Source of the DNA: Lachnospiraceae bacterium
GTDB taxonomy: Bacteria > Bacillota > Clostridia > Lachnospirales > Lachnospiraceae
DNA: 64,000 bases
Direction of reading: 5' to 3'
Assembly: GCA_017431515.1 (NCBI GenBank)
Contig: JAFRKV010000038.1
Coordinates: 1 to 64,000 of the forward strand
A model generated the notes under the pieces. It was not told where the DNA came from, searched no databases, and saw only the letters and a list, made by a program, of their open reading frames with translations. Below, piece after piece: positions 1 through 64,000 of this stretch (positions within the stretch are counted from its first letter, which is position 1; each line of letters opens with the position of its first letter). The position numbers and the translations under genes were made by a program.

Positions 1-39
1 GCCTTAGCCTCACGTGAAATTCATTTCTATGAAAAAATG

Positions 40-67
40 TTGCGTCATATCCGAAATATGATACAAT
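40..67 (+). promoter_or_regulatory. Promoter of the EAL-HDOD gene
   Basis: A -35-like TTGCGT (40-45) and a -10 TACAAT (62-67) are separated by 16 bp. The -10 is preceded by TGA, giving an extended -10. A start near position 74 would leave a leader of about 36 nt carrying the GAGGAGG ribosome site of the next gene. Confidence 0.6.
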
Positions 68-109
68 AACCGTGTATGGGGAATTTTTCGTATTTCGAGA
101 GGAGGAATC

Positions 110-1330
110 ATGCTCGCAACACTAATTCCGCTTTTTAACGAAAAAATGGAGGTCAGCGCGTACTCGCTGTTTGCGCAGAAGGAGAACCATCTGCTGCGGC
201 CGAGCCTTCTCGGCACCGGCGGCAATGACGGAGCGGCAGACATTCTCGGGCTGGACATCATTACCAGCGTCGGCGTCAATGCTTTGACTGCCGGCAGGGA
301 TGTGTTCGTCACGATCAATCAGTTCTCTTTGTTTGCGGAGATCGAGAGTCAATGCACTTCACCGAGAGGCAATGTCGTCCTGCTTTGCGATCCCACGGTT
401 GCACCCCAGGAGATGTTTATCAACCGGATCATTGATCTGAAGAGCAAAGGCTTCCGGTTTGCCATGCGTAAGCTTTCCATCGAGGATTTCCATGAATATC
501 ACGAAGTCCTTTCCCAGATGGATTACATTCTGTTAAACCACAAGAAGATCAACATTCAAAACGCGCGCGCTTTCTTCGGAAAGGTTTATCCCTCCATGAA
601 GCTCGTTGCGGTCAATGTCAATTCCCAGGACGAATATGATACTTTGAAGAAGAGCGGCAGCTTCGACCTTTATGAGGGCGAGTTTTTCCGGATGCCGGTT
701 ACCGAAGGTGCGAAAGAGGTTGCGCCGTTGAAGGCGAACTACATCCAGCTCCTCAAAGTGGTCAATGACGTGGATTTTGATCTTGCGAAGGCGGCGGACG
801 TCGTCGGACAGGATACGGCGCTGGTTATTTCTCTTCTGAAGATGGCAAATACGCGGTCAGTCAATTCGGAGATCACTTCCGTCCGTCATGCGGCGGCGAT
901 GCTCGGTCAGAAAGAATTGAAGAAATGGATCAACACCGCAGTGACCAAGGAACTCTGTGCGGATAAGCCCAGCGAGATTACGAGGCTGTCTCTGATCCGC
1001 GGTAAGTTTGCGGAAAATCTGGCGCCTTCCTTTGAGATGGCGGTGCAGTCTCAGGAACTGTTCCTGATGGGAATGTTCTCGGTGCTGGATATCATTCTGG
1101 ATAAGCCGATGGAAGAAGCGCTGGAGATGGTAAAGATCTCGACGCCGATCAAGGAAGCGCTCTGCGACAATGCAGGTGTTCTCGCACCGGTGAAGGATTT
1201 CATCCTTGCCTATGAAAATGCGAACTGGCAGGAGGTATCCCGTCAGATGATCCTCGGAAAGATGGATATGGACGAGGTTTACAAAGCCTATGTGGATGCG
1301 CTGATCTGGTTCAGGGATGTGTTCTCCTAA
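110..1330 (+). CDS. EAL-HDOD signalling protein, degenerate EAL
   Basis: A 406-residue cytosolic protein of the YuxH-like class: an EAL-related domain (about residues 1-200) followed by an HDOD domain (about 205-395). The HDOD part is visible in the stretch around VVGQDTALVISLLKMAN and in the LGQKELKKWI segment. The N-terminal part keeps the EAL fold pattern (ITSVGVNALT, VFVTINQF, and later DYILLNHKKI), but the EAL signature near the start reads SAYSL and acidic metal ligands are not evident, so c-di-GMP hydrolysis is unlikely. Such proteins are usually regulatory. The ATG at 110 follows GAGGAGG at good spacing. The gene is monocistronic, with its own promoter and a terminator downstream. The domain calls are by motif; the exact role is unknown. 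Confidence 0.8.
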   Translation: MLATLIPLFNEKMEVSAYSLFAQKENHLLRPSLLGTGGNDGAADILGLDIITSVGVNALTAGRDVFVTINQFSLFAEIESQCTSPRGNVVLLCDPTVAPQEMFINRIIDLKSKGFRFAMRKLSIEDFHEYHEVLSQMDYILLNHKKINIQNARAFFGKVYPSMKLVAVNVNSQDEYDTLKKSGSFDLYEGEFFRMPVTEGAKEVAPLKANYIQLLKVVNDVDFDLAKAADVVGQDTALVISLLKMANTRSVNSEITSVRHAAAMLGQKELKKWINTAVTKELCADKPSEITRLSLIRGKFAENLAPSFEMAVQSQELFLMGMFSVLDIILDKPMEEALEMVKISTPIKEALCDNAGVLAPVKDFILAYENANWQEVSRQMILGKMDMDEVYKAYVDALIWFRDVFS

Positions 1331-1379
1331 GCAGGACTGTCCTGACAGATTCATGACAAAAATGATCAATACGACGATG

Positions 1380-1410
1380 GATACCCGGATCATTGGTTCG
1401 GGTATCTTTT
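1380..1410 (+). terminator. Rho-independent terminator after the EAL-HDOD gene
   Basis: A perfect 8-bp stem, GATACCCG (1380-1387) with CGGGTATC (1399-1406), has an 11-nt loop and is followed by TTTT. Confidence 0.75.
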
Positions 1411-1454
1411 GCTGTATACGGCCGTAAAAGTGCCGTGACAGCGTTTTAGGGAAA

Positions 1455-3833
1455 ATGGGCGCAGAAAAAACACGACAACTGATCAAAACATCGGTGCGGG
1501 AACTGGTGGAGTTTCTCTGCCGCTCCGGAGACATCGATCATCGCAGAAGCTTTGCCGGGGATCTTTCCGCGATGCGGGAGGGTACCCGGATTCATCGCAT
1601 GATCCAAAACAGGCAGGGCGCGGAATACACCCCGGAAGTGCCCTTGTCTATCGAAATTCCGGCGGAGGGATATGAGATCCGGCTGGAGGGACGGGCGGAC
1701 GGCATCATCACGCCGGAGGACGAACCTGTGACGATCGATGAGATCAAGGGGGTCTACCAGGATGTAGACGCGATGAAGGAACCGGTGCCGGTACATCTGG
1801 CACAGGCAAAGGTTTATGCGTATATTTACGCGTCACAAAACGGCCTGCCGGCGATCCGTGTCCGGATGACATACTGCGGGTTGAATCCCGATCATCCTGC
1901 GGCGGAGGAGATCCGGTATTTTACGGAGGATTACGAATTTGCGGCTCTAGAGGAATGGTTTTCTCTTTTGATCGGAGAATACCGGAAATGGACGGATTTT
2001 CTGTTTGCATGGCGAAAGACCCGCACAGACTCCATCCGCCCTCTGGAGTTCCCTTATGAATACCGCGCGGGGCAAAAGGAGCTGGTAAGGGATGTCTACC
2101 GCACGATCCTGCGAAACAAGATCCTCTTTTTGCAGGCGCCGACCGGTGTGGGGAAAACCATTGCGACGGTCTTTCCCGGGATCAAAGCCATGGGAGAGGG
2201 AGAGATCGAACGGATCTTTTATCTGACCGCAAAGACCATCACGGCGCAGGTGGCCATGGATACCTTTTCCCTTCTTGCGTCGCAGGGGCTTCGCAGCAAG
2301 CGGATCCGGCTGACGGCAAAGGAAAAGATGTGTCCGAACGACGAGATGGAATGCGATCCCCGGCATTGTCCGTGCGCCAAAGGGCATTTTGACCGCGTGA
2401 ATGACGCGGTGTTTGAACTGTTGAATGAGACGGATGTGTTTGACCGGGAAACCTTGCTTCGGCAAGCCGAAAAGCACAGGGTGTGTCCTTTTGAGATGAG
2501 TCTGGATGTGTCTTCCTGGTGCGATGACATTGTCTGCGATTATAATTATGCCTTTGATCCGACGGTTTCTTTGAAGCGATTCTTTGCGGAGGGAAACAGC
2601 GGCGAGAATCTCCTTCTGGTGGACGAGGCCCATAATCTGGTGGACCGCGCCCGGGAAATGTTCAGCGCGACGATCGTCAAAGAGGAGTTCCTTGCAGCCC
2701 GCCGCTACATGAAGCGATATAACCGACCTGTGGAAAAGGCGCTGACGAAATGCAACCAGAAGCTGCTGGCATTGAAACGCCTATGCGACGAGGAAACGGT
2801 GCTGGATCAGATCGCGGATCTGGCACTGTGTCTGGAACAACTCATCGCAAAGACCGAGAAATTCCTTGCAAAAAATACGGATTTCCCGGAGAAAAAGGAG
2901 TTTCTGGAGTTCTATTTCACGATGAAAAATTTCCAGGCCGCCTATGACAGACTCACGGAGAATTACCGTATCACGGCGGGACATGGGGAAAGCGGCGCTT
3001 TTTTTGTGACGATCCATTGCCTGGATCCTTCCTTCGATTTGGAGCAATGTCTGCAGAAAGCGAAAAGCACGGTTTTTTTCTCCGCAACCATGCTGCCGAT
3101 TCAGTATTACAAGAGTCTTCTCAGTGCGCGGGAGGATAACTATGCGGTATATGCGGACAGCTCGTTTCGTCCGGAGCAGCGCCTGCTTCTGATCGGGAAT
3201 GACGTCACCACGAAATACACCCGCCGCACGGAGGAGGAATACCGGCGGATTGCCGCTTACCTGCGGGAGACTGTGGCAGCCAAAAAGGGAAACTATCTGG
3301 CGTTTTTCCCGTCTTACCGGATGATGAACGACGTGAAGGACGCCTTTGAAGAAACGGCACAGGGGGACGTGGAACTGCTCGTGCAGAGACCCGGCATGAA
3401 GGAAGAAGAGCGGGAGGCGTTTCTGATGGCGTTCGACGGGGAACGCGCCGACGCACTTCTCGGGTTTTGCGTGATGGGCGGGATCTTCGGGGAGGGGATA
3501 GACCTGACCGGAGAGAAGCTGATCGGTGTGATCGTGGTCGGCACCGGCATCCCGCAGGTGGGACCGGAACGGGAGCTTCTGAAGGACTTCTTTGACGGGA
3601 AAAACGGCGCGGGATTTGATTATGCCTATCGTTATCCCGGCATGAACAAAGTCCAGCAGGCCGCGGGACGCGTCATCAGGACAGCTTCCGATCGGGGCGT
3701 GATCCTGCTGCTGGATGAACGGTTTCTCTATGCGGAAAACAAAAGGACGTTTCCGAGGGAATGGGCCGATTATAAGACCGTGCGCTCAGAAACTGTGGGA
3801 GCGGCGCTGAAAGCGTTCTGGGAGAGGGGATAA
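1455..3833 (+). CDS. PD-(D/E)XK nuclease / XPD-type DNA helicase fusion
   Basis: A 792-residue DinG/Rad3 (XPD) superfamily 2 helicase with an N-terminal nuclease-like domain. Residues about 75-130 show the PD-(D/E)XK pattern: GRADG, then DEIKG, then a Gln/Tyr helix (HLAQAKVYAYIY). The helicase core has Walker A APTGVGKT at 228-235, a Cys cluster (C293, C300, C305, C307, plus a later Cys) typical of the XPD 4Fe-4S domain, a DEAH box at 390-393 and motif VI QAAGRVIRT near 735. The expected activity is ATP-dependent 5'-3' unwinding in repair or replication-conflict processing, with an attached nuclease or nuclease-derived module. Proteins of this size and architecture are known in Firmicutes. 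No strong Shine-Dalgarno is seen before the ATG at 1455 (GCGTTTTAGGGAAA), so the start is moderately certain. Confidence 0.88.
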   Translation: MGAEKTRQLIKTSVRELVEFLCRSGDIDHRRSFAGDLSAMREGTRIHRMIQNRQGAEYTPEVPLSIEIPAEGYEIRLEGRADGIITPEDEPVTIDEIKGVYQDVDAMKEPVPVHLAQAKVYAYIYASQNGLPAIRVRMTYCGLNPDHPAAEEIRYFTEDYEFAALEEWFSLLIGEYRKWTDFLFAWRKTRTDSIRPLEFPYEYRAGQKELVRDVYRTILRNKILFLQAPTGVGKTIATVFPGIKAMGEGEIERIFYLTAKTITAQVAMDTFSLLASQGLRSKRIRLTAKEKMCPNDEMECDPRHCPCAKGHFDRVNDAVFELLNETDVFDRETLLRQAEKHRVCPFEMSLDVSSWCDDIVCDYNYAFDPTVSLKRFFAEGNSGENLLLVDEAHNLVDRAREMFSATIVKEEFLAARRYMKRYNRPVEKALTKCNQKLLALKRLCDEETVLDQIADLALCLEQLIAKTEKFLAKNTDFPEKKEFLEFYFTMKNFQAAYDRLTENYRITAGHGESGAFFVTIHCLDPSFDLEQCLQKAKSTVFFSATMLPIQYYKSLLSAREDNYAVYADSSFRPEQRLLLIGNDVTTKYTRRTEEEYRRIAAYLRETVAAKKGNYLAFFPSYRMMNDVKDAFEETAQGDVELLVQRPGMKEEEREAFLMAFDGERADALLGFCVMGGIFGEGIDLTGEKLIGVIVVGTGIPQVGPERELLKDFFDGKNGAGFDYAYRYPGMNKVQQAAGRVIRTASDRGVILLLDERFLYAENKRTFPREWADYKTVRSETVGAALKAFWERG

Positions 3834-3845
3834 CGGCCGCGTTAG

Positions 3846-3874
3846 TTGCATATTTTATATGGACGATGTAATAT
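3846..3874 (+). promoter_or_regulatory. trkA promoter placing the start at the ATG
   Basis: TTGCAT (3846-3851) and TAATAT (3869-3874) are separated by exactly 17 bp. Transcription would begin near 3881-3882, on the ATG at 3882. No Shine-Dalgarno is present between this promoter and either in-frame ATG (3873, 3882), so the message may be leaderless. Confidence 0.5.
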
Positions 3875-3881
3875 GATACCT

Positions 3882-5260
3882 ATGAGTGTACTTGAAAAAA
3901 AGGGACTTCACATCATCATTGTCGGCTGCGGAAAGGTCGGAAATACGCTGACGGAGCAGCTGGTGCGTGAAGGCCATGATATTACGTTAATTGATAAAGA
4001 TGCGGATAAGATCAGCATGTCCACCGGACTCTATGATGTGATGGGAGTCGTCGGAAACGGTGCCAGCTTCAATATCCAGAATGAGGCCGGGGTTGAAGGC
4101 ACGGATCTGCTCATCGCAGTGACGAATTCGGATGAGCTGAACCTCCTTTGCTGCACTGTGGCGAAGCGCGCGGCGGCTGCGCGGCCATCGCGAGGGTCAG
4201 AGATCCCGATTACAGCCGGGAATCCGGCTACCTGCAGGAGAAGCTCGGTCTTGCCATGATCATCAATCCGGAGCTGGAAGCGGCCCGTGAGGCATCGCGG
4301 ATCCTGGCACTGCCGAAAGCTCTGGAGGTAAACGCGTTTGCCCACGGACAGGCGGAGCTGATCAAGATCAAGGTGGGACAAGAAAGCACCCTTTGCGATA
4401 CGTCTGTCATGAGCATCGGCAAAAAGACAAAGGATACCCTGATCTGCGCCGTGGAGCGCGGCGGGGAGGTGCATATACCCTCCGGAAGCTTTGTGATCAA
4501 GGAAAATGACCTGGTTTCCTTCGTGGTGCCGAGAAGGCGCGCAAAGGCGACTCTTTCCGCATTGGGTTTAAAGACCGGCCAGGTTCATGACTGCATGATC
4601 ATCGGCGGCGGCAAGGCGTCTTACTATCTCGCGCGGCAGCTCCTTGACATGGGGGTGTCCGTGAAGATCATCGAACGGGACAAGAAGCGCTGCGAGGAGC
4701 TGACGGTTCTGTTGCCGGATGCGGTGATCATCAACGGTGACGGAACGAATGAGGATCTGCTGCGGGAAGAAGGCATCGAATATGCGGAGTCTTTTGTGCC
4801 CCTGACCGGAATGGATGAGGAGAACATCCTGTTGACCCTTTATGCGAAGCAGGCCGGTAAGGCGAAAGCGATCACAAAGGTGAACCGGATCGGTTTCAAG
4901 TCCGTGCTGGAAAGCATGGATCTCGGCAGCGTGATTTATCCGAAATACATTACTTCGGAAGCGATCATCGCATACGTCCGCGCGAAAAAGAATTCCATGG
5001 GAAGCAACATCGAGACGCTTTACCATATGTATGATTCCAATGTGGAGGCGATCGAGTTTCGGGTCGGGATCAATTCCCCTGTGGCAGGGAAGCCCCTGCG
5101 GGATCTGAATCTGAAGAGAGATCTGCTGATCGCGTTTATCAACCGCAACGGGCTGATCCTGATTCCGAGCGGATCCGACGAGATCCATGCGGGCGATACG
5201 GTCATGATCGTGACCACCCATTCCGGTTTCAACGATATCGGAGATATATTGGAACGTTAG
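3882..5260 (+). pseudogene. trkA: Trk potassium uptake regulator TrkA, frameshifted
   Basis: TrkA is the cytosolic NAD-binding regulatory subunit of Trk potassium channels, with two RCK (Rossmann plus TrkA-C) repeats. The first repeat starts with IIIVGCGKVGNTL; the second starts with CMIIGGGKASYYLARQ. The reading frame breaks near 4170-4173. The upstream frame runs to about LLCCTVAKRA and then drifts to a stop at 4259, while the downstream frame (open from 4148) continues with GGCAAIARVRDPDYS and runs to 5260. Adding one G in the CGCGCGGCGGC run restores one protein of about 460 residues. Everything downstream is intact and the partner trkH follows, so a base-call error or a very recent mutation is more likely than an old pseudogene. 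In-frame alternative starts are ATG 3873 and TTG 3846. Confidence 0.85.
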
Positions 5261-5282
5261 CAAAACGGAGTTTTGAAAAAAC

Positions 5283-6800
5283 GTGAACAATTCGGTTATT
5301 CGTTATATTTTAGGACGGGTATTGCGGCTGGAGGGCGTTTTTCTTCTGCTGCCCTGTCTGGTATCACTGATTTATCAGGATGAGGAAGGGCTGTGTTTTA
5401 TCTGCGTCGCTGCCGGCGCATACCTGGTGGGAGTGCTGCTGAGCCGTTTCAAACCGGCTGACTTCCATTTCGGCCTGAAGGAAGGCTGCATCGCGACGGC
5501 ATTGTCCTGGATTTTGATGAGTCTTGTGGGGTGTCTCCCGTTCTTCCTGACAGGCGAGATCCCCTCCTTTTTTGATGCGCTGTTTGAAACAGTATCCGGC
5601 TTCACGACCACGGGGGCTTCGATCCTGTCGGATGTGGAGGTCTTATCCCATACGGCGTTGTTCTGGCGCAGTTTTACCCATTGGATCGGCGGCATGGGGG
5701 TTCTGGTGTTTTTGCTGGCAGTGGTGCCTCTTTCCGGCGGCTCCGGGACCAACCTCATGAAGGCGGAAAGCCCGGGCCCATCGGTGGGAAAACTGGTGCC
5801 GAAAGCCGGTCAGACCGCAAGGCTCCTTTATTACATCTACATCGGCATGACGATTGCGGAGATGCTGCTGCTTTTGATCGGACGAGTGCCGGTATTTGAC
5901 GCGGTGACCATCAGCCTGGGGACTGCGGGAACCGGCGGCTTCGGCGTCCGCAACAGCAGCTGCGCGGAGTATTCGGTGTACGCCCAATGGGTGATCGGGA
6001 TCTTTATGATGCTGTTCGGCATCAATTTCAATATGTATTACCTGATCCTGTTCCGGCGTTTTCGCAAGGCGCTGAGCATGGAGGAGGTGCGGACTTATTT
6101 CGGGCTCATTATCGGTTCCACGGTGGTGATCGCCATCACGATCTGCCATTCAGCCGCGCAGATTTTCTCCTCTGTGACGGAAGCGTTTTTCCAGGTCAGT
6201 TCCATCATCACCACCACAGGTTATTCGACGGTGGATTTTGACCTGTGGCCCCAGACCGCCAGGATGATTTTGGTGTGCCTGATGTTTACCGGCGCATGTG
6301 CAGGCAGTACCGGCGGCGGTATCAAGGTGTCGCGTGTGGTGCTGCTTTTAAAGACCGTCAAAAAAGAGCTGATTTATTACATCCATCCGAAGAGCATTAA
6401 AAAGATTCATATGGACGGAAAGCCCATCGAGCATGATGTGCAGCGTTCCACCAATGTGTATTTTGTGACGTTTTTTGCAATCTTTGTGACGTCTTTGTTT
6501 TTGATCTCGTTTGAAAAAACGGATCTTGTGACGAGTTTTACCGCTGTGACCGCCACGATGAACAACATCGGGCCGGGTCTTTCCATGGTGGGGCCGTCCC
6601 AGAACTACGGTTTTTTCAGTAATTTTTCCAAGTGTGTACTGATGTTTGACATGCTTGCCGGGCGGCTGGAGCTGTTTCCGCTGCTGATCCTTCTGCATCC
6701 CGCGGCATGGAAAGAGTTTCTTCAAAAGCAGACCGTGATCCGTAAAAAACGGTGGCATGATATATTTAAAAAAATACGTTCAAAACCGGACGATGAATAA
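5283..6800 (+). CDS. trkH: Trk-type potassium channel subunit TrkH
   Basis: A 505-residue integral membrane potassium translocation subunit, partner of TrkA. Four pore-loop (MPM) repeats are recognisable from the selectivity-filter segments TTTGAS, GTAGTGGFG, TTTGYS and MNNIGP. The protein has about ten hydrophobic segments and ends shortly after LILLHP. It starts with GTG 22 bases after trkA. The only Shine-Dalgarno-like GGAG (5267-5270) lies in the loop of a small perfect hairpin, CAAAAC-GGA-GTTTTG (5261-5275), about 12 nt from the GTG, which is long spacing. TrkH needs TrkA for gating, so the frameshift upstream matters for whether uptake works. Confidence 0.92.
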   Translation: MNNSVIRYILGRVLRLEGVFLLLPCLVSLIYQDEEGLCFICVAAGAYLVGVLLSRFKPADFHFGLKEGCIATALSWILMSLVGCLPFFLTGEIPSFFDALFETVSGFTTTGASILSDVEVLSHTALFWRSFTHWIGGMGVLVFLLAVVPLSGGSGTNLMKAESPGPSVGKLVPKAGQTARLLYYIYIGMTIAEMLLLLIGRVPVFDAVTISLGTAGTGGFGVRNSSCAEYSVYAQWVIGIFMMLFGINFNMYYLILFRRFRKALSMEEVRTYFGLIIGSTVVIAITICHSAAQIFSSVTEAFFQVSSIITTTGYSTVDFDLWPQTARMILVCLMFTGACAGSTGGGIKVSRVVLLLKTVKKELIYYIHPKSIKKIHMDGKPIEHDVQRSTNVYFVTFFAIFVTSLFLISFEKTDLVTSFTAVTATMNNIGPGLSMVGPSQNYGFFSNFSKCVLMFDMLAGRLELFPLLILLHPAAWKEFLQKQTVIRKKRWHDIFKKIRSKPDDE

Positions 6801-6812
6801 GGAGGAATCACA

Positions 6813-7901
6813 ATGGGAAAGACAATTTTGGACTATGATACCGTTCGGCTGGATGATGAAAATGATCAGATCGTCATCATTGACCAGACGAAACTGCCGG
6901 GAAAGATTGAACTGATTTCCCTCAAAACAGCGGAGGAGATCTGGAATGCGATCTATCTGCTGCAGGTCAGAGGCGCGCCGGCAATCGGCGTGGCTGCGGG
7001 GTTCGGGCTCTATCTGCTGGCGAAACAGATCAAGGCAGACAGCTTTGACGCGTTTTACGCCGAATTCAAAAAACAGAAGGAATATCTGGATTCTTCCAGG
7101 CCGACGGCGGTGAACCTTTCCTGGGCGCTGCGGCGGATGGATGCGGTCGCGCTGGCCAACAAAGAAAAACCGATCCCGGAGATCCTGACGCTTCTTTATG
7201 AGGAAGCAGTGGCGATTCAGGACGAAGATATCCGCGTCTGCCGGGCGATCGGAGAGCACGGATTGACACTGGTGAAGCCGGGAGACGGGATTTTGACCCA
7301 CTGCAATGCCGGACAGCTGGCCACCAGTAAATACGGCACCGCGACGGCGCCGATCTATCTCGGTGAGGAAAAGGGATATCATTTCAGAGTGTTCTGCGAT
7401 GAGACGAGGCCGCTGCTGCAGGGCGCGCGCCTCACGTCCTTCGAGCTTCACTCCGCAGGCGTGGATACGACACTGATCTGCGATAACATGTCTGCTTCTG
7501 TGATGCGGCAGGGCTGGGTCAATGCGGTATTTGTGGGGTGTGATCGCGTGGCGGCCAACGGCGATACCGCAAATAAGATCGGAACCTCCGTTGTGGCGGC
7601 GGTGGCGGCGCGTTACAACGTGCCGGTGTATATCTGCGCTCCCACTTCCACCATCGATATGGAGTGTCCGACGGGAGAACAGATCAAAATCGAGCAGCGG
7701 AAACCCGAAGAAGTGACGGAAATGTGGTACAAAGAACGCATGGCGCCGGAGGGCGTCAAGGTGTATAATCCGGCCTTTGATGTGACGGATCATGAACTGA
7801 TCGCCGGAATCGTGACGGAATACGGGGTGGCGAGAGCACCCTATACCGAGTCGCTGAAGGAAATCTTCCGGAAGAAAGAAGGGGAGGAAAAAAATGCCTG
7901 A
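6813..7901 (+). CDS. mtnA: S-methyl-5-thioribose-1-phosphate isomerase
   Basis: A 362-residue member of the MtnA / eIF2B-alpha-like family, converting methylthioribose-1-phosphate to methylthioribulose-1-phosphate in methionine salvage. Family signatures are RGAPAIGVAAGFG, THCNAGQLAT with the catalytic-region Cys, and the Asp-containing CDRVAANGDTANKIGT, followed by PTSTID. Length is normal for the family. The ATG follows AAGGAGG at ideal spacing. No other methionine-salvage genes are in the window, so a role in a related 5-deoxyribose-type shunt is also possible. The gene overlaps the next by 8 bp. Confidence 0.93.
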   Translation: MGKTILDYDTVRLDDENDQIVIIDQTKLPGKIELISLKTAEEIWNAIYLLQVRGAPAIGVAAGFGLYLLAKQIKADSFDAFYAEFKKQKEYLDSSRPTAVNLSWALRRMDAVALANKEKPIPEILTLLYEEAVAIQDEDIRVCRAIGEHGLTLVKPGDGILTHCNAGQLATSKYGTATAPIYLGEEKGYHFRVFCDETRPLLQGARLTSFELHSAGVDTTLICDNMSASVMRQGWVNAVFVGCDRVAANGDTANKIGTSVVAAVAARYNVPVYICAPTSTIDMECPTGEQIKIEQRKPEEVTEMWYKERMAPEGVKVYNPAFDVTDHELIAGIVTEYGVARAPYTESLKEIFRKKEGEEKNA

Positions 7902-8748
7902 GAACAGCGCATGCAGCAGCGCAGCAAGCTGCAGCAAGGAAAGCTGCGAAGGATGCAAAAGCAACCCGAAAAATGCGAAGGAAAGCTTTCAGACCGCCTG
8001 TAACGTCCATTCCTCGATCAAAAAAGTGATCGGTGTGATCAGCGGAAAAGGCGGTGTCGGCAAATCGTTTGTCACGGGACATCTGGCGGCAGGGCTTCGC
8101 CGGATGGGATATGCCGTCGGGGTGATGGATGCGGATATCACGGGGCCTTCCATTCCGAAAATGTACGGTGTGACAGGGACGGCCTACGGCAACGAAGAGG
8201 GTGAGATCCTGCCTCTGGAAACGGGTGACGGGACCAAGATCATCTCCATCAACGTGCTGATGGATGATCCGGAAGCGCCGGTGATCTGGAGAGGGCCGGT
8301 CATAGCAGGCGCCGTGAAACAGTTCTGGACGGATGTGCTCTGGGGCGATCTGGATTTTCTCCTGGTTGATATGCCGCCGGGCACGGGAGACGTGCCGTTG
8401 ACGGTGTTTCAGTCCCTGCCTCTGGATGGCGTCGTGATCGTGACGAGCCCGCAGGAACTGGTCCAAATGATCGTGAAAAAAGCTTACTCCATGGCGATGC
8501 AGATGGGTGTGCCTGTGCTTGGCGTGGTGGAAAACTATAGTTTTCTGAAGTGTCCGGACTGCGGAAAGGAGATCTCGCTCTTCGGAGAGAGCAGGATCGA
8601 TGCGATTGCCGGGGATCTTTCCATCCCGGTGCTGGGCAAGCTGCCGTTGGATCCGGCATTTGCGAAAGAGGTTGACCGCGGCGCGTTTTACGAGACGGAG
8701 AACCCTTATCTGACTGAAGCGGTACAGACATTGAAAGGGTTGTTATGA
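7894..8748 (+). CDS. Mrp/NBP35-family Fe-S carrier ATPase
   Basis: A 284-residue P-loop ATPase of the Mrp/NBP35 (ApbC) class that binds and delivers iron-sulfur clusters. The deviant Walker A is GKGGVGKS near residue 51, with DADITGPSIP next. The CPDC pair near residues 219-222 is the bridging-cluster CxxC. The N terminus has five Cys (7, 13, 18, 21, 36) including a CxxC, resembling the extra N-terminal cluster site of NBP35 rather than the shorter bacterial Mrp. The gene overlaps mtnA by 8 bp and the CPBP gene by 4 bp, so the three are translationally coupled. Confidence 0.9.
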   Translation: MPENSACSSAASCSKESCEGCKSNPKNAKESFQTACNVHSSIKKVIGVISGKGGVGKSFVTGHLAAGLRRMGYAVGVMDADITGPSIPKMYGVTGTAYGNEEGEILPLETGDGTKIISINVLMDDPEAPVIWRGPVIAGAVKQFWTDVLWGDLDFLLVDMPPGTGDVPLTVFQSLPLDGVVIVTSPQELVQMIVKKAYSMAMQMGVPVLGVVENYSFLKCPDCGKEISLFGESRIDAIAGDLSIPVLGKLPLDPAFAKEVDRGAFYETENPYLTEAVQTLKGLL

Positions 8749-9596
8749 CAACAAAGAGAAAAATCGGATGCTTTCTTCTGGGGATGCTGCCGCTGCCGGC
8801 TTCACTCCTGATCCAATTTCTGGTGACGATTCCGCTGTCCGGTTTTGCGGCCATGGGATTGTTTGTCACCAGCCGCAGAGACGGGATTCCCTTCTCCTCG
8901 TTTTCGGAGAGGTTCTACGAAGCTGTCACGGGAGAGGTGTTTACGGATAATCTTCAGATCGTCTATTCCACGGTCATCATTGTGGTTTTCGGGCTGTGGC
9001 TTGGGAAGGCTTTCAGAAAAAACGTAAGAACGCCTCTGAAAAAAGGAAAATCTCTCCTGGCGCTCCTTGGAGGTCTGGTTCTTTTGATGATCGGGCTGCA
9101 ATACCTGACGGAGGTCGTCTATGAATGGATCGCATCTGTCAGTCCTTCCACCGCGACGGAATATGAGGAACTGACGGAGATGGCAGGCCTCGGAGATCCG
9201 TCGCCCTTGATGTATCTCTATGTGGTGGTTCTCGGGCCGCTGGCGGAGGAGCTGCTCTTTCGCGGGATCGCGATGAAGCATTTCCGGCGCATCATGCCCT
9301 TTGCTCTGGCAAACCTGCTGCAGGCTGCGATGTTCGGCATCTATCATATGAATCTGATGCAGGGGTTGTATACGTTTGTCGCCGGGCTGATCTTCGGCTT
9401 GATCGCGGAGAAAGGCGGAAATCTTCTGGATTCCATTCTTGCCCATATGATCTTTAATCTCCTGGGGATCACGGGGCTGCTTTATCTGTGGGCGGATAAT
9501 CCGTACTTCCAGTTTGTCTGGCTGCCAGTGATGGTGCTGACCCTGATCCTCGGCGCGATGCTCCTTTTCCCGGGAGAGGAGACGGCGGAAGCGTAA
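8745..9596 (+). CDS. CPBP (Abi) family intramembrane metalloprotease
   Basis: A 283-residue polytopic protein with about eight hydrophobic segments. The three CPBP/Abi motifs are present: EELLFR (motif 1), FGIYHM (FxxxH, motif 2) and HMIFN (HxxxN, motif 3). These are the proposed metal ligands of CAAX-protease-like glutamic proteases in the membrane. Substrates are unknown; family members act in prenyl-protein processing, bacteriocin immunity or signalling. The gene starts in an ATGA overlap with the Mrp gene and is the last gene before a terminator. Confidence 0.85.
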   Translation: MTTKRKIGCFLLGMLPLPASLLIQFLVTIPLSGFAAMGLFVTSRRDGIPFSSFSERFYEAVTGEVFTDNLQIVYSTVIIVVFGLWLGKAFRKNVRTPLKKGKSLLALLGGLVLLMIGLQYLTEVVYEWIASVSPSTATEYEELTEMAGLGDPSPLMYLYVVVLGPLAEELLFRGIAMKHFRRIMPFALANLLQAAMFGIYHMNLMQGLYTFVAGLIFGLIAEKGGNLLDSILAHMIFNLLGITGLLYLWADNPYFQFVWLPVMVLTLILGAMLLFPGEETAEA

Positions 9597-9622
9597 CGGG
9601 CCAGCTCACGCTGACCCGTTTT
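9596..9622 (+). terminator. Terminator after the mtnA-mrp-CPBP operon
   Basis: A 10-bp stem with one mismatch, ACGGGCCAGC (9596-9605) with GCTGACCCGT (9610-9619), has a 4-nt loop and is followed by Ts to 9622. It overlaps the last base of the CPBP stop codon. Confidence 0.75.
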
Positions 9623-9653
9623 GTCTGTCTGTCACTTTTTGTGTTTGATAAAG

Positions 9654-10721
9654 TTACTGGGCGAGATCCAGCTGCTGCAGCGTGCCCATGCCGCCGTTCT
9701 CATACAGGAAGATCCCGGTGGAACGGATCCTTGCATTCGGCTCGTTGTCGGCCAGCCGGTTCAGGGAAAACTCGCTTTGGCAGTTTCCTAAGTAGATCGC
9801 GCCGATCCCGGCAGCGCCGAGTCCGATCAGCTTGTCATTGCCGTTTTTGTCCTTTGACCAGATCATGAGGTCTTTGAAAACATCGTCGGCTTCGTCGATC
9901 CAGCCGTTTTTGTCCTTGTCGTAAAGTGCCAGATCCTTGAACCCGTTTCCGCTTTTGGTTCCGAACAGTTCTGCGCCGTTATTGATCTTTCCGTCGCCGT
10001 TCTTGTCCAGCGCCAGGAATCCGGAGCCCGGACCGAGGCGGCTGATCACTTCCTCATGACCGTCCGCGTCGAGGTCGAAATAAAACTTCTGGTCGCAGAC
10101 ATCCGCGGCATCGCAGTCCATGTTGATCACAAGCGGATCTGTAAACAGGCCGCCTCCGAAGGAAAAGCTTTGACTGTAGACTTCGGTAAAGGAGCGTGAC
10201 ATGGATAACTCCAGTCCAAAACTGATTTCACGTCCGTCCGAGGTTTTGACGGTTCCTGCGGTTTCAAATGTCACAGCTTCTTCTTCGTGGTAGCAGTATG
10301 ACTCCGAAAAGCTGCCGGAGAATCCGCCGGAAAAACCTTCTGACATGCCTTGCGATGAAGTGAGATCCGTCAGTTCAAACCGCCTGCCGAATAACAATTG
10401 CCAGATATAGTCCATGCTGAAATAGCGGATTCTGCGCCGGGATTCGTTTTCCCCGCTGTTCCTGCTTCCGCTGCTACGATTGGATTTGCCCACATTCAGA
10501 CGCTCGATCAGATCTTCCAGAGAGTTGGAAAACTGTTTTCCCTCCTTCTCACTCTCTTTTTCCTGTGAGGAGTCCGGAAGCGTGGAGATGAGACCCGAGC
10601 CGTTTTTGTCCCCGATCCCGTACACGCTGCTCTTCCTTCCCGTAAAGGAGATCACATGGCTCTCTGACTGGGCATAACTTCGCTTGCTGCTCATTCCTAC
10701 ATCAGAAGATTGAATGATCAA
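9654..10721 (-). CDS. EF-hand-like calcium-loop protein of unknown role
   Basis: A 355-residue protein from a TTG start at 10721, chosen because AAGGAGG lies 8 nt upstream; a longer in-frame TTG at 10790 has no ribosome site. The N-terminal third is Ser/Gly/Lys-rich and low complexity. The middle contains a repeated Ser/Phe/Gly stretch. The C-terminal 130 residues carry four calcium-loop motifs: DLDADGHEE, LDKNGDGKIN, YDKDKNGWID and SKDKNGND, with GAELFG between them, as in VCBS/haemolysin-type calcium proteins. No signal peptide, lipobox or anchor is seen, so export would need a non-classical route. Homologous C-terminal modules occur in uncharacterised proteins; the function is unknown. Confidence 0.7.
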   Translation of the reverse strand: MIIQSSDVGMSSKRSYAQSESHVISFTGRKSSVYGIGDKNGSGLISTLPDSSQEKESEKEGKQFSNSLEDLIERLNVGKSNRSSGSRNSGENESRRRIRYFSMDYIWQLLFGRRFELTDLTSSQGMSEGFSGGFSGSFSESYCYHEEEAVTFETAGTVKTSDGREISFGLELSMSRSFTEVYSQSFSFGGGLFTDPLVINMDCDAADVCDQKFYFDLDADGHEEVISRLGPGSGFLALDKNGDGKINNGAELFGTKSGNGFKDLALYDKDKNGWIDEADDVFKDLMIWSKDKNGNDKLIGLGAAGIGAIYLGNCQSEFSLNRLADNEPNARIRSTGIFLYENGGMGTLQQLDLAQ

Positions 10722-10866
10722 TGAGAATTCCTCCTTTGTGATGAGCAGGTTTTCCGTATTCTGTTGAAATAGCTTCCCTGCAGATTCCAAAGAAAAAGAC
10801 GCATTCTTTTAAGAACATCCGTTTCTTAAAAAAATCCGTCCCTGGCACCTGCTGTCTTTTTGGTCT

Positions 10867-10901
10867 GCCGCATCAGGATCCTGTGCTGCGGCATGCTTTT
10901 T
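10867..10901 (+). terminator. Hairpin with T tract in the 10.72-10.94 kb gap
   Basis: GCCGCA (10867-10872) pairs with TGCGGC (10887-10892) around a self-complementary CAGGATCCTG, and TTTTT follows at 10897-10901 on the plus strand. Both flanking genes are on the minus strand, where no T tract follows the stem. It may block antisense transcription into the kinase, or it may be fortuitous. Nothing else is recognisable in the 10722-10944 gap. Confidence 0.3.
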
Positions 10902-10944
10902 GGTAACGCGTTCACTGTATATATCGGATCGCTGCCCCGGTTTC

Positions 10945-12282
10945 TTAAGGAATTAACGGTGATTTTTCAGATGGGGCGCTTTCCGGGATCGTCACTGTCA
11001 CTGTGGTTCCGCTCCCTTCCTGCGATGAGATGGCCAGGCATCCGCCGCACATGATCATCAGTCTCTGCCGGATATTTTTCAAGGCGATCCCCGGGTCGCT
11101 GTCATCGGCGGGGGTAAAACCGCGGCCGTCGTCTGTCACGATGATCTCGCTGCCGGAATCGGTTTTTTGCGTCCGGATGGAAATGTGAAACGAACCGGCA
11201 TAAGGATCCATGCCATGCTTGACGGCGTTTTCCACAATGGGCTGAAGCGTCAGAGGGGGCAGGCGGAAATGGGTAAAGGCCGTATCGTATTCCACGAAAA
11301 GCATATCTTCATACTGTACCTGCTCCACGGCGAGATAAGCGCGGGTATGTTCCAATTCCGCGGAAAAGGGAATGGGACTGTCGCTGGCAACAGCATGAAA
11401 GTTTTTGCGCAGATAGTTGGTGAAATCCATGGTCACCTGTCTGGCCTTTTGAGGATCCAGATTGCAAAGGCTGTAGATGCTCATCAGGGTATTATAGATG
11501 AAATGAGGCCGCATCTGCAGCACCATGACGCTGGCCCGCTCATGGGCGATCTCCTGCTGCTGCCTTGCGATTTCCTGCTGCTGTCTGGCAATCTCCTGCT
11601 GGTGTCGTCGATCTTGGTCAATCTGGTCGGACAGGATGAGACCGTACATGGACAATGCGGAGAGGACATAACTGATGTCGATGAGGGGAAACACATCGGC
11701 GAACAGTTGTACGAACAATGCCACCGTCATCGGCAGAATCGCAATGAGGAAGCTGAAAAAGACTTTACGTGAGAGCTCTTTTCGATGCCGCACCAGGCCC
11801 GCCAGGGTGAGCAGCTGGATGGCGATGAGCGGCAGCAGCAAAAGCGGGTAAAGGGTTCCGCGATAATACTGGTTATCCTGCGCCTCATAGGAGAAAAGGC
11901 CGAGGAAAGGGGCAACGACCAGCAGAAAACAATAGACCGCCCACAGGATCAGCACGGTGCGAAAGAGCTTGCTTGAGAAAATGGTTTTTCCGCTGCAATG
12001 CAGCAGATAAACCGTCACCATGGGCAGCGGTATGGAAAGGAGCAGGGATTCCAGAATCGACATGAAATAGACTGCTTCGCGTGGACCGTGAGAAAAGGGC
12101 AGGATCCATTCGATAAGGACGCAGACGCAGCACAGGATAAAGGACAAAAAGTAGCCTCGGAAAAAGCGCCTGCTCCAGCGGCTGATCAGAGGAATGATGG
12201 AGGAAAACCAAAGCCCCAGCACGCTTAACAGAAGCGCCGCAGTGACAACGGAAAAGTAGAAGAACTCCGACCATATGCTCAT
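10945..12282 (-). CDS. LytS/YehU-type sensor histidine kinase
   Basis: A 445-residue membrane histidine kinase of the His_kinase/LytS class. The first ~215 residues hold six or seven hydrophobic segments with short loops, so the sensed signal is probably in or near the membrane. A Gln-rich repeat (QQEIARQQQEIA) forms a short coiled coil before the phospho-acceptor box, where MRPHFIYNTLMSI carries the His. The ATPase domain has NAVKHG and DDGRGF. It starts in an ATGA overlap with the response regulator gene, which is transcribed first, so the two are an obligate pair. LytS-type kinases usually pair with LytTR regulators; this one does not. Confidence 0.88.
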   Translation of the reverse strand: MSIWSEFFYFSVVTAALLLSVLGLWFSSIIPLISRWSRRFFRGYFLSFILCCVCVLIEWILPFSHGPREAVYFMSILESLLLSIPLPMVTVYLLHCSGKTIFSSKLFRTVLILWAVYCFLLVVAPFLGLFSYEAQDNQYYRGTLYPLLLLPLIAIQLLTLAGLVRHRKELSRKVFFSFLIAILPMTVALFVQLFADVFPLIDISYVLSALSMYGLILSDQIDQDRRHQQEIARQQQEIARQQQEIAHERASVMVLQMRPHFIYNTLMSIYSLCNLDPQKARQVTMDFTNYLRKNFHAVASDSPIPFSAELEHTRAYLAVEQVQYEDMLFVEYDTAFTHFRLPPLTLQPIVENAVKHGMDPYAGSFHISIRTQKTDSGSEIIVTDDGRGFTPADDSDPGIALKNIRQRLMIMCGGCLAISSQEGSGTTVTVTIPESAPSEKSPLIP

Positions 12283-12878
12283 TCTGCCATACCTCCCGGC
12301 AAAAACGGATACCGCAGCTTATGAAGCTGTGCCCGAACACCCTCCGGTGTCAACGGTTTGACCAGAAAGCCACAGGCATCGGTGTCCCATGCATCAAGGG
12401 AATAGTCCGGATAAGCAGTCAGATAAATCACATTGGTGCGGGGATTGATCTCCAGCAGCGTGTGACACAGTTCAAGTCCGCTGGCGTTCCCCAGTTCGAT
12501 ATCCAGAATGGCCAGAGCGACCGGGTTTGCCCTTGCGTATGCGATCGCTTCCTTTGGCCAGATAAAGCCCGTGATCGTGGCATTCGGCACGACCTCTTCC
12601 AGAACGGACAGGTTGTCGGAGAGGATGACCTTGCTGTCGTCCACCATGATAATGTTGGGAGATTCTTCGCTTTCGGCCGCGGCATAGAGCAGCGTGTTTG
12701 CATCCACCCCAAGACAGTCGGCAAGGCGGGAAATCATGGCGACATCCGGCAGACGGCTGCCGTTTTCCCAGCGGGCGACCGTGGAATGGTTGACAAACAT
12801 TTGCGTGCCGAGCTGCTTCTGCGAAAGGCCTTTTTCCTCTCTCAGCTTACGCAGCGTCTCCGCGAATACAAAACTCAC
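12279..12878 (-). CDS. XRE-type HTH fused to a C-terminal receiver domain
   Basis: A 199-residue response regulator with reversed architecture. Residues about 5-65 are an XRE/Cro helix-turn-helix (LRKLREEKGLSQKQLG, then NHSTVARWENG). Residues about 75-195 are a receiver domain: VDD acidic pocket, LAILDIELGNASG with the phospho-acceptor Asp, YLTAY and the FLVKPL Lys. The usual order is receiver first. The start is GTG 12878, preceded by a GGGGGGATTGAG ribosome site; the frame stays open upstream but without a better start. It is cotranscribed with the LytS-type kinase (4-bp overlap). It probably binds the inverted repeat at 12936-12958 and controls itself and possibly the divergent kinase operon (inference). 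Confidence 0.85.
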   Translation of the reverse strand: MSFVFAETLRKLREEKGLSQKQLGTQMFVNHSTVARWENGSRLPDVAMISRLADCLGVDANTLLYAAAESEESPNIIMVDDSKVILSDNLSVLEEVVPNATITGFIWPKEAIAYARANPVALAILDIELGNASGLELCHTLLEINPRTNVIYLTAYPDYSLDAWDTDACGFLVKPLTPEGVRAQLHKLRYPFLPGGMAE

Positions 12879-12935
12879 CTCAATCCCCCCTTCCCCTTTC
12901 CAGAATGGTTCACCCATATGGTAATCCAACGCGGT

Positions 12936-12958
12936 GTCACAAGCAAGGAGATTGTGAC
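12936..12958. promoter_or_regulatory. Inverted repeat operator in a divergent regulatory region
   Basis: GTCACAA (12936-12942), a 9-bp spacer, then TTGTGAC (12952-12958): a perfect 7-bp dyad, extendable outward by one wobble and one more pair. It lies between the XRE-receiver gene (minus) and the hybrid kinase operon (plus). Its symmetry and position suit a dimeric XRE regulator. Confidence 0.55.
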
Positions 12959-12986
12959 GCCGGAGGTTTGACATTCTGGAAACCCG

Positions 12987-13015
12987 TTGAAGCAGGTGAT
13001 AATCTGTTATATACT
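12987..13015 (+). promoter_or_regulatory. Promoter of the hybrid-kinase operon
   Basis: TTGAAG (12987-12992) and TATACT (13010-13015) are separated by 17 bp. The predicted start is near 13022, giving a leader of about 22 nt before the ATG at 13045. The inverted repeat at 12936-12958 lies about 30 bp upstream of the -35. Confidence 0.65.
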
Positions 13016-13044
13016 TGATTATTATGACGCTATGGGGGAAAACC

Positions 13045-15108
13045 ATGGAAAATGACGCTTTGAAGCAAGGAATCAAAGAGAAATTTACGGTATTGCTTAC
13101 ATCACTGGTTGCCGTCGCATTGCTCATTGAAAATCTGATCATGGGATGGGAAGTCTGGGCCCCTGCCGTGCTCGTCATCATGATCGTCCTGTTGTGGGTG
13201 GTGCATTTCTCCAAGAAATTAGATCCTGACTGGAAAGCATTTTTCTGTTTTCTCATAGCGTTTCTGATCGTTTTCTATCACGGCGTTCACGAGACAAGCC
13301 TGTTTGATCTTGCGTTGGTCGCCGCCTTTGCCATGATCGCGTATGCTTCTTTTGACCGGAAATATATGATGCACCTGTTTCTGGTGGAGTATTTTTTTCT
13401 GATGGCATGGCATCTTTTCAACATCCCGGGATGGGACGGGATTGAGTATACTGCGCTGAATATATCCAAAATCCTGCTGCACGCGGGGATCGTTGTGTTC
13501 GTCTATATCATTAATTTCAGGGCAATCGGCGAAAGACTGGAGAACGCGGAAGAGAACAGTCGGAAGAACCGCCGGATCGAGGAAAATGATGCCGACATGG
13601 AGGATTTTCTTTCCAATATCTCCCATGAACTTCGGACGCCGATCAATGTGGTGAACGGGATGTCGGATCTTCTGATCAAGAGAAACATCGGATACGAAGC
13701 CGAATCCATTAAGAACGCCGGAATCAGACTGGCCTGCCAGATCGAAGACATTCAGGATTATACCGAATGCAAAAGAGGCAAGGTCATTCTGGAAGAAGAA
13801 GACTACATGAGCACCTCTTTGATCAATGACGTGGTGGTGGGTTTTCGCATGCATGAGCGGCAGGATCTTGAGCTTGTTGTGGATCTGGATCCGAGAGTCC
13901 CGGCAAAGATGAACGGGGATATCAAGAAGCTTCATAAGATTTTCAGGCATCTGCTGGAAAATGCAGTGAAGTTTACCAGGAGTGGCGGCGTTCTTGTCAG
14001 AATGTACACGGAACAGATGGAAAACGGGATCAATCTGTGCATAGAAATGACGGATACCGGCATCGGCATGGACAGGAAGGCTTTGGGATCCGTTGCCGGC
14101 GGTATGTACCAGGCCAATAAAAAGCGCAACCGCAGTTCGGGAGGCATTGGACTGGGGCTGTTTATTGTGTACGGATTTACCCACAGCATGGGCGGCTTTG
14201 TCAAGATAGAGAGCGAGAAAGGAAACGGGACCACGGTCAGGATCACGATGCCGACGAAGGTGGTCGATCCGTCACCCTGCCTGAAACTCTCCAGGGAATT
14301 ATCCGGCGCGCTTCTCCTCCATGTCAGATCTGATAAATACAAGGTTTCCAAGATCCGTGATTTTTACCGGACGATGGCGGGGAACCTTGCGGCAGGCATC
14401 CAGGTGCAGCTGTATTCGGCGGAAACCGTCTATGATGTGGAACGCATGAAGGAAAAAACAGAGGTAGGCTTTATCTTTATGGGACAGGAGGAGTACGAGG
14501 AAAACAAAGGGTACTTTGATGCTGCCTGCGAGGAAGGGATCGTGATCGTGGTATTGGCGGATCCCGGATTCAAGCCGAGTTCCGGAAGCCGCGTCCTCGT
14601 CCTGCCGAAACCCCTGTATTCCTATCCTGTGATCAAGGTGCTGAATGAAGGCGTGAATGCCGGGGATTTGTGCATTGGAGATGATCAGGCAAAACCGACC
14701 TTTGAAAATGTGCGCGCGCTGATCGTCGATGATGAACCGATGAATCTGGTGGTTGCTTCGGGGATCTTCAAGGATTACGGAATGTTGATCGATACGGCGG
14801 GGAGCGGTCGTGAGGCGATTTCCAAGTTCCGCGAGAACGAATATGATGTGGTGTTTATGGATCATATGATGCCGGAAATGGACGGCGTGGAGGCGATGAA
14901 GCAGATCAGAGGGATTGCGGATGATTTGGGGCGGAATGCCATCGTCGTGGCACTGACCGCCAACGTTGTTTCCGGGGCAAAAGAGATGTTTATCAGAGAA
15001 GGGTTCGACGGATTTATCGCCAAACCGATCAACACGGCAGATTTTGAAAGAGTGATGATAAGAGAACTCCCTGAAAAAAAGAGAAGCAAAGGGGGTGACG
15101 GGAGATGA
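13045..15108 (+). CDS. Membrane hybrid sensor histidine kinase
   Basis: A 687-residue hybrid kinase. Residues about 15-165 contain five to six membrane segments with almost no extracellular domain. HisKA follows with SNISHELRTP (phospho-acceptor His194), then HATPase_c with ENAVKF (~303), DTGIGMD (~337) and GGIGLGLF (~367). A region of ~150 residues after the ATPase domain (~405-550) has receiver-like alternating strands but no acidic pocket, suggesting a pseudo-receiver. A canonical C-terminal receiver ends the protein, with DDEP and the acceptor Asp606 in MDHMMPEMDG. The start is ATG 13045, preceded by GGGGG; TTG 13015 is in frame but has no ribosome site. The gene overlaps the next kinase by 4 bp. 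Confidence 0.88.
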   Translation: MENDALKQGIKEKFTVLLTSLVAVALLIENLIMGWEVWAPAVLVIMIVLLWVVHFSKKLDPDWKAFFCFLIAFLIVFYHGVHETSLFDLALVAAFAMIAYASFDRKYMMHLFLVEYFFLMAWHLFNIPGWDGIEYTALNISKILLHAGIVVFVYIINFRAIGERLENAEENSRKNRRIEENDADMEDFLSNISHELRTPINVVNGMSDLLIKRNIGYEAESIKNAGIRLACQIEDIQDYTECKRGKVILEEEDYMSTSLINDVVVGFRMHERQDLELVVDLDPRVPAKMNGDIKKLHKIFRHLLENAVKFTRSGGVLVRMYTEQMENGINLCIEMTDTGIGMDRKALGSVAGGMYQANKKRNRSSGGIGLGLFIVYGFTHSMGGFVKIESEKGNGTTVRITMPTKVVDPSPCLKLSRELSGALLLHVRSDKYKVSKIRDFYRTMAGNLAAGIQVQLYSAETVYDVERMKEKTEVGFIFMGQEEYEENKGYFDAACEEGIVIVVLADPGFKPSSGSRVLVLPKPLYSYPVIKVLNEGVNAGDLCIGDDQAKPTFENVRALIVDDEPMNLVVASGIFKDYGMLIDTAGSGREAISKFRENEYDVVFMDHMMPEMDGVEAMKQIRGIADDLGRNAIVVALTANVVSGAKEMFIREGFDGFIAKPINTADFERVMIRELPEKKRSKGGDGR

Positions 15109-18100
15109 GCGTCAAGAAACTGTATCAGGACTTCAAAAATGCCGTTATGGATCCCGAAAGAGAACTCAAGGAACGCCTGTTTTTATGCTTTACCGTTGCG
15201 GTGGAACTGACAGCGCTGATTGCTCTGATCGGGGACATCGTAGTCTATGAGAACCGGATTGAGATCGCTGTTCTTTTGGTTACGCTGCTTGTGATTCCCG
15301 TCGTCACAGCGACCTGCCTTTATAAAAACAAACTGAAAGTAGCCATCATTCTGTTCGCCATCGGACTGGTCTTTGTCATCCTTCCGGCTGTCTATTTCTT
15401 CGGAGGGGGGTATACGGGGGGCGGATTGCTTTGGGTGATTTTTGCCTATCTGTATGCCGGACTACTGCTAACAGGCGCGTTTCGCATCGTGATCTTCATC
15501 CTCCTGGCAGCGATCACCATCGTCTGTCACTGCATCGATTACTACCTCCCGGAGATCATCATGCCTCATGCAAAGCAGGTGTTTTTTGTGGACAGCACCA
15601 TTTCGATCATCCTGATCGGCAGCATTGTTTTTGTGATGACCTGGATCCAGGGAAGGCTCTTTGATAATGAAAGCAGGAGGGCCAGAAAAGAGGCGGAAAG
15701 GGCAGAGGAACTGACAAGATCCCAGAACAGGTTCTTCTCCAGCATGAGTCATGAGATCAGGACGCCCATCAATTCGATCCTGGGCCTCAACGAACTGATT
15801 TTAAGGGATGTGGAGGCATCCGATGAGATCGTCAATCAGGCCTCGGGAATTCAGGGGGCTGGCAAGATGCTTCTTGCGCTGATCAATGACATCCTTGATT
15901 TTTCCAAGATGGAAGCAGGGAGCATGGACATCGTGCCGGTGGATTACAACGTAGGTGACACGCTTTCCGATATCGTGAATATGATCTGGCTGAAGGCGAA
16001 TGAAAAGGGCCTGAAGCTGGATGTGAGCGTGGATCCGGATGTGCCAACCGTCCTTTACGGGGATGAGGTCAGGATCAAGCAGGTGATCGTCAACCTCCTG
16101 AACAACGCCGTCAAGTATACGCAGGAAGGCACAGTGGGACTTCGCATTGATGTGGATGAGAGAGGGGAGGATTATGCCATCCTCCGCATTACGGTCACGG
16201 ATACGGGAATGGGGATAAAAAAGGAAGCGCTTCCGCATCTGTTTGACGCGTTTAAACGGGTGGATCAGGAAAAGAACAGATTCATCGAAGGAACGGGGCT
16301 TGGGCTTTCCATCGTCAAACAGATCGTGGAGCTCATGGGAGGCACCGTTACGGTGAACAGCGTATACGGGGAAGGTTCCGCGTTTACGGTGATCGTGAAG
16401 CAGGGGATTTCCGATGCCACCGCCGTTGGCGAACTGAATATCCATAGCCAGCATACGGCCCGGATCAGTGCGTACGAAGCAAGCTTCACCGCTCCGGAAG
16501 CAGCGATTCTGATTGTGGATGACAATGAGATGAACCTGGAAGTGGAGAGCAAGCTTCTGGCGGAAACCGCCATGGTCATAGACAAGGCGTTAAGCGGAAA
16601 AGAAGCGTTGGAGTTGACATTGAAGCACCAGTATGATGTGATACTGATGGATCATCTGATGCCGGAAATGGACGGCATCGAATGCCTGGAGAGGATCCGG
16701 TCGCAGTCCGGCGGTCTTAACAGGACCACTCCGGTTGTGGTGCTTACGGCCAACGCGGGAAGCGAAAACAGGGAGCTTTATAACCGGTCCGGATTTGACG
16801 GTTATGCGGTAAAACCGGTGTCGGGAGCCGTGCTGGAAGAAACCCTCATGAGGTTCATTTCTTCCGAGAAGCTTATCATGAACAACGATGCGCTGGGTGT
16901 GCGGGAGGATATCAACGCCGCCGCGGGATATGCCGGCAGGATGCCGATTCTCATCACCTCCACCAGCATGTGCGATCTGCCGGAGCAGATTACAAGGAAT
17001 CTGAATATCGCGATTCTGCCGTTTGTGATCAAGACCGAAGAGGGGGTCTTCAAAGACAGCGTGCAGATCGAAGCTTCGGAATTGATCCGTTATATGAAGG
17101 AGGGCCAGTATGCGGCATCCGATGTGCCGGATGAAGCAGCCTATGCGGAATTTTTCGCGGCGAACTTAAAACGGGCCCATCATCTGATCCACATTGCGAT
17201 CACCACCAGCATGAGCAAGGATTTTATCAATGCATCCGAAGCGGCCAAATCCTTCGAAAACGTCACGGTTATTAATTCTGAATGTGTGTCAAGCGCCACC
17301 GGATTGCTGGTATTAATTGCCCATAAGCTGACGCAGCTCGGCCTATCGGCGGATGAGGTCGTATCGGAACTGAATGAAGTGAAGAAACGGTTGAAATGCA
17401 GTTTTGTCGTTGAAAGCACGGATTTCATGCTGAAGCACGGGCTGGTAAGCCGCAGAGTCAACGCCATTGCCAATGCGCTGGATATGCATCCGTGCATTTC
17501 GGTGAAGGATGATAAAAAAGGGATCGGCGGAGTCTGGTTCGGATCTCTGAAGAGTGCATACAAGAAATACATCAACAAGGCGCTGCCTGTGGATGTGGTG
17601 CCGGATTCCGAGGTGGTGTTTATCACCTATACGGATGTTCCGCATGAGACGCTGGAATTCATCAAGGAGCAAATGAGCAAACGGGCCTATTTTGAACGCG
17701 TTGTATTCATGCAGGCCTCTGCCGCGATCTCTTCCAACGTCGGATCCGGCTCCTTTGGGATCCTGTATTTTGTGAAGAGCAATAAATCCTATAACATCGG
17801 TTCCTATTTCGGCGATGAGAATGACAATGACGCCGACAATGAGAAAGAAGCGGAAACCGGGGGCTCGGAAGATTCTCTGGACGCTGTGGATCAGGGCATG
17901 GAGAGCCAGGACGCTGCAGGCCGGGATGGGCCAGATCAAAATGCCAGTCATCGGAATACGGCCGCGGAGGCGGAGAATCCGGAGTGGTACCGGCAGATCG
18001 ATGCCATAGATCCGGATGTGGCGTTAAAAAACAGCGGGTCTGAGGAAGCATTTCAGACCGTGCTGAAAATTTTCCACGAATCCGTTCCGGACAAGACCTC

Positions 18101-18566
18101 CGAGATCGAGGACTTTTATGCAAAAGAGGACTGGACAAATTATACGATCAAGGTGCATGCTTTAAAGAGTTCCGCAAGGCTGATCGGTGCCAATGGGATC
18201 GCGGACGAGGCACAGCTTCTGGAAAATGCCGGGAAAGAAGGAAACCTTGCGTATATCGCCGATCACCATGCGGCGCTGATGCAGAAATATCACGAATTGG
18301 ACCGGGCGATTGCACCTGTTTTTGAAGAGAAGGATGCCGGGGAGGAAGACCAAAGACCTCTTGCGGATGCATTTCTCCTGCAAAGCGTTTACGAGGGGTT
18401 GATAACTGCAGCAGAGGCCATGAGCAGTGACGATATCGAGGAGATCCTGGGAGAACTGAAGGATTACAGATTTTCGGAAGACGACGGTGCAAAACTTGAC
18501 GAGATCAGGAGGAAGTCGGAGAATTTTGACTATGACGGAATCCTGCAGCTTCTAAAAGACGGATGA
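15105..18566 (+). CDS. Hybrid histidine kinase with internal DegV and Hpt domains
   Basis: A 1153-residue phosphorelay protein. Order of domains: membrane region with about six segments (~25-190); HisKA with SSMSHEIRTP (His216); HATPase_c; receiver with MDHLMPEMDG (Asp516); a DegV-family domain (~613-893); an acidic linker (~895-940); and an Hpt domain with HALKSSARLIGA (His1018). The DegV assignment rests on the ordered family landmarks: TSTSMCDLPEQI near its start, ITTSMSKDFINA, a Ser/Gly-rich SSATGLLVLIA, DFMLKHGLVSRR, YTDVPHETLEFI and the terminal GSGSFGILYF. DegV (FakB-like) proteins bind fatty acids, so this module may sense a lipid or acyl group and gate the relay (inference). ATGA start overlap with the preceding kinase. 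Confidence 0.85.
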   Translation: MSVKKLYQDFKNAVMDPERELKERLFLCFTVAVELTALIALIGDIVVYENRIEIAVLLVTLLVIPVVTATCLYKNKLKVAIILFAIGLVFVILPAVYFFGGGYTGGGLLWVIFAYLYAGLLLTGAFRIVIFILLAAITIVCHCIDYYLPEIIMPHAKQVFFVDSTISIILIGSIVFVMTWIQGRLFDNESRRARKEAERAEELTRSQNRFFSSMSHEIRTPINSILGLNELILRDVEASDEIVNQASGIQGAGKMLLALINDILDFSKMEAGSMDIVPVDYNVGDTLSDIVNMIWLKANEKGLKLDVSVDPDVPTVLYGDEVRIKQVIVNLLNNAVKYTQEGTVGLRIDVDERGEDYAILRITVTDTGMGIKKEALPHLFDAFKRVDQEKNRFIEGTGLGLSIVKQIVELMGGTVTVNSVYGEGSAFTVIVKQGISDATAVGELNIHSQHTARISAYEASFTAPEAAILIVDDNEMNLEVESKLLAETAMVIDKALSGKEALELTLKHQYDVILMDHLMPEMDGIECLERIRSQSGGLNRTTPVVVLTANAGSENRELYNRSGFDGYAVKPVSGAVLEETLMRFISSEKLIMNNDALGVREDINAAAGYAGRMPILITSTSMCDLPEQITRNLNIAILPFVIKTEEGVFKDSVQIEASELIRYMKEGQYAASDVPDEAAYAEFFAANLKRAHHLIHIAITTSMSKDFINASEAAKSFENVTVINSECVSSATGLLVLIAHKLTQLGLSADEVVSELNEVKKRLKCSFVVESTDFMLKHGLVSRRVNAIANALDMHPCISVKDDKKGIGGVWFGSLKSAYKKYINKALPVDVVPDSEVVFITYTDVPHETLEFIKEQMSKRAYFERVVFMQASAAISSNVGSGSFGILYFVKSNKSYNIGSYFGDENDNDADNEKEAETGGSEDSLDAVDQGMESQDAAGRDGPDQNASHRNTAAEAENPEWYRQIDAIDPDVALKNSGSEEAFQTVLKIFHESVPDKTSEIEDFYAKEDWTNYTIKVHALKSSARLIGANGIADEAQLLENAGKEGNLAYIADHHAALMQKYHELDRAIAPVFEEKDAGEEDQRPLADAFLLQSVYEGLITAAEAMSSDDIEEILGELKDYRFSEDDGAKLDEIRRKSENFDYDGILQLLKDG

Positions 18567-18583
18567 CAGAAAGGAGGGACCTT

Positions 18584-18802
18584 ATGACGGAAAAGGTTCA
18601 GGAAAACATTAAGAAAATATTGCTTGGGGAACTGGAGTACAGATCCTCTAATCTGGCGCTGAACATGCTGATCACAAAGCTGAAATGGAAGTTACAGATA
18701 GATCCCGACAGCATGGATGACTGCATGCAGGAGATCGAGACATTTTCCGCAAAATCCCCCATCATCGCAAAGGTGGATTTTGCGAATATTGCAGCGCTTT
18801 GA
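18584..18802 (+). CDS. Small protein of unknown function in the kinase operon
   Basis: A 72-residue protein, mostly helical by composition, with no Cys, signal peptide or membrane segment. The ATG at 18584 follows AAAGGAGGGA at ideal spacing; a start at 18563 inside the previous gene is less likely. It sits 17 bp after the DegV-type hybrid kinase and 81 bp before the DUF6976-like gene. No family is recognised. Its position suggests an accessory factor of the relay, for instance a kinase or receiver partner (inference only). Confidence 0.7.
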   Translation: MTEKVQENIKKILLGELEYRSSNLALNMLITKLKWKLQIDPDSMDDCMQEIETFSAKSPIIAKVDFANIAAL

Positions 18803-18883
18803 TTCAGAAAAAGTTTACAGCATCAGACCGCATGCGCCCGCGCAGCGAGAGTCTGATATCATCACAGAAGGAGGGTTTTTGCA

Positions 18884-19852
18884 ATGCTGATTACTTTGGA
18901 AGAAACCATCAAACTCATTCAGGACGGCAAGGTGTTACACATTGCCGCGGATCGTTCGCTGCTTTCCAAACTGCCGGCGGGGAACTGGATTGGGGGAACC
19001 ACGCCGTATTTTATCGGAGAGGATGGCGGCGTGCTGACAAAAGAGAGGCTCTTCGTGACGGAACTTGATTTCGCGGAGGAGATCAGGATCGCCTCCTACG
19101 GAAAATACAGTGTATTTCAGATTGTGGAGGATTGTTATGAAAACGGCCTGACGATCCTGATCATGCCGTTCGGTTCCAAGGTAGTGGAAAAATACGCAAA
19201 GGAGGCGCCCGATGTGGAAGAACTCCTGATGCATCCCACCGTCGGATGGATCGCGGGAGCGGAACTCGGTTCGGAGGATGAGATCAGGGTCTTTGACGGC
19301 ACCAGCGGAGAATCCTATCGCGACCGGGCCGTGGTGATGTATGTCAAACTTCCGGCCAATAAAACCGCCCTTGTGAATCTGATCAACATTTTCGAAGATG
19401 ATAAGACGGATCCTGTGATCCTGTTTCCGGATAATGAACTGCGGGTCACAAAATGCAAGGTGAACGGGCAGGAGGTTGACTTTGCGGAGTACATCAAGAG
19501 AAAGAACATTGACACGAGGATGCCGCTGGTCACGGATTATAACGGTTCCTATATCAATACATCCATCAAAGGGGCGGACGATACCGGGATCGACCTTTAT
19601 GCGCCGGTCTTCAAGAATGTGGAATACAGATTTGCACGTCCTGTCACGGACTATGTGCAGGAGTTCGCGGAAAGGATCCGTGAGTCGGGAGCGGATGCAC
19701 CTGTACTGTCGTTCAATTGCATTTTAAATTATCTGTACGGCGGACTGGAAGGAAAGAAGCTCGACCGTTACACAGGACCGATCACCTTCGGTGAGGTGGC
19801 ATATCAGTTGATCAATCAGACGCTGGTGTATTTTGAGATCTCGGAGTCTTAA
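18884..19852 (+). CDS. DUF6976-like protein
   Basis: A 322-residue soluble protein resembling a family I associate with DUF6976, whose N terminus has the pattern LITLEETIKLIQDGKVLHIA followed by AGNWIGGTTPYF. The C-terminal half, with LSFNCILNYLYG, recalls the C-terminal part of FIST sensory proteins. That is a weak resemblance only. No catalytic motif is visible. A good ribosome site (AGAAGGAGGG) precedes the ATG. It lies between a small unknown protein and a two-receiver regulator in a kinase operon, suggesting a signal-input or scaffold role (inference). Confidence 0.65.
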   Translation: MLITLEETIKLIQDGKVLHIAADRSLLSKLPAGNWIGGTTPYFIGEDGGVLTKERLFVTELDFAEEIRIASYGKYSVFQIVEDCYENGLTILIMPFGSKVVEKYAKEAPDVEELLMHPTVGWIAGAELGSEDEIRVFDGTSGESYRDRAVVMYVKLPANKTALVNLINIFEDDKTDPVILFPDNELRVTKCKVNGQEVDFAEYIKRKNIDTRMPLVTDYNGSYINTSIKGADDTGIDLYAPVFKNVEYRFARPVTDYVQEFAERIRESGADAPVLSFNCILNYLYGGLEGKKLDRYTGPITFGEVAYQLINQTLVYFEISES

Positions 19853-19879
19853 CCGTATTTTCCAGGAGGGATATTGGAG

Positions 19880-20665
19880 ATGAATACACTGAATTTACAG
19901 AAATCGATAGGGATTCTTCTTTATCAGACAAGCGTGATTGTAAAAGGAATTGAGAAGAACCTCATGGATGCAGGCTACCGGGTTGCGACAATGACAGGTG
20001 ATTTTCACAGCCTGGAGGATCTTACGAAAACCATTGACGAATTCATCGTCTATCTTCCGGGAGATATCTCCGGCGATAAATCGAAACTGGATACGCTGGG
20101 CAAGATCACGGAGACGGTCAGGGAAAGCGGCAAGGGATTGATTATGATCGGGGAGAAGAATGATCATGCCGATATTTTGCGCGCGGTTCCGGAGGTCAGA
20201 GACTGTCTGTGGCTGGATCGCCCTGTGGACATCAACACCCTGAAAGAGATCCTTGCGAAGGAACTGGAAGGGAATACGGATCCCGGCGAAAAGAAGAGGA
20301 TTCTGATCGTGGACGATGACCCGTCGTATGCCAGAATGGTCAAAGAATGGATCAAGGACTCCTATAAAGTCGATATTGTGACCGCGGGAATGCAGGCCAT
20401 TACGTTTCTGTTAAAGGTTCCGGAAGATGAAAAAGTGAATCTGATCCTGCTGGATTATGAAATGCCGGTGGTGGACGGACCGCAGGTGTTCCAGATGCTG
20501 CGCCAGGAGAGCGCCACAGTGGATATCCCGGTAATCTTCCTTACGGGAGTCGGCACCCGGGAAGGCGTGTCCAGAGTTCTGGAATTAAAGCCTGACGGGT
20601 ATCTCCTGAAGTCCACCTCCAGAGAGGATATTCTCGCATATCTTAAGAAAACGCTGGAGAAATAA
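19880..20665 (+). CDS. Two-receiver response regulator without output domain
   Basis: A 261-residue protein with two receiver-type folds. The first (~8-125) lacks a clear acidic pocket and is probably a pseudo-receiver. The second (~138-258) is canonical: VDDD, LILLDYEMPVVDG with the phospho-acceptor Asp, FLTGV and the conserved Lys in YLLKST. No DNA-binding or enzymatic domain follows, so it should act by protein contacts or as a phosphate sink, and is a natural acceptor for the upstream Hpt domain. The ATG at 19880 lies 9 nt after AGGAGGG; the in-frame TTG 19874 is too close. It is the last gene of the operon and converges with the patatin gene 4 bp away. Confidence 0.85.
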   Translation: MNTLNLQKSIGILLYQTSVIVKGIEKNLMDAGYRVATMTGDFHSLEDLTKTIDEFIVYLPGDISGDKSKLDTLGKITETVRESGKGLIMIGEKNDHADILRAVPEVRDCLWLDRPVDINTLKEILAKELEGNTDPGEKKRILIVDDDPSYARMVKEWIKDSYKVDIVTAGMQAITFLLKVPEDEKVNLILLDYEMPVVDGPQVFQMLRQESATVDIPVIFLTGVGTREGVSRVLELKPDGYLLKSTSREDILAYLKKTLEK

Positions 20666-20669
20666 GGCG

Positions 20670-21521
20670 TTATGCCAGAAACGCGATGATACGTGATTTC
20701 TCTTCCTCAAACTCCCTCAGCGCAATGTCATAGAGATTCTGCAATACGGCGGGATCTCTTGTGTAGGTGGAAACGGGGAGCGCTTCTTTCGGCGCGATGA
20801 TGAGGGCTTTTCCCTCTGCTTCCAGTTCTTTGATATAGGAGAGCGTCTCGTTATAGAGGATGTGGCGGTTTTCTATGGCGCGGAAGGTGTTGGGATAACG
20901 ATGCAGGGCGATCCGGATCAAATCGGGATGCTTTTCCGGGGTGCGCACTGTGTCTTTCGGACGGCAGAGCAGGACGAGCACCTTTTCGCAGCCATCTGAG
21001 AGCGCGCGGCGCACAGGGATCGGATCCGCGCACCCGCCGTCATAAAACTTCCGGTTTCCGATCACGATCGGTTTTGAGACCACGGGAATCGCACAGCTTG
21101 CCATAAAATGCCGGTAATCATCCCGAAGCAGTTCGCTTTTGTCAAAATAGACAGCTTTGCCGGTGACCGCATCCGTGGCGACGATTTTGAAAGCCGTTTT
21201 GTTTTGCCGCAGGGCGGTCAGATCCAGAGGATCCTTGCCGCCGCTGTTTGTCAGGTCGCCGTAGATATACTGCAGGCCGAAAAAGGAACCGCTCCTCAAA
21301 AATGTCCTAAATCCCATATATCCCGGGTCTTTTACATGCTCCACAAAGAAACGGCGGTTCCGATCCCGCTGTCCGGCCAAAAATGAGGCGGTGCAGGAGC
21401 TCCCGGCGGAAACGCCGATCGCATAATCAAATGTCATCTGATTGTCCAGAAGCTTATCCAAAATGCCGGCGGTGTAGGCGCATTTCATCCCGCCGCCTTC
21501 TACCACAAGTCCGAGTTTCAT
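20670..21521 (-). CDS. Patatin-like phospholipase
   Basis: A 283-residue YjjU-like bacterial patatin, probably a lipid acyl hydrolase with a Ser-Asp dyad. Visible motifs: the glycine-rich oxyanion segment GGGMKCAYTAGIL, the nucleophile elbow GVSAG and the DGG of the dyad in YDGGCADPIPV. No signal peptide is seen, so it is cytosolic. The ATG at 21521 follows GGAGGACAAAC; longer upstream frames lack a ribosome site. The gene has its own promoter (TATAAT) and shares a 147-bp intergenic region with dnaE. Confidence 0.88.
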   Translation of the reverse strand: MKLGLVVEGGGMKCAYTAGILDKLLDNQMTFDYAIGVSAGSSCTASFLAGQRDRNRRFFVEHVKDPGYMGFRTFLRSGSFFGLQYIYGDLTNSGGKDPLDLTALRQNKTAFKIVATDAVTGKAVYFDKSELLRDDYRHFMASCAIPVVSKPIVIGNRKFYDGGCADPIPVRRALSDGCEKVLVLLCRPKDTVRTPEKHPDLIRIALHRYPNTFRAIENRHILYNETLSYIKELEAEGKALIIAPKEALPVSTYTRDPAVLQNLYDIALREFEEEKSRIIAFLA

Positions 21522-21543
21522 GTTTGTCCTCCGTTTGCGAAGT

Positions 21544-21573
21544 ATTATAACACAGAAATGCCGGAGATGTCTT
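21544..21573 (-). promoter_or_regulatory. Patatin gene promoter
   Basis: On the minus strand, a consensus TATAAT (21549-21544) with AAGACA (21573-21568) 18 bp upstream. The predicted start is about 15 nt before the patatin ATG, leaving room for the GGAGG. Confidence 0.55.
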
Positions 21574-21623
21574 TTTTCGGAAAATGCAATGTAAATTAAA
21601 TTCGGCACAGACCGGAACGGGTG

Positions 21624-21632
21624 TGGTATAGT
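21624..21632 (+). promoter_or_regulatory. dnaE: Extended -10 promoter of dnaE
   Basis: TGGTATAGT is an extended -10 (TGn plus TATAGT at 21627-21632). No good -35 is present. The predicted start near 21639 leaves a leader of about 30 nt containing GAAAGGAA. Confidence 0.5.
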
Positions 21633-21668
21633 ATTTTTTAGCAGAAACAAGGAAAGGAACAGCAGGCG

Positions 21669-24600
21669 TTGGCATTTGCGCATCTTCACGTCCATACGGA
21701 ATACAGCCTCCTGGACGGCTCCAATAAGATCAAGGAATATGTCAAACGGGTAAAATCACTCGGCATGACGGCGGCGGCGATCACGGATCACGGCGTCATG
21801 TACGGTGTCGTGGATTTTTATAAGGAATGCCTTGCGGCGGATATCCGGCCTGTGATCGGATGCGAGGTTTATGTGGCACCCGGAAGCCGGTTTGACCGGG
21901 AGACCGGACAGAATGAAGACCGGTATTCCCATCTGATCCTGCTGGCGGAGAATGACCGGGGCTACCATAACCTGATCAAGATCGTGTCCAAGGGATTTGT
22001 GGAAGGCTTTTACTACAAGCCCCGCGTGGACAAAGAAGTGCTGCAGCAGTTTCATGAGGGGATCATCTGTCTTTCCGCCTGTCTCGCCGGGGAAGTGCCG
22101 AAATTGCTGATGCGGGGCTTTTATGAAGAAGCAAAGGAGTGTGCCCTGACTTATCAGGATATTTTCGGAAAAGGAAACTATTTTCTGGAGCTTCAGGATC
22201 ACGGGATTCCGGAACAGCAGACGGTTAACACCGGCCTGCTTCGGATGTCCGAAGAAACAGGGATTCCGCTGGTCGCCACCAATGACTGCCACTATACGTA
22301 TCAGGATGACTGGGAAGCGCATGATATCCTGCTCTGTATCCAGACCGGTAAAAAGGTGCAGGACGAAAACCGGCTGCGTTATCAGAAGGGACAGTTCTAT
22401 GTGAAATCCGAGGAGGAAATGCGAGCTCTGTTTCCCTATGCGCTTCAGGCCATCGAAAATACCCAGCTGATCGCGGATAGATGCAATGTTAAGTTTGAAT
22501 TTAATAACTATAAAATTCCGCGTTATCAGGTACCGGACGGATATACCGAGAAAGGATATCTGGAGATGCTTTGCGCGCAGGGCATGGAGAAACGCTACCC
22601 CGCAGCGGAGCATTCCCCGGAAGAACGGAAAATGCTGCAAGACCGTCTGGAATATGAACTCGGCGTCATCAACCAGATGGGCTATACCGCTTATTTCCTG
22701 ATTGTATGGGATTACATCAATTATGCGAAAACCCATGGGATCCCTGTGGGACCCGGCCGCGGTTCGGCCGCAGGGTCTCTGGTGTCCTATTGCATGGGGA
22801 TCACGGATATCGATCCGATCCGTTATGACCTGATTTTTGAGCGTTTCCTGAGCCCGGCCCGGATCAGCATGCCCGATATTGACGTGGATTTTTCCGATGA
22901 ACGGCGGGGCGAGGTCATCGCGTATGTTGTGGAGAAGTACGGGAAGGACTGCGTGACCCAGATCCAGACCTTTGGCGCAATGCTGGCGAAGGGCGTGATC
23001 CGGGATGTGGGGCGGGCCTTAGATCTTCCCTATGCCTTCTGCGACCGGATCGCCAAGATGGTCCCCAATGAGCTTGGTATCACGATTGAAAAAGCCATGC
23101 AGAAGAACCCGGAGCTGCGAAGCGCCTATGAGACCGATGAAAGCGTGACGCACCTCATCGATATGGCAAAGCGCCTCGAGGGTCTGCCCCGGAATGCTTC
23201 CACCCATGCGGCCGGTGTCGTGATCGCACCGGAGCCGATGGATGAGTTTGTGCCTCTGTCACTGGGCAAGGATGATATGGTGACGACCCAGTTTACCATG
23301 ACGACCATCGAGGAACTGGGGCTTCTGAAGATGGATTTCCTTGGATTGCGAAACCTTTCCGTAATCGAAAATGCTGTTCGCTTGGTGGAACAATCGCAGG
23401 GGATCAAAATCGACATTGACCGGATCGATGTGGAAGAAAAAGCGGTCTTTGATTATCTCGGCACAGGACGGACGGAGGGCGTCTTCCAGTTGGAGTCCGC
23501 GGGAATGCGTTCCTTCATGAAGGAACTGAAGCCGGAAAGCATGGAAGACATCATCGCAGGGATTTCCCTGTACCGTCCGGGCCCGATGGAGTTTATTCCC
23601 GCTTACATCCGCGGGAAAAATGACCGGGAACATATTGAGTATGACAGTCCGGCCCTGGAGCCGATCCTTTCCGCCACCTACGGCTGCATCGTTTATCAGG
23701 AACAGGTGATGCAGATCGTGCAGAACCTGGCCGGATACTCCCTCGGCGGGGCAGATGAGATCCGCCGCGCCATGAGCAAAAAGAAGCAGTATATCATTGA
23801 TGAGAACCGGGAGATCTTTGTTAACGGCGGAGAATTTCAGAACAAAGTGACCGGGGTCACGGAACGGATCCCCGGGTGTGTCGCAAACGGCATTCCGACG
23901 GAGGTTGCCAACCGGATCTACGATCATATGGTGGATTTTGCCAAGTATGCCTTCAATAAGTCCCATGCGGCAGCGTATGCGGCGATTTCTTACCAGACGG
24001 CCTGGCTGAAATTGCATTACCCCACGGAGTATATGGCGGCGTTGATGACTTCCGTGATCGATAACAGCGCCAAACTGTCAGAGTATATCCTGACGGCGAA
24101 GAGCATGGGCATCGGCCTGCTTCCGCCGGATGTGAATGAAGGCATCGGCGCGTTTTCCGTCAGTGGGAAACATATCCGTTACGGGCTTTCCGCCGTGAAG
24201 TCCATCGGGCGGCCCATGATCGAGCTGCTTCTTCGTGAGCGGGAGGAGTGCGGTCCATACCGGTCGCTGCCGGATTTTATTTCGCGTCTTACCGGCAAGA
24301 AGGATGTGAATAAGAGGACCTTTGAAAACCTGATCAAGGCGGGCGCGCTGGACTGCCTCCCGGGTACGAGAAAGCAGAAACTGCTGGTCTACGGTCAGAT
24401 CCTGGAAACAACCATTGCGGAACAGAAAACCTCCATGACAGGACAGATGTCTTTGTTTGACATCGCGGATGAGGAGACAAAAGAAGCAATGGAGTTTCGG
24501 ATGCCGGATGTGGGGGAGTTTGACAAGGAGCAGCTTCTTGCGTTTGAAAAAGAAGTGCTCGGCATCTATGCCAGCGGACACCCGCTGGAGGCTTATGAAG

Positions 24601-25178
24601 CTGTCTGGAAAAAGGGCATTACGGCGAAGACATCGGATTTCCTTTTGGATGAAGAGACCGGACAGTGCAGCAGGAAAGACGGAGAGGTCGTGACCATCGG
24701 CGGTATGATCGCCGGCGTGACGATGAAGTATACCAAAAACAACCAGCCGATGGCGTTTCTGACCGTGGAAGACCTGGTAGGAAGCGTGGAAGTGATTGTA
24801 TTTCCCCGTGATTACGAAAAGTACCGGGAGCTGCTTTCGGAGGATGCAAAAGTCTTTATTCAGGGGAAGGTGTCCGTGGAGGAGGAGAAGGATGCGAAGT
24901 TGATCTGCCAGCGGATCACGCCCTTTGATCAGATGAAGCGGGAGCTTTGGCTGCAGTTCGAGACGAAGGAATCCTATGCAAGGGACGAGAAAAGGATTCT
25001 GGAGATGCTCTCGGCATCAGACGGAGACGATACCGTGGTGATCTACATTTCTGCGGAGAGGGCATTGAAAAGATTGCCGAAAAGTCGTAATATAAAGATT
25101 GATGCGGAAATTGTGGAGTTGATGTCCGGCGCGATCGGCGCGGAAAATGTGAAGGTGGTCGAGAAGCCGGGCGCATAA
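21669..25178 (+). CDS. dnaE: DNA polymerase III alpha subunit DnaE
   Basis: A 1169-residue replicative polymerase. It starts at TTG 21669 with AFAHLHVHTEYSLLDG, the conserved N terminus of the PHP domain, which fixes the start. Further PHP metal motifs follow (ITDHG). The polymerase core has GPGRGSAAGSLVSYCMG and the catalytic PDIDVDF. The C terminus has an OB fold (VTIGGMIAGV to VIVFPRDYEKY). Length and layout are those of a DnaE-type rather than PolC-type alpha subunit. It stands alone behind its own promoter, with pfkA following after 27 bp, an arrangement common in Clostridia. Confidence 0.97.
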   Translation: MAFAHLHVHTEYSLLDGSNKIKEYVKRVKSLGMTAAAITDHGVMYGVVDFYKECLAADIRPVIGCEVYVAPGSRFDRETGQNEDRYSHLILLAENDRGYHNLIKIVSKGFVEGFYYKPRVDKEVLQQFHEGIICLSACLAGEVPKLLMRGFYEEAKECALTYQDIFGKGNYFLELQDHGIPEQQTVNTGLLRMSEETGIPLVATNDCHYTYQDDWEAHDILLCIQTGKKVQDENRLRYQKGQFYVKSEEEMRALFPYALQAIENTQLIADRCNVKFEFNNYKIPRYQVPDGYTEKGYLEMLCAQGMEKRYPAAEHSPEERKMLQDRLEYELGVINQMGYTAYFLIVWDYINYAKTHGIPVGPGRGSAAGSLVSYCMGITDIDPIRYDLIFERFLSPARISMPDIDVDFSDERRGEVIAYVVEKYGKDCVTQIQTFGAMLAKGVIRDVGRALDLPYAFCDRIAKMVPNELGITIEKAMQKNPELRSAYETDESVTHLIDMAKRLEGLPRNASTHAAGVVIAPEPMDEFVPLSLGKDDMVTTQFTMTTIEELGLLKMDFLGLRNLSVIENAVRLVEQSQGIKIDIDRIDVEEKAVFDYLGTGRTEGVFQLESAGMRSFMKELKPESMEDIIAGISLYRPGPMEFIPAYIRGKNDREHIEYDSPALEPILSATYGCIVYQEQVMQIVQNLAGYSLGGADEIRRAMSKKKQYIIDENREIFVNGGEFQNKVTGVTERIPGCVANGIPTEVANRIYDHMVDFAKYAFNKSHAAAYAAISYQTAWLKLHYPTEYMAALMTSVIDNSAKLSEYILTAKSMGIGLLPPDVNEGIGAFSVSGKHIRYGLSAVKSIGRPMIELLLREREECGPYRSLPDFISRLTGKKDVNKRTFENLIKAGALDCLPGTRKQKLLVYGQILETTIAEQKTSMTGQMSLFDIADEETKEAMEFRMPDVGEFDKEQLLAFEKEVLGIYASGHPLEAYEAVWKKGITAKTSDFLLDEETGQCSRKDGEVVTIGGMIAGVTMKYTKNNQPMAFLTVEDLVGSVEVIVFPRDYEKYRELLSEDAKVFIQGKVSVEEEKDAKLICQRITPFDQMKRELWLQFETKESYARDEKRILEMLSASDGDDTVVIYISAERALKRLPKSRNIKIDAEIVELMSGAIGAENVKVVEKPGA

Positions 25179-25205
25179 CCCGTTCAACGATTGAGAGGAA
25201 AAAAC

Positions 25206-26183
25206 ATGGCTGCAAAAGAAATCAAGACGATTGGCGTATTGACCAGCGGAGGCGATGCCCCCGGCATGAACGCGGCGATCCGTGCGGTGGTGCGTGAGGG
25301 ACTTTCCCGCGGCAAGAAAGTGAAGGGGATCCATCGCGGGTATTCGGGGCTTTTGCAGGGTGATATCGAGGACATGTCGGCGCGAAGCGTGTCCGACACG
25401 ATCCAGAAGGGCGGTACGATCCTTCAGACCGCCAGATGCCTGGAATTCCAGACGCCGGAGGGACAGCAGCTCGGCGCGGATATGTGCAGCAAGTTCGGGA
25501 TCGACGCTGTGGTCGTCATCGGCGGGGACGGTTCCTTTCGGGGCGCCCAGAAACTGGCGGCGCACGGCATCAACACGGTGGGCGTGCCCGGCACCATTGA
25601 TCTGGACATCGCCTGCACGGACTATACCATCGGCTTTGATACAGCGGTCAATACGGCGATGGAGGCCATCGATAAGATCCGCGATACCTCGACTTCCCAC
25701 GAGCGCTGCTCGATCATCGAAGTCATGGGCAGGGGCGCCGGATTTATCGCACTCTGGTGCGGGATCGCAAACGGCGCGGAGGATATCCTCCTTCCGGAGA
25801 AATATGACTATGACGAGCAGAAGCTTGTGAACCATATCATCGAAAACCGCAAAAAAGGCAAACAGCATCACATCATCATCAACGCGGAAGGGATCGGCCA
25901 TTCCACGAGCATGGCGAAGCGGATCGAAGCGGCGACAGGCGTGGAGACCAGGGCAACGATCCTCGGACATATGCAGCGCGGCGGCAGCCCGACCTGTAAA
26001 GACCGTGTCTATGCGTCCACGATGGGATGTCTCGCGGTAGACCTGCTCTGCCAGGGCAAGAGCAATCGTATCGTTGCTTATAAGGGCGGGCAGTTTACGG
26101 ATTTTGACATCGATGAAGCGCTGACCATGGAGAAGCATATTGACGAGTACGATTATCAGATCAGCCTCAATCTGGCGCGGTAA
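25206..26183 (+). CDS. pfkA: ATP-dependent 6-phosphofructokinase
   Basis: A 325-residue glycolytic enzyme that phosphorylates fructose-6-phosphate at C1. Motifs: TSGGDAPGMNAAIR, GGDGSFRGA (the Gly after GGD indicates ATP rather than pyrophosphate use), PGTIDLDIACTDYTIGFDTA with the catalytic Asp region, MGRGAGFIA and GHMQRGGSP. The ATG at 25206 follows GAGAGG; the in-frame TTG 25191 is less likely. It is probably cotranscribed with dnaE. No terminator follows its stop codon; the nearest terminator-like hairpin is inside the next gene. Confidence 0.95.
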   Translation: MAAKEIKTIGVLTSGGDAPGMNAAIRAVVREGLSRGKKVKGIHRGYSGLLQGDIEDMSARSVSDTIQKGGTILQTARCLEFQTPEGQQLGADMCSKFGIDAVVVIGGDGSFRGAQKLAAHGINTVGVPGTIDLDIACTDYTIGFDTAVNTAMEAIDKIRDTSTSHERCSIIEVMGRGAGFIALWCGIANGAEDILLPEKYDYDEQKLVNHIIENRKKGKQHHIIINAEGIGHSTSMAKRIEAATGVETRATILGHMQRGGSPTCKDRVYASTMGCLAVDLLCQGKSNRIVAYKGGQFTDFDIDEALTMEKHIDEYDYQISLNLAR

Positions 26184-26219
26184 CCACCGATTCGGACAGA
26201 AAGACAGGAACTGGGAGAA

Positions 26220-26975
26220 ATGATCACGAATCGGCAGTGCAAAGAATTGCAGGAATTGGTGAAAAAAGCAAAAGCCCGGCGGGAAACCGGGCTTTTTATT
26301 GCGGAGGGGGAACGGATCGTCCGTGAGATCCCGCCCGCGTTGATTTCATCCGTGTATGTTTCGGAGAGTTACGCCGCATCGGAAAGGCTGCCGGAAGGTG
26401 CAGAGGTGCTGTCGGATGCGCAGTTTTTGAAGATTGCTGACACCAAGACGCCGCAGGGGATCCTGGCCGTGGCGAAGATCCCGGCGTTTGACCCTGCGAT
26501 CCTCCGGAAAAGGAACGGGCTCTTCCTGCTGTTGGAGGCGATCCAGGATCCGGGGAATCTCGGCACCATCTTTCGCGTAGCGGAAGGAGCCGGTGTGGAC
26601 GCCATCGTGCTGAACCAAAAGACGGCAGATCCTTACGCACCGAAAACCGTGCGTTCCACCATGGGGAGCATTTTCCGCCAGCCCCATTTTCTGACAGAGG
26701 ATGCGGGGAATACGGTTATGATGTGGAAGCAGCAGGGGATCAAAGTCTATGCGGCGCATCTTGCCGGCACGGTGCGGTATGATCAGGCAGATTATCAGAC
26801 CGGCGCGGCGTTTTTGATCGGCAATGAAGGAAATGGTCTTACGGATGCGCTGGCGGCGCTCTCGGATACGCGGGTCGTGATTCCGATGAGAGGAAAACTG
26901 GAGTCCTTAAATGCAGGCGTGGCAGCGTCCCTCCTTGTCTATGAGGCGGCGCGGCAGAGAGGATTTCAAGGGTGA
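26220..26975 (+). CDS. TrmH/SpoU-family RNA 2'-O-methyltransferase
   Basis: A 251-residue SPOUT methyltransferase. It has an N-terminal L30e-like substrate-binding region (RRETGLFIAEGERIV) and a C-terminal catalytic domain with the three SpoU motifs: DPGNLGTIFRVAEG, IGNEGNGL and IPMRGKLESLNAGVA. It probably methylates ribose in 23S rRNA, but the exact site cannot be read. The ATG at 26220 follows GGGAGAA. Codons 17-26 contain a perfect terminator-like hairpin (listed separately). The gene is close to pfkA and the small gene after it. Confidence 0.9.
   Translation: MITNRQCKELQELVKKAKARRETGLFIAEGERIVREIPPALISSVYVSESYAASERLPEGAEVLSDAQFLKIADTKTPQGILAVAKIPAFDPAILRKRNGLFLLLEAIQDPGNLGTIFRVAEGAGVDAIVLNQKTADPYAPKTVRSTMGSIFRQPHFLTEDAGNTVMMWKQQGIKVYAAHLAGTVRYDQADYQTGAAFLIGNEGNGLTDALAALSDTRVVIPMRGKLESLNAGVAASLLVYEAARQRGFQG
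26270..26297 (+). terminator. Intrinsic-terminator-like hairpin inside the methyltransferase gene
   Basis: AAAAGCCCGG (26270-26279) and CCGGGCTTTT (26287-26296) form a perfect 10-bp stem with a 7-nt loop and a T5 tract ending at 26297. It lies 50 nt into the SpoU methyltransferase coding sequence and could terminate transcripts coming from dnaE-pfkA. Confidence 0.55.
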
Positions 26976-26981
26976 GGCAGG

Positions 26982-27242
26982 ATGCGGATCTGGTTTAAGG
27001 AATGGAAGGACAACCGGCTGTTGAAGGATACGGAAGTGACGGATGTGAGCGACGATACGCGGACGCATAAGATCATGCACGCGCTGGAGGAGGCTTGCCA
27101 CACGCTGGATCTTGGCATGCCCATCTGGCTGGACAGCACGATCCGGGAGTTTCAACTCCATCACAAGGCGCGGTTCACCCAGGATGCCTTTCTGGAGGAG
27201 ATTCCCTTTGATTATCTGGAGATCCATGTGCTGGAGGAATGA
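26982..27242 (+). CDS. Small conserved-looking protein of unknown function
   Basis: An 86-residue soluble protein, rich in charged residues and Trp (IWFKEWKDNRLL near the start, PIWLDSTIREF in the middle). No recognised domain, signal peptide or metal site. It begins 6 bp after the methyltransferase stop, with a GTGAGGCAGG ribosome region, and has normal codon use, so it is probably real. It precedes a PTS EIIC gene by 44 bp. Confidence 0.65.
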   Translation: MRIWFKEWKDNRLLKDTEVTDVSDDTRTHKIMHALEEACHTLDLGMPIWLDSTIREFQLHHKARFTQDAFLEEIPFDYLEIHVLEE

Positions 27243-27286
27243 AAACAGAAGCGGATGACCGCTTTAAAAATGAGGAGTGAGGAGTT

Positions 27287-28348
27287 ATGGAAAAATTCAA
27301 GGCATTTCTGAAACGGAAAAATATCACGGTTTCAGCAAAGAAGTACGGGATTGATACGCTGGGCGCTATGGCCCAGGGCTTGTTTGCGACCCTTCTGATC
27401 GGGACGATCATCAGTACCATCGGGGAGCAGACGGGGCTGGAGATCCTGGTGAAAATCGGCGGTTATGCAAAAGCCGCGACGGGTCCCGGCATGGCCATCG
27501 CCATCGGGTATTCCCTGGCGGCCCCTCCGCTGGTGCTGTTTTCTCTGGCAGCAGTGGGCGCGGCGGCGAATGAGCTCGGCGGGGCAGGCGGCCCCCTGGC
27601 AGTGCTGGTGGTTGCCATCATTGCGACAGAGTTCGGCAAGGCAGTATCCAAAGAAACCAAGGTCGATATCATTGTGACGCCGGCGGTGACGATCCTGATC
27701 GGTGTGCTGCTCTCCATGTGGTGGGCGCCGGGAATCGGCTGGGTCGCAAGTCAGATCGGAAATGCGATCATGCTGGCGACGGAGCTGCAGCCCTTCTTTA
27801 TGGGAATCATCGTATCCGTTCTGGTGGGGGTTGCGTTGACGCTGCCTATCAGTTCGGCGGCAATCTGCGCAGCCCTGTCTTTGACGGGACTGGCGGGCGG
27901 CGCCGCGGTGGCGGGATGCTGCGCCCAGATGGTCGGGTTTGCGGTGCTGTCCTTCCGTGAAAACAAATGGGGCGGCCTGGTGGCCCAGGGCATCGGGACC
28001 TCCATGCTGCAGATGGGCAATATCGTGAAGAACCCGCGGATCTGGCTGCCGGCGATCCTGACTTCCGCGATCACGGGACCCATCGCAACCTGCGTATTTC
28101 ACCTGCAGATGGATGGGCCGGCAATCGCATCCGGCATGGGAACCTGCGGTTTGGTCGGACAGATCGGCGTATATACAGGCTGGGTGAACGATGTTCAATC
28201 AGGATTGAAGAATTCGATTACCGCCTTTGACTGGGTTGGACTGCTTCTGATCTGCTTTATTCTGCCGGGCGTGTTGACGGCACTGTTCGGCCTTTTCTTC
28301 CGGAAGATCGGCTGGATCAAGGAAAACGATCTGAAACTGGATCTTTGA
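27287..28348 (+). CDS. Stand-alone PTS EIIC-type sugar transporter
   Basis: A 353-residue membrane protein with about nine to ten segments, many rich in Gly/Ala, matching the PTS_EIIC_2 type (long NITVSAKKYGIDTLGAMAQGL N terminus; PLAVLVVAIIATEFGK; TLPISSAAI; GGAAVAGCCAQMVGFA). No EIIA, EIIB or catabolic gene is adjacent. Such orphan EIIC proteins may work with distant EIIA/B components or act without phosphorylation. The ATG follows GAGTGAGGAGTT. Substrate unknown. Confidence 0.82.
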   Translation: MEKFKAFLKRKNITVSAKKYGIDTLGAMAQGLFATLLIGTIISTIGEQTGLEILVKIGGYAKAATGPGMAIAIGYSLAAPPLVLFSLAAVGAAANELGGAGGPLAVLVVAIIATEFGKAVSKETKVDIIVTPAVTILIGVLLSMWWAPGIGWVASQIGNAIMLATELQPFFMGIIVSVLVGVALTLPISSAAICAALSLTGLAGGAAVAGCCAQMVGFAVLSFRENKWGGLVAQGIGTSMLQMGNIVKNPRIWLPAILTSAITGPIATCVFHLQMDGPAIASGMGTCGLVGQIGVYTGWVNDVQSGLKNSITAFDWVGLLLICFILPGVLTALFGLFFRKIGWIKENDLKLDL

Positions 28349-28385
28349 GAAGCATTGCACTGTTGTTTTTTGAAACGGTGATGTG

Positions 28386-28979
28386 ATGGATACGATGGTA
28401 AGACAAGGCGAAGAAGACGGATTTGATTATGAGGCGGGGACGGAAGTGTTTCGTACCCGCCGTTGTATTGTGCGGCAGATCAGACTGTCGGATCTGAAGG
28501 CGCTGTATCATATCTATGCGCAGCCCGGCGTCACGGACTTCATCCCGGATCTCTATGAATGGGACGAAGAGGTGGACTATACGAAGACTTACATTCGAAT
28601 GATTTACGGCTTTTACGGTTACGGCATGTGGATCGTGGAGGAAAAAAGGACCGGGGAAGTGATCGGCCGCGTGGGGTTTGATGACCGTGAAATTCCCGAT
28701 GGCAAGGGCGGCATGCGGCGGATCCTGGAGTTCGGATACCTCATCGCACCGTCCCGGCAGAGGAAAGGAATCGCGACGGAGGTCTGCAGAGCAGCGCTGC
28801 GGTATCTTTTCGAGAACTATGAGGAAGAGGCGGCAACAAGCCTGATCGAGCCCGATAACGAAGTATCGATCCGTTTTGCCGGCAAACTCGGTTTTACACA
28901 TGTGGGAGAAGCAGACCTGGGGAAGAAGCGGATGCTGGTATATGAATACAGCCATCTCGACTTTTTCCCGGCGGTATGA
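28386..28979 (+). CDS. GNAT-family N-acetyltransferase (RimJ/RimL-like)
   Basis: A protein of about 197 residues. It has the GNAT fold pattern: RCIVRQIRLSDLKALYHI at the N terminus, the central strand LEFGYLIAPSRQRKGIATE carrying the acetyl-CoA loop QRKGIA, and the terminal IRFAGKLGFTHVGE typical of RimJ/RimL-like enzymes acting on protein N termini or small amines. The start is ATG 28386 or the overlapping GTG 28383; no strong ribosome site is visible, so the exact start is uncertain. Confidence 0.82.
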   Translation: MDTMVRQGEEDGFDYEAGTEVFRTRRCIVRQIRLSDLKALYHIYAQPGVTDFIPDLYEWDEEVDYTKTYIRMIYGFYGYGMWIVEEKRTGEVIGRVGFDDREIPDGKGGMRRILEFGYLIAPSRQRKGIATEVCRAALRYLFENYEEEAATSLIEPDNEVSIRFAGKLGFTHVGEADLGKKRMLVYEYSHLDFFPAV

Positions 28980-29020
28980 TATGATTTTGTTATCTTGATA
29001 AGGAACGGAGATGGTTTTTT

Positions 29021-29677
29021 ATGGCGGATCCGACGCTTTTCAGTGACGACGTGGACGGCTGGAATACAGTTATGTTCCTGTATAATTCGGCGCTGAAAGA
29101 AGTGAATACCAAGATCGAGATCCTCAACGACGAGTTTCGACACGTTCATAATTACAACCCGATCGAATATGTCAAGTCCAGAGTCAAGACGCCGGAGAGC
29201 ATCGTCAAGAAGCTCCGCCGTCACGGCTATGATTCCAGCGTGGCCAATATGGTCAATCATGTGAATGATATTGCAGGGATCAGGATCGTCTGTTCGTTTA
29301 CCTCGGATATCTACAAGCTGGCGGAGATGATCGGAAAACAGAATGACCTGACGGTGGTTTCCGTCAAGGACTATATCCGTCACCCCAAGCAGAGCGGCTA
29401 CAAGAGTTATCACATGCTGGTGACGGTGCCGATCTTTATGACAGACCGCGTCGTGGATACCAAGGTGGAGGTCCAGATCCGGACGATTGCCATGGACTTC
29501 TGGGCGAGTCTGGAGCATAAGATCTATTATAAATTCGAAGGGAATGCGCCGGAGTACATCAGCCATGACCTGCGGGAATGCGCCGGGATTGTGGCGATGC
29601 TGGATGACAAGATGCTTTCCTTAAATGAAGCCATCGGTAAGGCGCGCACGCAGCAGGAAGACGAAGCCCCTTCATAA
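29021..29677 (+). CDS. Small alarmone synthetase, RelA/SpoT synthetase domain
   Basis: A 218-residue single-domain (p)ppGpp synthetase of the RelP/RelQ type, transferring pyrophosphate from ATP to GDP or GTP. Synthetase motifs: DIAGIRIVCSF, KQSGYKSYHMLV (nucleotide-binding GYKSYH) and VEVQIRTIAMDFWASLEHKIYYK. No hydrolase HD, TGS or ACT domain is present, so activity is likely set by expression or oligomer state. The ATG follows a GGAACGGAGATGG region. It lies just upstream of the SCIFF promoter. Confidence 0.93.
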   Translation: MADPTLFSDDVDGWNTVMFLYNSALKEVNTKIEILNDEFRHVHNYNPIEYVKSRVKTPESIVKKLRRHGYDSSVANMVNHVNDIAGIRIVCSFTSDIYKLAEMIGKQNDLTVVSVKDYIRHPKQSGYKSYHMLVTVPIFMTDRVVDTKVEVQIRTIAMDFWASLEHKIYYKFEGNAPEYISHDLRECAGIVAMLDDKMLSLNEAIGKARTQQEDEAPS

Positions 29678-29704
29678 AAACCTCTTCCCTAAACCCGAAA
29701 GATA

Positions 29705-29713
29705 TGATATAAT
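29705..29713 (+). promoter_or_regulatory. scfA: Extended -10 promoter of the SCIFF gene
   Basis: TGATATAAT is a consensus extended -10 (TATAAT at 29708-29713), with a weak TTCCCT 17 bp upstream. The predicted start near 29720 gives a leader of about 50 nt ending in AAAGGAGAAC. Confidence 0.65.
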
Positions 29714-29771
29714 GACCAGAGTTGTCGGGGAGACGACGGGAAATCGGAATGTCAGACAAAGGAGAACAGAT

Positions 29772-29918
29772 ATGAAGCATATCAAGACCCTGAATACAAA
29801 GAAACTGCAGAATACCGTTAAGAAAGGCGGATGCGGCGAGTGCCAGACCTCTTGCCAGTCTGCTTGCAAGACGAGCTGCACAGTCGGTAACCAGACCTGC
29901 GAGAAAGCACGCGCGTAA
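29772..29918 (+). CDS. scfA: Six-cysteine peptide SCIFF
   Basis: A 48-residue ribosomal peptide, the substrate of the radical SAM enzyme encoded next. It has the conserved KHIKTLNTKKLQNTVKKGG leader part and exactly six Cys (21, 24, 28, 32, 36, 43). SCIFF maturases form a Cys-to-Thr thioether; the pair reported for characterised homologues, Cys32 and Thr37 as I recall, is present here. The ATG at 29772 follows AAAGGAGAACAGAT. The function of mature SCIFF is unknown although it is nearly universal in Clostridia. A hairpin between this gene and scfB may set the peptide-to-enzyme ratio. Confidence 0.95.
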   Translation: MKHIKTLNTKKLQNTVKKGGCGECQTSCQSACKTSCTVGNQTCEKARA

Positions 29919-29943
29919 GAGTTCGGTGATACAGGATGCTTGT

Positions 29944-29975
29944 AACGACCGTCCGCAAGAAAGGGACGGTCGTTT
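29944..29975 (+). terminator. Attenuator-like hairpin between scfA and scfB
   Basis: AACGACCGTCC (29944-29954) pairs perfectly with GGACGGTCGTT (29964-29974): an 11-bp stem with a 9-nt loop. Only three Ts follow before a G, so it should terminate partially. It ends 18 bp before the scfB start. Confidence 0.6.
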
Positions 29976-29992
29976 GTTGTGAAAGGAACGCC

Positions 29993-31378
29993 ATGATCCA
30001 TCAATACCAGAACAACGGATACAATATCGTATTGGACGTCAACAGCGGCGCTGTCCACGTGGTGGATGCGCTGGCGTATGATGTGATCGCGGTCATGGAT
30101 CGTCTGCAGGGAGGCGCCACATCGAAGGAAGCGGTGACGGAGGCGCTTGCGGATCGTTATAAGGCTGGCGCACTTTCGGAAACCATCGCGGAGGTGCAGT
30201 CTCTCGTGGAGGCGGAGGAACTGTTTTCGCCGGATCCTTACGAGCAGGCGCTGGACGGCCTTGCATCGCGTCCTGTCGTCGTGAAGGCGCTCTGTCTTCA
30301 TATCGCCCACGACTGCAATCTGGCCTGCCGTTACTGTTTTGCCAAAGAAGGCGAATATCACGGGGAACGCGCGCTCATGAGCTTTGCCGTCGGGAAAGCA
30401 GCATTGGATTTCCTGATTGCCCATTCCGGGAACCGGCGTAATCTGGAGGTGGATTTTTTCGGCGGAGAACCCACCATGAACTTTCAGGTGGTGAAAGACC
30501 TTGTGGCGTACGGCAGAGAGCAGGAAAAGCTTTGTGACAAGCATTTTCGTTTCACCCTGACCACAAACGGCATTCTGCTGAATGAGGAGATCCATGACTT
30601 TGTCAACCGGGAGATGGACAATGTGGTGCTTTCCATTGACGGACGGAAGGAAGTCAATGACCGGATGCGTCCTTGCCGAAACGGCAGCGGCAGTTATGAT
30701 CTCATCGTGCCGAAGTTTCAAAAGCTGGCAGAGAGCCGCAATCAGGAACGATACTATGTGCGGGGGACTTTTACGCATTTTAACACGGATTTTTCAAAGG
30801 ATGTCCTGCATCTGGCGGATCTCGGCTTCAAACAGATCTCGGTGGAACCGGTGGTGGCCATGCCGGAGGATGCATATGCGCTGCAGGAGTCCGATCTGCC
30901 GACGCTCTTTGCGGAATATGACAAACTGGCGGCGGAAATGGCGAAGCGGATCCATACAGAAAAGGCTTTCCATTTCTTCCATTTTATGATAGATTTGGAA
31001 GGCGGACCATGTGCTATCAAGCGTCTTTCCGGCTGCGGATCCGGCACGGAATACCTTGCCGTGACGCCCTGGGGGGATTTGTACCCTTGCCATCAGTTCG
31101 TCGGAAATCCGGATTTTCTGATGGGAAATGTGCAGGACGGGATCAAACGGCAGGATCTGGTGGCGGAGTTTCAGGGATGCAATGTCTACGCGAAGGAAAA
31201 GTGCCGCAACTGTTTTGCGAAATTCATGTGCAGCGGGGGATGCGCGGCGAACTCCTATCATTTTCACGGCAGGATCAATGACGCATATGATCTGGGCTGC
31301 GAGCTGCAGCGGAAGCGGGTGGAATGCGCCATCATGCTGAAAGCGGTGGAAAACGCGGTTGAACAGGAAGAAACATAA
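29993..31378 (+). CDS. scfB: SCIFF radical SAM maturase
   Basis: A 461-residue radical SAM/SPASM enzyme that crosslinks the SCIFF peptide. The N-terminal ~90 residues form a peptide-recognition (RRE-like) domain. The SAM cluster motif is CNLACRYC in HDCNLACRYCFAKEG. The SPASM region carries auxiliary-cluster Cys: SGCGSGTEYLAV with GDLYPCHQF, then EKCRNCFAKFMCSGGC. The ATG at 29993 follows GAAAGGAACGCC; the longer frame from 29936 has no ribosome site and would cover the hairpin. It is cotranscribed with scfA through that hairpin. Confidence 0.95.
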   Translation: MIHQYQNNGYNIVLDVNSGAVHVVDALAYDVIAVMDRLQGGATSKEAVTEALADRYKAGALSETIAEVQSLVEAEELFSPDPYEQALDGLASRPVVVKALCLHIAHDCNLACRYCFAKEGEYHGERALMSFAVGKAALDFLIAHSGNRRNLEVDFFGGEPTMNFQVVKDLVAYGREQEKLCDKHFRFTLTTNGILLNEEIHDFVNREMDNVVLSIDGRKEVNDRMRPCRNGSGSYDLIVPKFQKLAESRNQERYYVRGTFTHFNTDFSKDVLHLADLGFKQISVEPVVAMPEDAYALQESDLPTLFAEYDKLAAEMAKRIHTEKAFHFFHFMIDLEGGPCAIKRLSGCGSGTEYLAVTPWGDLYPCHQFVGNPDFLMGNVQDGIKRQDLVAEFQGCNVYAKEKCRNCFAKFMCSGGCAANSYHFHGRINDAYDLGCELQRKRVECAIMLKAVENAVEQEET

Positions 31379-31392
31379 AAATTTAATCTATA

Positions 31393-31398
31393 TATAAT
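31393..31398 (+). promoter_or_regulatory. -10 element upstream of secDF
   Basis: A consensus TATAAT within an A/T-rich run, 25 bp before the secDF ATG. No matching -35 was found, so secDF may also be read from the scfAB promoter. Confidence 0.4.
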
Positions 31399-31422
31399 AT
31401 ATGCAAGGAGAGTAGGATTATC

Positions 31423-33795
31423 ATGAAAACGATGAAAAAATGGCAGGGATTTCTGGTACTGCTTCTCATGTCGGCCTGTGTGGCTGCCATGTGTTATGTT
31501 TCGTATCTCGTGATCCGGGACACGGTTTCGGATGAAGCGGCGATCGAAAAGAAGGAGACCGTAACAGAGGCAGAGACCGAAGACGCCGGGGCGGCAGCGG
31601 CAGCCGATGAGGATTTCGGGATTAAGCTCGGGCTTGACCTGTCCGGCGGCGTATCTGTGACGTACCGGATCGTGGATGATAATCCGTCTCAGGAAGCGGT
31701 GGACGACACCATCAGCAAGCTGGAAGAACGCGCCGCTACTTATAATGATGAAAATTCGGTTTATCAGGAAGGAACGGACCGGATCGTGGTGGAGATTCCG
31801 GGCGTGCAGGGCGCGGATGTGGATCGCGTGCTGGAGGATCTGGGAAGCCCCGGATCCCTCTACTTTATCAAACAGACCGATGCGGACGGCAACCTGAATT
31901 ATATCTTTACCGGAACCGAGGAAGGCGGGTATGAGTTGACCGATACCATCGACAACCTCATCGCCAATGGTTCTGTCGTGATGACGGGACAGGATGTCAA
32001 GGAAGCCATGGCTGGCTATCAGAACAGCGGTGCGCTTGACAACCAGGAACCCGTGGTGCAGCTGACCCTGACCAGCGACGGGACGAAAAAATTTGCGGAC
32101 GCAACGACGGAGGCATACGCGGCAGGAGAGACCATCGGCATTTATTATGATGATCATTTCATCAGCGTGCCGCGGGTGCAGGCGGCGATCACGGACGGCA
32201 ACTGCGTGATCACCGGCATGGAGGATTATGATGCGGCGAACACCCTGGCGACCTTTATCCGGATCGGCGCCATCGACCTGCAGTTGGAAGAACTGCAATT
32301 TCAGGTGGTGGGTGCGACCCTCGGATCCAAGGCGCTTTCCACCAGCCTTTTTGCGGCAGGCATCGGCCTTCTTCTGGTCATGGCGTTTATGATCATCATT
32401 TACGGGATTTCCGGTGTTTCGGCATCCATTGCACTGATCCTTTATACGACGATTGTGGTCGCGCTGCTCTATCTCTTCCGGCCGGCTCCCGGTCAGGGCG
32501 GCATTGTACTGACGCTGCCCGGTATCGCCGGCGTAATCCTCGGAATCGGTATGGCGGTGGATGCAAACGTCATCATCTTTGCGAGGATCCGTGAGGAGAC
32601 CGCAAAGGGCGCGACGGTTCATACAGCCATCCGTGAAGGATACCGGAAAGCGCTGTCCGCCATTGTGGACGGCAACATTACGACATTTATCGCAGCAGTG
32701 GTACTGCATTTCCTCGGATCGGGCTCGGTAAGAGGTTTTGCAAATACCCTGATGATCTCCATCGCGGTATCCATGTTTACGGCGCTGGTGATCGCGCGGC
32801 TTCTGATGTTCAGTTTCTTTGCCGCGGGCGTGCAGGATGTGAAGTTTTACGGGAAAGCGAAGGAGCGGAAGCCCCTTCCCATTGTGGAGCATCGGAAAGC
32901 CTTTTTTGCCATCTCTTCCATTGCGATCATTGCAGGAATCGTCGGCATGATCGGATTTGGCGCGGCGACCGGCAAACCTTTGAGCTACAGCATCGATTTC
33001 ATGGGTGGTTCTACCACCACGGCGGATTTCGGCAAAGCTTATACGATTGATGAGATCGAGAAGACCATCGTGCCGGAGGTGAAGCAGATCACGGGGGACA
33101 ACGATGTCCATGCAAACCCGGTATCGGGCACGACGGAGATTACGATCCGGACCAGAACCTTGACGGATGAGGAGAGAAGTGAGCTGGATCAGCTCCTCGC
33201 ATCGGATTTCGGCGTGGATCTGGAAACCATCGAGGGCGATACCATCAGCAGCACGGTCAGCTCGGAGATGCGGCGTGATGCGATCGTCGCGGTGCTCATT
33301 TCCTGCGTTTTCATGCTGCTTTATATCTGGTTCCGCTTTAAGGATTTCAAGACGGCAGGCAGCGCGATCCTTGCGCTGGTGCATGATGTGCTTGTGGTGC
33401 TGACGGCGTATGCGTTGATCAGGATCTCCGTGGGTAATACGTTTATTGCCTGCATGCTGACCATTGTCGGTTATTCCATCAATGATACGATCGTCATCTT
33501 TGACCGTATCCGTGAAAACCGGAAAACGCTTCACAGCGAAACGCCGGATACCCTGCGTGAGCTGGTGAACAAGTCGCTGACCCAGACCATCGGGCGCTCC
33601 CTCAATACGTCAATCACCACCTTTATCATGGTGCTGATGCTGTTCATCCTCGGTGTGGCGTCTATCCGAGAATTTGCCCTTCCGCTCATGGTTGGCTTTA
33701 TCAGCGGTACCTACTCCTCGATCTTTATCGCGGCAAACCTGTGGTATGTGATGAAGACGAAGAGATTGACGGCAAAACAGAAGAAAACATCATAA
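31423..33795 (+). CDS. secDF: Fused protein-export membrane protein SecDF
   Basis: A 790-residue fusion of SecD and SecF, which use the proton gradient to help the Sec translocon release exported proteins. The SecD half has an N-terminal anchor, an Ala/Glu-rich linker, GIKLGLDLSGGVSVTYRI and the P1 domain, then five membrane segments with GIAGVILGIGMAVDANVIIFARIREE. The SecF half starts near residue 480 (KAFFAISSIAII, SIDFMGGSTTTADF) and ends with GYSINDTIVIFDRIRENRK and the last segments. About 12 membrane helices in all. It sits 44 bp after scfB. Confidence 0.95.
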   Translation: MKTMKKWQGFLVLLLMSACVAAMCYVSYLVIRDTVSDEAAIEKKETVTEAETEDAGAAAAADEDFGIKLGLDLSGGVSVTYRIVDDNPSQEAVDDTISKLEERAATYNDENSVYQEGTDRIVVEIPGVQGADVDRVLEDLGSPGSLYFIKQTDADGNLNYIFTGTEEGGYELTDTIDNLIANGSVVMTGQDVKEAMAGYQNSGALDNQEPVVQLTLTSDGTKKFADATTEAYAAGETIGIYYDDHFISVPRVQAAITDGNCVITGMEDYDAANTLATFIRIGAIDLQLEELQFQVVGATLGSKALSTSLFAAGIGLLLVMAFMIIIYGISGVSASIALILYTTIVVALLYLFRPAPGQGGIVLTLPGIAGVILGIGMAVDANVIIFARIREETAKGATVHTAIREGYRKALSAIVDGNITTFIAAVVLHFLGSGSVRGFANTLMISIAVSMFTALVIARLLMFSFFAAGVQDVKFYGKAKERKPLPIVEHRKAFFAISSIAIIAGIVGMIGFGAATGKPLSYSIDFMGGSTTTADFGKAYTIDEIEKTIVPEVKQITGDNDVHANPVSGTTEITIRTRTLTDEERSELDQLLASDFGVDLETIEGDTISSTVSSEMRRDAIVAVLISCVFMLLYIWFRFKDFKTAGSAILALVHDVLVVLTAYALIRISVGNTFIACMLTIVGYSINDTIVIFDRIRENRKTLHSETPDTLRELVNKSLTQTIGRSLNTSITTFIMVLMLFILGVASIREFALPLMVGFISGTYSSIFIAANLWYVMKTKRLTAKQKKTS

Positions 33796-33837
33796 TTATA
33801 TCTGGAATTAATTAACAATCTTGTCAGGAGGGGAATT

Positions 33838-36648
33838 ATGGCAGGCACGAACCCGAATTATCCGCTGCGTCCTGATTATGTGGATGTCAGTGAGCCGATC
33901 AAAGAAAATATCGCACGCCTTGGCAAGCTGATCACGGATCGTATCCCGATCAAGCTGGGCATGGCGAAAGTGACGAAGGATGATCCCGAATACTGGGCTG
34001 TCCGGATCCTGTGCTATGACGATGATGCCATCGCGAAATTTGTCATCGACAATTTCAAGGCGATCCGTCAGCCGAAGACCTTTGCGGAGCTGAAGCAGAG
34101 TTCCGGCATGGGAGACGCGGAGCTGACAGAGATCCTGGAAAAGATTTCCTATTCCGGTCTGGTGGAATGGAACTACGAGAATCTGGACGGGAAGAACCCG
34201 AACCACGAGAAGCGCTGGGTACTTCCCATGTTTGTTCCGGGTTCCGGCGAGTTCTCCAATATGAACCTGAAAATGATCGACGAACACCCGGAACTGGGGA
34301 TGTTTTTTGAGCATATGACCCGTCTTCCGCTGGAAAAGGTGACGAAGATGGTGCCGCCCGGAGGCGCCGGCATCGGCATGCATGTCATTCCTGTGGAAAA
34401 AGAAGTGGACATGAACAACGACTCCATCGATCTGGAGCATATCTCCCATTGGATGGACAAGTATGAAGGAAAATATGCTGCTTCTCCCTGCTCCTGCCGC
34501 CGTTCCCGTATGACCTACGAAGAGGGGTGCGCCGATGATTTTCATGACTGGTGCATCGCCATGGGCGACATGGCGGATTATGTCGTGGAGACTCAGAAGG
34601 GCGGCCGGTATATCACAAAGGAAGAAGCATACGAGATCTTCAAAAAAGGCGAGGAAAACGGCTTCGTTCACCAGATCACAAATATCGACGGCGAAGAAAA
34701 GATTTTTGCCATCTGTAACTGCAATGTGAACGTCTGCTATGCGTTGCGGACTTCCCAGCTTTTCAACACCCCGAATATGTCCCGTTCCGCTTATGTGGCC
34801 CATGTGGAGAAAGAAAAATGCGTGGCCTGCGGACGGTGCGTGGAGGTCTGCCCGGCCGGCGCCGTAACCCTCGGCCAGAAGCTTTGCAAAAAGGACGGCT
34901 CGGAGGTTTCCTATCCGAAGCAGGTGCTTCCCAGTGAGAAAAAGTGGAGCGAGGATGACTGGAACTGGGATTACCGGGATACGAACCGGATCGAGTCCCA
35001 TGAGAGCGGCACGGCGCCCTGTAAGACTGCATGTCCCGCTCATATCGCGATCCAGGGATATCTGAAGCTGGCGGCCCAGGGGAAATATACGGAAGCCCTT
35101 GCATTGATTAAGAAGAACAACCCCCTTCCCGCGGTGTGCGGACATATCTGTAACCGCCGCTGTGAGGATGCCTGTACCAGAGGCACCATCGACCAGGCCA
35201 TCGCCATCGATGAAGTCAAGAAATTCATCGCGATGAAGGATCTGGATTCGACGACGCGCTATATCCCGAAAAAGGTGATCCCCAAGGTGAACGGCGGGTT
35301 CGAGGAGAAGGTTGCCATCATCGGCGCGGGTCCGGCGGGTCTTTCCTGTGCCTACTATCTTGCGGAAAAGGGCTATCGTCCCACTGTGTTTGAAAAAAAT
35401 GAAAAACCCGGCGGCATGCTGGTCTACGGCATCCCGACTTATAAGCTGGAAAAAGAAGTCATCGCTGCGGAGATCGACATCATGAAAGAGATGGGTGTGG
35501 AGATCAAGTGTGGCGTGGAAGTCGGCAAAGACCTTTCGCTGGATCAATTGCGTCAGGAAGGCTACAAGGCGTTTTACATCGCCATCGGCTGTCAGGGCGG
35601 CCGTGCAGTGGGCGTTCCCGGTGAGGATGCGGCGGAGATTTATTCCGCGGTGGACTTCCTGCGGGAAGTGAATGCGAAGGAATCCTTCCCCATCAAAGGG
35701 GATGTGGTGGTAGTCGGCGGTGGCAATGTGGCTATCGACTGCTCCAGAGACGCGGTTCGCGTCGGCGCACCCAAGGTCTATCAGTATTCGCTGGAGGATG
35801 GAGATGAGCGTCCGGCCTCCAAAGAGGAGATCGAAGAGGCCAAAGAGGATGGCGTGATCTTCGGCGGCGGCTGGGGTCCCAAGGAGATTCTAAAGGACGA
35901 GAACGGCGTAGTGAAAGGCATCGTCTTTAAGAAATGTACCAGCGTCAAAGACGCGGACGGCTGTTTCAACCCGCAGTATGACGAGAATGAGACCGTGACC
36001 ATCGAATGTAAGCACGTGGTGCTTGCTGTCGGTCAGTCCATCGTCTGGGGCGACCTGCTTTCCGGCTCTAAGGTGGAACTTGGCAGAGGAAACGGAGCTG
36101 TAGCGGATCCGAAGACTTATCAGACGGCGGAGCCGGATATCTTCGTCGGCGGAGACGTTTACACCGGGCCGAAATTCGTAATCGATGCTATCGCAGCCGG
36201 TAAGGAAGCGGCGACTTCGATCCACCGGTTTGTACAACCCCACAGCTCGCTGACCATCGGCCGGAATCAGAACCATTATGTGGAACTGAACAAAGAAGAT
36301 ATCGAGGATCAGACGAAGCGTGAATGCTATGACAATTCGCCGCGTCAGATCCCGGGACGGAAGGCATCCGTGGAGAAGCTGTCCTTCCGCGACGGAAAAG
36401 CGGTCTTTTCGGAGGAACAGGTGAAAACGGAAACGGCGCGCTGCCTTTCCTGCGGCGCATCCATCGTGGATGAAAACAGATGCGTCGGCTGCGGCCTCTG
36501 CACCACCCGGTGTGAATTCGACGCGATCCATCTGCATCGTGACAATCCGGAATGCTCCACCATGCGAAAGAGCGAGGACAAGCTGAAATACATCCTGCCC
36601 TATGGTCTGAAGCAGGGGATCAAGGTGAAGTTCAAAGGAAAGAAATAA
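33838..36648 (+). CDS. Multi-cluster Fe-S flavoprotein oxidoreductase (GltD-like)
   Basis: A 936-residue cytosolic redox protein. The N-terminal ~330 residues form a winged-helix-like and Cys-rich region with CSCRRSR and CNCNVNVC pairs. A ferredoxin motif CVACGRCVEVCPAG follows. A GltD-like module then has CKTACPAHIAIQGYL and CGHICNRRCEDAC cluster ligands, the FAD motif IIGAGPAGLSCAYYLAEKG and the NAD(P)H motif VVVGGGNVAIDCSRDA. It ends with CLSCGAS and a second ferredoxin motif CVGCGLCTTRCEFDAI. It resembles the small subunit of glutamate synthase and electron-bifurcating NfnB, but with extra N-terminal clusters. The partner and substrate are unknown. hypA follows after 1 bp. Confidence 0.85.
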   Translation: MAGTNPNYPLRPDYVDVSEPIKENIARLGKLITDRIPIKLGMAKVTKDDPEYWAVRILCYDDDAIAKFVIDNFKAIRQPKTFAELKQSSGMGDAELTEILEKISYSGLVEWNYENLDGKNPNHEKRWVLPMFVPGSGEFSNMNLKMIDEHPELGMFFEHMTRLPLEKVTKMVPPGGAGIGMHVIPVEKEVDMNNDSIDLEHISHWMDKYEGKYAASPCSCRRSRMTYEEGCADDFHDWCIAMGDMADYVVETQKGGRYITKEEAYEIFKKGEENGFVHQITNIDGEEKIFAICNCNVNVCYALRTSQLFNTPNMSRSAYVAHVEKEKCVACGRCVEVCPAGAVTLGQKLCKKDGSEVSYPKQVLPSEKKWSEDDWNWDYRDTNRIESHESGTAPCKTACPAHIAIQGYLKLAAQGKYTEALALIKKNNPLPAVCGHICNRRCEDACTRGTIDQAIAIDEVKKFIAMKDLDSTTRYIPKKVIPKVNGGFEEKVAIIGAGPAGLSCAYYLAEKGYRPTVFEKNEKPGGMLVYGIPTYKLEKEVIAAEIDIMKEMGVEIKCGVEVGKDLSLDQLRQEGYKAFYIAIGCQGGRAVGVPGEDAAEIYSAVDFLREVNAKESFPIKGDVVVVGGGNVAIDCSRDAVRVGAPKVYQYSLEDGDERPASKEEIEEAKEDGVIFGGGWGPKEILKDENGVVKGIVFKKCTSVKDADGCFNPQYDENETVTIECKHVVLAVGQSIVWGDLLSGSKVELGRGNGAVADPKTYQTAEPDIFVGGDVYTGPKFVIDAIAAGKEAATSIHRFVQPHSSLTIGRNQNHYVELNKEDIEDQTKRECYDNSPRQIPGRKASVEKLSFRDGKAVFSEEQVKTETARCLSCGASIVDENRCVGCGLCTTRCEFDAIHLHRDNPECSTMRKSEDKLKYILPYGLKQGIKVKFKGKK

Positions 36649-36649
36649 G

Positions 36650-36994
36650 ATGCACGAACTTGGGGTCGTCTTCCACATCATCGATATGCTGGAGGAAGTC
36701 AAAAAAGAAAACGAAATCGAAAAGATCAATTCCGTGACGCTGGAGCTGGGTGAGGTTTCCGCCGTGATTCCGGCATATCTGACCGACTGCTGGAAATGGG
36801 CCCGGGAAAAGCATGAATTTCTGCAGGGGGCCGAGCTTCTCATCGAAAAGCTCCCCGCCGTCACATTCTGCGAGGACTGCAAACAGGAATATGAGACCGT
36901 GAAATACGGAAAGACCTGTCCCTACTGCGGCAGCGGCCACACCTTCCTGGTGACCGGAAATGAATTCAACATCAAAGAAGTGGAAGCCTATTGA
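36650..36994 (+). CDS. hypA: HypA/HybF nickel metallochaperone-like protein
   Basis: A 114-residue protein with the HypA hallmarks: MHEL at the extreme N terminus (the nickel-binding Met-His-Glu) and a zinc site formed by CEDC and CPYC near residues 74-94. HypA delivers nickel to NiFe hydrogenase with HypB. No hydrogenase or other hyp gene is in the window; the gene is instead one base after the Fe-S flavoprotein stop, with its ribosome site (AAAGGAAAG) inside that gene. It is followed by a strong terminator, so the two form a closed operon. Confidence 0.92.
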   Translation: MHELGVVFHIIDMLEEVKKENEIEKINSVTLELGEVSAVIPAYLTDCWKWAREKHEFLQGAELLIEKLPAVTFCEDCKQEYETVKYGKTCPYCGSGHTFLVTGNEFNIKEVEAY

Positions 36995-37007
36995 AGGAAG
37001 CATATAG

Positions 37008-37035
37008 AAAAAACACGGCGAAAGCCGTGTTTTTT
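37008..37035. terminator. Bidirectional terminator after hypA
   Basis: AAAAAACACGGC (37008-37019), loop GAAA, GCCGTGTTTTTT (37024-37035): a perfect 12-bp stem with A and T tracts on both sides, serving hypA and the convergent MerR-type gene. Confidence 0.9.
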
Positions 37036-37103
37036 CTTGTAAGTTATCCGGTTTTTTTGAGGAAAAGGAAGCGCCGATAAGTATGCACATAAAGTGGGAC
37101 GTC

Positions 37104-37922
37104 CTATAGTGGGTCATTTACCGGAACAGTGAACTCATAGCAGTAATCTTCAGGCTTGTAATGTGCACCTGCATATGCGCCGACATGCATAACGACTCTC
37201 GGGGGTCCGGAAGGTGTAAGCTTTCTTTCACTCATCTCTTTACGGATTGTGTCGATATACATTGGTACCACTGAAGAATCTCCAAATATGATGCGGGAGA
37301 AGACCCGCGTTTCCGGAAGAATGCGAATTTCGGGTCCGGGAGTCGTATCGGGTGATATGGGGATGCATATGGTGTAATGAACGCCGGAAACAGCCAGGTC
37401 TTCCCAGACAGCTCCATTATCGATAATGGCAAATATAGGCTCGCTGCCAAGCAGCCTGAATCCCTCCTGCACGCATTTCTCATGCGTAAGATAGTTGTGC
37501 TTTACTGCTTCCGGTACGGAATAAGCGGTATAGGTTGAGCAGTAACAGGTCACGGCGGGAAGTGTTACAATTGCTCCGGAGCGAACTCTGTCATGGTTAT
37601 GACGAACCTCGTATTCATCCAGGAACCGCTGCATCATATTCAGCTTTTGACGTTGTATTTTCAGAAACTCCTCGCTGTCAATCTGTTCCAGATATACATC
37701 CACAATCTCCTTTTTGGACAGACCGATCTCCTGCATTCTCTGAAACTGTCCGACAGCCGTAATATTCTGCAGATCATAATAGCGGTAACCGGTGTCGGGA
37801 TTGACGCTGTATGGCGTAAGGAAACCGATCTCCTCCAACCGGAAAAGAGATGTCCTGCTGATTCCGCAGGCACGACACACCTGTGCGCTTGTAAACAATC
37901 TTCTCTGATCTGTAAAAATCAT
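37104..37922 (-). CDS. MerR-family regulator with GyrI-like effector domain
   Basis: A 272-residue BltR/BmrR-like regulator. The N terminus is a MerR helix-turn-helix (FTSAQVCRACGISRTSLFRLEEIGFLTPYSVNPDTGYRYYD), then a coiled-coil dimerisation helix, then a GyrI-like effector-binding domain (~115-272) with a terminal YEFTVPV. Such domains bind amphipathic or cationic small molecules. The ATG follows GAGGGAGATTTTTT. It is divergent from a promoter with a 19-bp spacer and perfect dyad, the classic target of MerR activators, driving the small double-glycine protein. Codon use and base composition are more AT-rich than in the flanking housekeeping genes. Confidence 0.88.
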   Translation of the reverse strand: MIFTDQRRLFTSAQVCRACGISRTSLFRLEEIGFLTPYSVNPDTGYRYYDLQNITAVGQFQRMQEIGLSKKEIVDVYLEQIDSEEFLKIQRQKLNMMQRFLDEYEVRHNHDRVRSGAIVTLPAVTCYCSTYTAYSVPEAVKHNYLTHEKCVQEGFRLLGSEPIFAIIDNGAVWEDLAVSGVHYTICIPISPDTTPGPEIRILPETRVFSRIIFGDSSVVPMYIDTIRKEMSERKLTPSGPPRVVMHVGAYAGAHYKPEDYCYEFTVPVNDPL

Positions 37923-37942
37923 AAAAAATCTCCCTCATTTCC

Positions 37943-37973
37943 TTGACTTTACCACGGGTGGTAATGATTTAAT
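37943..37973 (+). promoter_or_regulatory. MerR-type promoter with 19-bp spacer and operator dyad
   Basis: -35 TTGACT (37943-37948) and -10 TTTAAT (37968-37973) are 19 bp apart instead of 17. The spacer holds a perfect dyad TTACCAC-GG-GTGGTAA (37949-37964). This is the layout that MerR regulators activate by underwinding DNA. It points toward the double-glycine small-protein gene. Confidence 0.8.
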
Positions 37974-38000
37974 GATAATAGTCTTTTGTGTATAGGTCAA
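37972..38000 (-). promoter_or_regulatory. Divergent promoter of the MerR-family gene
   Basis: On the minus strand, TTGACC (38000-37995) and TATCAT (37977-37972) are 17 bp apart. Its -10 overlaps the -10 of the plus-strand MerR-type promoter, so regulator bound at the dyad should also affect its own transcription. Confidence 0.65.
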
Positions 38001-38022
38001 CTGATCCCGGCAAGGAGCTAAA

Positions 38023-38310
38023 ATGGATAGAGTTGATATAGATGGTAAACGGAAAGGAGAACGAAAGGACATGGAAGACAAGAAGAATGCGATCGAAAAA
38101 GCAGGAAAACTGGTTACGGATGACGATCTGAATATGGTATCCGGGGGATCCGGGGATACTTGGGATGTAATAGAATCTCCGCGACCGTCATGGTGCCCGC
38201 ACTGCAATCAGGAGGTGGAGCCTGACGGCGTAGGCTCACCACACGACGGCTGGTGGGTATTATCTTGCGAAAAGTGCAACGGCCAGTACAAGGCCAGAGT
38301 CCCGTGGTAG
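38023..38310 (+). CDS. Double-glycine-leader-like small protein with two CxxC pairs
   Basis: A 95-residue protein, or 79 residues if ATG 38071 is used; both starts have ribosome sites (AAGGAG 5 nt before 38023; GAAAGGAC just before 38071). Counted from 38071, the first 26 residues resemble a class II bacteriocin or RiPP leader, ending in LVTDDDLNMVSGG. After the Gly-Gly comes a segment with CPHC and CEKC about 23 residues apart, a probable zinc ribbon, with several Trp and Pro. It is the direct target of the MerR-type promoter. No modifying enzyme or peptidase-containing transporter is near, so it may be an orphan precursor, or a small metal-binding protein with a chance leader resemblance. 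Confidence 0.7.
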   Translation: MDRVDIDGKRKGERKDMEDKKNAIEKAGKLVTDDDLNMVSGGSGDTWDVIESPRPSWCPHCNQEVEPDGVGSPHDGWWVLSCEKCNGQYKARVPW

Positions 38311-38327
38311 AAAGGACGAACAAAAAT

Positions 38328-38369
38328 AATCTCCGTTACCGGATCATGTCGATAGCGGAGATTGTTTTT
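38328..38369 (+). terminator. Terminator after the double-glycine small protein
   Basis: AATCTCCG (38328-38335) pairs with CGGAGATT (38356-38363) around a 20-nt loop, and GTTTTT follows. The lipoprotein gene therefore probably has a separate promoter. Confidence 0.65.
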
Positions 38370-38485
38370 AGTATGAAACTTGCAATTTAGTCGAGTATAA
38401 TGGCAAGTGGATAATTGACTGAAAAGTTGGTATATGATTGATGATGGCCAATGATATATGGATCATTTAAAAGAAGGAGGACAAA

Positions 38486-39304
38486 ATGAGCAAAGTGTTC
38501 ATAAAGATGATGGAGAGTGTTTTTTTGGTAATGCTCTGTGCGGGAATACTGTCAGGATGCAGCAGAAAAGAAGAACTTGTGGCTGCCCCTCCGGAGGAAA
38601 TGGAAGAGTATTATGATGATGAGTGGGCTGAGGAGTATGATGAGTATGAAGAGTATGAGGACTATGAAGAACCCGAGGAGATAGCGGAAGATGCCCCCGA
38701 ATCTGAGGATTTGAATGATCCTGACAGATTAAGCAATGACGAGATAGTTGAACTGGCAAGAATATACAGTGGTGCTCCGATTGCTGAACTTGATCAGGTA
38801 ATGGATAATGGAAATCTGTTTATTCATTTATACGAAGATATGGATGATCATACAGCGACTATCGATTGGTATGAGATAGATCCTAATACTCTTAAAGGTA
38901 CAAATTTTGAAGGTGAGGAAGTGGATCTTTCTACTGTAACTGATTCGAAAGCAGATACTTCCGACAGTGAAGGTGACGCAGGAGAAGGTGTCGCTATTGC
39001 GGACGGTGAATATGTTACTGATGAAGAATATGAAGGAGAACTGTCTGCTGACGGAAAAACCATGACGATCACAACGGCTCTTTGGGAATTCGTGAACAGC
39101 CCGAAGCCGTCCTATCCGAAGCAGACATATGTTATCACGGTGGCAGATTCGTGCAAATGTGTTGAAGTACAGGAGGAAACAAAGACGAGTTCATTTTTTG
39201 ACAAAATGGATCTTATCAAAGATTTTCTTGAGGGACAGAGTGGCCTTCCGATCACTTTAAAGTTTAAAAACAATGAACTTGTTGAGATCATGTTTTCTTC
39301 ATAA
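38486..39304 (+). CDS. Acidic lipoprotein of unknown function
   Basis: A 272-residue secreted lipoprotein. The signal peptide ends in the lipobox LSGC (Cys near residue 26). After it comes a tract of about 45 residues made almost only of Glu, Asp and Tyr (~34-80), then a helical stretch with NDEIVELARIYSG, a second acidic stretch and a C-terminal domain rich in beta-type sequence (GKTMTITTALWEF, TYVITVADSCKCVEV). No known family is recognised. The ATG follows AAGGAGGAC. Base composition is AT-richer than the window average, matching the neighbouring MerR-type and small-protein genes. It could bind cations or cationic peptides at the cell surface (inference from charge only). Confidence 0.75.
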   Translation: MSKVFIKMMESVFLVMLCAGILSGCSRKEELVAAPPEEMEEYYDDEWAEEYDEYEEYEDYEEPEEIAEDAPESEDLNDPDRLSNDEIVELARIYSGAPIAELDQVMDNGNLFIHLYEDMDDHTATIDWYEIDPNTLKGTNFEGEEVDLSTVTDSKADTSDSEGDAGEGVAIADGEYVTDEEYEGELSADGKTMTITTALWEFVNSPKPSYPKQTYVITVADSCKCVEVQEETKTSSFFDKMDLIKDFLEGQSGLPITLKFKNNELVEIMFSS

Positions 39305-39385
39305 TTTACTGGCCATTCATATGGACTTTTTCAACTGATACTTCTTAACATCCAAATCTACAACACCTGCAAAGGCACATAAAAT

Positions 39386-39419
39386 AAGGGATTATCGATC
39401 CTCTCGATAATCCCTTTTT
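39386..39419. terminator. Bidirectional terminator between tRNA-Val and lipoprotein gene
   Basis: AAGGGATTATCGA (39386-39398) pairs perfectly with TCGATAATCCCTT (39404-39416) around a 5-nt loop. Ts follow on the plus strand to 39419, and an A/T-rich tract follows on the minus strand, so it serves both the lipoprotein gene and the tRNA. Confidence 0.85.
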
Positions 39420-39421
39420 CG

Positions 39422-39494
39422 TGGGCGCAAGGGGGCTCGAACCCCTGACCTCCCGCGTGTGAGGCGGACGCTCTCCCGGCTGAGCTATACTCCC
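39422..39494 (-). tRNA. tRNA-Val (CAC) with an acceptor-stem mismatch
   Basis: A 73-nt cloverleaf on the minus strand. The D stem is GCTC/GAGC. The anticodon stem TCCGC/GCGGG carries the loop CTCACAC, anticodon CAC. The T arm is AGGGG-TTCGAGC-CCCCT. The acceptor is GGGAGTA with TGCGCCC, discriminator A, and no encoded CCA. Position 4 (A) faces position 69 (G), an acceptor mismatch where an A-T pair would be expected. All other conserved positions are fine, so it is probably functional or carries a base-call error. Confidence 0.88.
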
Positions 39495-39515
39495 AAAAGA
39501 ACTGTCAACTCTGTT

Positions 39516-39544
39516 ATCATACCCGCTTTTTCTCAAATTGTAAA
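39516..39544 (-). promoter_or_regulatory. tRNA-Val promoter
   Basis: On the minus strand, TTTACA (39544-39539) and TATGAT (39521-39516) are exactly 17 bp apart, ending about 21 bp before the mature tRNA. Confidence 0.7.
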
Positions 39545-39609
39545 GAAAAAACTTTTCCGTGGCATAGCCGCAAACTTTTTTCAATTCTTATGTTCCAAAA
39601 GCAAAGATA

Positions 39610-39618
39610 TGGTATAAT
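39610..39618 (+). promoter_or_regulatory. Extended -10 promoter of the PfkB-like gene
   Basis: TGGTATAAT is a consensus extended -10 (TATAAT at 39613-39618). No clear -35. The leader is about 50 nt and includes a GGCGG/CCGCC hairpin. Confidence 0.6.
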
Positions 39619-39675
39619 GATTCGCAAGGGGTAAAAAAACGGCGGAACATACGCCGCCATGGGAAAGGAGAACCT

Positions 39676-40611
39676 ATGAGCAATATCGTAATAGCGGGAA
39701 TCACGCAGATTGAGACGATTGTAAAGGTAAAGGAAATCCCGGTTTCTTATGCACCTTTTACGCCTGCGCCGGATACGATCTTTACCGCGCCGGGAGGGGA
39801 TGCTTTCAATATGTCGCTGGCGATGAGCTGGCTCGGTGACCGTGTGGAGTTCATGACAGTGGTGGGCAAGAACCAGAACCTCGGGATCTTTAATCCGCCG
39901 AACCGCGAAGTCACGCTTTCCACGAATTATGTGCTGCCCCTCATGCGTGAAACGCCGATGGAGATTATCCTGTTCGACAAGATGCGCAAGCAGCAGGTGT
40001 TTGAAGATCTGAAGGATATCCGCGACGCGGTCTTCAATATGGAGCTTGCAAGACCCCGTGTGGAGGAAGCGGATCTGGTTGTCCTTTCCAACGCGAATTT
40101 CTGCCGGCCGTTTATCAGGATGGCGAAGGACAATGGCAAGAAGCTGGCGGTGAAGATTCACCATTTCGATTACGAAAAAGAGATCTTCAATGAGGATTTC
40201 CTGCAAAATGCGGATATTCTCTATTTTTCCGATAATACCATCGAGGGAGATCCCTTTGACTTTGTGCAGGAGATGGTGGATAAGTATCATCCGGAGATCA
40301 TCCAGCTCGGGCAGGGTGAAAAGGGTCAGATCATGTACAGCAGCAAAAATGACACGAAGGTGCATTACAACCCGGTGGCAGCGCCTAAGGTGGACAATAC
40401 CGCCGGCGCCGGCAACGCATCCTTTGCATGCTTCCTGCATTATTACATGAAAGACCAGGATCCTGTGGAGGCGATCAAGAAGTCCTTGATGTTTGCGGCA
40501 AATAAGATCGGATACACCGGGACAAGCAAGGGCTTTATGACAGAACAGCAGCTGGAGCAGTGGGAACGCCTGATCTTTGACCCGACGAATACAGCGCGGT
40601 GGAGTACCTGA
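39676..40611 (+). CDS. PfkB/ribokinase-family protein lacking the catalytic Asp
   Basis: A 311-residue ribokinase-fold protein with an N-terminal GGDAFNMSLAMSWLGD segment (substrate-binding GG/N motif) and the C-terminal PfkB signature region. That signature usually reads DTTGAGDAF; here it reads NTAGAGNAS, so the Asp that acts as catalytic base in GAGD is Asn, and the preceding Asp is also Asn. The anion-hole glycines are kept. Kinase activity is therefore doubtful; a binding or regulatory role is possible, or an unusual mechanism. The ATG follows GGAAAGGAGAACCT. glyA and serS follow closely. Confidence 0.8.
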   Translation: MSNIVIAGITQIETIVKVKEIPVSYAPFTPAPDTIFTAPGGDAFNMSLAMSWLGDRVEFMTVVGKNQNLGIFNPPNREVTLSTNYVLPLMRETPMEIILFDKMRKQQVFEDLKDIRDAVFNMELARPRVEEADLVVLSNANFCRPFIRMAKDNGKKLAVKIHHFDYEKEIFNEDFLQNADILYFSDNTIEGDPFDFVQEMVDKYHPEIIQLGQGEKGQIMYSSKNDTKVHYNPVAAPKVDNTAGAGNASFACFLHYYMKDQDPVEAIKKSLMFAANKIGYTGTSKGFMTEQQLEQWERLIFDPTNTARWST

Positions 40612-40643
40612 AAGAACAGCAGTGATAAAAGGAGAGAGCATTC

Positions 40644-41888
40644 ATGTACACGTTAGAAGACATCAGAAACAGTGATCCCGAGATCGCAGAGGCGATCCGG
40701 AAGGAGTTTGATCGTCAGAACAGCCATATCGAGCTGATCGCATCGGAAAACTGGGTCAGCCCCGCGGTGATGTCCGCAATGGGGTCGATTTTGACAAACA
40801 AATATGCGGAGGGATATCCGGGAAAGCGCTATTACGGCGGCTGTGAGTGCGTAGACGTCGTGGAGGACCTGGCGAGGGAGCGCGCGAAAAAACTCTTCGG
40901 CTGCGAATATGTTAATGTGCAGCCCCATTCCGGCGCGCAGGCCAACATGGCGGTGCAGTTTGCCGTATTAAAACCGGGCGACACGGTTATGGGAATGAAC
41001 CTGGATCACGGCGGACATCTGACCCACGGGAGTCCTGTGAATTTTTCCGGAAGTTATTTCCATATCGTCCCTTACGGCGTGAATGCGGACGGCGTGATTG
41101 ATTATGATGAGGTAGAGCGGATTGCGAAGGACTGCCGCCCGAAGATGATCATCGCCGGTGCTTCGGCGTACGCCAGGACACTGGATTTCAAACGGTTCCG
41201 TGAGATTGCGGACAGTGTGGATGCCGTGCTGATGGTGGATATCGCGCATATCGCGGGACTGGTTGCCACAGGGCTTCATCCGTCACCAATCCCGTATGCG
41301 CAGATCGTGACGACCACGACCCATAAGACGCTGCGGGGACCCCGCGGCGGGATGATCATGTCCACGGCAGAGGCGAATGAGAAATACAATTTCAATAAAG
41401 CGGTATTCCCGGGAACGCAGGGCGGACCGTTAATGCATGTGATCGCGGCGAAGGCGGTCTGCTTCGAGGAAGCGCTGAAGCCGGAGTTTAAGGAGTATCA
41501 GACACAGATCGTAAAGAACGCCCAGGCGCTCTGCAAAGGGCTTTTGTCCCGCGGGATCAGGATCGTTTCCGGAGGAACGGACAATCACTTGATGCTGGTG
41601 GATCTGACCAATTTCAACCTGACCGGTAAAGCCGTGGAGAAGCTGCTTGATTCGGCGCATCTGACTGCAAATAAGAATACGATCCCCAACGACCCGCAGA
41701 AGCCCTTTGTGACCAGCGGGATCCGCCTCGGGACACCGGCGGCCACGTCCAGAGGCCTGAAAGAGGATGATTTTGATCAGGTGGCGGAAGCCATCGCGAC
41801 CGTCATCAAAGAAGGAGAGGACGGCGTATCCAAAGCGCGTGAGATCGTGCGCACGCTGACGGACAAATATCCGCTGCGGTTTGAATAA
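40644..41888 (+). CDS. glyA: Serine hydroxymethyltransferase
   Basis: A 414-residue PLP enzyme interconverting serine and glycine with tetrahydrofolate. Landmarks: [51 protein letters not shown] and the PLP-binding Lys in [13 protein letters not shown]. Length is normal for the family. The ATG follows AAAGGAGAGAG. It lies between the PfkB-like gene and serS; the glyA-serS pair links serine supply and serine charging. Confidence 0.97.
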
Positions 41889-41906
41889 CCCATAAAAGGA
41901 GCAGTT

Positions 41907-43199
41907 ATGATCGATATAAAGTTTTTGAGAGAAAATCCCGACGTCGTGCGGGAAAATATCAAAAAGAAGTTCCAGGAGCACAAACTTCCGCTGGTGGACG
42001 AGGTCATCGAATTTGATAAGAAGGCCCGCGCCGCGAAACAGGAAGCGGATGACCTGAGGGCCAACCGCAACAAGCTTTCCAAGCAGATCGGCCAGCTCAT
42101 GGGACAGGGCAAAAAGGACGAGGCGGAAAAGATCAAGGCTGAGGTCAATGCCCAGGCAGAGCGCCTGGCGGAGCTGGAGGAGCAGGAGAAGACCTGCAAT
42201 GAAGAAGTTTTAAAACGTATGATGACGATCCCGAACATCATTGATCCGTCGGTGCCCATCGGTCCGGATGACAGCGCTAACGTGGAGATCGAGCGGTTCG
42301 GAGAGCCGGTGACGCCGGATTTTGAGATCCCGTATCACACGGACATCATGGCGCGCTTTGACGGGATTGATTTCGAATCCGCCGGTAAAGTGGCCGGAAA
42401 CGGATTTTATTATCTGATGGGAGATATTGCAAGGCTCCATTCCGCGGTCATCGAATATGCAAGGGATTTTATGATCGACCGCGGCTTTACTTACTGCGTG
42501 CCTCCGTTTATGATCCGCTCCAATGTGGTGACCGGCGTCATGAGTTTTGAAGAGATGGATGCGATGATGTACAAGATCGAGGGGGAGGATCTCTACCTGA
42601 TCGGGACTTCCGAGCATTCCATGATCGGAAAATTCATTGACACGTTAAATGACGAGGAAAAACTGCCCTATACCCTGACGTCCTATTCCCCTTGCTTCCG
42701 CAAGGAAAAGGGCGCTCACGGGATAGAAGAGCGGGGGGTATACCGGATCCATCAGTTTGAAAAGCAGGAAATGATTGTGGTCTGCAAGCCGGAGGAGTCG
42801 CCCATGTGGTATGACAAGCTTTGGCAGAATACTGTGGATCTGTTCCGGAGTCTGGATGTGCCGGTGCGGACATTGGAGTGCTGCTCGGGAGACTTGGCGG
42901 ATCTGAAGGTGAAATCCTGTGATGTGGAGGCCTGGTCGCCGCGCCAGCAGAAATATTTTGAAGTGGGAAGCTGTTCCAATCTCGGAGATGCGCAGGCGAG
43001 GAGACTTAAGATCCGCGTGAAAGACGAAGATGGCAATAAATACTTTGCGCACACACTGAATAATACAGTGGTGGCGCCGCCGCGGATGCTCATCGCCTTT
43101 CTGGAAAACAATCTCCATGCGGACGGGAGCGTGGATATTCCGGAGAAGCTCCGTCCTTATATGGGCGGCGCGGAGAAACTGATCCCGAAGCATGCGTAA
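41907..43199 (+). CDS. serS: Seryl-tRNA synthetase
   Basis: A 430-residue class II synthetase charging tRNA-Ser. The N terminus is the expected long coiled-coil arm (MIDIKFLRENPDVVRENI; RNKLSKQIGQLM). Motif 2 is SPCFRKEKGAHGIEERGVYR followed by HQFEKQE. Motif 3 is in NTVVAPPRMLIAFLENN. The ATG follows AAAAGGAGCAGTT, 18 bp after glyA. It ends 3 bp from a convergent gene, with no terminator between. Confidence 0.97.
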   Translation: MIDIKFLRENPDVVRENIKKKFQEHKLPLVDEVIEFDKKARAAKQEADDLRANRNKLSKQIGQLMGQGKKDEAEKIKAEVNAQAERLAELEEQEKTCNEEVLKRMMTIPNIIDPSVPIGPDDSANVEIERFGEPVTPDFEIPYHTDIMARFDGIDFESAGKVAGNGFYYLMGDIARLHSAVIEYARDFMIDRGFTYCVPPFMIRSNVVTGVMSFEEMDAMMYKIEGEDLYLIGTSEHSMIGKFIDTLNDEEKLPYTLTSYSPCFRKEKGAHGIEERGVYRIHQFEKQEMIVVCKPEESPMWYDKLWQNTVDLFRSLDVPVRTLECCSGDLADLKVKSCDVEAWSPRQQKYFEVGSCSNLGDAQARRLKIRVKDEDGNKYFAHTLNNTVVAPPRMLIAFLENNLHADGSVDIPEKLRPYMGGAEKLIPKHA

Positions 43200-43202
43200 A
43201 GG

Positions 43203-43808
43203 TCAGGCTTTGACAGTATTGCGCCCCACCAGCGCGATGCCGGTGTCGGTCAGGTTGATGGTGAAGTATTCGCCGTTCTTGAGCTGGTATTTGAGTGGAT
43301 TTTCATGACCGGGCAGACGCTCGGACAGAATGGTCGTGATGATCTCCCGATGAAGGATGATCCCGATGCGAAGTGCGATTTCGGGACTCATGGTGGAACG
43401 GAGACGGTTCGCCAATTCATCAAAAGTGGTGAGATAACGTTCTTTCGCTTCGGCCTCCGGTTCGCCGTCCGGGAACGGGAGTTTGCCGATGCTGCGCACC
43501 CAGCTTTGATAGGGTGCATCGTCTTTGAGGTCGATATAGGATTTTCCTTCATAGCGGCCGTAACTGCGGGGCCTGAAGCCTTCCATGACAGTGGGCGGGA
43601 AACCGGGATACAGGATCTTCGCCGTTTGCAGACAACGCTGCATCGGGGAGGAACAGACCGCAGAGAGCAGCGGATAAAAGCCTTCGCTGAAGCGATCCTG
43701 AAGTTCGGCAATGCCTTCCTCGGAGAGGGGCTCATCAGTGATGCCGATATAACGCTGTTCGGAGATGCCGGTTGTTTTGCCGTTGTGCAGCAGGACAATC
43801 TGAACCAT
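43203..43808 (-). CDS. Histidine-phosphatase-like protein with altered RHG motif
   Basis: A 201-residue member of the histidine phosphatase (phosphoglycerate mutase-like) superfamily. The fold is indicated by CSSPMQRCLQTAKIL, YGRYEGKS and a second His in GIILHREI. The catalytic N-terminal motif, normally RHGET, here reads LHNGKT: the nucleophile His is kept, but the Arg before it is Leu and the Gly after it is Asn. Some activity may remain; a non-catalytic role is possible. ATG 43808 is preferred over 43817 because AAAGG lies 9 nt upstream. It is divergent from carA with overlapping promoters. Confidence 0.82.
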   Translation of the reverse strand: MVQIVLLHNGKTTGISEQRYIGITDEPLSEEGIAELQDRFSEGFYPLLSAVCSSPMQRCLQTAKILYPGFPPTVMEGFRPRSYGRYEGKSYIDLKDDAPYQSWVRSIGKLPFPDGEPEAEAKERYLTTFDELANRLRSTMSPEIALRIGIILHREIITTILSERLPGHENPLKYQLKNGEYFTINLTDTGIALVGRNTVKA

Positions 43809-43833
43809 GGATTTCATCCTTTCTATATCAACA

Positions 43834-43861
43834 ATTATAAAGGATTAGGAGAGAAAAACAA
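43834..43861 (-). promoter_or_regulatory. Phosphatase-like gene promoter overlapping a carA -10
   Basis: On the minus strand, TTGTTT (43861-43856) and TATAAT (43839-43834) are 16 bp apart. The same A/T block reads TATAAA on the plus strand (43836-43841), a possible carA -10 about 20 bp before its ATG, so the two promoters would compete. Confidence 0.5.
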
Positions 43862-43862
43862 T

Positions 43863-44933
43863 ATGAAAGCGTTCCTGATCTTGGAAGACGGAACCGTGTT
43901 CGCCGGAAGGGGGATCGGCGCGAACCGGGATGTGATCAGTGAAATCGTCTTCAATACTTCTATGACGGGCTATATCGAAGTGCTGTCGGATCCGAGTTAT
44001 GCGGGTCAGGCGGTGGTGATGACCTATCCTTTGATCGGCAATTACGGCGTGACCCCGGATCTGGAGTCGACAAGGCCCTGGGTGGACGGCTTCATCGTGC
44101 GGGAGCTTTGCAAAACACCGAGCAACTTCCGCAGTACCGGGACGCTGCAGGACTTTCTGGAAAAAAACGGGATTCCCGGCATCGAGGGGATCGATACGCG
44201 CGCCTTGGTGAAGATCCTTCGGGAAAAGGGCACGCAGAACGGCATGATCACCAGAAATGAGAATTATAATCTTGAGATAATTATTCCAAAATTGAAGGAA
44301 TATACCACGGGAAACGTGGTGGAAAAAGTGACGCGCAAAGAGAAAACCGTGCTTCCCGGCAAAGGAAAACGGGTGGCGTTATATGACTTCGGCGCTAAGG
44401 CAAATATCGCAAAATCCCTGCAGGAGCGGGGATGCGCGGTGACGATTTATCCTGCCGATGCCACGGCGGAAGAAATCCTGTCCGACCAGCCCGACGGCAT
44501 TCTGCTCAGCAATGGACCCGGTGACCCGAAGGAATGCACAGGTGTGATCCGGGAACTGAAAAAGCTGTATGACTCTGATGTACCGATCTTTGCGATCTGC
44601 CTCGGACATCAGCTGATGGCGCTTGCAACGGGCGCGGATACCTATAAATTGAAATACGGCCATCGCGGCGGCAATCATCCGGTCAGAGACCTTGCGACCG
44701 GACGCGTGACCATTTCATCGCAAAATCACGGATATGTGGTGGATACGGAAAGATTAGACCCTTCGGTTGCGGTTCCGGCATTTGAGAATGTCAATGACGG
44801 GACCAACGAGGGGCTTTCTTATATCGGGAAAAAGATCTTTACGGTGCAGTTTCATCCGGAAGCCTGCCCCGGACCGTTGGACAGCGGTTATCTTTTTGAC
44901 CGGTTTCTAGAGATGATGCAGGAGGAGCACTAG
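43863..44933 (+). CDS. carA: Carbamoyl-phosphate synthase small subunit
   Basis: A 356-residue glutaminase subunit supplying ammonia to CarB for pyrimidine and arginine synthesis. The N-terminal CPSase domain has SEIVFNTSMTGYIEVLSDPSYAGQ. The glutamine amidotransferase domain has the nucleophile Cys in AICLGHQLMA and the His/Glu in VQFHPEACPGP. The ATG at 43863 follows TTAGGAGAG; the long upstream open frame overlaps the opposite-strand gene and is not used. carB starts one base after its stop. Confidence 0.96.
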   Translation: MKAFLILEDGTVFAGRGIGANRDVISEIVFNTSMTGYIEVLSDPSYAGQAVVMTYPLIGNYGVTPDLESTRPWVDGFIVRELCKTPSNFRSTGTLQDFLEKNGIPGIEGIDTRALVKILREKGTQNGMITRNENYNLEIIIPKLKEYTTGNVVEKVTRKEKTVLPGKGKRVALYDFGAKANIAKSLQERGCAVTIYPADATAEEILSDQPDGILLSNGPGDPKECTGVIRELKKLYDSDVPIFAICLGHQLMALATGADTYKLKYGHRGGNHPVRDLATGRVTISSQNHGYVVDTERLDPSVAVPAFENVNDGTNEGLSYIGKKIFTVQFHPEACPGPLDSGYLFDRFLEMMQEEH

Positions 44934-44934
44934 T

Positions 44935-47900
44935 TTGCCGAAAAGAGAGGACATTCAAAAAGTACTTGTGATCGGATCCGGCCCCATCGTGATCGGACAG
45001 GCTGCCGAGTTTGACTATGCAGGCACCCAGGCCTGCCGCTCGCTGAAGGAAGAGGGCGTGACCGTCTGTCTGGTCAATTCCAATCCGGCGACCATCATGA
45101 CGGATAAAAAGATCGCGGATCAGGTGTATATCGAGCCTCTGACGGTGCCGGTCCTGGAGCAGATCATTTTAAAGGAAAAGCCGGACTCGGTGCTGCCGAC
45201 CCTGGGCGGGCAGGCGGGGCTGAATCTCGGCATGGAGCTGTCGGAATCGGGCTTTTTGGAAAAGCACGGCGTGAAACTCATCGGCACGACAGCGGATACG
45301 ATCTTCCGGGCGGAGGACCGGCAGGCGTTTAAGGATACGATGGAAAAGATCGGGGAGCCTGTGGCGGCTTCCACCGTGGTACGCAATGTCCAGGACGGGA
45401 TCCGCTTTACGAATACCATCGGTTATCCCGTGGTGCTGCGGCCGGCCTATACGCTGGGCGGTTCCGGAGGCGGCATTGCTCATGACGAGCAGGAACTCAG
45501 AGAGATCCTGGAAAACGGACTCAGGCTTTCCCGCGTGGGGGAAGTCCTTGTGGAACGCTGTATCGCCGGTTGGAAAGAGATCGAGTATGAAGTGATGCGG
45601 GATGCTGCAGGCAACTGCATCACGGTCTGCAACATGGAAAATCTGGATCCTGTGGGGGTGCATACCGGAGACAGCATCGTCGTGGCGCCCTCTCAGACCC
45701 TTTCCGATAAAGAATACCAGATGCTGCGGACCTCCGCGTTAAATATTATATCAGAACTTAATATCACAGGCGGATGTAATGTGCAGTATGCTTTGAAGCC
45801 GGACAGCTTCGAATACTGTGTGATCGAGGTGAACCCCCGCGTCAGCCGCTCCTCGGCGCTGGCCAGTAAAGCTACCGGCTATCCCATTGCCAAAGTGGCC
45901 GCAAAGATCGCGCTGGGCTATACACTGGATGAGATCAAAAATGCCATCACGGAAAAAACCGCGGCATCCTTTGAACCGATGCTGGATTATGTCGTGGTCA
46001 AGATCCCGCGGCTGCCCTTTGATAAGTTTATTACGGCGAACCGCACCCTGACGACCCAGATGAAGGCTACCGGCGAGGTCATGAGCATCTGCACGAATTT
46101 CGAAGGGGCGCTCATGAAAGCGATCCGTTCTCTGGAACAGCATGTGGAGAGCCTTTTGGACAGTGATTTTTATAAGCTTTCTCTGGAGGATCTGATCGAA
46201 GAACTGAAAAATCCGACGGATCAGCGGATCTGGGCCGTGGCGGAAGCGCTGCGGCGGCGGATGAGCGTGGAGGAGATCCACGGATATACCCAGATCGACT
46301 GCTGGTTTTTGGAGAAGATCCGGCATCTTGTCATGGCGGAATACCGGCTTCGTTCGGAGGAGGAGCTCAGCACAGAACTTCTGACGGAGTTGAAACGGAT
46401 GGAGTTTCCGGATCATGTGATCGCCTCCCTTTCCGGCTGGACTGTGGCGGAAGTGAAGAAGTTCCGCAAAGATCACGGGATTCGGGCGCATTTTAAGATG
46501 GTGGATACCTGCGCAGCGGACTTTGCCGCGGCGACGCCGTACTATTATTCCTGCTATGACAGCATCGAGAATGAGGCGTCCGGAGATGTGGGTGAAGAAA
46601 CGGATGTGGCACTTGGAGACCGTGACGGGGACCGCCCCAAAAAGAAAAAGATTCTGGTGCTTGGCTCCGGGCCGATCCGAATCGGACAGGGGATCGAGTT
46701 TGATTTCTGTTCTGTGCATGCGACCTGGGCGTTTCGGCAGGCTGGTTTTGAGACGATCATCATCAACAATAACCCCGAGACCGTCAGCACGGATTTTGAT
46801 ATTGCGGATAAACTGTATTTTGAGCCCCTGACGCCGGAGGATGTGGAGAACATCGTGGATATCGAACATCCCGATGGCGCTGTGGTGCAGTTCGGCGGGC
46901 AGACAGCGATCAAATTGACGGAGAGCCTGATGAAAATGGGGATCACGATCCTCGGAACCGCGGCGGAGGATGTGGATGCCGCAGAGGACAGAGAGCTCTT
47001 TGACCGGATCCTGGAGGAAACGCAGATTCCGCGCGCCAGCGGCGGGACGGTCTATACCGCAGAGGAAGCGAAAAAGATCGCAAACGAGCTGGGCTATCCG
47101 GTGCTGGTGCGTCCTTCCTATGTGCTCGGCGGGCAGGGCATGCAGATCGCCCTTTCCGATGAGGAAATTGAGGAATTCATGGCGGTGATCAACCGTTATG
47201 CGCAGGATCACCCGATCCTGGTGGATAAATACCTGCAGGGCAAGGAACTGGAGGTGGATGCGGTATGCGACGGGACGGATATCCTGATCCCGGGCATCAT
47301 GGAGCATATTGAGCGGACCGGCGTCCATTCCGGCGACAGCATCTCCGTTTATCCGGCACCCACGATCTCCGATCAGGTGAAGGAGACCATTGCGGAGTAC
47401 AGCCGCCGTCTTGCGAAGGCACTGCATGTAAAGGGATTGATCAACATCCAGTTTATCGCCATGGAGGACGAGGTTTACGTGATCGAGGTCAATCCGAGAT
47501 CCAGCCGTACCGTGCCCTATATCAGCAAGGTGACGGGGATTCCCATCGTGGATCTGGCCTGTGAAGTGATCCTCGGGAAAAAGATCAAAGATCTCGGCTT
47601 TACGCCCGGGCTGCAGCCGCCGGCGGACTATTACGCAATCAAAATGCCGGTCTTTTCCTTTGAAAAGATCCGCGGTGCGGAGATCAGCCTCGGACCGGAG
47701 ATGAAATCCACGGGGGAATGTCTCGGAATTGCAAAGACCTTTAATGAAGCGTTGTATAAGGCGTTCCTGGGTGCAGGTGTGGTGCTGCCGAAGCACAAGC
47801 AGATGATCATTACAGTGAAGGACGCGGACAAGGCGGAAGCGGCAGAGACCGCGAAACGCTTTGAAGCATTAGGTTACAAAATCTATTCCACGAGAAGTAC

Positions 47901-48210
47901 CGCGAAATACTTAAACGAACACGGGGTGCATGCCCTGAAGGTCAACCATATCCATCAGGAATCGCCGACGATCATGGACCTGCTGTTGGGGCACAAGATC
48001 GATCTTGTCATCAATACCCCGACCCACGGGCGTGATAAGACCCGGGACGGCTTTTTGATCCGGCGGACGGCGATCGAGACCGGCGTGAACGTCCTGACTT
48101 CCATGGATACGGCGGATGCGCTGGCCAGATCTTTGGAAACCGCCAGCGGCCTGCTGCATGTGATCGATATCGCGCAGGTGGACCGCAGGGGAAATCAGGG
48201 AAACGCTTAA
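44935..48210 (+). CDS. carB: Carbamoyl-phosphate synthase large subunit
   Basis: A 1091-residue enzyme with two homologous ATP-grasp halves (first at VLVIGSGPIVIGQAAEFDYAG, second at ILVLGSGPIRIGQGIEFDF), an oligomerisation region and a C-terminal MGS-type allosteric domain ending near residue 1080. Start TTG 44935 is set by AGGAGGAGCACTAG and the conserved N terminus. It is about 20 residues longer than typical CarB; the extra length is partly an acidic linker (~545-565) before the second ATP-grasp half, ending in a PKKKK run. Confidence 0.97.
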   Translation: MPKREDIQKVLVIGSGPIVIGQAAEFDYAGTQACRSLKEEGVTVCLVNSNPATIMTDKKIADQVYIEPLTVPVLEQIILKEKPDSVLPTLGGQAGLNLGMELSESGFLEKHGVKLIGTTADTIFRAEDRQAFKDTMEKIGEPVAASTVVRNVQDGIRFTNTIGYPVVLRPAYTLGGSGGGIAHDEQELREILENGLRLSRVGEVLVERCIAGWKEIEYEVMRDAAGNCITVCNMENLDPVGVHTGDSIVVAPSQTLSDKEYQMLRTSALNIISELNITGGCNVQYALKPDSFEYCVIEVNPRVSRSSALASKATGYPIAKVAAKIALGYTLDEIKNAITEKTAASFEPMLDYVVVKIPRLPFDKFITANRTLTTQMKATGEVMSICTNFEGALMKAIRSLEQHVESLLDSDFYKLSLEDLIEELKNPTDQRIWAVAEALRRRMSVEEIHGYTQIDCWFLEKIRHLVMAEYRLRSEEELSTELLTELKRMEFPDHVIASLSGWTVAEVKKFRKDHGIRAHFKMVDTCAADFAAATPYYYSCYDSIENEASGDVGEETDVALGDRDGDRPKKKKILVLGSGPIRIGQGIEFDFCSVHATWAFRQAGFETIIINNNPETVSTDFDIADKLYFEPLTPEDVENIVDIEHPDGAVVQFGGQTAIKLTESLMKMGITILGTAAEDVDAAEDRELFDRILEETQIPRASGGTVYTAEEAKKIANELGYPVLVRPSYVLGGQGMQIALSDEEIEEFMAVINRYAQDHPILVDKYLQGKELEVDAVCDGTDILIPGIMEHIERTGVHSGDSISVYPAPTISDQVKETIAEYSRRLAKALHVKGLINIQFIAMEDEVYVIEVNPRSSRTVPYISKVTGIPIVDLACEVILGKKIKDLGFTPGLQPPADYYAIKMPVFSFEKIRGAEISLGPEMKSTGECLGIAKTFNEALYKAFLGAGVVLPKHKQMIITVKDADKAEAAETAKRFEALGYKIYSTRSTAKYLNEHGVHALKVNHIHQESPTIMDLLLGHKIDLVINTPTHGRDKTRDGFLIRRTAIETGVNVLTSMDTADALARSLETASGLLHVIDIAQVDRRGNQGNA

Positions 48211-48297
48211 AACAACGTTCCCTTTGAAAATAGTGGCTTGCTGTGGGAAACAGAAGAAATAAAATCATGTTTTATTTTTGAGAGGAGGAAAAGGAAC

Positions 48298-48987
48298 ATG
48301 AAAAAATTTTTTGCGGAGTTGATCGGTACTGCGACACTGGTCTTTATGGGCTGCGGCACGGCGATGCTGGTGGGATGTGATGCGTCATCCGGATCCGGTT
48401 ATTTGTTGACGGCGCTGGCATTCGGTCTGTCCATCGTGGCAATGGCGTACTGCATCGGCAACGTTTCCGGATGTCATATCAATCCGGCGGTATCCCTTGC
48501 TGTGCTCATCAGCGGCGGGATGAATGCGAAAGAGTTTTGCACCTATGTAATCGCGCAGGTGATCGGCGCCTTCGTGGGAAGCGGGCTCCTGACGGCCATC
48601 TTTGCGACAGGGTTTGTGACGGATCAGACGGGGGGCTTTGGCGCAAACGGACTGGACGGCGTGAACGGCAGTGTTGTTGCAGGACTTTTGGTGGAGCTGA
48701 TCCTGACCTTTATCTTTGTTCTGGTCATTCTCGGCGTCACCAGCAAGAAAGCCAACCACGGCTCCTTTGGCGGGCTCATCATCGGTCTGTCCCTGACCTT
48801 TGTGCATATCTTCGGCATCGGACTGACGGGCACCTCCGTGAATCCGGCGAGATCCATCGCACCGGCGGTATTTGCGGCAATCAACGGCAACATGGGACCG
48901 ATTTCCGTGCTCTGGGTATTTATCGTGGCGCCCTTTGTCGGGGCGGCGCTGGCAGCAGTTGTTTACAAAGCGCTGGAGAAAGCGTGA
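48298..48987 (+). CDS. Aquaporin / MIP-family channel
   Basis: A 229-residue membrane channel with six segments and two NPA half-helices: CHINPAVSLAV and TSVNPARSIAP. Selectivity-filter residues look water-type (AqpZ-like), but glycerol or other solutes cannot be excluded. ATG 48298 follows GAGAGGAGGAAAAGGAAC. It lies 87 bp after carB with a weak A/T-only hairpin between, so it may have its own promoter. Confidence 0.92.
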   Translation: MKKFFAELIGTATLVFMGCGTAMLVGCDASSGSGYLLTALAFGLSIVAMAYCIGNVSGCHINPAVSLAVLISGGMNAKEFCTYVIAQVIGAFVGSGLLTAIFATGFVTDQTGGFGANGLDGVNGSVVAGLLVELILTFIFVLVILGVTSKKANHGSFGGLIIGLSLTFVHIFGIGLTGTSVNPARSIAPAVFAAINGNMGPISVLWVFIVAPFVGAALAAVVYKALEKA

Positions 48988-49032
48988 CTTGATAAAAGAT
49001 TTCATGGTATGAAGGCCTAAAGGAGGACAGCC

Positions 49033-51426
49033 ATGGATTATGACGACATTCTCAATTCACGGTTCGCGGAACCGGCGGCCGTCTTAAACTATCAGGACGG
49101 AGCGTTCAGTCTGATCGGGATCAACGAGGGATTCCTTCCGGAGATGTGGATGAATGTCTCGAAGGAAGCGTATCTGAAAACGGATCCCAGGACAAGCTTT
49201 GATGAAGAAAATTACAAGGCTTTCTCCAAAGCCGTGCGGGAGTGCATAGAGACCGGGGAGGAGCAGACGGTTGAGATCTGGCGGCAGATGTCTTCGGATT
49301 GCTGCGGCGAGGAGAAGATCTGCTTAAGATGCAGATTGGTTCTGCTGGAAAAGACACCGGGCGGTGCCGTGATCTACGAGGGTGTCAGAAATATCTCCAA
49401 TGAGAAAAGAGCGCAGCACACACTTGAAGATATTGAATATCGGTATCAACAAGCCAGTGAGCAGATTAATATCTATAACTGGGAGTATATCATTGCGACG
49501 AAGGAGATGCGGCCCTGTTACCGGTGCATGCGGGATCTGGGGCTTCCGGCGGTGGTGAAAAACTATCCGGAGCCTGCCATCGATATGGGCATCTTTCCGC
49601 CGGATTACGCGGATATGTATCGGGACATGATGCGCCGCGTCGATGCCGGAGAGGCCGAATTGGAGGCGGATATACCCTTGACGGTGGGGCGGATCCCTTT
49701 CCGTGTCAAATATACGACAGAATTTGACAGTGAAGGGCATCCGGTGAAGGCCTTCGGTTCCGCGACGTTGATCTCCGAGACCGAGCTTGGAAAGATCAAA
49801 CTGGACAACCAGATCATCGCGTCTCTGGCGGGAAACTACCACGGAATCTATCTGGCGGATTTTGTGAGCGATACCGTCAAGATCGTCAAACAGGATCAGA
49901 TCTTTGCGTTCAAAGAAGGAACGGATTGTAGGGAATTGGTGGCCGGACTGGCGGAGAAACTGACCGACCTAACGGCGGAACAGAAAGAGAAACTGCGGGA
50001 TGTCGGCAGGCTGCGTGCAGTGTTTTTCAAAGACAGCGACCTCAGGGAGTTTTCCTATAAGGATGAGCTGTCAGACCAATGGATACGGATCGGATATCAT
50101 GTGCTGGAGCGGAGCTATGGAAAGATCGATCGTTTGATGGTTTCCATCACGGTGTTGGATGACCTTCAGGCTCAGAAAATGGATGCAGACCGGTTGATCG
50201 CATCTCAAAAAGAAGAATTGGAAAAGAAGCAGGGACTACTTCTTGAGGCCATTGAGGAGGCAAACAGGGCGAATGAAGCCAAGACAGCGTTTTTCTCGAA
50301 TATGTCTCATGACATCCGAACGCCCATGAACTCCATCATCGGCTTTTCCAAGCTGGCTTTGGAGGAAATTGACAACAGAGAACATCTGGAGGACTATCTG
50401 CACAAGATCTTTGTTTCCGGCAATCATTTGATGAGTCTGATCAATGACATTCTGGACATGAGCCGGATCGAGAGCGGCAAAATGGAACTTTCCGCTTCAC
50501 CGTATGTCTTGAAGGAACTCCTGAAGGGATGTGCCGACATGGTGCAGATCAAGATGGAGGAGAAGAAACTGCATTTTGACGTGCAGATTTCGGAAATGGG
50601 AGAGGATGTGGTGGAATGTGATAAGCTCCGGTTCAATCAGGTCCTGTTAAACATCTTATCTAATGCCTACAAATATACCCCGGAGGGCGGAAGTGTTTTT
50701 CTGACAGGAAAGCTGACAGATCGCGCGGACAAACTGACCTACGAGATCCGCGTCCGAGATACCGGTATCGGCATGTCAGAGGAATTCCGCAAACGGATTT
50801 GGGATGCCTACGCCAGAGAAGATACGGCATCTGTCCATGAAGCGCAGGGGACGGGGCTTGGCATGGTGATCGTCCGGAATATCGTAAACATGATGCAGGG
50901 GACGATCGAGGTGGTATCGGAGCCCGGGAAAGGATCGGAGTTTATCGTCGCCCTTCCCATGAAACCGACTTCCATACAGCAGACAGAGGAGGCCAAAGAT
51001 ATGATGAAGGAAGCGGCAATGAATCGGGATTATTCGGATGTCACCGTTCTGGTGGTGGATGACACGCCGATCAATCTCACATTGGCAAAGAGCATGCTGA
51101 AGAAATTCAACTTTCAGATCCTGTCCACGGACAGCGGCATCAAGGCGGTGGAACTGGTGAAAAACGCGAAGCCTGGCGACATCGATCTGATCCTGATGGA
51201 TGTGATGATGCCCGTGATGAACGGATACGAAGCGACCAAGCAGATCCGTTCCCTCCCGGATCCGGTGCTCTCAAATCTCCCGATTATCGCCATGACCGCC
51301 AATGCATTTGAAACAGATATCCAGAAAGCGCATGAAGCTGGCATGGACAGCCACATCAGCAAGCCTTACACCAAAGAAGGCCTTGTCACGACGATCTATG
51401 AGCATTTGCAGAAAAATGATCGTTGA
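49033..51426 (+). CDS. Soluble hybrid sensor histidine kinase
   Basis: A 797-residue cytosolic hybrid kinase with no membrane segments. The first ~390 residues appear to be two or three PAS-like sensor repeats (VFRxxx-type strands such as PFRVKYTTEFDSEGHPV), then a coiled coil. HisKA has FFSNMSHDIRTPMNS (His426), then HATPase_c with NILSNAYKYTPEGG, RDTGIGMS and GTGLGMV. The C-terminal receiver has VDDTPIN and the acceptor Asp723 in LILMDVMMPVMNG. There is no Hpt or partner regulator nearby, though it could exchange phosphate with an Hpt elsewhere. The ATG follows AAAGGAGGACAGCC. A terminator follows. Confidence 0.88.
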   Translation: MDYDDILNSRFAEPAAVLNYQDGAFSLIGINEGFLPEMWMNVSKEAYLKTDPRTSFDEENYKAFSKAVRECIETGEEQTVEIWRQMSSDCCGEEKICLRCRLVLLEKTPGGAVIYEGVRNISNEKRAQHTLEDIEYRYQQASEQINIYNWEYIIATKEMRPCYRCMRDLGLPAVVKNYPEPAIDMGIFPPDYADMYRDMMRRVDAGEAELEADIPLTVGRIPFRVKYTTEFDSEGHPVKAFGSATLISETELGKIKLDNQIIASLAGNYHGIYLADFVSDTVKIVKQDQIFAFKEGTDCRELVAGLAEKLTDLTAEQKEKLRDVGRLRAVFFKDSDLREFSYKDELSDQWIRIGYHVLERSYGKIDRLMVSITVLDDLQAQKMDADRLIASQKEELEKKQGLLLEAIEEANRANEAKTAFFSNMSHDIRTPMNSIIGFSKLALEEIDNREHLEDYLHKIFVSGNHLMSLINDILDMSRIESGKMELSASPYVLKELLKGCADMVQIKMEEKKLHFDVQISEMGEDVVECDKLRFNQVLLNILSNAYKYTPEGGSVFLTGKLTDRADKLTYEIRVRDTGIGMSEEFRKRIWDAYAREDTASVHEAQGTGLGMVIVRNIVNMMQGTIEVVSEPGKGSEFIVALPMKPTSIQQTEEAKDMMKEAAMNRDYSDVTVLVVDDTPINLTLAKSMLKKFNFQILSTDSGIKAVELVKNAKPGDIDLILMDVMMPVMNGYEATKQIRSLPDPVLSNLPIIAMTANAFETDIQKAHEAGMDSHISKPYTKEGLVTTIYEHLQKNDR

Positions 51427-51438
51427 TAGAAACAGAAG

Positions 51439-51470
51439 AAAAACCTCCGGCTGATTCGCCGGAGGTTTTT
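51439..51470. terminator. Bidirectional terminator between hybrid kinase and GH94 gene
   Basis: AAAAACCTCCGGC (51439-51451) pairs perfectly with GCCGGAGGTTTTT (51458-51470) around TGATTC, with A and T tracts for both directions. Confidence 0.9.
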
Positions 51471-51497
51471 TATGCATAGAGCTGTATTCGTCTGCTC

Positions 51498-53945
51498 TTA
51501 CATCTCCACTTCCACATTCACTTCTTTTTTGGAAGCGTCGAAAGGGATGGTGTTGCCGGAAACTTCTGCACCGTCAACGATCATCTTCTTAACACCTTTT
51601 TCGGAGCCGTTTTCGTTCTTGACTGTGATATGGTAGGTCACACCGCGGAATTCGCGCTTCGCTGTGAAGCCCTTCAACGTGGAGGGGAGACACGGATCGA
51701 TCGTGAGCCCGTCGTAATCCGGACGGATGCCGAGGATGTACTGGGAAACATCTAAGAACGTCCATGCAGCAGTACCGGTGAGCCAGCTGTTTTTCGCCTC
51801 GCCGAAGTTCGCCGCATCCTTGCCGGCGATCATCTGAGAGTATACATAGGGCTCGGTGCGATGGATCTCGCTGATGTCCTCGATGTAAGCCGGACAGGTA
51901 CGTGTGTATACCTGCCATGCGCGGTTGCCTCTGCCGACCACGGTCTCTGCGATCGAGATCCACGGATTGTTGTGGCAGAAGATGCCGGCATTCTCTTTGT
52001 ATCCGGGCGGATAGGAGCTGATCTCGCCAAGTTCCACATGATATTTCCGGTAAGGCGGCTGCAGCAGAACGATGCCGTATTTCGTATCGAGATGTTTCTC
52101 GACGGATTCCATGGCCTTCAGGCAGTTGCCCTCTTTAAGACCGATCTCTGCGATGACGCAGAAGCCTTGGGGCTCGATGAAGATCTGGCCTTCTTCGCAT
52201 TCCTTGGAACCGATCTTGTGCTTGTAGTGGTCATACGCGCGCAGATACCATTCGCCGTCCCACCCTGCGGAGAGAACGGTTTCTTCCATCTTATGGATCT
52301 CGGTCTCTGCAGCTGCTGCTTCTTCATCCAGACCGCGATGCTTTAAGATCTGCACCCAGTCTTTGCCGTATTTCACATACATGCCGGCGATGAAGACAGA
52401 CTCTGCATTTGGGCCTTCAGAGGGGCCGAAAGTCTGAAAGGACTCGCCCGGCTCTTCGGAGAAGCAGTTTAAGTTCAGACAGTCATTCCAGTCCGCACGT
52501 CCAATCAGCGGGAGGTTGTGCGGGCCGAGGTGTGTCGTAATATAGTTGAAGGATCTCCGCAGATGCTCCATGAAGTCAGCGGCATTGTTCGGGTCGCTGT
52601 CCCAGGGAGTCTTTTCGTCGAGAATCGTGTAGTCGCCGGTTTCTTTGATATAGGCAGCAGTTCCTGCGATGAGCCACAGCGGATCATCGTTGAAGCCGGA
52701 ACCGATATCGGAGTTGCCCTTCTTGGTCAGCGGCTGATACTGATGATAAGCCGAGCCATCCGGGAACTGGGTGGATGCAATGTCAATGAGACGCTGTCTT
52801 GCGCGGTCCGGGATCAGATGCACGAAGCCCAAAAGATCCTGGCAGGAATCACGGAAGCCCATGCCGCGTCCGATACCGGATTCATAATAGGAAGCCGAAC
52901 GGGACATATTGAAGGTGACCATACACTGATACTGATGCCAGATGTTCACCATGCGGTCCAGTTTTTCTTCATCTGATTTGATGGTGAAGTGGGAAAGCAG
53001 GCCGTTCCAGTGGTCTTTTAACGCGGCAAAGGCTGCATCTGCTTTCTCCGTGGTGTCATAGCGCTTGCGCATGGCATCGGCGCGCTTCCAGTTGACTTTT
53101 CCGTCCTCCGGACGTCCGTCCCATTTTTCGTCACGGGGATTTTCGATATAACCGAGGACGAAGATAAAGGTCTTTTCTTCGCCGGCTCCGAGGGTGACCT
53201 TGAGGTGATGAGAGCCGATGGGATGCCAGCCGCTTGCCACGGAGTTTTTGGAAGTGCCGGAGAAGACGACCTCCGGATGTCCGTTGTCGCTGTAGCTGCC
53301 GAGGAAGCTGTCCTGATCGGTGTCAAAGCCTTCCACGGGCGCATTCACGGCGTAGACGGCGAAATGGTTGCGGCGTTCGCGGTATTCTGTCTTATGGAAG
53401 ATCTCCTGGCCATTGTCATGAATCTCTACTTCGCCGGTGCTGTAGTTTCGCTGGAAGTTGGTCATGTCGTCCATGGCGTTCCACAGACAGAACTCTACAT
53501 AAGAAAAGACATCCACGGTCTTTTCGGAAGAGTCATCGTTCTTTAAGGAAAGTTTATTGATCTCGCAGGTGTCGCCGATGGGCACGAAAGCGGTCATCGT
53601 TGCGGTGAGATTGTTTTTCTTTCCGATAAAAGTGGTGTAGCCCATGCCATGATGGCACTCGTAAGCGTCCAGATCTGTCTTGACAGGCATCCAGCCGGGA
53701 TTCCAGATCGTGTCGCCATCCTTAATATAATAGTAATGTCCGTTGGAGTCCTGGGGCACATTATTATAACGATAACGGGTCAGGCGAAGAAGCTTGGCGT
53801 CACGGTAGAAGCTGTAGCCGCCGCCGGTGTTGCTGATCAGGGAAAAGAAGTCTTCGCAGCCGAGGTAGTTGATCCAGGGCAGCGGCGTCTTGGGGGAAGT
53901 GATAACGTATTCCTTTGCGGTATCATCGAAATAACCGAATTTCAT
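51498..53945 (-). CDS. Cellobiose phosphorylase (GH94)
   Basis: An 815-residue cytosolic enzyme that splits cellobiose with phosphate into glucose-1-phosphate and glucose. It has the GH94 layout: N-terminal beta-sandwich ([33 protein letters not shown]), linker, alpha6/alpha6 barrel and C-terminal beta domain. The catalytic acid Asp is in [11 protein letters not shown], and [15 protein letters not shown] and [16 protein letters not shown] are family segments. Length matches cellobiose phosphorylases rather than longer cellodextrin or cyclic-glucan enzymes. The ATG follows AAGGAGGATCC. It is divergent from a LacI-type regulator with an operator-like site in its leader. Confidence 0.92.
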
Positions 53946-53973
53946 AAAGCGGATCCTCCTTAAATGGTATAGG

Positions 53974-53987
53974 CGAAAACGATTAAG
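53974..53987. promoter_or_regulatory. LacI-type operator copy 1
   Basis: CGAAAACGATTAAG, identical to the copy at 54148-54161. It lies in the leader of the cellobiose phosphorylase gene, about 15-28 nt after the predicted start, where bound repressor would block transcription. Confidence 0.7.
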
Positions 53988-54008
53988 GAGTCGCGATACT
54001 TAATATAG

Positions 54009-54037
54009 AGTATACGTGCTGATTTTTTAAATTGCAA
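54009..54037 (-). promoter_or_regulatory. Cellobiose phosphorylase promoter
   Basis: On the minus strand, TTGCAA (54037-54032) and TATACT (54014-54009) are exactly 17 bp apart. The predicted start is near 54002. Confidence 0.75.
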
Positions 54038-54111
54038 GGAAAATGCTCTGTACAATATGCACAAAAACAAGAGGACCAAAACAGAAGTTTTGACGAATTG
54101 ATAAAAAGGGG

Positions 54112-54140
54112 TTGCATTTTACGGAGGGGAGTGGTATCTT
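54112..54140 (+). promoter_or_regulatory. LacI-type regulator promoter
   Basis: TTGCAT (54112-54117) and TATCTT (54135-54140) are 17 bp apart. The predicted start is near 54147, directly at operator copy 2, implying autorepression. Confidence 0.7.
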
Positions 54141-54147
54141 GTAAACA

Positions 54148-54161
54148 CGAAAACGATTAAG
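54148..54161. promoter_or_regulatory. LacI-type operator copy 2
   Basis: CGAAAACGATTAAG, the second identical 14-mer, at the start point of the regulator gene. The core AAACGATT resembles LacI/CcpA-family half-sites around a central CG. Confidence 0.7.
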
Positions 54162-54208
54162 TGAGTTTGCGAAACAGGATTCGCAAGCACGAAAAGGCAA
54201 CGAAACCG

Positions 54209-55228
54209 ATGGCATCTCTCAAAGATATCGCAAAAAAATGCGGCGTATCAGTCGCTACAGTCAGTAAAGCGCTGAATGACCAAAGTGATATCGGAAAGGA
54301 AACGAAGGAAAAGGTTCAAAAGACTGCGCAACAGATGGGATACTTTCCGAATGCGGCGGCCAGGGCGTTGAAGACACATAAGTCCTATAATATCGGAGTT
54401 CTTTTTAAGGACGAGGCAGGCAGCGGATTGACCCACGAATATTTTTCGGGCGTACTTAACGCTTTTAAGGAAGAAGCGGAGTCTCAGGGTTATGATATTT
54501 CCTTTATCAACAACCGTTTCGAAAAGAGAGAACTGTCCTACACTGAACATTGCAAGTATCGTAATTTCGAAGGCGTCGTGATCGTCTGTGCGGATTGGAA
54601 TGATCCGGCGGTGATCGAACTGCTCAACAGTCCGATCCCGAAGACCACCGTCGATTATGTACACCAGAGTTGTCCGGCAGTGAGCTCCAATAACATTCAG
54701 GGGATCGAAGAGCTGCTCCGGTACGTGTACCGGAAAGGACATCGCAGGATCGCTTATATTCACGGAGAGGATTTTTCCTACGTTACCAAAGAACGAGTAA
54801 CGACCTTCCGTAAGACAGCAGAGGAGTTAGGACTTCGCATCCCGGATGAATACATCCGGACAGCGGAATATCTGAAGATCGAAGGAGCCGCGAAAGCGAC
54901 GGAAGCGTTGCTGGATCTCTCAGAACCGCCGACCTGCATCTTTTATCCCGATGACACAGCTCTGATCGGCGGACGCAATGTGATCCGGGAAAGACACCTT
55001 CGGATTCCGGATGACATTTCGATTGTTGGATATGACGGGACCAGGATGTCGCAGCTGCTCTCACCGAGACTGACGACGATCCGACAGGATACGGATCTGA
55101 TCGGGGTCGAGGCGGCGCGGAGGCTCATCAGCCTCATTGAAAAACCGAAAACAACTCTCGTTGAGAGAGTCGTTATAGGAGGAACTCTGATACCGGGTGA
55201 ATCGGTGAAAGAGGTAACTCCGAACTAA
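54209..55228 (+). CDS. LacI-family transcriptional regulator
   Basis: A 339-residue repressor. The N-terminal helix-turn-helix reads SLKDIAKKCGVSVATVSKALN, then the hinge helix PNAAARALKTHKS and a periplasmic-binding-protein-like sugar domain (YNIGVLFKDEAGSGLTHEYF; DISIVGYDGT). The likely effector is cellobiose or a related beta-glucoside, judging by the flanking phosphorylase and importer (inference). ATG 54209 begins the conserved HTH; the frame upstream to 54161 lies over the operator. The ribosome site AAAAGG is rather distant. Confidence 0.9.
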   Translation: MASLKDIAKKCGVSVATVSKALNDQSDIGKETKEKVQKTAQQMGYFPNAAARALKTHKSYNIGVLFKDEAGSGLTHEYFSGVLNAFKEEAESQGYDISFINNRFEKRELSYTEHCKYRNFEGVVIVCADWNDPAVIELLNSPIPKTTVDYVHQSCPAVSSNNIQGIEELLRYVYRKGHRRIAYIHGEDFSYVTKERVTTFRKTAEELGLRIPDEYIRTAEYLKIEGAAKATEALLDLSEPPTCIFYPDDTALIGGRNVIRERHLRIPDDISIVGYDGTRMSQLLSPRLTTIRQDTDLIGVEAARRLISLIEKPKTTLVERVVIGGTLIPGESVKEVTPN

Positions 55229-55261
55229 AAACTTTTCTCAATATTAAAGGAGGAGAAACGA

Positions 55262-56692
55262 ATGAAAAAGAAAGTTATCAGTGCACTTCTGTGTGCAGCG
55301 GTAGCAGGCTCCATGCTTGCAGGCTGCGGTGCACAGCAGGCAGCAGCTCCGGCAGCAGAGCCTGCAGCAGCTCCTGCAGCGACCGAGGCAGCAGCTCCGG
55401 CAGCAGAGCCGGCAGCGACCGAAGAGGCAGCTGCAGAAGAAGCAGCTCCGGCTGGTGATGAGGGCAAGGTTCTCAACATCTACTGCTGGAACGAGGAGTT
55501 CAAGAGCCGTATCACCGACCACTATCCGGGTTATGAGGAAGTGGACGGCACTCACGGCAAGATGGGCGATGTAGACGTTGTTTGGAACATCACTCCGTCT
55601 GATGACAATGCTTACCAGAACAACCTGGATGAGACGCTCCTGAAGCAGGAAAGCGCTGCAGCAGACGACAAGATCGACCTGTTCCTGGTTGAGGCTGACT
55701 ATGCATTGAAGTATGTTGATACTGATTATGCAATGGCTCTGAAGGATCTTGGCATCACTGATGCAGATGTATCCGATCAGTATGAGTACACCCAGAAGAT
55801 CGTTACCGACAGCAACGGCAACCTGAAAGGTTCTTCCTGGCAGGCATGCTCCGCTGGTCTGATCTACAACCGCGAGGCTGCAAAAGAGATCATCGGTTCC
55901 GACGATCCGGCTGACGTACAGGCAGCAGTTGCTGACTGGAGCAAGTACAAAGAGACCGCAGCTAAGGCAGCTGAAAAAGGTTACACGATGTGCTCCGTAA
56001 ACGATACTTATCGTACCTACAGCAACAACGTATCCGGCAAGTGGGTACAGGACGGCAAGATCGTCATTGACCCGAACATGGAGAACTGGGTAAACGACTC
56101 TATGGAACTTGTTGAGAAGAAGGCTGAGAACACCTACGATCTGTGGGGCGATGACTGGGCAAAGGGCAAGAAGCCGGAAGGCAAGATCTTCTGCTACTTC
56201 GGACCCGCTTGGTTCTTCAACTTCTGTCTTGACGCTGACCAGGACGGCACGATTGCTAACCAGGGCGGCTGGGGCTTCTGCGAAGGACCGCAGGCTTACT
56301 ACTGGGGTGGTACCTGGATCTGCGCAGCAACAGGTACTGACAATGCTTCCCTCGTAAAGGACATCATCCTTACCATGACCACCGACAAGGCTGTTCTGAA
56401 AGAGATCGCTACGGCTGACGCTGACTGCGTAAACAGCAAGAGCGTACTGGCTGACCTTGCAGGATCTGATGATGGTAACCTTGATCTTCTCGGCGGACAG
56501 AATCCGTACGCAGAGCTGGCTAAGGGCGCAGAGGGCATCGACCTCTCCAACCTTTCCCCGTACGATCAGGGCTGCAACGAAGAGTTCCAGGCTTCCATGA
56601 AGAACTACTTCGAAGGCAACGCTTCCAAGGACGATGCACTGGCACAGTTCTACAAAGCAGTTGAGGAGAAATATACGGGGCTTAGCCACTAA
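55262..56692 (+). CDS. ABC sugar importer substrate-binding lipoprotein
   Basis: A 476-residue family 1-type extracellular solute-binding protein, lipid-anchored at the lipobox SMLAGC (Cys near residue 21). A linker of about 45 residues made of Ala, Pro, Glu and Thr follows, then the binding domain starting LNIYCWNEEFKSRI. It probably delivers cellobiose or another oligosaccharide to the two permeases encoded next (context inference). Codon use is strongly biased, as for a highly expressed gene. The ATG follows AAAGGAGGAGAAACG, 33 bp after the regulator. A hairpin after the gene should reduce permease expression. Confidence 0.92.
   Translation: MKKKVISALLCAAVAGSMLAGCGAQQAAAPAAEPAAAPAATEAAAPAAEPAATEEAAAEEAAPAGDEGKVLNIYCWNEEFKSRITDHYPGYEEVDGTHGKMGDVDVVWNITPSDDNAYQNNLDETLLKQESAAADDKIDLFLVEADYALKYVDTDYAMALKDLGITDADVSDQYEYTQKIVTDSNGNLKGSSWQACSAGLIYNREAAKEIIGSDDPADVQAAVADWSKYKETAAKAAEKGYTMCSVNDTYRTYSNNVSGKWVQDGKIVIDPNMENWVNDSMELVEKKAENTYDLWGDDWAKGKKPEGKIFCYFGPAWFFNFCLDADQDGTIANQGGWGFCEGPQAYYWGGTWICAATGTDNASLVKDIILTMTTDKAVLKEIATADADCVNSKSVLADLAGSDDGNLDLLGGQNPYAELAKGAEGIDLSNLSPYDQGCNEEFQASMKNYFEGNASKDDALAQFYKAVEEKYTGLSH
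55339..55410 (+). repeat. 24-bp direct repeat in the lipoprotein linker
   Basis: The same 24 bases occur at 55339-55362 and 55387-55410, 48 bp (16 codons) apart, inside the Ala/Pro/Glu linker of the solute-binding protein. Shorter partial copies surround them. Such repeats can change linker length by slippage or recombination. Confidence 0.8.
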
Positions 56693-56722
56693 TTAATCAC
56701 GAAGTTTCGACAAAAGAGATAT

Positions 56723-56753
56723 GGGGCTGTCACACTGGCAGCCCCACTCTTTT
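56723..56753 (+). terminator. Leaky terminator between solute-binding and permease genes
   Basis: GGGGCTG (56723-56729) pairs with CAGCCCC (56739-56745) around a 9-nt loop; ACTCTTTT follows. Such sites commonly keep the binding protein in excess of the permeases. Confidence 0.6.
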
Positions 56754-56784
56754 CTAAAATGGATTTCGATCAGAGGGATAGCTT

Positions 56785-57696
56785 ATGAAAAAAAGAAGCA
56801 ACGTCGTAAAATATAATAGATGGGGTTACATCTTTCTGATCCCGTTCGTTGTAGTTTACGTTATCTTTCAGCTTGTGCCGCTTGTTACAACGGTCGGCAA
56901 CAGTTTTTTTGAGAATTACCGTTCGGGTTTGATGCAGGTCGGACCGAACTGGATCGGGCTTGAGAATTATAAATCCATTTTCTCGACGCCTGACTTGTGG
57001 CAGTATTTCGGGAATACCATGATCATGTGGGTCATGGGCTTTGTGCCGCAGATCCTGATTTCACTTCTGCTTGGCGCATGGTTTTCTGACCCGACACTGA
57101 GGCTGAAATGCCAGCGGTTTTTCAAAACCGTGATTTATCTTCCGAATCTGATCATGGCAGCAGCATTTGCCATGTTGTTCTTTACATTATTTGCGGACAC
57201 CGGCCCGATCAACTCCATCCTGATGCAGATTGGTGTGCTGGATGCACCGTATAGCTTTATGAACCATGTATGGAGCGTGCGTACCCTTGTGGCGTTGATG
57301 AACCTCCTGATGTGGTTTGGTAACACGACGATCCTCTTGATGGCCGGCATGATGGGAATTGACCCGTCGCTGTTTGAAGCCGCTTCCGTGGACGGCGCGA
57401 CGGCAACCCAGACCTTTTTCAAGATCACGCTGCCTTTGCTGCGGCCGATCCTGATCTACGTGATGATCACTTCCCTGATCGGCGGTCTGCAGATGTTCGA
57501 TGTGCCGCAGATCCTGACAAGCGGTACCGGCGATCCGATGCGTTCTTCCATGACGCTGATCATGTACCTGAACAAGCATCTGTACAGCCACAACTATGGT
57601 ATCGGTGGTGCGCTTTCCGTGTTCCTGTTCGTCATTACCGGTATCCTGAGTCTGGTGATCTTCCGGTTTACGGATAACCGGAAAGCGATTAAGTGA
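56785..57696 (+). CDS. ABC sugar importer permease (MalF-like)
   Basis: A 303-residue membrane protein with six segments. The EAA loop that contacts the ATPase reads EAASVDGATATQTFFKITLPLLRP. The N-terminal YIFLIPFVVVYVIFQLVPL is typical of family 1 sugar permeases. It pairs with the next gene; no ATPase gene is in the window, so a shared MsiK/MsmK-type ATPase encoded elsewhere is expected. The ATG follows GAGGGATAGCTT. Confidence 0.93.
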   Translation: MKKRSNVVKYNRWGYIFLIPFVVVYVIFQLVPLVTTVGNSFFENYRSGLMQVGPNWIGLENYKSIFSTPDLWQYFGNTMIMWVMGFVPQILISLLLGAWFSDPTLRLKCQRFFKTVIYLPNLIMAAAFAMLFFTLFADTGPINSILMQIGVLDAPYSFMNHVWSVRTLVALMNLLMWFGNTTILLMAGMMGIDPSLFEAASVDGATATQTFFKITLPLLRPILIYVMITSLIGGLQMFDVPQILTSGTGDPMRSSMTLIMYLNKHLYSHNYGIGGALSVFLFVITGILSLVIFRFTDNRKAIK

Positions 57697-57713
57697 GAAA
57701 GGAGGAAAATCTT

Positions 57714-58562
57714 ATGGAAGAGAAGAAAGGCGTAAGTATTGGCTTAAGAAGAGTCATCGCATATATCGTTCTGATCCTGATTTCCTTCTTCTGCCTGATC
57801 TGGTTTTATATTTTGATCATCAATGCGACACGTTCCAATTCGGAACTGTCCAGCGGATTTACACCGGTCCCCAGCACGCATCTGGTTGAAAACTGGACGA
57901 ATCTGGTGAAAGGAACGCTGCCGATCGTAAACGGTATGATTAACTCCGTCCTCATCGCAGCGCTGACCGCATTACTGTGTGTGTATTTTTCGACCATGAC
58001 CGCGTATGCGATTCATGCGTACGAGTTCAAAGCGAAAAAAGCGATGTTCACCTTTATCCTGGCAGTCATGATGATCCCGACGCAGGTGACGGTGCTTGGT
58101 TTCCTGCAGCTGATCGACAAGATGCATATGACGGACACCTTCTGGCCCCTCATCCTGCCTTCGATCGCGGCGCCCATTACCTTCTTCTACTTGAAGCAGT
58201 ACATGGATTCCACGCTTTCGATCTCCCTTGTGGAGGCAGCCCGGATTGACGGCGCAGGAGAGTTCAGGATCTTTAATACCATCGTGCTTCCCCTGATGAA
58301 GCCCGCGATTGCGGTACAGGCGATCTTCACCTTCGTGACCAGTTGGAACAATTACTTCGTTCCCGCACTGGTGATCCAGTCGGATAAGAAGAAGACCCTC
58401 CCGATCCTGATCGCGCAGCTTCGTTCAGCAGACTGGCTGAAGTTTGATATGGGGCAGGTGTATGTGATGATCGCATTCTCCATTTTCCCGGTCATCATCG
58501 TTTATCTGCTGCTTTCCAAATACATTGTCGGCGGCGTTGCCTTGGGCGGTGTAAAGGAATAA
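57714..58562 (+). CDS. ABC sugar importer permease (MalG-like)
   Basis: A 282-residue membrane protein with six segments and the EAA loop EAARIDGAGEFRIFNTIVLPLMKP. It is the second half of the heterodimeric sugar channel. ATG 57714 follows AAAGGAGGAAAATCTT; a GTG at 57693 overlaps the previous stop but lacks its own site. A strong terminator follows, closing the importer operon. Confidence 0.93.
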   Translation: MEEKKGVSIGLRRVIAYIVLILISFFCLIWFYILIINATRSNSELSSGFTPVPSTHLVENWTNLVKGTLPIVNGMINSVLIAALTALLCVYFSTMTAYAIHAYEFKAKKAMFTFILAVMMIPTQVTVLGFLQLIDKMHMTDTFWPLILPSIAAPITFFYLKQYMDSTLSISLVEAARIDGAGEFRIFNTIVLPLMKPAIAVQAIFTFVTSWNNYFVPALVIQSDKKKTLPILIAQLRSADWLKFDMGQVYVMIAFSIFPVIIVYLLLSKYIVGGVALGGVKE

Positions 58563-58584
58563 TTGAGAAATTAAAATTACATTT

Positions 58585-58619
58585 AAAAACCGGATCCATC
58601 GTAACGGATCCGGTTTTTT
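58585..58619 (+). terminator. Terminator after the sugar importer operon
   Basis: AAAAACCGGATCC (58585-58597) pairs with GGATCCGGTTTTT (58606-58618) around an 8-nt loop, with six Ts to 58619. Confidence 0.9.
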
Positions 58620-58639
58620 CTTTCTGAAAAGGAGCGTCT

Positions 58640-59341
58640 ATGAATTCGTTGACAGCACAGATCCAAAAAGAACTGTTTGCGATGCAGGATAGAAAGTATC
58701 GGGATTTCCAGGCAAAGCTGCTCCCGACCATAGAGCCTGATTCCGTGATCGGCGTGCGGACGCCGGCGCTGCGGAAATATGCAAAGGAGCTGATGAAGGA
58801 AAACGAAGTACAGCCTTTTTTGGAAGCGCTGCCTCACCAATATTTTGACGAGAACCAGCTCCATGCGTTTTTGCTGTCTTCTGTGAAGGATTTTGACTTG
58901 TGCATCGCAGAAGTGCGGAGATTTCTTCCTTATGTGGACAATTGGGCGACCTGCGACCAGATGTCTCCAAAAGTATTCCAGAAGCACAGAGAGGAACTGT
59001 TGCCATCCATCCGGGAATGGATCGCTTCCGGTGAGACCTACACCGTGCGGTTCGGGATCGGGATGCTGATGCAGCATTTTTTGGAGGAAGCGTATGATCC
59101 GGTTTATCCGGAGATGGTGACGGCTGTCCGGTCGGAGGAATACTATGTGAATATGATGATCGCCTGGTACTTTGCGACGGCGCTGGCAAAGCAATATGCG
59201 TCGATCCTGCCATACATCGAGGAACGGCGGTTGGAGCCATGGACGCATAACAAAGCGATCCAGAAGGCCGTGGAGAGCTATCGGATCACGCCGGAACAGA
59301 AAACCTATCTGAAGACCCTGAAGATCAAGCATCAGAAATAG
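58640..59341 (+). CDS. DNA alkylation repair protein (AlkD-like)
   Basis: A 233-residue all-helical HEAT-repeat protein of the AlkD/AlkC class of DNA glycosylases, which remove bulky or positively charged alkylated bases. The start shows the conserved GVRTPALRKYAKEL. VDNWATCDQM contains the Trp/Asp of the active cleft, and RFGIGMLMQHF and WYFATALAKQ are later helices. The ATG follows AAAAGGAGCG. Confidence 0.9.
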   Translation: MNSLTAQIQKELFAMQDRKYRDFQAKLLPTIEPDSVIGVRTPALRKYAKELMKENEVQPFLEALPHQYFDENQLHAFLLSSVKDFDLCIAEVRRFLPYVDNWATCDQMSPKVFQKHREELLPSIREWIASGETYTVRFGIGMLMQHFLEEAYDPVYPEMVTAVRSEEYYVNMMIAWYFATALAKQYASILPYIEERRLEPWTHNKAIQKAVESYRITPEQKTYLKTLKIKHQK

Positions 59342-59345
59342 AAAA

Positions 59346-59370
59346 AGAGAACGGAGCGTATCCGTTCTCT
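59346..59370. terminator. Terminator serving the HD-GYP gene
   Basis: AGAGAACGGA (59346-59355) pairs perfectly with TCCGTTCTCT (59361-59370) around GCGTA. On the minus strand the stem is followed by a T tract, so it ends the HD-GYP-like transcript; on the plus strand Ts are few. Confidence 0.75.
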
Positions 59371-59386
59371 TGCTGCTTTCGGATCT

Positions 59387-60628
59387 TTATGGCTTCAGGA
59401 GATCCCGGTAAGAAACCGGTTCCTCGGAGGAGTCGCCGCTTTCGCCGGATGCGGACTTTCTCCCGGCTGCTTCCTGGCTCCGCGCTCTCGCGCGGCGGAA
59501 CTTCTCCAAAGTGCGGTTCAGGTTTTCGTCGCTCTGGAACTGCTTCAACGTCTCCTCGTCGATGTGGATCCGGTTGTCCATGGTCTTCATGGTGTCGAGT
59601 ATCTGAATGTCTTTTGATATTTTCGGATCGGAAAGATCCAGCATTTTGTTGTTGGAAAATAAAAGTACCACGGGCGCTTGGAAATTCAGGGGATTCTCTT
59701 CCACGACCAGGGCTTTTTCTCCATTGGAAAGATCCACACTGCAGCCGGCGGGCAGAAGCTTGATGGCCTGTACCAGCGCATTTACCGCCGCAGGTTCGTA
59801 CTTTTCCGCATGGCGTTTTAAGTGGCGGATCGCGGAAACCTCGGAGACAGGAGATTCTTCCATATTCATGGCGGTCATCCGGTCGTAGGTATCGGCGACG
59901 CGGAGGATCTTGGTGCCGGGAAGAAGCCGTGCGTTGGTGGATTTGGCGTCTTCATCTCCGGTCAGAACCATCTGCTGGATGATCTCCAGAGCACCGGGCG
60001 GAAAGAGGTCAGAGAACCGCTCTTCGGAGAGCTTGTCCAGACCTTTTTTCTTGCTGGTGCGCAGCATATCCAGCTCATATTGTGTGAATTGTTTGTGTTT
60101 ATTTAAAATCTGCTGCTGATCCAGAAAAAGATAGCCGATATTATAAAGGAGCGCCGCTGTGATCACGCGGAACTGCTCGTTATAGGAAAAACCCAGCTGA
60201 TTGCTGATCATCGCGGCAAGGATCCCGGTGTTAACGGACTGTTTGTAAACGTAATCCGAGGTGGAGCGGATCGACTGTGCGAAATTGATCTTGTGATCCA
60301 CGCCGCCGTATTTCCGCAGAATGCTCTGGGCAAGGACACCGATGTCCTGCACCTCCTGATTGGTCAGGATCTGCATCATAATATCGCGGATCTGGAAGAC
60401 AGACACAGTCTGGAACTGCTCAAAGTCGAGATCGTCCTGACTGAGTGGCGGAAGCGGCTCGGCGGGCTCTAAGATATAGAGGCCGATCAGGTTGAATTTC
60501 GCGATACTGTTGATTCCTTTGACGGTCAGCTTGGTGTCGCGGTCATAGAGCATGACGCCGATCTTGTTGTAGATCGGCTTTGCAAGCCGCATCCCGGGTT
60601 TTAGTTTGGAAATCTCTATGAACTGCAC
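59387..60628 (-). CDS. Degenerate HD-GYP domain protein
   Basis: A 413-residue protein with an N-terminal domain typical of HD-GYP proteins (ISKLKPGMRLAKPIYNKIGVML) and a central HD-GYP-like fold (~125-290). The metal-binding positions are changed: the usual HDIGK reads YNIGY in AALLYNIGYLFL, the first helix His is Gln (VYKQSVNTGILAAMI), and no HHE or GYP motif is found, although KILRVADTYDRMTA is kept. It is thus probably not a c-di-GMP phosphodiesterase but a binding or scaffold protein. The C-terminal 40 residues are charged and low complexity. Start GTG 60628 follows GGAGGTTTAGC. The mRNA leader holds a long stem-loop. Confidence 0.8.
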   Translation of the reverse strand: MQFIEISKLKPGMRLAKPIYNKIGVMLYDRDTKLTVKGINSIAKFNLIGLYILEPAEPLPPLSQDDLDFEQFQTVSVFQIRDIMMQILTNQEVQDIGVLAQSILRKYGGVDHKINFAQSIRSTSDYVYKQSVNTGILAAMISNQLGFSYNEQFRVITAALLYNIGYLFLDQQQILNKHKQFTQYELDMLRTSKKKGLDKLSEERFSDLFPPGALEIIQQMVLTGDEDAKSTNARLLPGTKILRVADTYDRMTAMNMEESPVSEVSAIRHLKRHAEKYEPAAVNALVQAIKLLPAGCSVDLSNGEKALVVEENPLNFQAPVVLLFSNNKMLDLSDPKISKDIQILDTMKTMDNRIHIDEETLKQFQSDENLNRTLEKFRRARARSQEAAGRKSASGESGDSSEEPVSYRDLLKP

Positions 60629-60653
60629 GCTAAACCTCCGAAAGAAGAGATAG

Positions 60654-60688
60654 TACGATTCGCAGCCCCCCAAAGGCTGTGAATCGTA
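60654..60688 (-). promoter_or_regulatory. Stem-loop in the HD-GYP gene leader
   Basis: Bases 60654-60667 and 60675-60688 pair over 14 positions with a single mismatch and a 7-nt loop. It lies between the predicted transcription start (~60703) and the GTG start, so it is in the leader mRNA. No terminator T tract follows. Confidence 0.6.
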
Positions 60689-60709
60689 ACGAAATACTCA
60701 TACACAAAC

Positions 60710-60738
60710 AGTATATCATGTTTGACGTAATTACACAA
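60710..60738 (-). promoter_or_regulatory. HD-GYP gene promoter
   Basis: On the minus strand, TTGTGT (60738-60733) and TATACT (60715-60710) are exactly 17 bp apart. Its -35 lies inside the spacer of the divergent plus-strand promoter. Confidence 0.65.
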
Positions 60739-60749
60739 ACAGTTATAAT
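60722..60749 (+). promoter_or_regulatory. Hydrolase promoter with start at the ATG
   Basis: TTGACG (60722-60727) and TATAAT (60744-60749) are 16 bp apart. The predicted start (60756-60757) coincides with the ATG at 60757, and no Shine-Dalgarno is present, suggesting a leaderless message. Confidence 0.6.
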
Positions 60750-60756
60750 GAGAAAT

Positions 60757-62013
60757 ATGGACATCAGAAAACGAGCCGGTCGTGTTGCGGCGGTGGTGTG
60801 CAGCGCTTTGATGCTCTTTGGCAGCGCACCTGTTTTTGCACAATCGACCGTAGACAAGATCAACGAACAGAATCAAAAGATTGATGCGCTGGAGGAACAG
60901 AAAGCGGCGGCGGATCAGGCGGTCAGCAGTATTTCCGACCAGGTCAACCAGTTGAATGACATGCTCTCCGGGTTGAATACCAACCTTTCCAGCTTATCGA
61001 ACAGCATCGAGACCCTGACGAATCAGATCGCGGACAAGAAAGAAGAGATCGAGCAGAAGCAGGGTGAGGTGGAAGCAAAGAAGCGGGAAGTGGACCAGGC
61101 GTATGAAGCACTGACGGAAGCGCAGGAGAAGGCAAAGGATCAGTACGCCGATATGAAGAAACGGATCCAGTTCATGTATGAGAACGGGGATCAATCCATG
61201 CTGATGGCGCTGTTTTCCGCGAAAAACATCTCGGATTTTCTCAGCAAGGCGGAATATGTCGAAAGCATCAGTGCCTATGACAGGAGGCGGCTGATCCTGT
61301 TCCGGGAGACGGCGGAGGATATCGCGAAAAAGAAAAAGGAACTGGAGGCGGAGCAGGCGCTGCTGGAAGAAGAAAAAACCGCGTTGGACAGCGCCATGGA
61401 TGAATTGACAGCGATGGAAAAAGCGACGGAGCAGAAGAAGAGTCAGGTTTCTGCCGCGATCTCCACCACGCAGAACAGCATTTCCGAATCCGCAGAGGAT
61501 CTGCAGGATGCAAAGGCCATGGCAGATGAACTGGCGGCCCAGATCGAAAAAGAAAAAGCATACGAGTTGGAACTGGAAAGACAGAAGGCTGCGGAGGATG
61601 CTGCCAGACAGGCGGAGATCAAGGCCGCCGAGGCGGCAAATACAGGTGCTCCTGTGATCAGCGACTCCCTGTCGGATCAGGAGCTTCTTTCCGCGTTGAT
61701 TTATTGCGAGGCTGGCGGTGAACCCTATGACGGACAGGTCGCGGTAGGCTGTGTTGTCATGAACCGCGTGCGTAGTTCGGCATTTCCGAATACCGTTTCC
61801 GGCGTGATCTATCAGAGCGGCCAATTCTCACCGGTGGCGTCAGGCCGTCTTGCGACGGTGCTGGGCAACAACCTGACCACAGACTCCTGCCGGGATGCGG
61901 CAGCCACGGTGCTGGCCGGAAATCTACCCTATCCGGATTTCCTGTATTTCCGTTCCGCCCGGGTATCGCTCCCGTTCCCGGTGACATGGATCGCAAACCA
62001 GCAGTTTTATTAA
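60757..62013 (+). CDS. Secreted coiled-coil cell wall hydrolase (SleB/CwlJ type)
   Basis: A 418-residue exported protein. A signal peptide (MDIRKRAGRVAAVVCSALML, cleaved after about VFAQ) is followed by a long PcsB/EnvC-like coiled coil (~35-300) and a C-terminal SleB-type hydrolase domain (~310-418) with YCEAGGEPYDGQVAVGCVVMNRVRSS, where the first Glu is the likely catalytic residue. Probably a peptidoglycan hydrolase acting in growth or division, with the coiled coil controlling activity. Starts further upstream (GTG 60679) would overlap the promoter. The ATG at 60757 has no ribosome site and sits on the predicted transcription start. Confidence 0.87.
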   Translation: MDIRKRAGRVAAVVCSALMLFGSAPVFAQSTVDKINEQNQKIDALEEQKAAADQAVSSISDQVNQLNDMLSGLNTNLSSLSNSIETLTNQIADKKEEIEQKQGEVEAKKREVDQAYEALTEAQEKAKDQYADMKKRIQFMYENGDQSMLMALFSAKNISDFLSKAEYVESISAYDRRRLILFRETAEDIAKKKKELEAEQALLEEEKTALDSAMDELTAMEKATEQKKSQVSAAISTTQNSISESAEDLQDAKAMADELAAQIEKEKAYELELERQKAAEDAARQAEIKAAEAANTGAPVISDSLSDQELLSALIYCEAGGEPYDGQVAVGCVVMNRVRSSAFPNTVSGVIYQSGQFSPVASGRLATVLGNNLTTDSCRDAAATVLAGNLPYPDFLYFRSARVSLPFPVTWIANQQFY

Positions 62014-62038
62014 TGTGATAATAAGAATGTGATCATAA

Positions 62039-62174
62039 GAAAGTCAAAAGTGCCATGCGCAGAATGCGCATGTGCACTTTGCGTGGTGAGGGCGTTCTGG
62101 CATGCTAGCACGCCAGGACGCCTTCCCACGCAAAGTGCACAAAGTCACTTCGTGACATGTGACTTTTGACTTTC
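62039..62174. repeat. 136-bp four-armed inverted-repeat element
   Basis: An intergenic block almost wholly made of nested dyads. The outer stem is 13 bp, perfect (62039-62051 with 62162-62174). Arm 1 is ATGCGC/GCGCAT (62055-62071). The main arm is a 15-bp perfect stem (62072-62086 with 62126-62140) extended by an 11-bp stem (62091-62101 with 62112-62122) capped by a TGCTAGCA palindrome. Arm 3 is GTCAC/GTGAC (62144-62156). No T tract follows, so it is not a simple terminator. It may be a structured RNA or a small palindromic mobile repeat; other copies were not seen in this window. Confidence 0.8.
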
Positions 62175-62202
62175 ACCATACAAAACCCAAGGAGGGCACG
62201 AC

Positions 62203-62976
62203 ATGGCAGGCAAAGAGACAGAATTTTTCGTCACCGATGACGGCATCCGGCTGCATGCGAAGCTGACGATGCCGGAGACAGAGGGGAAATGTCCTCTGGT
62301 GATCGTGGTACATGGCTACACCGGGCATATGGAGGAAGACCATATCGCAGGTCTGGTTGCACCTATTACGGAAGCCGGTTATGCGGCACTGCGCGTGGAA
62401 ATGTACGGTCACGGGCAAAGCGACGGAAAGTTCAGGAACCATACGCTGTACAAGTGGGTGTCGAACCTGCTGACTGTGACGGAGTACGCAAGATCCCTTG
62501 ATTTCGTGACAGATCTGTATCTGTGCGGCCATTCTCAGGGAGGGCTGCTTGTGATGCTTGTTGCGGGGATGTGTCCGGATCGTTTCAAAGCGGTCATTCC
62601 CCTATCCCCCGCCTGGATGATACCGGAATACGCGAGAAACGGAGAAATTCTCGGCGCCGGTATCGACCCTCTCAATATTCCGGAAACGTTTTTTCAGGAC
62701 GAAGAGCACGAACTTTCAGGGAATTATGTGCGCGTAGCCCAGACGATCCATCCGGAGGAGGAGATCGTACGATATCACGGGCCGGTTCTGATCGTACATG
62801 GAGACGCAGATGAAGTCGTCCCCTATTCCTACGGACAGAAAGCCGCGGAGCTTTATGACCATGCAACCCTGATCCCCATTCCCGGGGATGACCATTGCTT
62901 TACGGTCCATTTCCCCATGGTGACAGAAGCGGTCAAACAATTCCTGACAGAGCAGAAAGAAAAAGCAGTTTCATGA
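62203..62976 (+). CDS. Alpha/beta hydrolase, cinnamoyl-esterase-like
   Basis: A 257-residue serine hydrolase. The oxyanion region is VVHGYTGHMEED, the nucleophile elbow GHSQGG, the acid in HGDADEVVPYSYG, and the catalytic His in GDDHCF. The cap region between strands 6 and 7 and the overall length resemble intracellular feruloyl/cinnamoyl esterases of gut Firmicutes (Est1E/LJ0536 type), which free hydroxycinnamic acids from plant material. No signal peptide. Substrate preference is inferred, not shown. The ATG follows AAGGAGGGCACGAC, just after the inverted-repeat element. Confidence 0.85.
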   Translation: MAGKETEFFVTDDGIRLHAKLTMPETEGKCPLVIVVHGYTGHMEEDHIAGLVAPITEAGYAALRVEMYGHGQSDGKFRNHTLYKWVSNLLTVTEYARSLDFVTDLYLCGHSQGGLLVMLVAGMCPDRFKAVIPLSPAWMIPEYARNGEILGAGIDPLNIPETFFQDEEHELSGNYVRVAQTIHPEEEIVRYHGPVLIVHGDADEVVPYSYGQKAAELYDHATLIPIPGDDHCFTVHFPMVTEAVKQFLTEQKEKAVS

Positions 62977-63023
62977 TGCGACGGATAGAAAACGGTGTTT
63001 CATAGAAAAGGAGAGGAGACGGA

Positions 63024-64000
63024 ATGTTCAATCGGCATGATGTGACACGCAACGAGATGATGCTTCACGGATCACTGGCAAGATGCGGGTATGACTGGTG
63101 GTGGCATTCCTTTACGGCGCAGGACGCAGAAACGGGAGCGGATCTGCCCTTTTTTGTAGAGTATTTTATCATCAATCCCGCATTGGGCGGGGACACGCCG
63201 GTGTTGGGGCAGTCAAAGGAAAACCGGGACGCGGGGCTGCGGCCTTCTTATGTGATGGTGAAAGCCGGCTGCTGGGGCGAACATGCATGCCAGCTTCATC
63301 GTTTTTATGCCATCAATGACGTACAGATCCGTGCGAAGGCGCCCTACGAACTGAAAATGGAAGACTGTTATGCCTCCGAAAAAAGGATCACGGGGAAGAT
63401 CTGCATCAGTGAAGAAGCGCAAAAACGCCATCCCGAGTGGATGTGCGATGCCGGAGAGATGGAATGGGATCTGGAAGTGGAGAAGCAGATCGCCTTTAAT
63501 GTCGGTTACGGTGCGAGCAAGCCGCTCCGGGAAGCGGAGGCGTTTGCGATGTACTGGCATGCGGAGGGAATGAAGAGCGCATTCAAAGGCACCATCACCT
63601 GTAACGGCAGGAAATACACGGTGACGCCGGAAAAGAGCTTTGGATATGCGGATAAAAACTGGGGGAGGGATTTCACGAGCCCCTGGGTCTGGCTCTCGTC
63701 GAACTGCCTGAAAAGCAGAATGACCGGGAAAAAGCTGATGAACAGTGTGTTTGGTATTGGCGGCGGCAGGCCGAAGATCTATTTTGTTCCGCTGGACCGG
63801 CGGCTGCTCAGCGCATTCTATTATGAAGGGAAAGAGTATGATTTCAATTTTTCCCATGTATGGATGCGGGTAAAGACACGGTTTTCCTTCAAAGAGGATG
63901 AGGAACGCGTCTATTGGCATGTCCGTCAGGAAAACCGCCACGCTGTGATGGACACAAGAATCGTATGCCGGAAAGCCGATATGCTGCTCGTCAACTATGA
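63024..64000 (+). CDS. Tocopherol-cyclase-like protein, cut by the window end
   Basis: At least 325 residues from ATG 63024 (ribosome site AAAAGGAGAGGAG), open to the window edge, so the C terminus is missing. The segment FGYADKNWGRDFTSPWVWLSSN matches the signature of the tocopherol-cyclase-like family, beta-rich proteins found in many bacteria that make no tocopherol. The N-terminal YDWWWHSFTAQDAETGADLPFF is also typical. The role in bacteria is unknown; binding or modification of a hydrophobic ligand is likely. The preceding esterase is 47 bp upstream on the same strand. Confidence 0.8.
   Translation, partial: MFNRHDVTRNEMMLHGSLARCGYDWWWHSFTAQDAETGADLPFFVEYFIINPALGGDTPVLGQSKENRDAGLRPSYVMVKAGCWGEHACQLHRFYAINDVQIRAKAPYELKMEDCYASEKRITGKICISEEAQKRHPEWMCDAGEMEWDLEVEKQIAFNVGYGASKPLREAEAFAMYWHAEGMKSAFKGTITCNGRKYTVTPEKSFGYADKNWGRDFTSPWVWLSSNCLKSRMTGKKLMNSVFGIGGGRPKIYFVPLDRRLLSAFYYEGKEYDFNFSHVWMRVKTRFSFKEDEERVYWHVRQENRHAVMDTRIVCRKADMLLVNY

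Follow-up and report, generated by a model that had tools for sequence, protein, structure and literature searches.

In Xanthomonas, RpfC carries REC and Hpt domains and RpfG is a REC-HD-GYP protein. RpfC is described as a histidine kinase that binds the fatty acid DSF via a 22-residue N-terminal sensor region (PMC5391125). In FakB proteins of the DegV family (PF02645, TIGR00762), Arg173 and Arg205 are reported to be completely conserved, the former for catalysis and the latter for docking to FakA (PMC8892158, PMC9136124). DegV domains of Clostridia are also found fused in cis to a Dak2-like kinase half (named from sequence by eye), while hybrid histidine kinases of the TorS, BarA and ArcB type share a core HisKA-HATPase-REC(-Hpt) order.

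Here we analyze a DegV-containing hybrid histidine kinase encoded in a 64,000-nucleotide stretch of Lachnospiraceae DNA (the window). Like FakB, this DegV-kinase has a full-length DegV domain with most head-pocket hydroxyl positions and tunnel segments of about normal length, but the domain is part of a hybrid kinase, most members have lost both FakA-related arginines and Asn is found at the site of His270. As a candidate fatty-acid-binding kinase it is, by description, comparable to RpfC of the RpfC-RpfG system, and REC-GGDEF or REC-HD genes adjoin some of the pairs. The candidate sensor is, however, a cytosolic FakB-like domain that usually lies behind the receiver, and two kinases have one Hpt in common. 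TorS/BarA/ArcB-type kinases are among the best NCBIfam matches of the window protein (all below the cut-offs) and share its core domain order, but they lack the extra DegV domain and the tandem partner kinase.

Domain architecture of the DegV-kinase

The window protein has all relay residues of a hybrid kinase with Hpt, from the HisKA His and the ATPase to the REC Asp and the Hpt His (Table 1). A preliminary description of the sequence had placed HisKA, ATPase, receiver, a full DegV domain and Hpt in one protein; Pfam matched all of these, and His216, Asp516 and His1018 were at the positions it had given. The DegV domain, originally put at about residues 613-893, was located by Pfam at 615-889, where it spans profile positions 2-278 of 280 (PF02645; 126.9 bits, cut-off 27). 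With a TIGR00762 score of 133.2 bits (cut-off 99.7), full-length membership of the DegV family is above both curated cut-offs. A chance match is ruled out by the E-value of 1.2e-36 over nearly the full profile together with the recurrence of the fusion. When PDB chains were searched with phmmer, 2dt8 came first (1.7e-18) and next came 1pzx, 4x9x and chains named FakB; we take 4x9x to be S. aureus FakB2. The Pfam scan revealed no family above cut-off in the membrane region (residues 20-196), where many relatives show an FFGGG-like motif in the alignment.

Table 1. Features of the DegV-kinase and of its neighbouring genes in the window.
Feature	Position	Strand	Evidence
DegV-containing hybrid histidine kinase, 1153 aa	15105..18566	+	single frame, internal stops = 0
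N-terminal membrane region, aa 20-196, several hydrophobic stretches	15162..15692	+	hydropathy scan, alignment
HisKA, aa 207-272, phospho-acceptor His216	15723..15920	+	Pfam E 2.4e-16
HATPase_c, aa 319-432	16059..16400	+	Pfam E 3.3e-28
Receiver (Response_reg), aa 468-580, Asp516	16506..16844	+	Pfam E 3.4e-22
DegV/FakB-like domain, aa 615-889	16947..17771	+	Pfam E 1.2e-36
Hpt, aa 986-1065, His1018	18060..18299	+	Pfam E 1.8e-07
Partner hybrid kinase, 697 aa, TM-HisKA-HATPase-REC, exact start unsure	13015..15108	+	Pfam, ORF
DUF6976 protein	18884..19852	+	Pfam
Response regulator, C-terminal REC, N-terminal part without Pfam match	19874..20665	+	Pfam
Divergent HTH-REC regulator, true start probably further in	12279..13256	-	ORF, Pfam
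Membrane His_kinase (PF06580) + HATPase, adjoins HTH-REC gene	10945..12282	-	ORF, Pfam

Recurrence of the fusion

Although DegV domains do generally stand alone, as the preliminary description says, the fusion recurs: fused proteins were found in 118 of the 122 loci examined, and the window genome has four of them, the window protein and three more. Five of these 118 proteins represent the same places fetched twice, leaving 113 that are distinct. Most are from Lachnospiraceae, with another Clostridia family also represented, and the fusion-bearing records include Butyrivibrio sp. MC2021, NC2007, VCD2006, XPD2002 and XPD2006. Because a 7-row alignment served as the query of the contig search, the window's own clade is over-represented among the 80 named loci. 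With regard to a possible plasmid or phage origin, plasmid matches were limited to one record (30.0% identity) and phage matches to 10 records (28.4-31.8% identity among the five listed). A class search around G366 gave nothing new. The CREST paper was considered as an earlier report of the fusion; what its accessible part notes is only degV adjoining hemolysin III genes.

In the tree, 47 clade representatives (46 fused domains and that of L157, where DegV is a separate ORF) make up one side of a 100* branch, and by this tree the DegV domains of the fused kinases form one clade, within which the Hpt-bearing DegV-kinases form a single nested clade. Typically, DegV comes after REC and the gene has a tandem partner kinase. 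Besides L157, the exceptions are L131, with DegV at the N-terminus ahead of TM-HK-REC, and L154, without a REC match. A position of DegV between receiver and Hpt, as first described for the window protein, is not constant, as 25 of the 118 proteins have the order TM-HK-REC-DegV without an Hpt match and the Hpt is on the partner in 24 pairs.

A tandem kinase pair with one Hpt domain

An HK and/or REC ORF is located directly upstream of the DegV-kinase in 111 of the 113 loci, the other two of which begin at contig edges, and the two genes overlap by 4 bases at 79 loci. This is also the case in the window, where the stop of the partner kinase and the ATG of the DegV-kinase share 4 bases; Pfam gave no Hpt match in this partner. 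Exactly one Hpt was present in 99 of 101 complete pairs and two in none. It was found on the DegV-kinase only in 75 pairs, on the partner only in 24, on both in 0 and on neither in 2 (L015 and L051), where the next ORF downstream has an Hpt match. As a limit on this evidence, the distribution calls for roughly one switch on the tree rather than many independent switches. A simple transfer of the Hpt from partner to DegV-kinase was rejected, because all 90 Hpt domains of DegV-kinases (some from duplicate loci) were closer to the Hpt of other kinases in this set of loci than to partner Hpt. Repeating the comparison without Hpt pieces and short ORFs again gave 90 of 90, with median best scores of 108 versus 80 bits.

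The commonest neighbour of the DegV-kinase is a Na+:alanine symporter gene (60/113 loci). It is downstream in 59 loci, and in 35 it directly follows the DegV-kinase at a distance of 0-85 bp. The clusters of the window's response regulator (19874..20665) and DUF6976 protein are neighbours in 58 and 29 of the 113 loci, respectively. No lipid genes were recognised among the identified neighbour clusters.

Pocket and FakA-related residues

We compared 112 fused DegV domains, a set dominated by the window's clade, with 23 stand-alone DegV domains and five PDB structures, using SaFakB1 numbering mapped by motif. In the window domain, Ser672 (Thr62 site) and Thr700 (Ser95 site) are conservative changes, the carboxylate-network His (His270) is replaced by Asn878, and both members of the FakB arginine pair are missing, with Leu780 at the Arg173 site and Phe812 at the Arg205 site. 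Among the fused domains, Ser or Thr is present at the Thr62 site in 105/112 and at the Ser95 site in 96/112. Arg173 is kept in 5/5 PDB and 23/23 stand-alone domains versus 10/112 fused ones (and 3/7 further fused members). Arg205 is kept in 5/5, 22/23 (one Lys) and 1/112, respectively, its site being L, M, F, I or V in 96 of the fused domains. The His270 site is His in 5/5 PDB and 20/23 stand-alone domains (three Tyr), and Asn in 109/112 fused domains, with G880 in the same loop kept in 112/112. F683, F684, D834 and S872 are near-fixed in the fused set but not in the stand-alone set. In terms of column ranks, Arg173 drops from 1 of 273 in the stand-alone set to 239 of 284 in the fused set, and Arg205 from 7 to 265; in the fused set, the column of the Asn ranks 26. 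The segments anchored at the three tunnel-forming insertions described in PMC9136124 are of about normal length. Several findings count against the proposed sensor reading: the Ser95 site is Ala in 15/112 fused domains (13/47 representatives), Arg173 survives in the minority noted above, and the ranks of the two hydroxyl columns are no better than 68 and 97 (of 284).

With Leu780 and Phe812 at the two arginine sites, the domain is unlikely to be phosphorylated by FakA. As judged from the alignments, the loss of Arg173 is a stronger argument for uncoupling than that of Arg205. The latter is weakened as proof by the DAK2-DegV fusions, a separate clade beside 4x9x in the tree, in which Arg205 was not found either (0/8; six replaced, two gapped) whereas Arg173 is kept in 8/8. 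At the His270 site these fusions have Ser (3), Asn (2) or a gap (3).

Discussion

A partly kept pocket and mostly vanished enzyme contacts suggest that, in this family of gut-bacterial sensor kinases, a former lipid shuttle has become a sensor. We give about an even chance to the reading that a ligand-binding FakB-like domain, no longer coupled to FakA, provides the cytosolic input to a phosphorelay of two kinases, the ligand most likely being an acyl chain. The lipid-sensing relay of the preliminary description is retained in part: DegV belongs to a conserved hybrid-kinase family, the pocket hydroxyls are largely kept and a ligand-sensing relay is the best reading, but FakA coupling is unlikely and the placement between receiver and Hpt is not constant. 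In the proposed mechanism, the DegV-kinase would be one half of a phosphorelay encoded by the tandem gene pair. Its DegV domain would have descended from a FakB-type fatty-acid-binding protein, keeping most of the ligand head pocket while losing both arginines that serve FakB-FakA work. Ligand binding would raise or lower autophosphorylation of the pair, which may form a physical complex, or alter the passage of phosphate from the receivers to the single shared Hpt. The probable output would be phosphotransfer from this Hpt to receiver proteins encoded by separate genes, which in some cases include c-di-GMP enzyme domains.

With Asn in place of His270, the domain could have a different ligand, or no ligand at all. 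That DegV has lost its ligand and now acts as a structural scaffold or docking site, keeping the two kinases, or the kinase and its receivers, in contact, is a minor but serious possibility: the hydrophobic residues at the Arg205 site would fit a new protein interface, and four positions are near-fixed in the fused set specifically. Against this, the pocket hydroxyls are mostly kept, the tunnel-forming segments have about normal length, and the His site shows one specific replacement rather than drift, next to an invariant G880. It is also rather unlikely that the pocket was retuned to another hydrophobic or an amide or ester ligand, or to a symporter-linked amino-acid-derived acyl metabolite, which would make DegV a sensor, though not of free fatty acids. 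The near-fixed Asn favours such retuning, and the symporter as commonest neighbour points to amino acids; the tunnel segments and Ser/Thr positions, however, are FakB-like, and the Asn alone need not exclude fatty acids because DAK2-DegV fusions that keep Arg173 show Ser or Asn there. We consider it highly improbable that the domain is a tethered FakB that presents its fatty acid to FakA for phosphorylation, its occupancy reporting lipid flux. The window genome does encode a Dak2 protein (564-aa frame) that matches FakA in size, and Arg173 persists in some relatives, but the window domain is devoid of both arginines, most relatives lack Arg173, and Arg205 is nearly absent from the family. Finally, an assembly or annotation artefact fusing a stand-alone degV to a kinase gene, conceivable for a window assembly of 62 contigs and 81.8% completeness, is refuted by the recurrence of the fusion, with four copies in one genome and five named Butyrivibrio sp. 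records, and has practically no chance of being correct.

Only a small number of bacterial kinases are known to sense intracellular fatty acids. In the present case, a sizeable family of kinases contains a lipid-binding fold that has been studied in detail, down to its pocket structure and its catalytic residues, and the fused domains have changed as would be expected of a shuttle that turns into a sensor. The question is testable on a soluble domain of about 300 residues, and the one-Hpt tandem pairs are a natural setting in which to test how two hybrid kinases share a relay. A more far-reaching and tentative form of the acyl-chain sensor reading, which we think possible rather than probable, is that FakB was turned from carrier into sensor of an intracellular acyl-chain-gated phosphorelay, with lipid occupancy steering phosphate through a heteromeric kinase pair with one Hpt, and that rumen Lachnospiraceae in this way link free fatty acids, which restrain the growth of Butyrivibrio, directly to gene regulation and c-di-GMP. 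Linoleic and linolenic acid are reported to lengthen the lag phase of Butyrivibrio fibrisolvens (PMC2836310). Such a sensor, for which the candidates here come from records other than B. fibrisolvens, could bear on the response of rumen bacteria to these acids.

Domain architecture and distribution of the DegV-kinase

The DegV-kinase frame of the window is intact and encodes a 1153-aa protein. The preliminary description had assigned five domains to this one protein, and Pfam and NCBIfam bore this out, in the order HisKA, HATPase, REC, DegV and Hpt. The DegV domain, claimed at residues ~613-893, was placed at 615-889 with a near-complete profile, and the proposed relay residues His216, Asp516 and His1018 are all present. 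The PDB sequence matches listed for the protein are DegV/FakB-type chains.

The window genome, assembled into 62 contigs of 2.35 Mb in total at 81.8% completeness, encodes six DegV domains. Two lie in frames of 292-295 aa; the other four, whose frames span 906-1155 aa, are parts of kinases. A Dak2 protein of FakA size (FakA being the usual partner enzyme of FakB) is also encoded, and therefore the DegV-kinases may coexist with a conventional Fak system. When the window genome was compared with 20 relatives, kinase-sized DegV frames were seen in all three other members of its genus, and two more genera of the family had them as well. A profile from 19 aligned fused DegV domains then gave matches at E 1e-74 or better, in frames of at least 700 aa, in at least 45 of 299 family genomes (one per genus), a lower bound because at most seven candidates were scored per genome. 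Of these 45, 25 were fetched, and every one had a kinase match on the DegV ORF. Among 291 genomes sampled across the class, frames of this kind reached E 1e-60 or better in four genomes of the same family and two of another, and 33 of 58 genomes of that other family carried them (two inspected: L128, L129). The three positives among 299 genomes sampled across the phylum all belonged to the family of the window. A scan of named genomes returned loci for 80 of 102 confirmed relatives (the other 22 were not returned); 77 are titled Lachnospiraceae or Butyrivibrio, with many of rumen origin and some from isolates. The DegV-kinase fusion is thus real and recurrent.

Coordinates of the DegV-kinase and of related features
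Feature	Locus	Position	Strand	Remarks
DegV-kinase	window	15105-18566	+	
DUF6976 gene	window	18884-19852		
Response regulator	window	19874-20665		
Ser/Gly-rich protein	window	9654-10790	-	aspartate-rich EF-hand-like stretches; seen in ORF list
Na+:alanine symporter	L008	10755-12293		
DegV N-terminal, then TM-HK-REC	L131	5431-8304	+	truncated by contig end; domain string
Separate 302-aa DegV ORF of the kinase-fused clade, behind HK-REC-Hpt ORF	L157	3676-4584	-	domain search, tree
DAK2-DegV fusion	L151	7117-8901		about 600 aa; further members L158-L164
HisKA-REC-Hpt protein	L063	469-2772	+	upstream of pair
Relative of the L063 protein	L033	14-2809		HATPase present
Ordinary DegV gene directly before REC and HK ORFs	L149	8461-11343	+	

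A tandem pair that carries one Hpt domain

We examined 122 loci, drawn from the window, its own genome, relatives, the 80 named loci and 20 places hand-picked from the family and class surveys. A fused protein was present in 118; the others held ordinary DegV genes (L010, L011), the Dak2 gene (L027) and a DegV-Hpt ORF truncated where the locus begins (L102). With profiles built on our own alignment, the domain string was TM-HK-REC-DegV-Hpt in 87 fused proteins and TM-HK-REC-DegV in 25, the minor strings being HK-REC-DegV (three), HK-REC-DegV-Hpt, REC-DegV-Hpt and DegV-TM-HK-REC (one each, the last at L131). Five were duplicate fetches, leaving 113 distinct DegV sequences.

A same-strand HK and/or REC ORF lies directly upstream in 111 of these 113, the other two beginning at a contig edge; the gap is -4 in 79 loci and ranges from -80 to +71. 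Among 101 complete pairs, Hpt was found on the DegV-kinase alone in 75, on the partner alone in 24, on both in none and on neither in two (L051, L015), where the next downstream ORF has an Hpt match. Ten cut or split pairs had it on the DegV-kinase only (seven), on the partner only (one) or gave no match (L106, L131); at L131 a 123-aa ORF with an Hpt match lies upstream.

Ten later loci, outside the 122, were selected for odd frames. Four hold further pairs (L148, L153, L155, L156), L154 encodes an HK-DegV protein with no REC match, and at L152 the membrane part sits in another ORF; the separate DegV ORF of L157 is probably a fission product. The remainder are the DAK2-DegV fusion L151 and the ordinary DegVs L149 and L150, the gene order at L149 linking DegV to two-component genes in a second way.

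A quick IQ-TREE was computed from 85 DegV domains (L131 excluded); many of its forks stay open and four of its end branches are long. In this tree the 47 kinase-clade representatives (46 fused plus L157) form one side of a branch with SH-aLRT support of 100. A nested clade (support 99) holds 21 of them, including the window protein, all with Hpt except L106; the DegV ORFs of the remaining 26 carry no Hpt. Hpt on the DegV-kinase thus looks derived.

Fused DegV domains have changed at FakB residues

According to excerpts of PMC8892158 and PMC9136124, the fatty-acid carboxylate in SaFakB1 is surrounded by a network of Thr62, Ser95, Ser171 and His270, the kinase reaction requires Arg173, and Arg205 binds FakA and the membrane, both arginines being completely conserved in FakB. 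We mapped these positions by motif and spacing, a mapping of our own, onto PDB chain 4x9x, and aligned five PDB, 23 stand-alone (20 hand-chosen from the survey of relatives, plus three) and 112 fused domains (the 113 minus L131). Arg173 is kept in 5/5, 23/23 and 10/112 of these, respectively, Arg205 in 5/5, 22/23 and 1/112, and His270 in 5/5, 20/23 and 1/112. Among the fused domains, Asn occupies the His270 site in 109, L, M, F, I or V the Arg205 site in 96, and Ser/Thr the Thr62 and Ser95 sites in 105 and 96 (Ala at Ser95 in 15). Ser171 was left out because all five references have Gly. Column ranks were also compared between 30 rows of stand-alone and PDB domains (273 columns) and 47 representatives (284 columns): Arg173 falls from 1 to 239 and Arg205 from 7 to 265, and in the representatives the Asn column ranks 26 and the two hydroxyl columns 68 and 97. 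Seven further clade members have Arg173 in three, Arg205 in none and the Asn in six, and L131 has Lys, Phe and Asn at the Arg173, Arg205 and His270 sites and Gly at Ser95. Ordinary L149 keeps both arginines and the His, and in L150 His replaces Arg205. The alignment indicates that most kinase-fused DegV domains have lost both arginines. An excerpt of PMC9136124 attributes the FakB tunnel to three insertions that FakA_C lacks; in the fused set, the three segments that we anchored at them are roughly as long as usual.

The DAK2-DegV fusions, present in 7 of 245 class genomes plus L151, form a separate clade (support 99) adjoining 4x9x. Whereas most kinase-fused DegVs lost both arginines, these keep Arg173 in 8/8 and Arg205 in 0/8 (six replaced, two gapped), which is what one would expect if a cis fusion needs catalysis but no docking.

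Neighbouring genes

We clustered 684 neighbouring ORFs (at most four per side) from 112 of the 113 loci, many cut by contig or locus ends, and searched a single member of each cluster with Pfam, which for DUF6976 was the window protein. The largest cluster, a Na+:alanine symporter, occurs in 60 loci, downstream in 59, and is the next gene in 35, 0-85 bp behind the DegV-kinase. A response regulator resembling that of the window follows with 58 loci, REC-GGDEF with 33, DUF6976 with 29 (next gene in 25, at 230-317 bp), two HK-REC-Hpt clusters with 20 and 11, one representative having a PDC sensor match below cut-off, and REC-HD with 12. By motif count, 34 of the 84 loci that have Hpt and 9 of the 29 that do not have a GGDEF or HD-GYP neighbour, and four loci carry the strict HD-GYP motif. 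The HisKA-REC-Hpt protein of L063 has no HATPase match in Pfam at E 0.01; it is perhaps a kinase without its own ATPase that is phosphorylated in trans.

No lipid gene was recognised among the identified clusters of the 112 loci, which include a minority of the small ones; this speaks against a straightforward fatty-acid interpretation.

A new variant of hybrid kinase

Among the open-licence PMC papers listed, none concerned a DegV-histidine kinase fusion, and the portion of PMC3146951 checked describes none. The nearest functional parallel is RpfC, as presented in an excerpt of PMC5391125. The DegV-kinase is a new variant of hybrid kinase, for which putative acyl-chain sensing is the leading reading, the best at hand but unproven.
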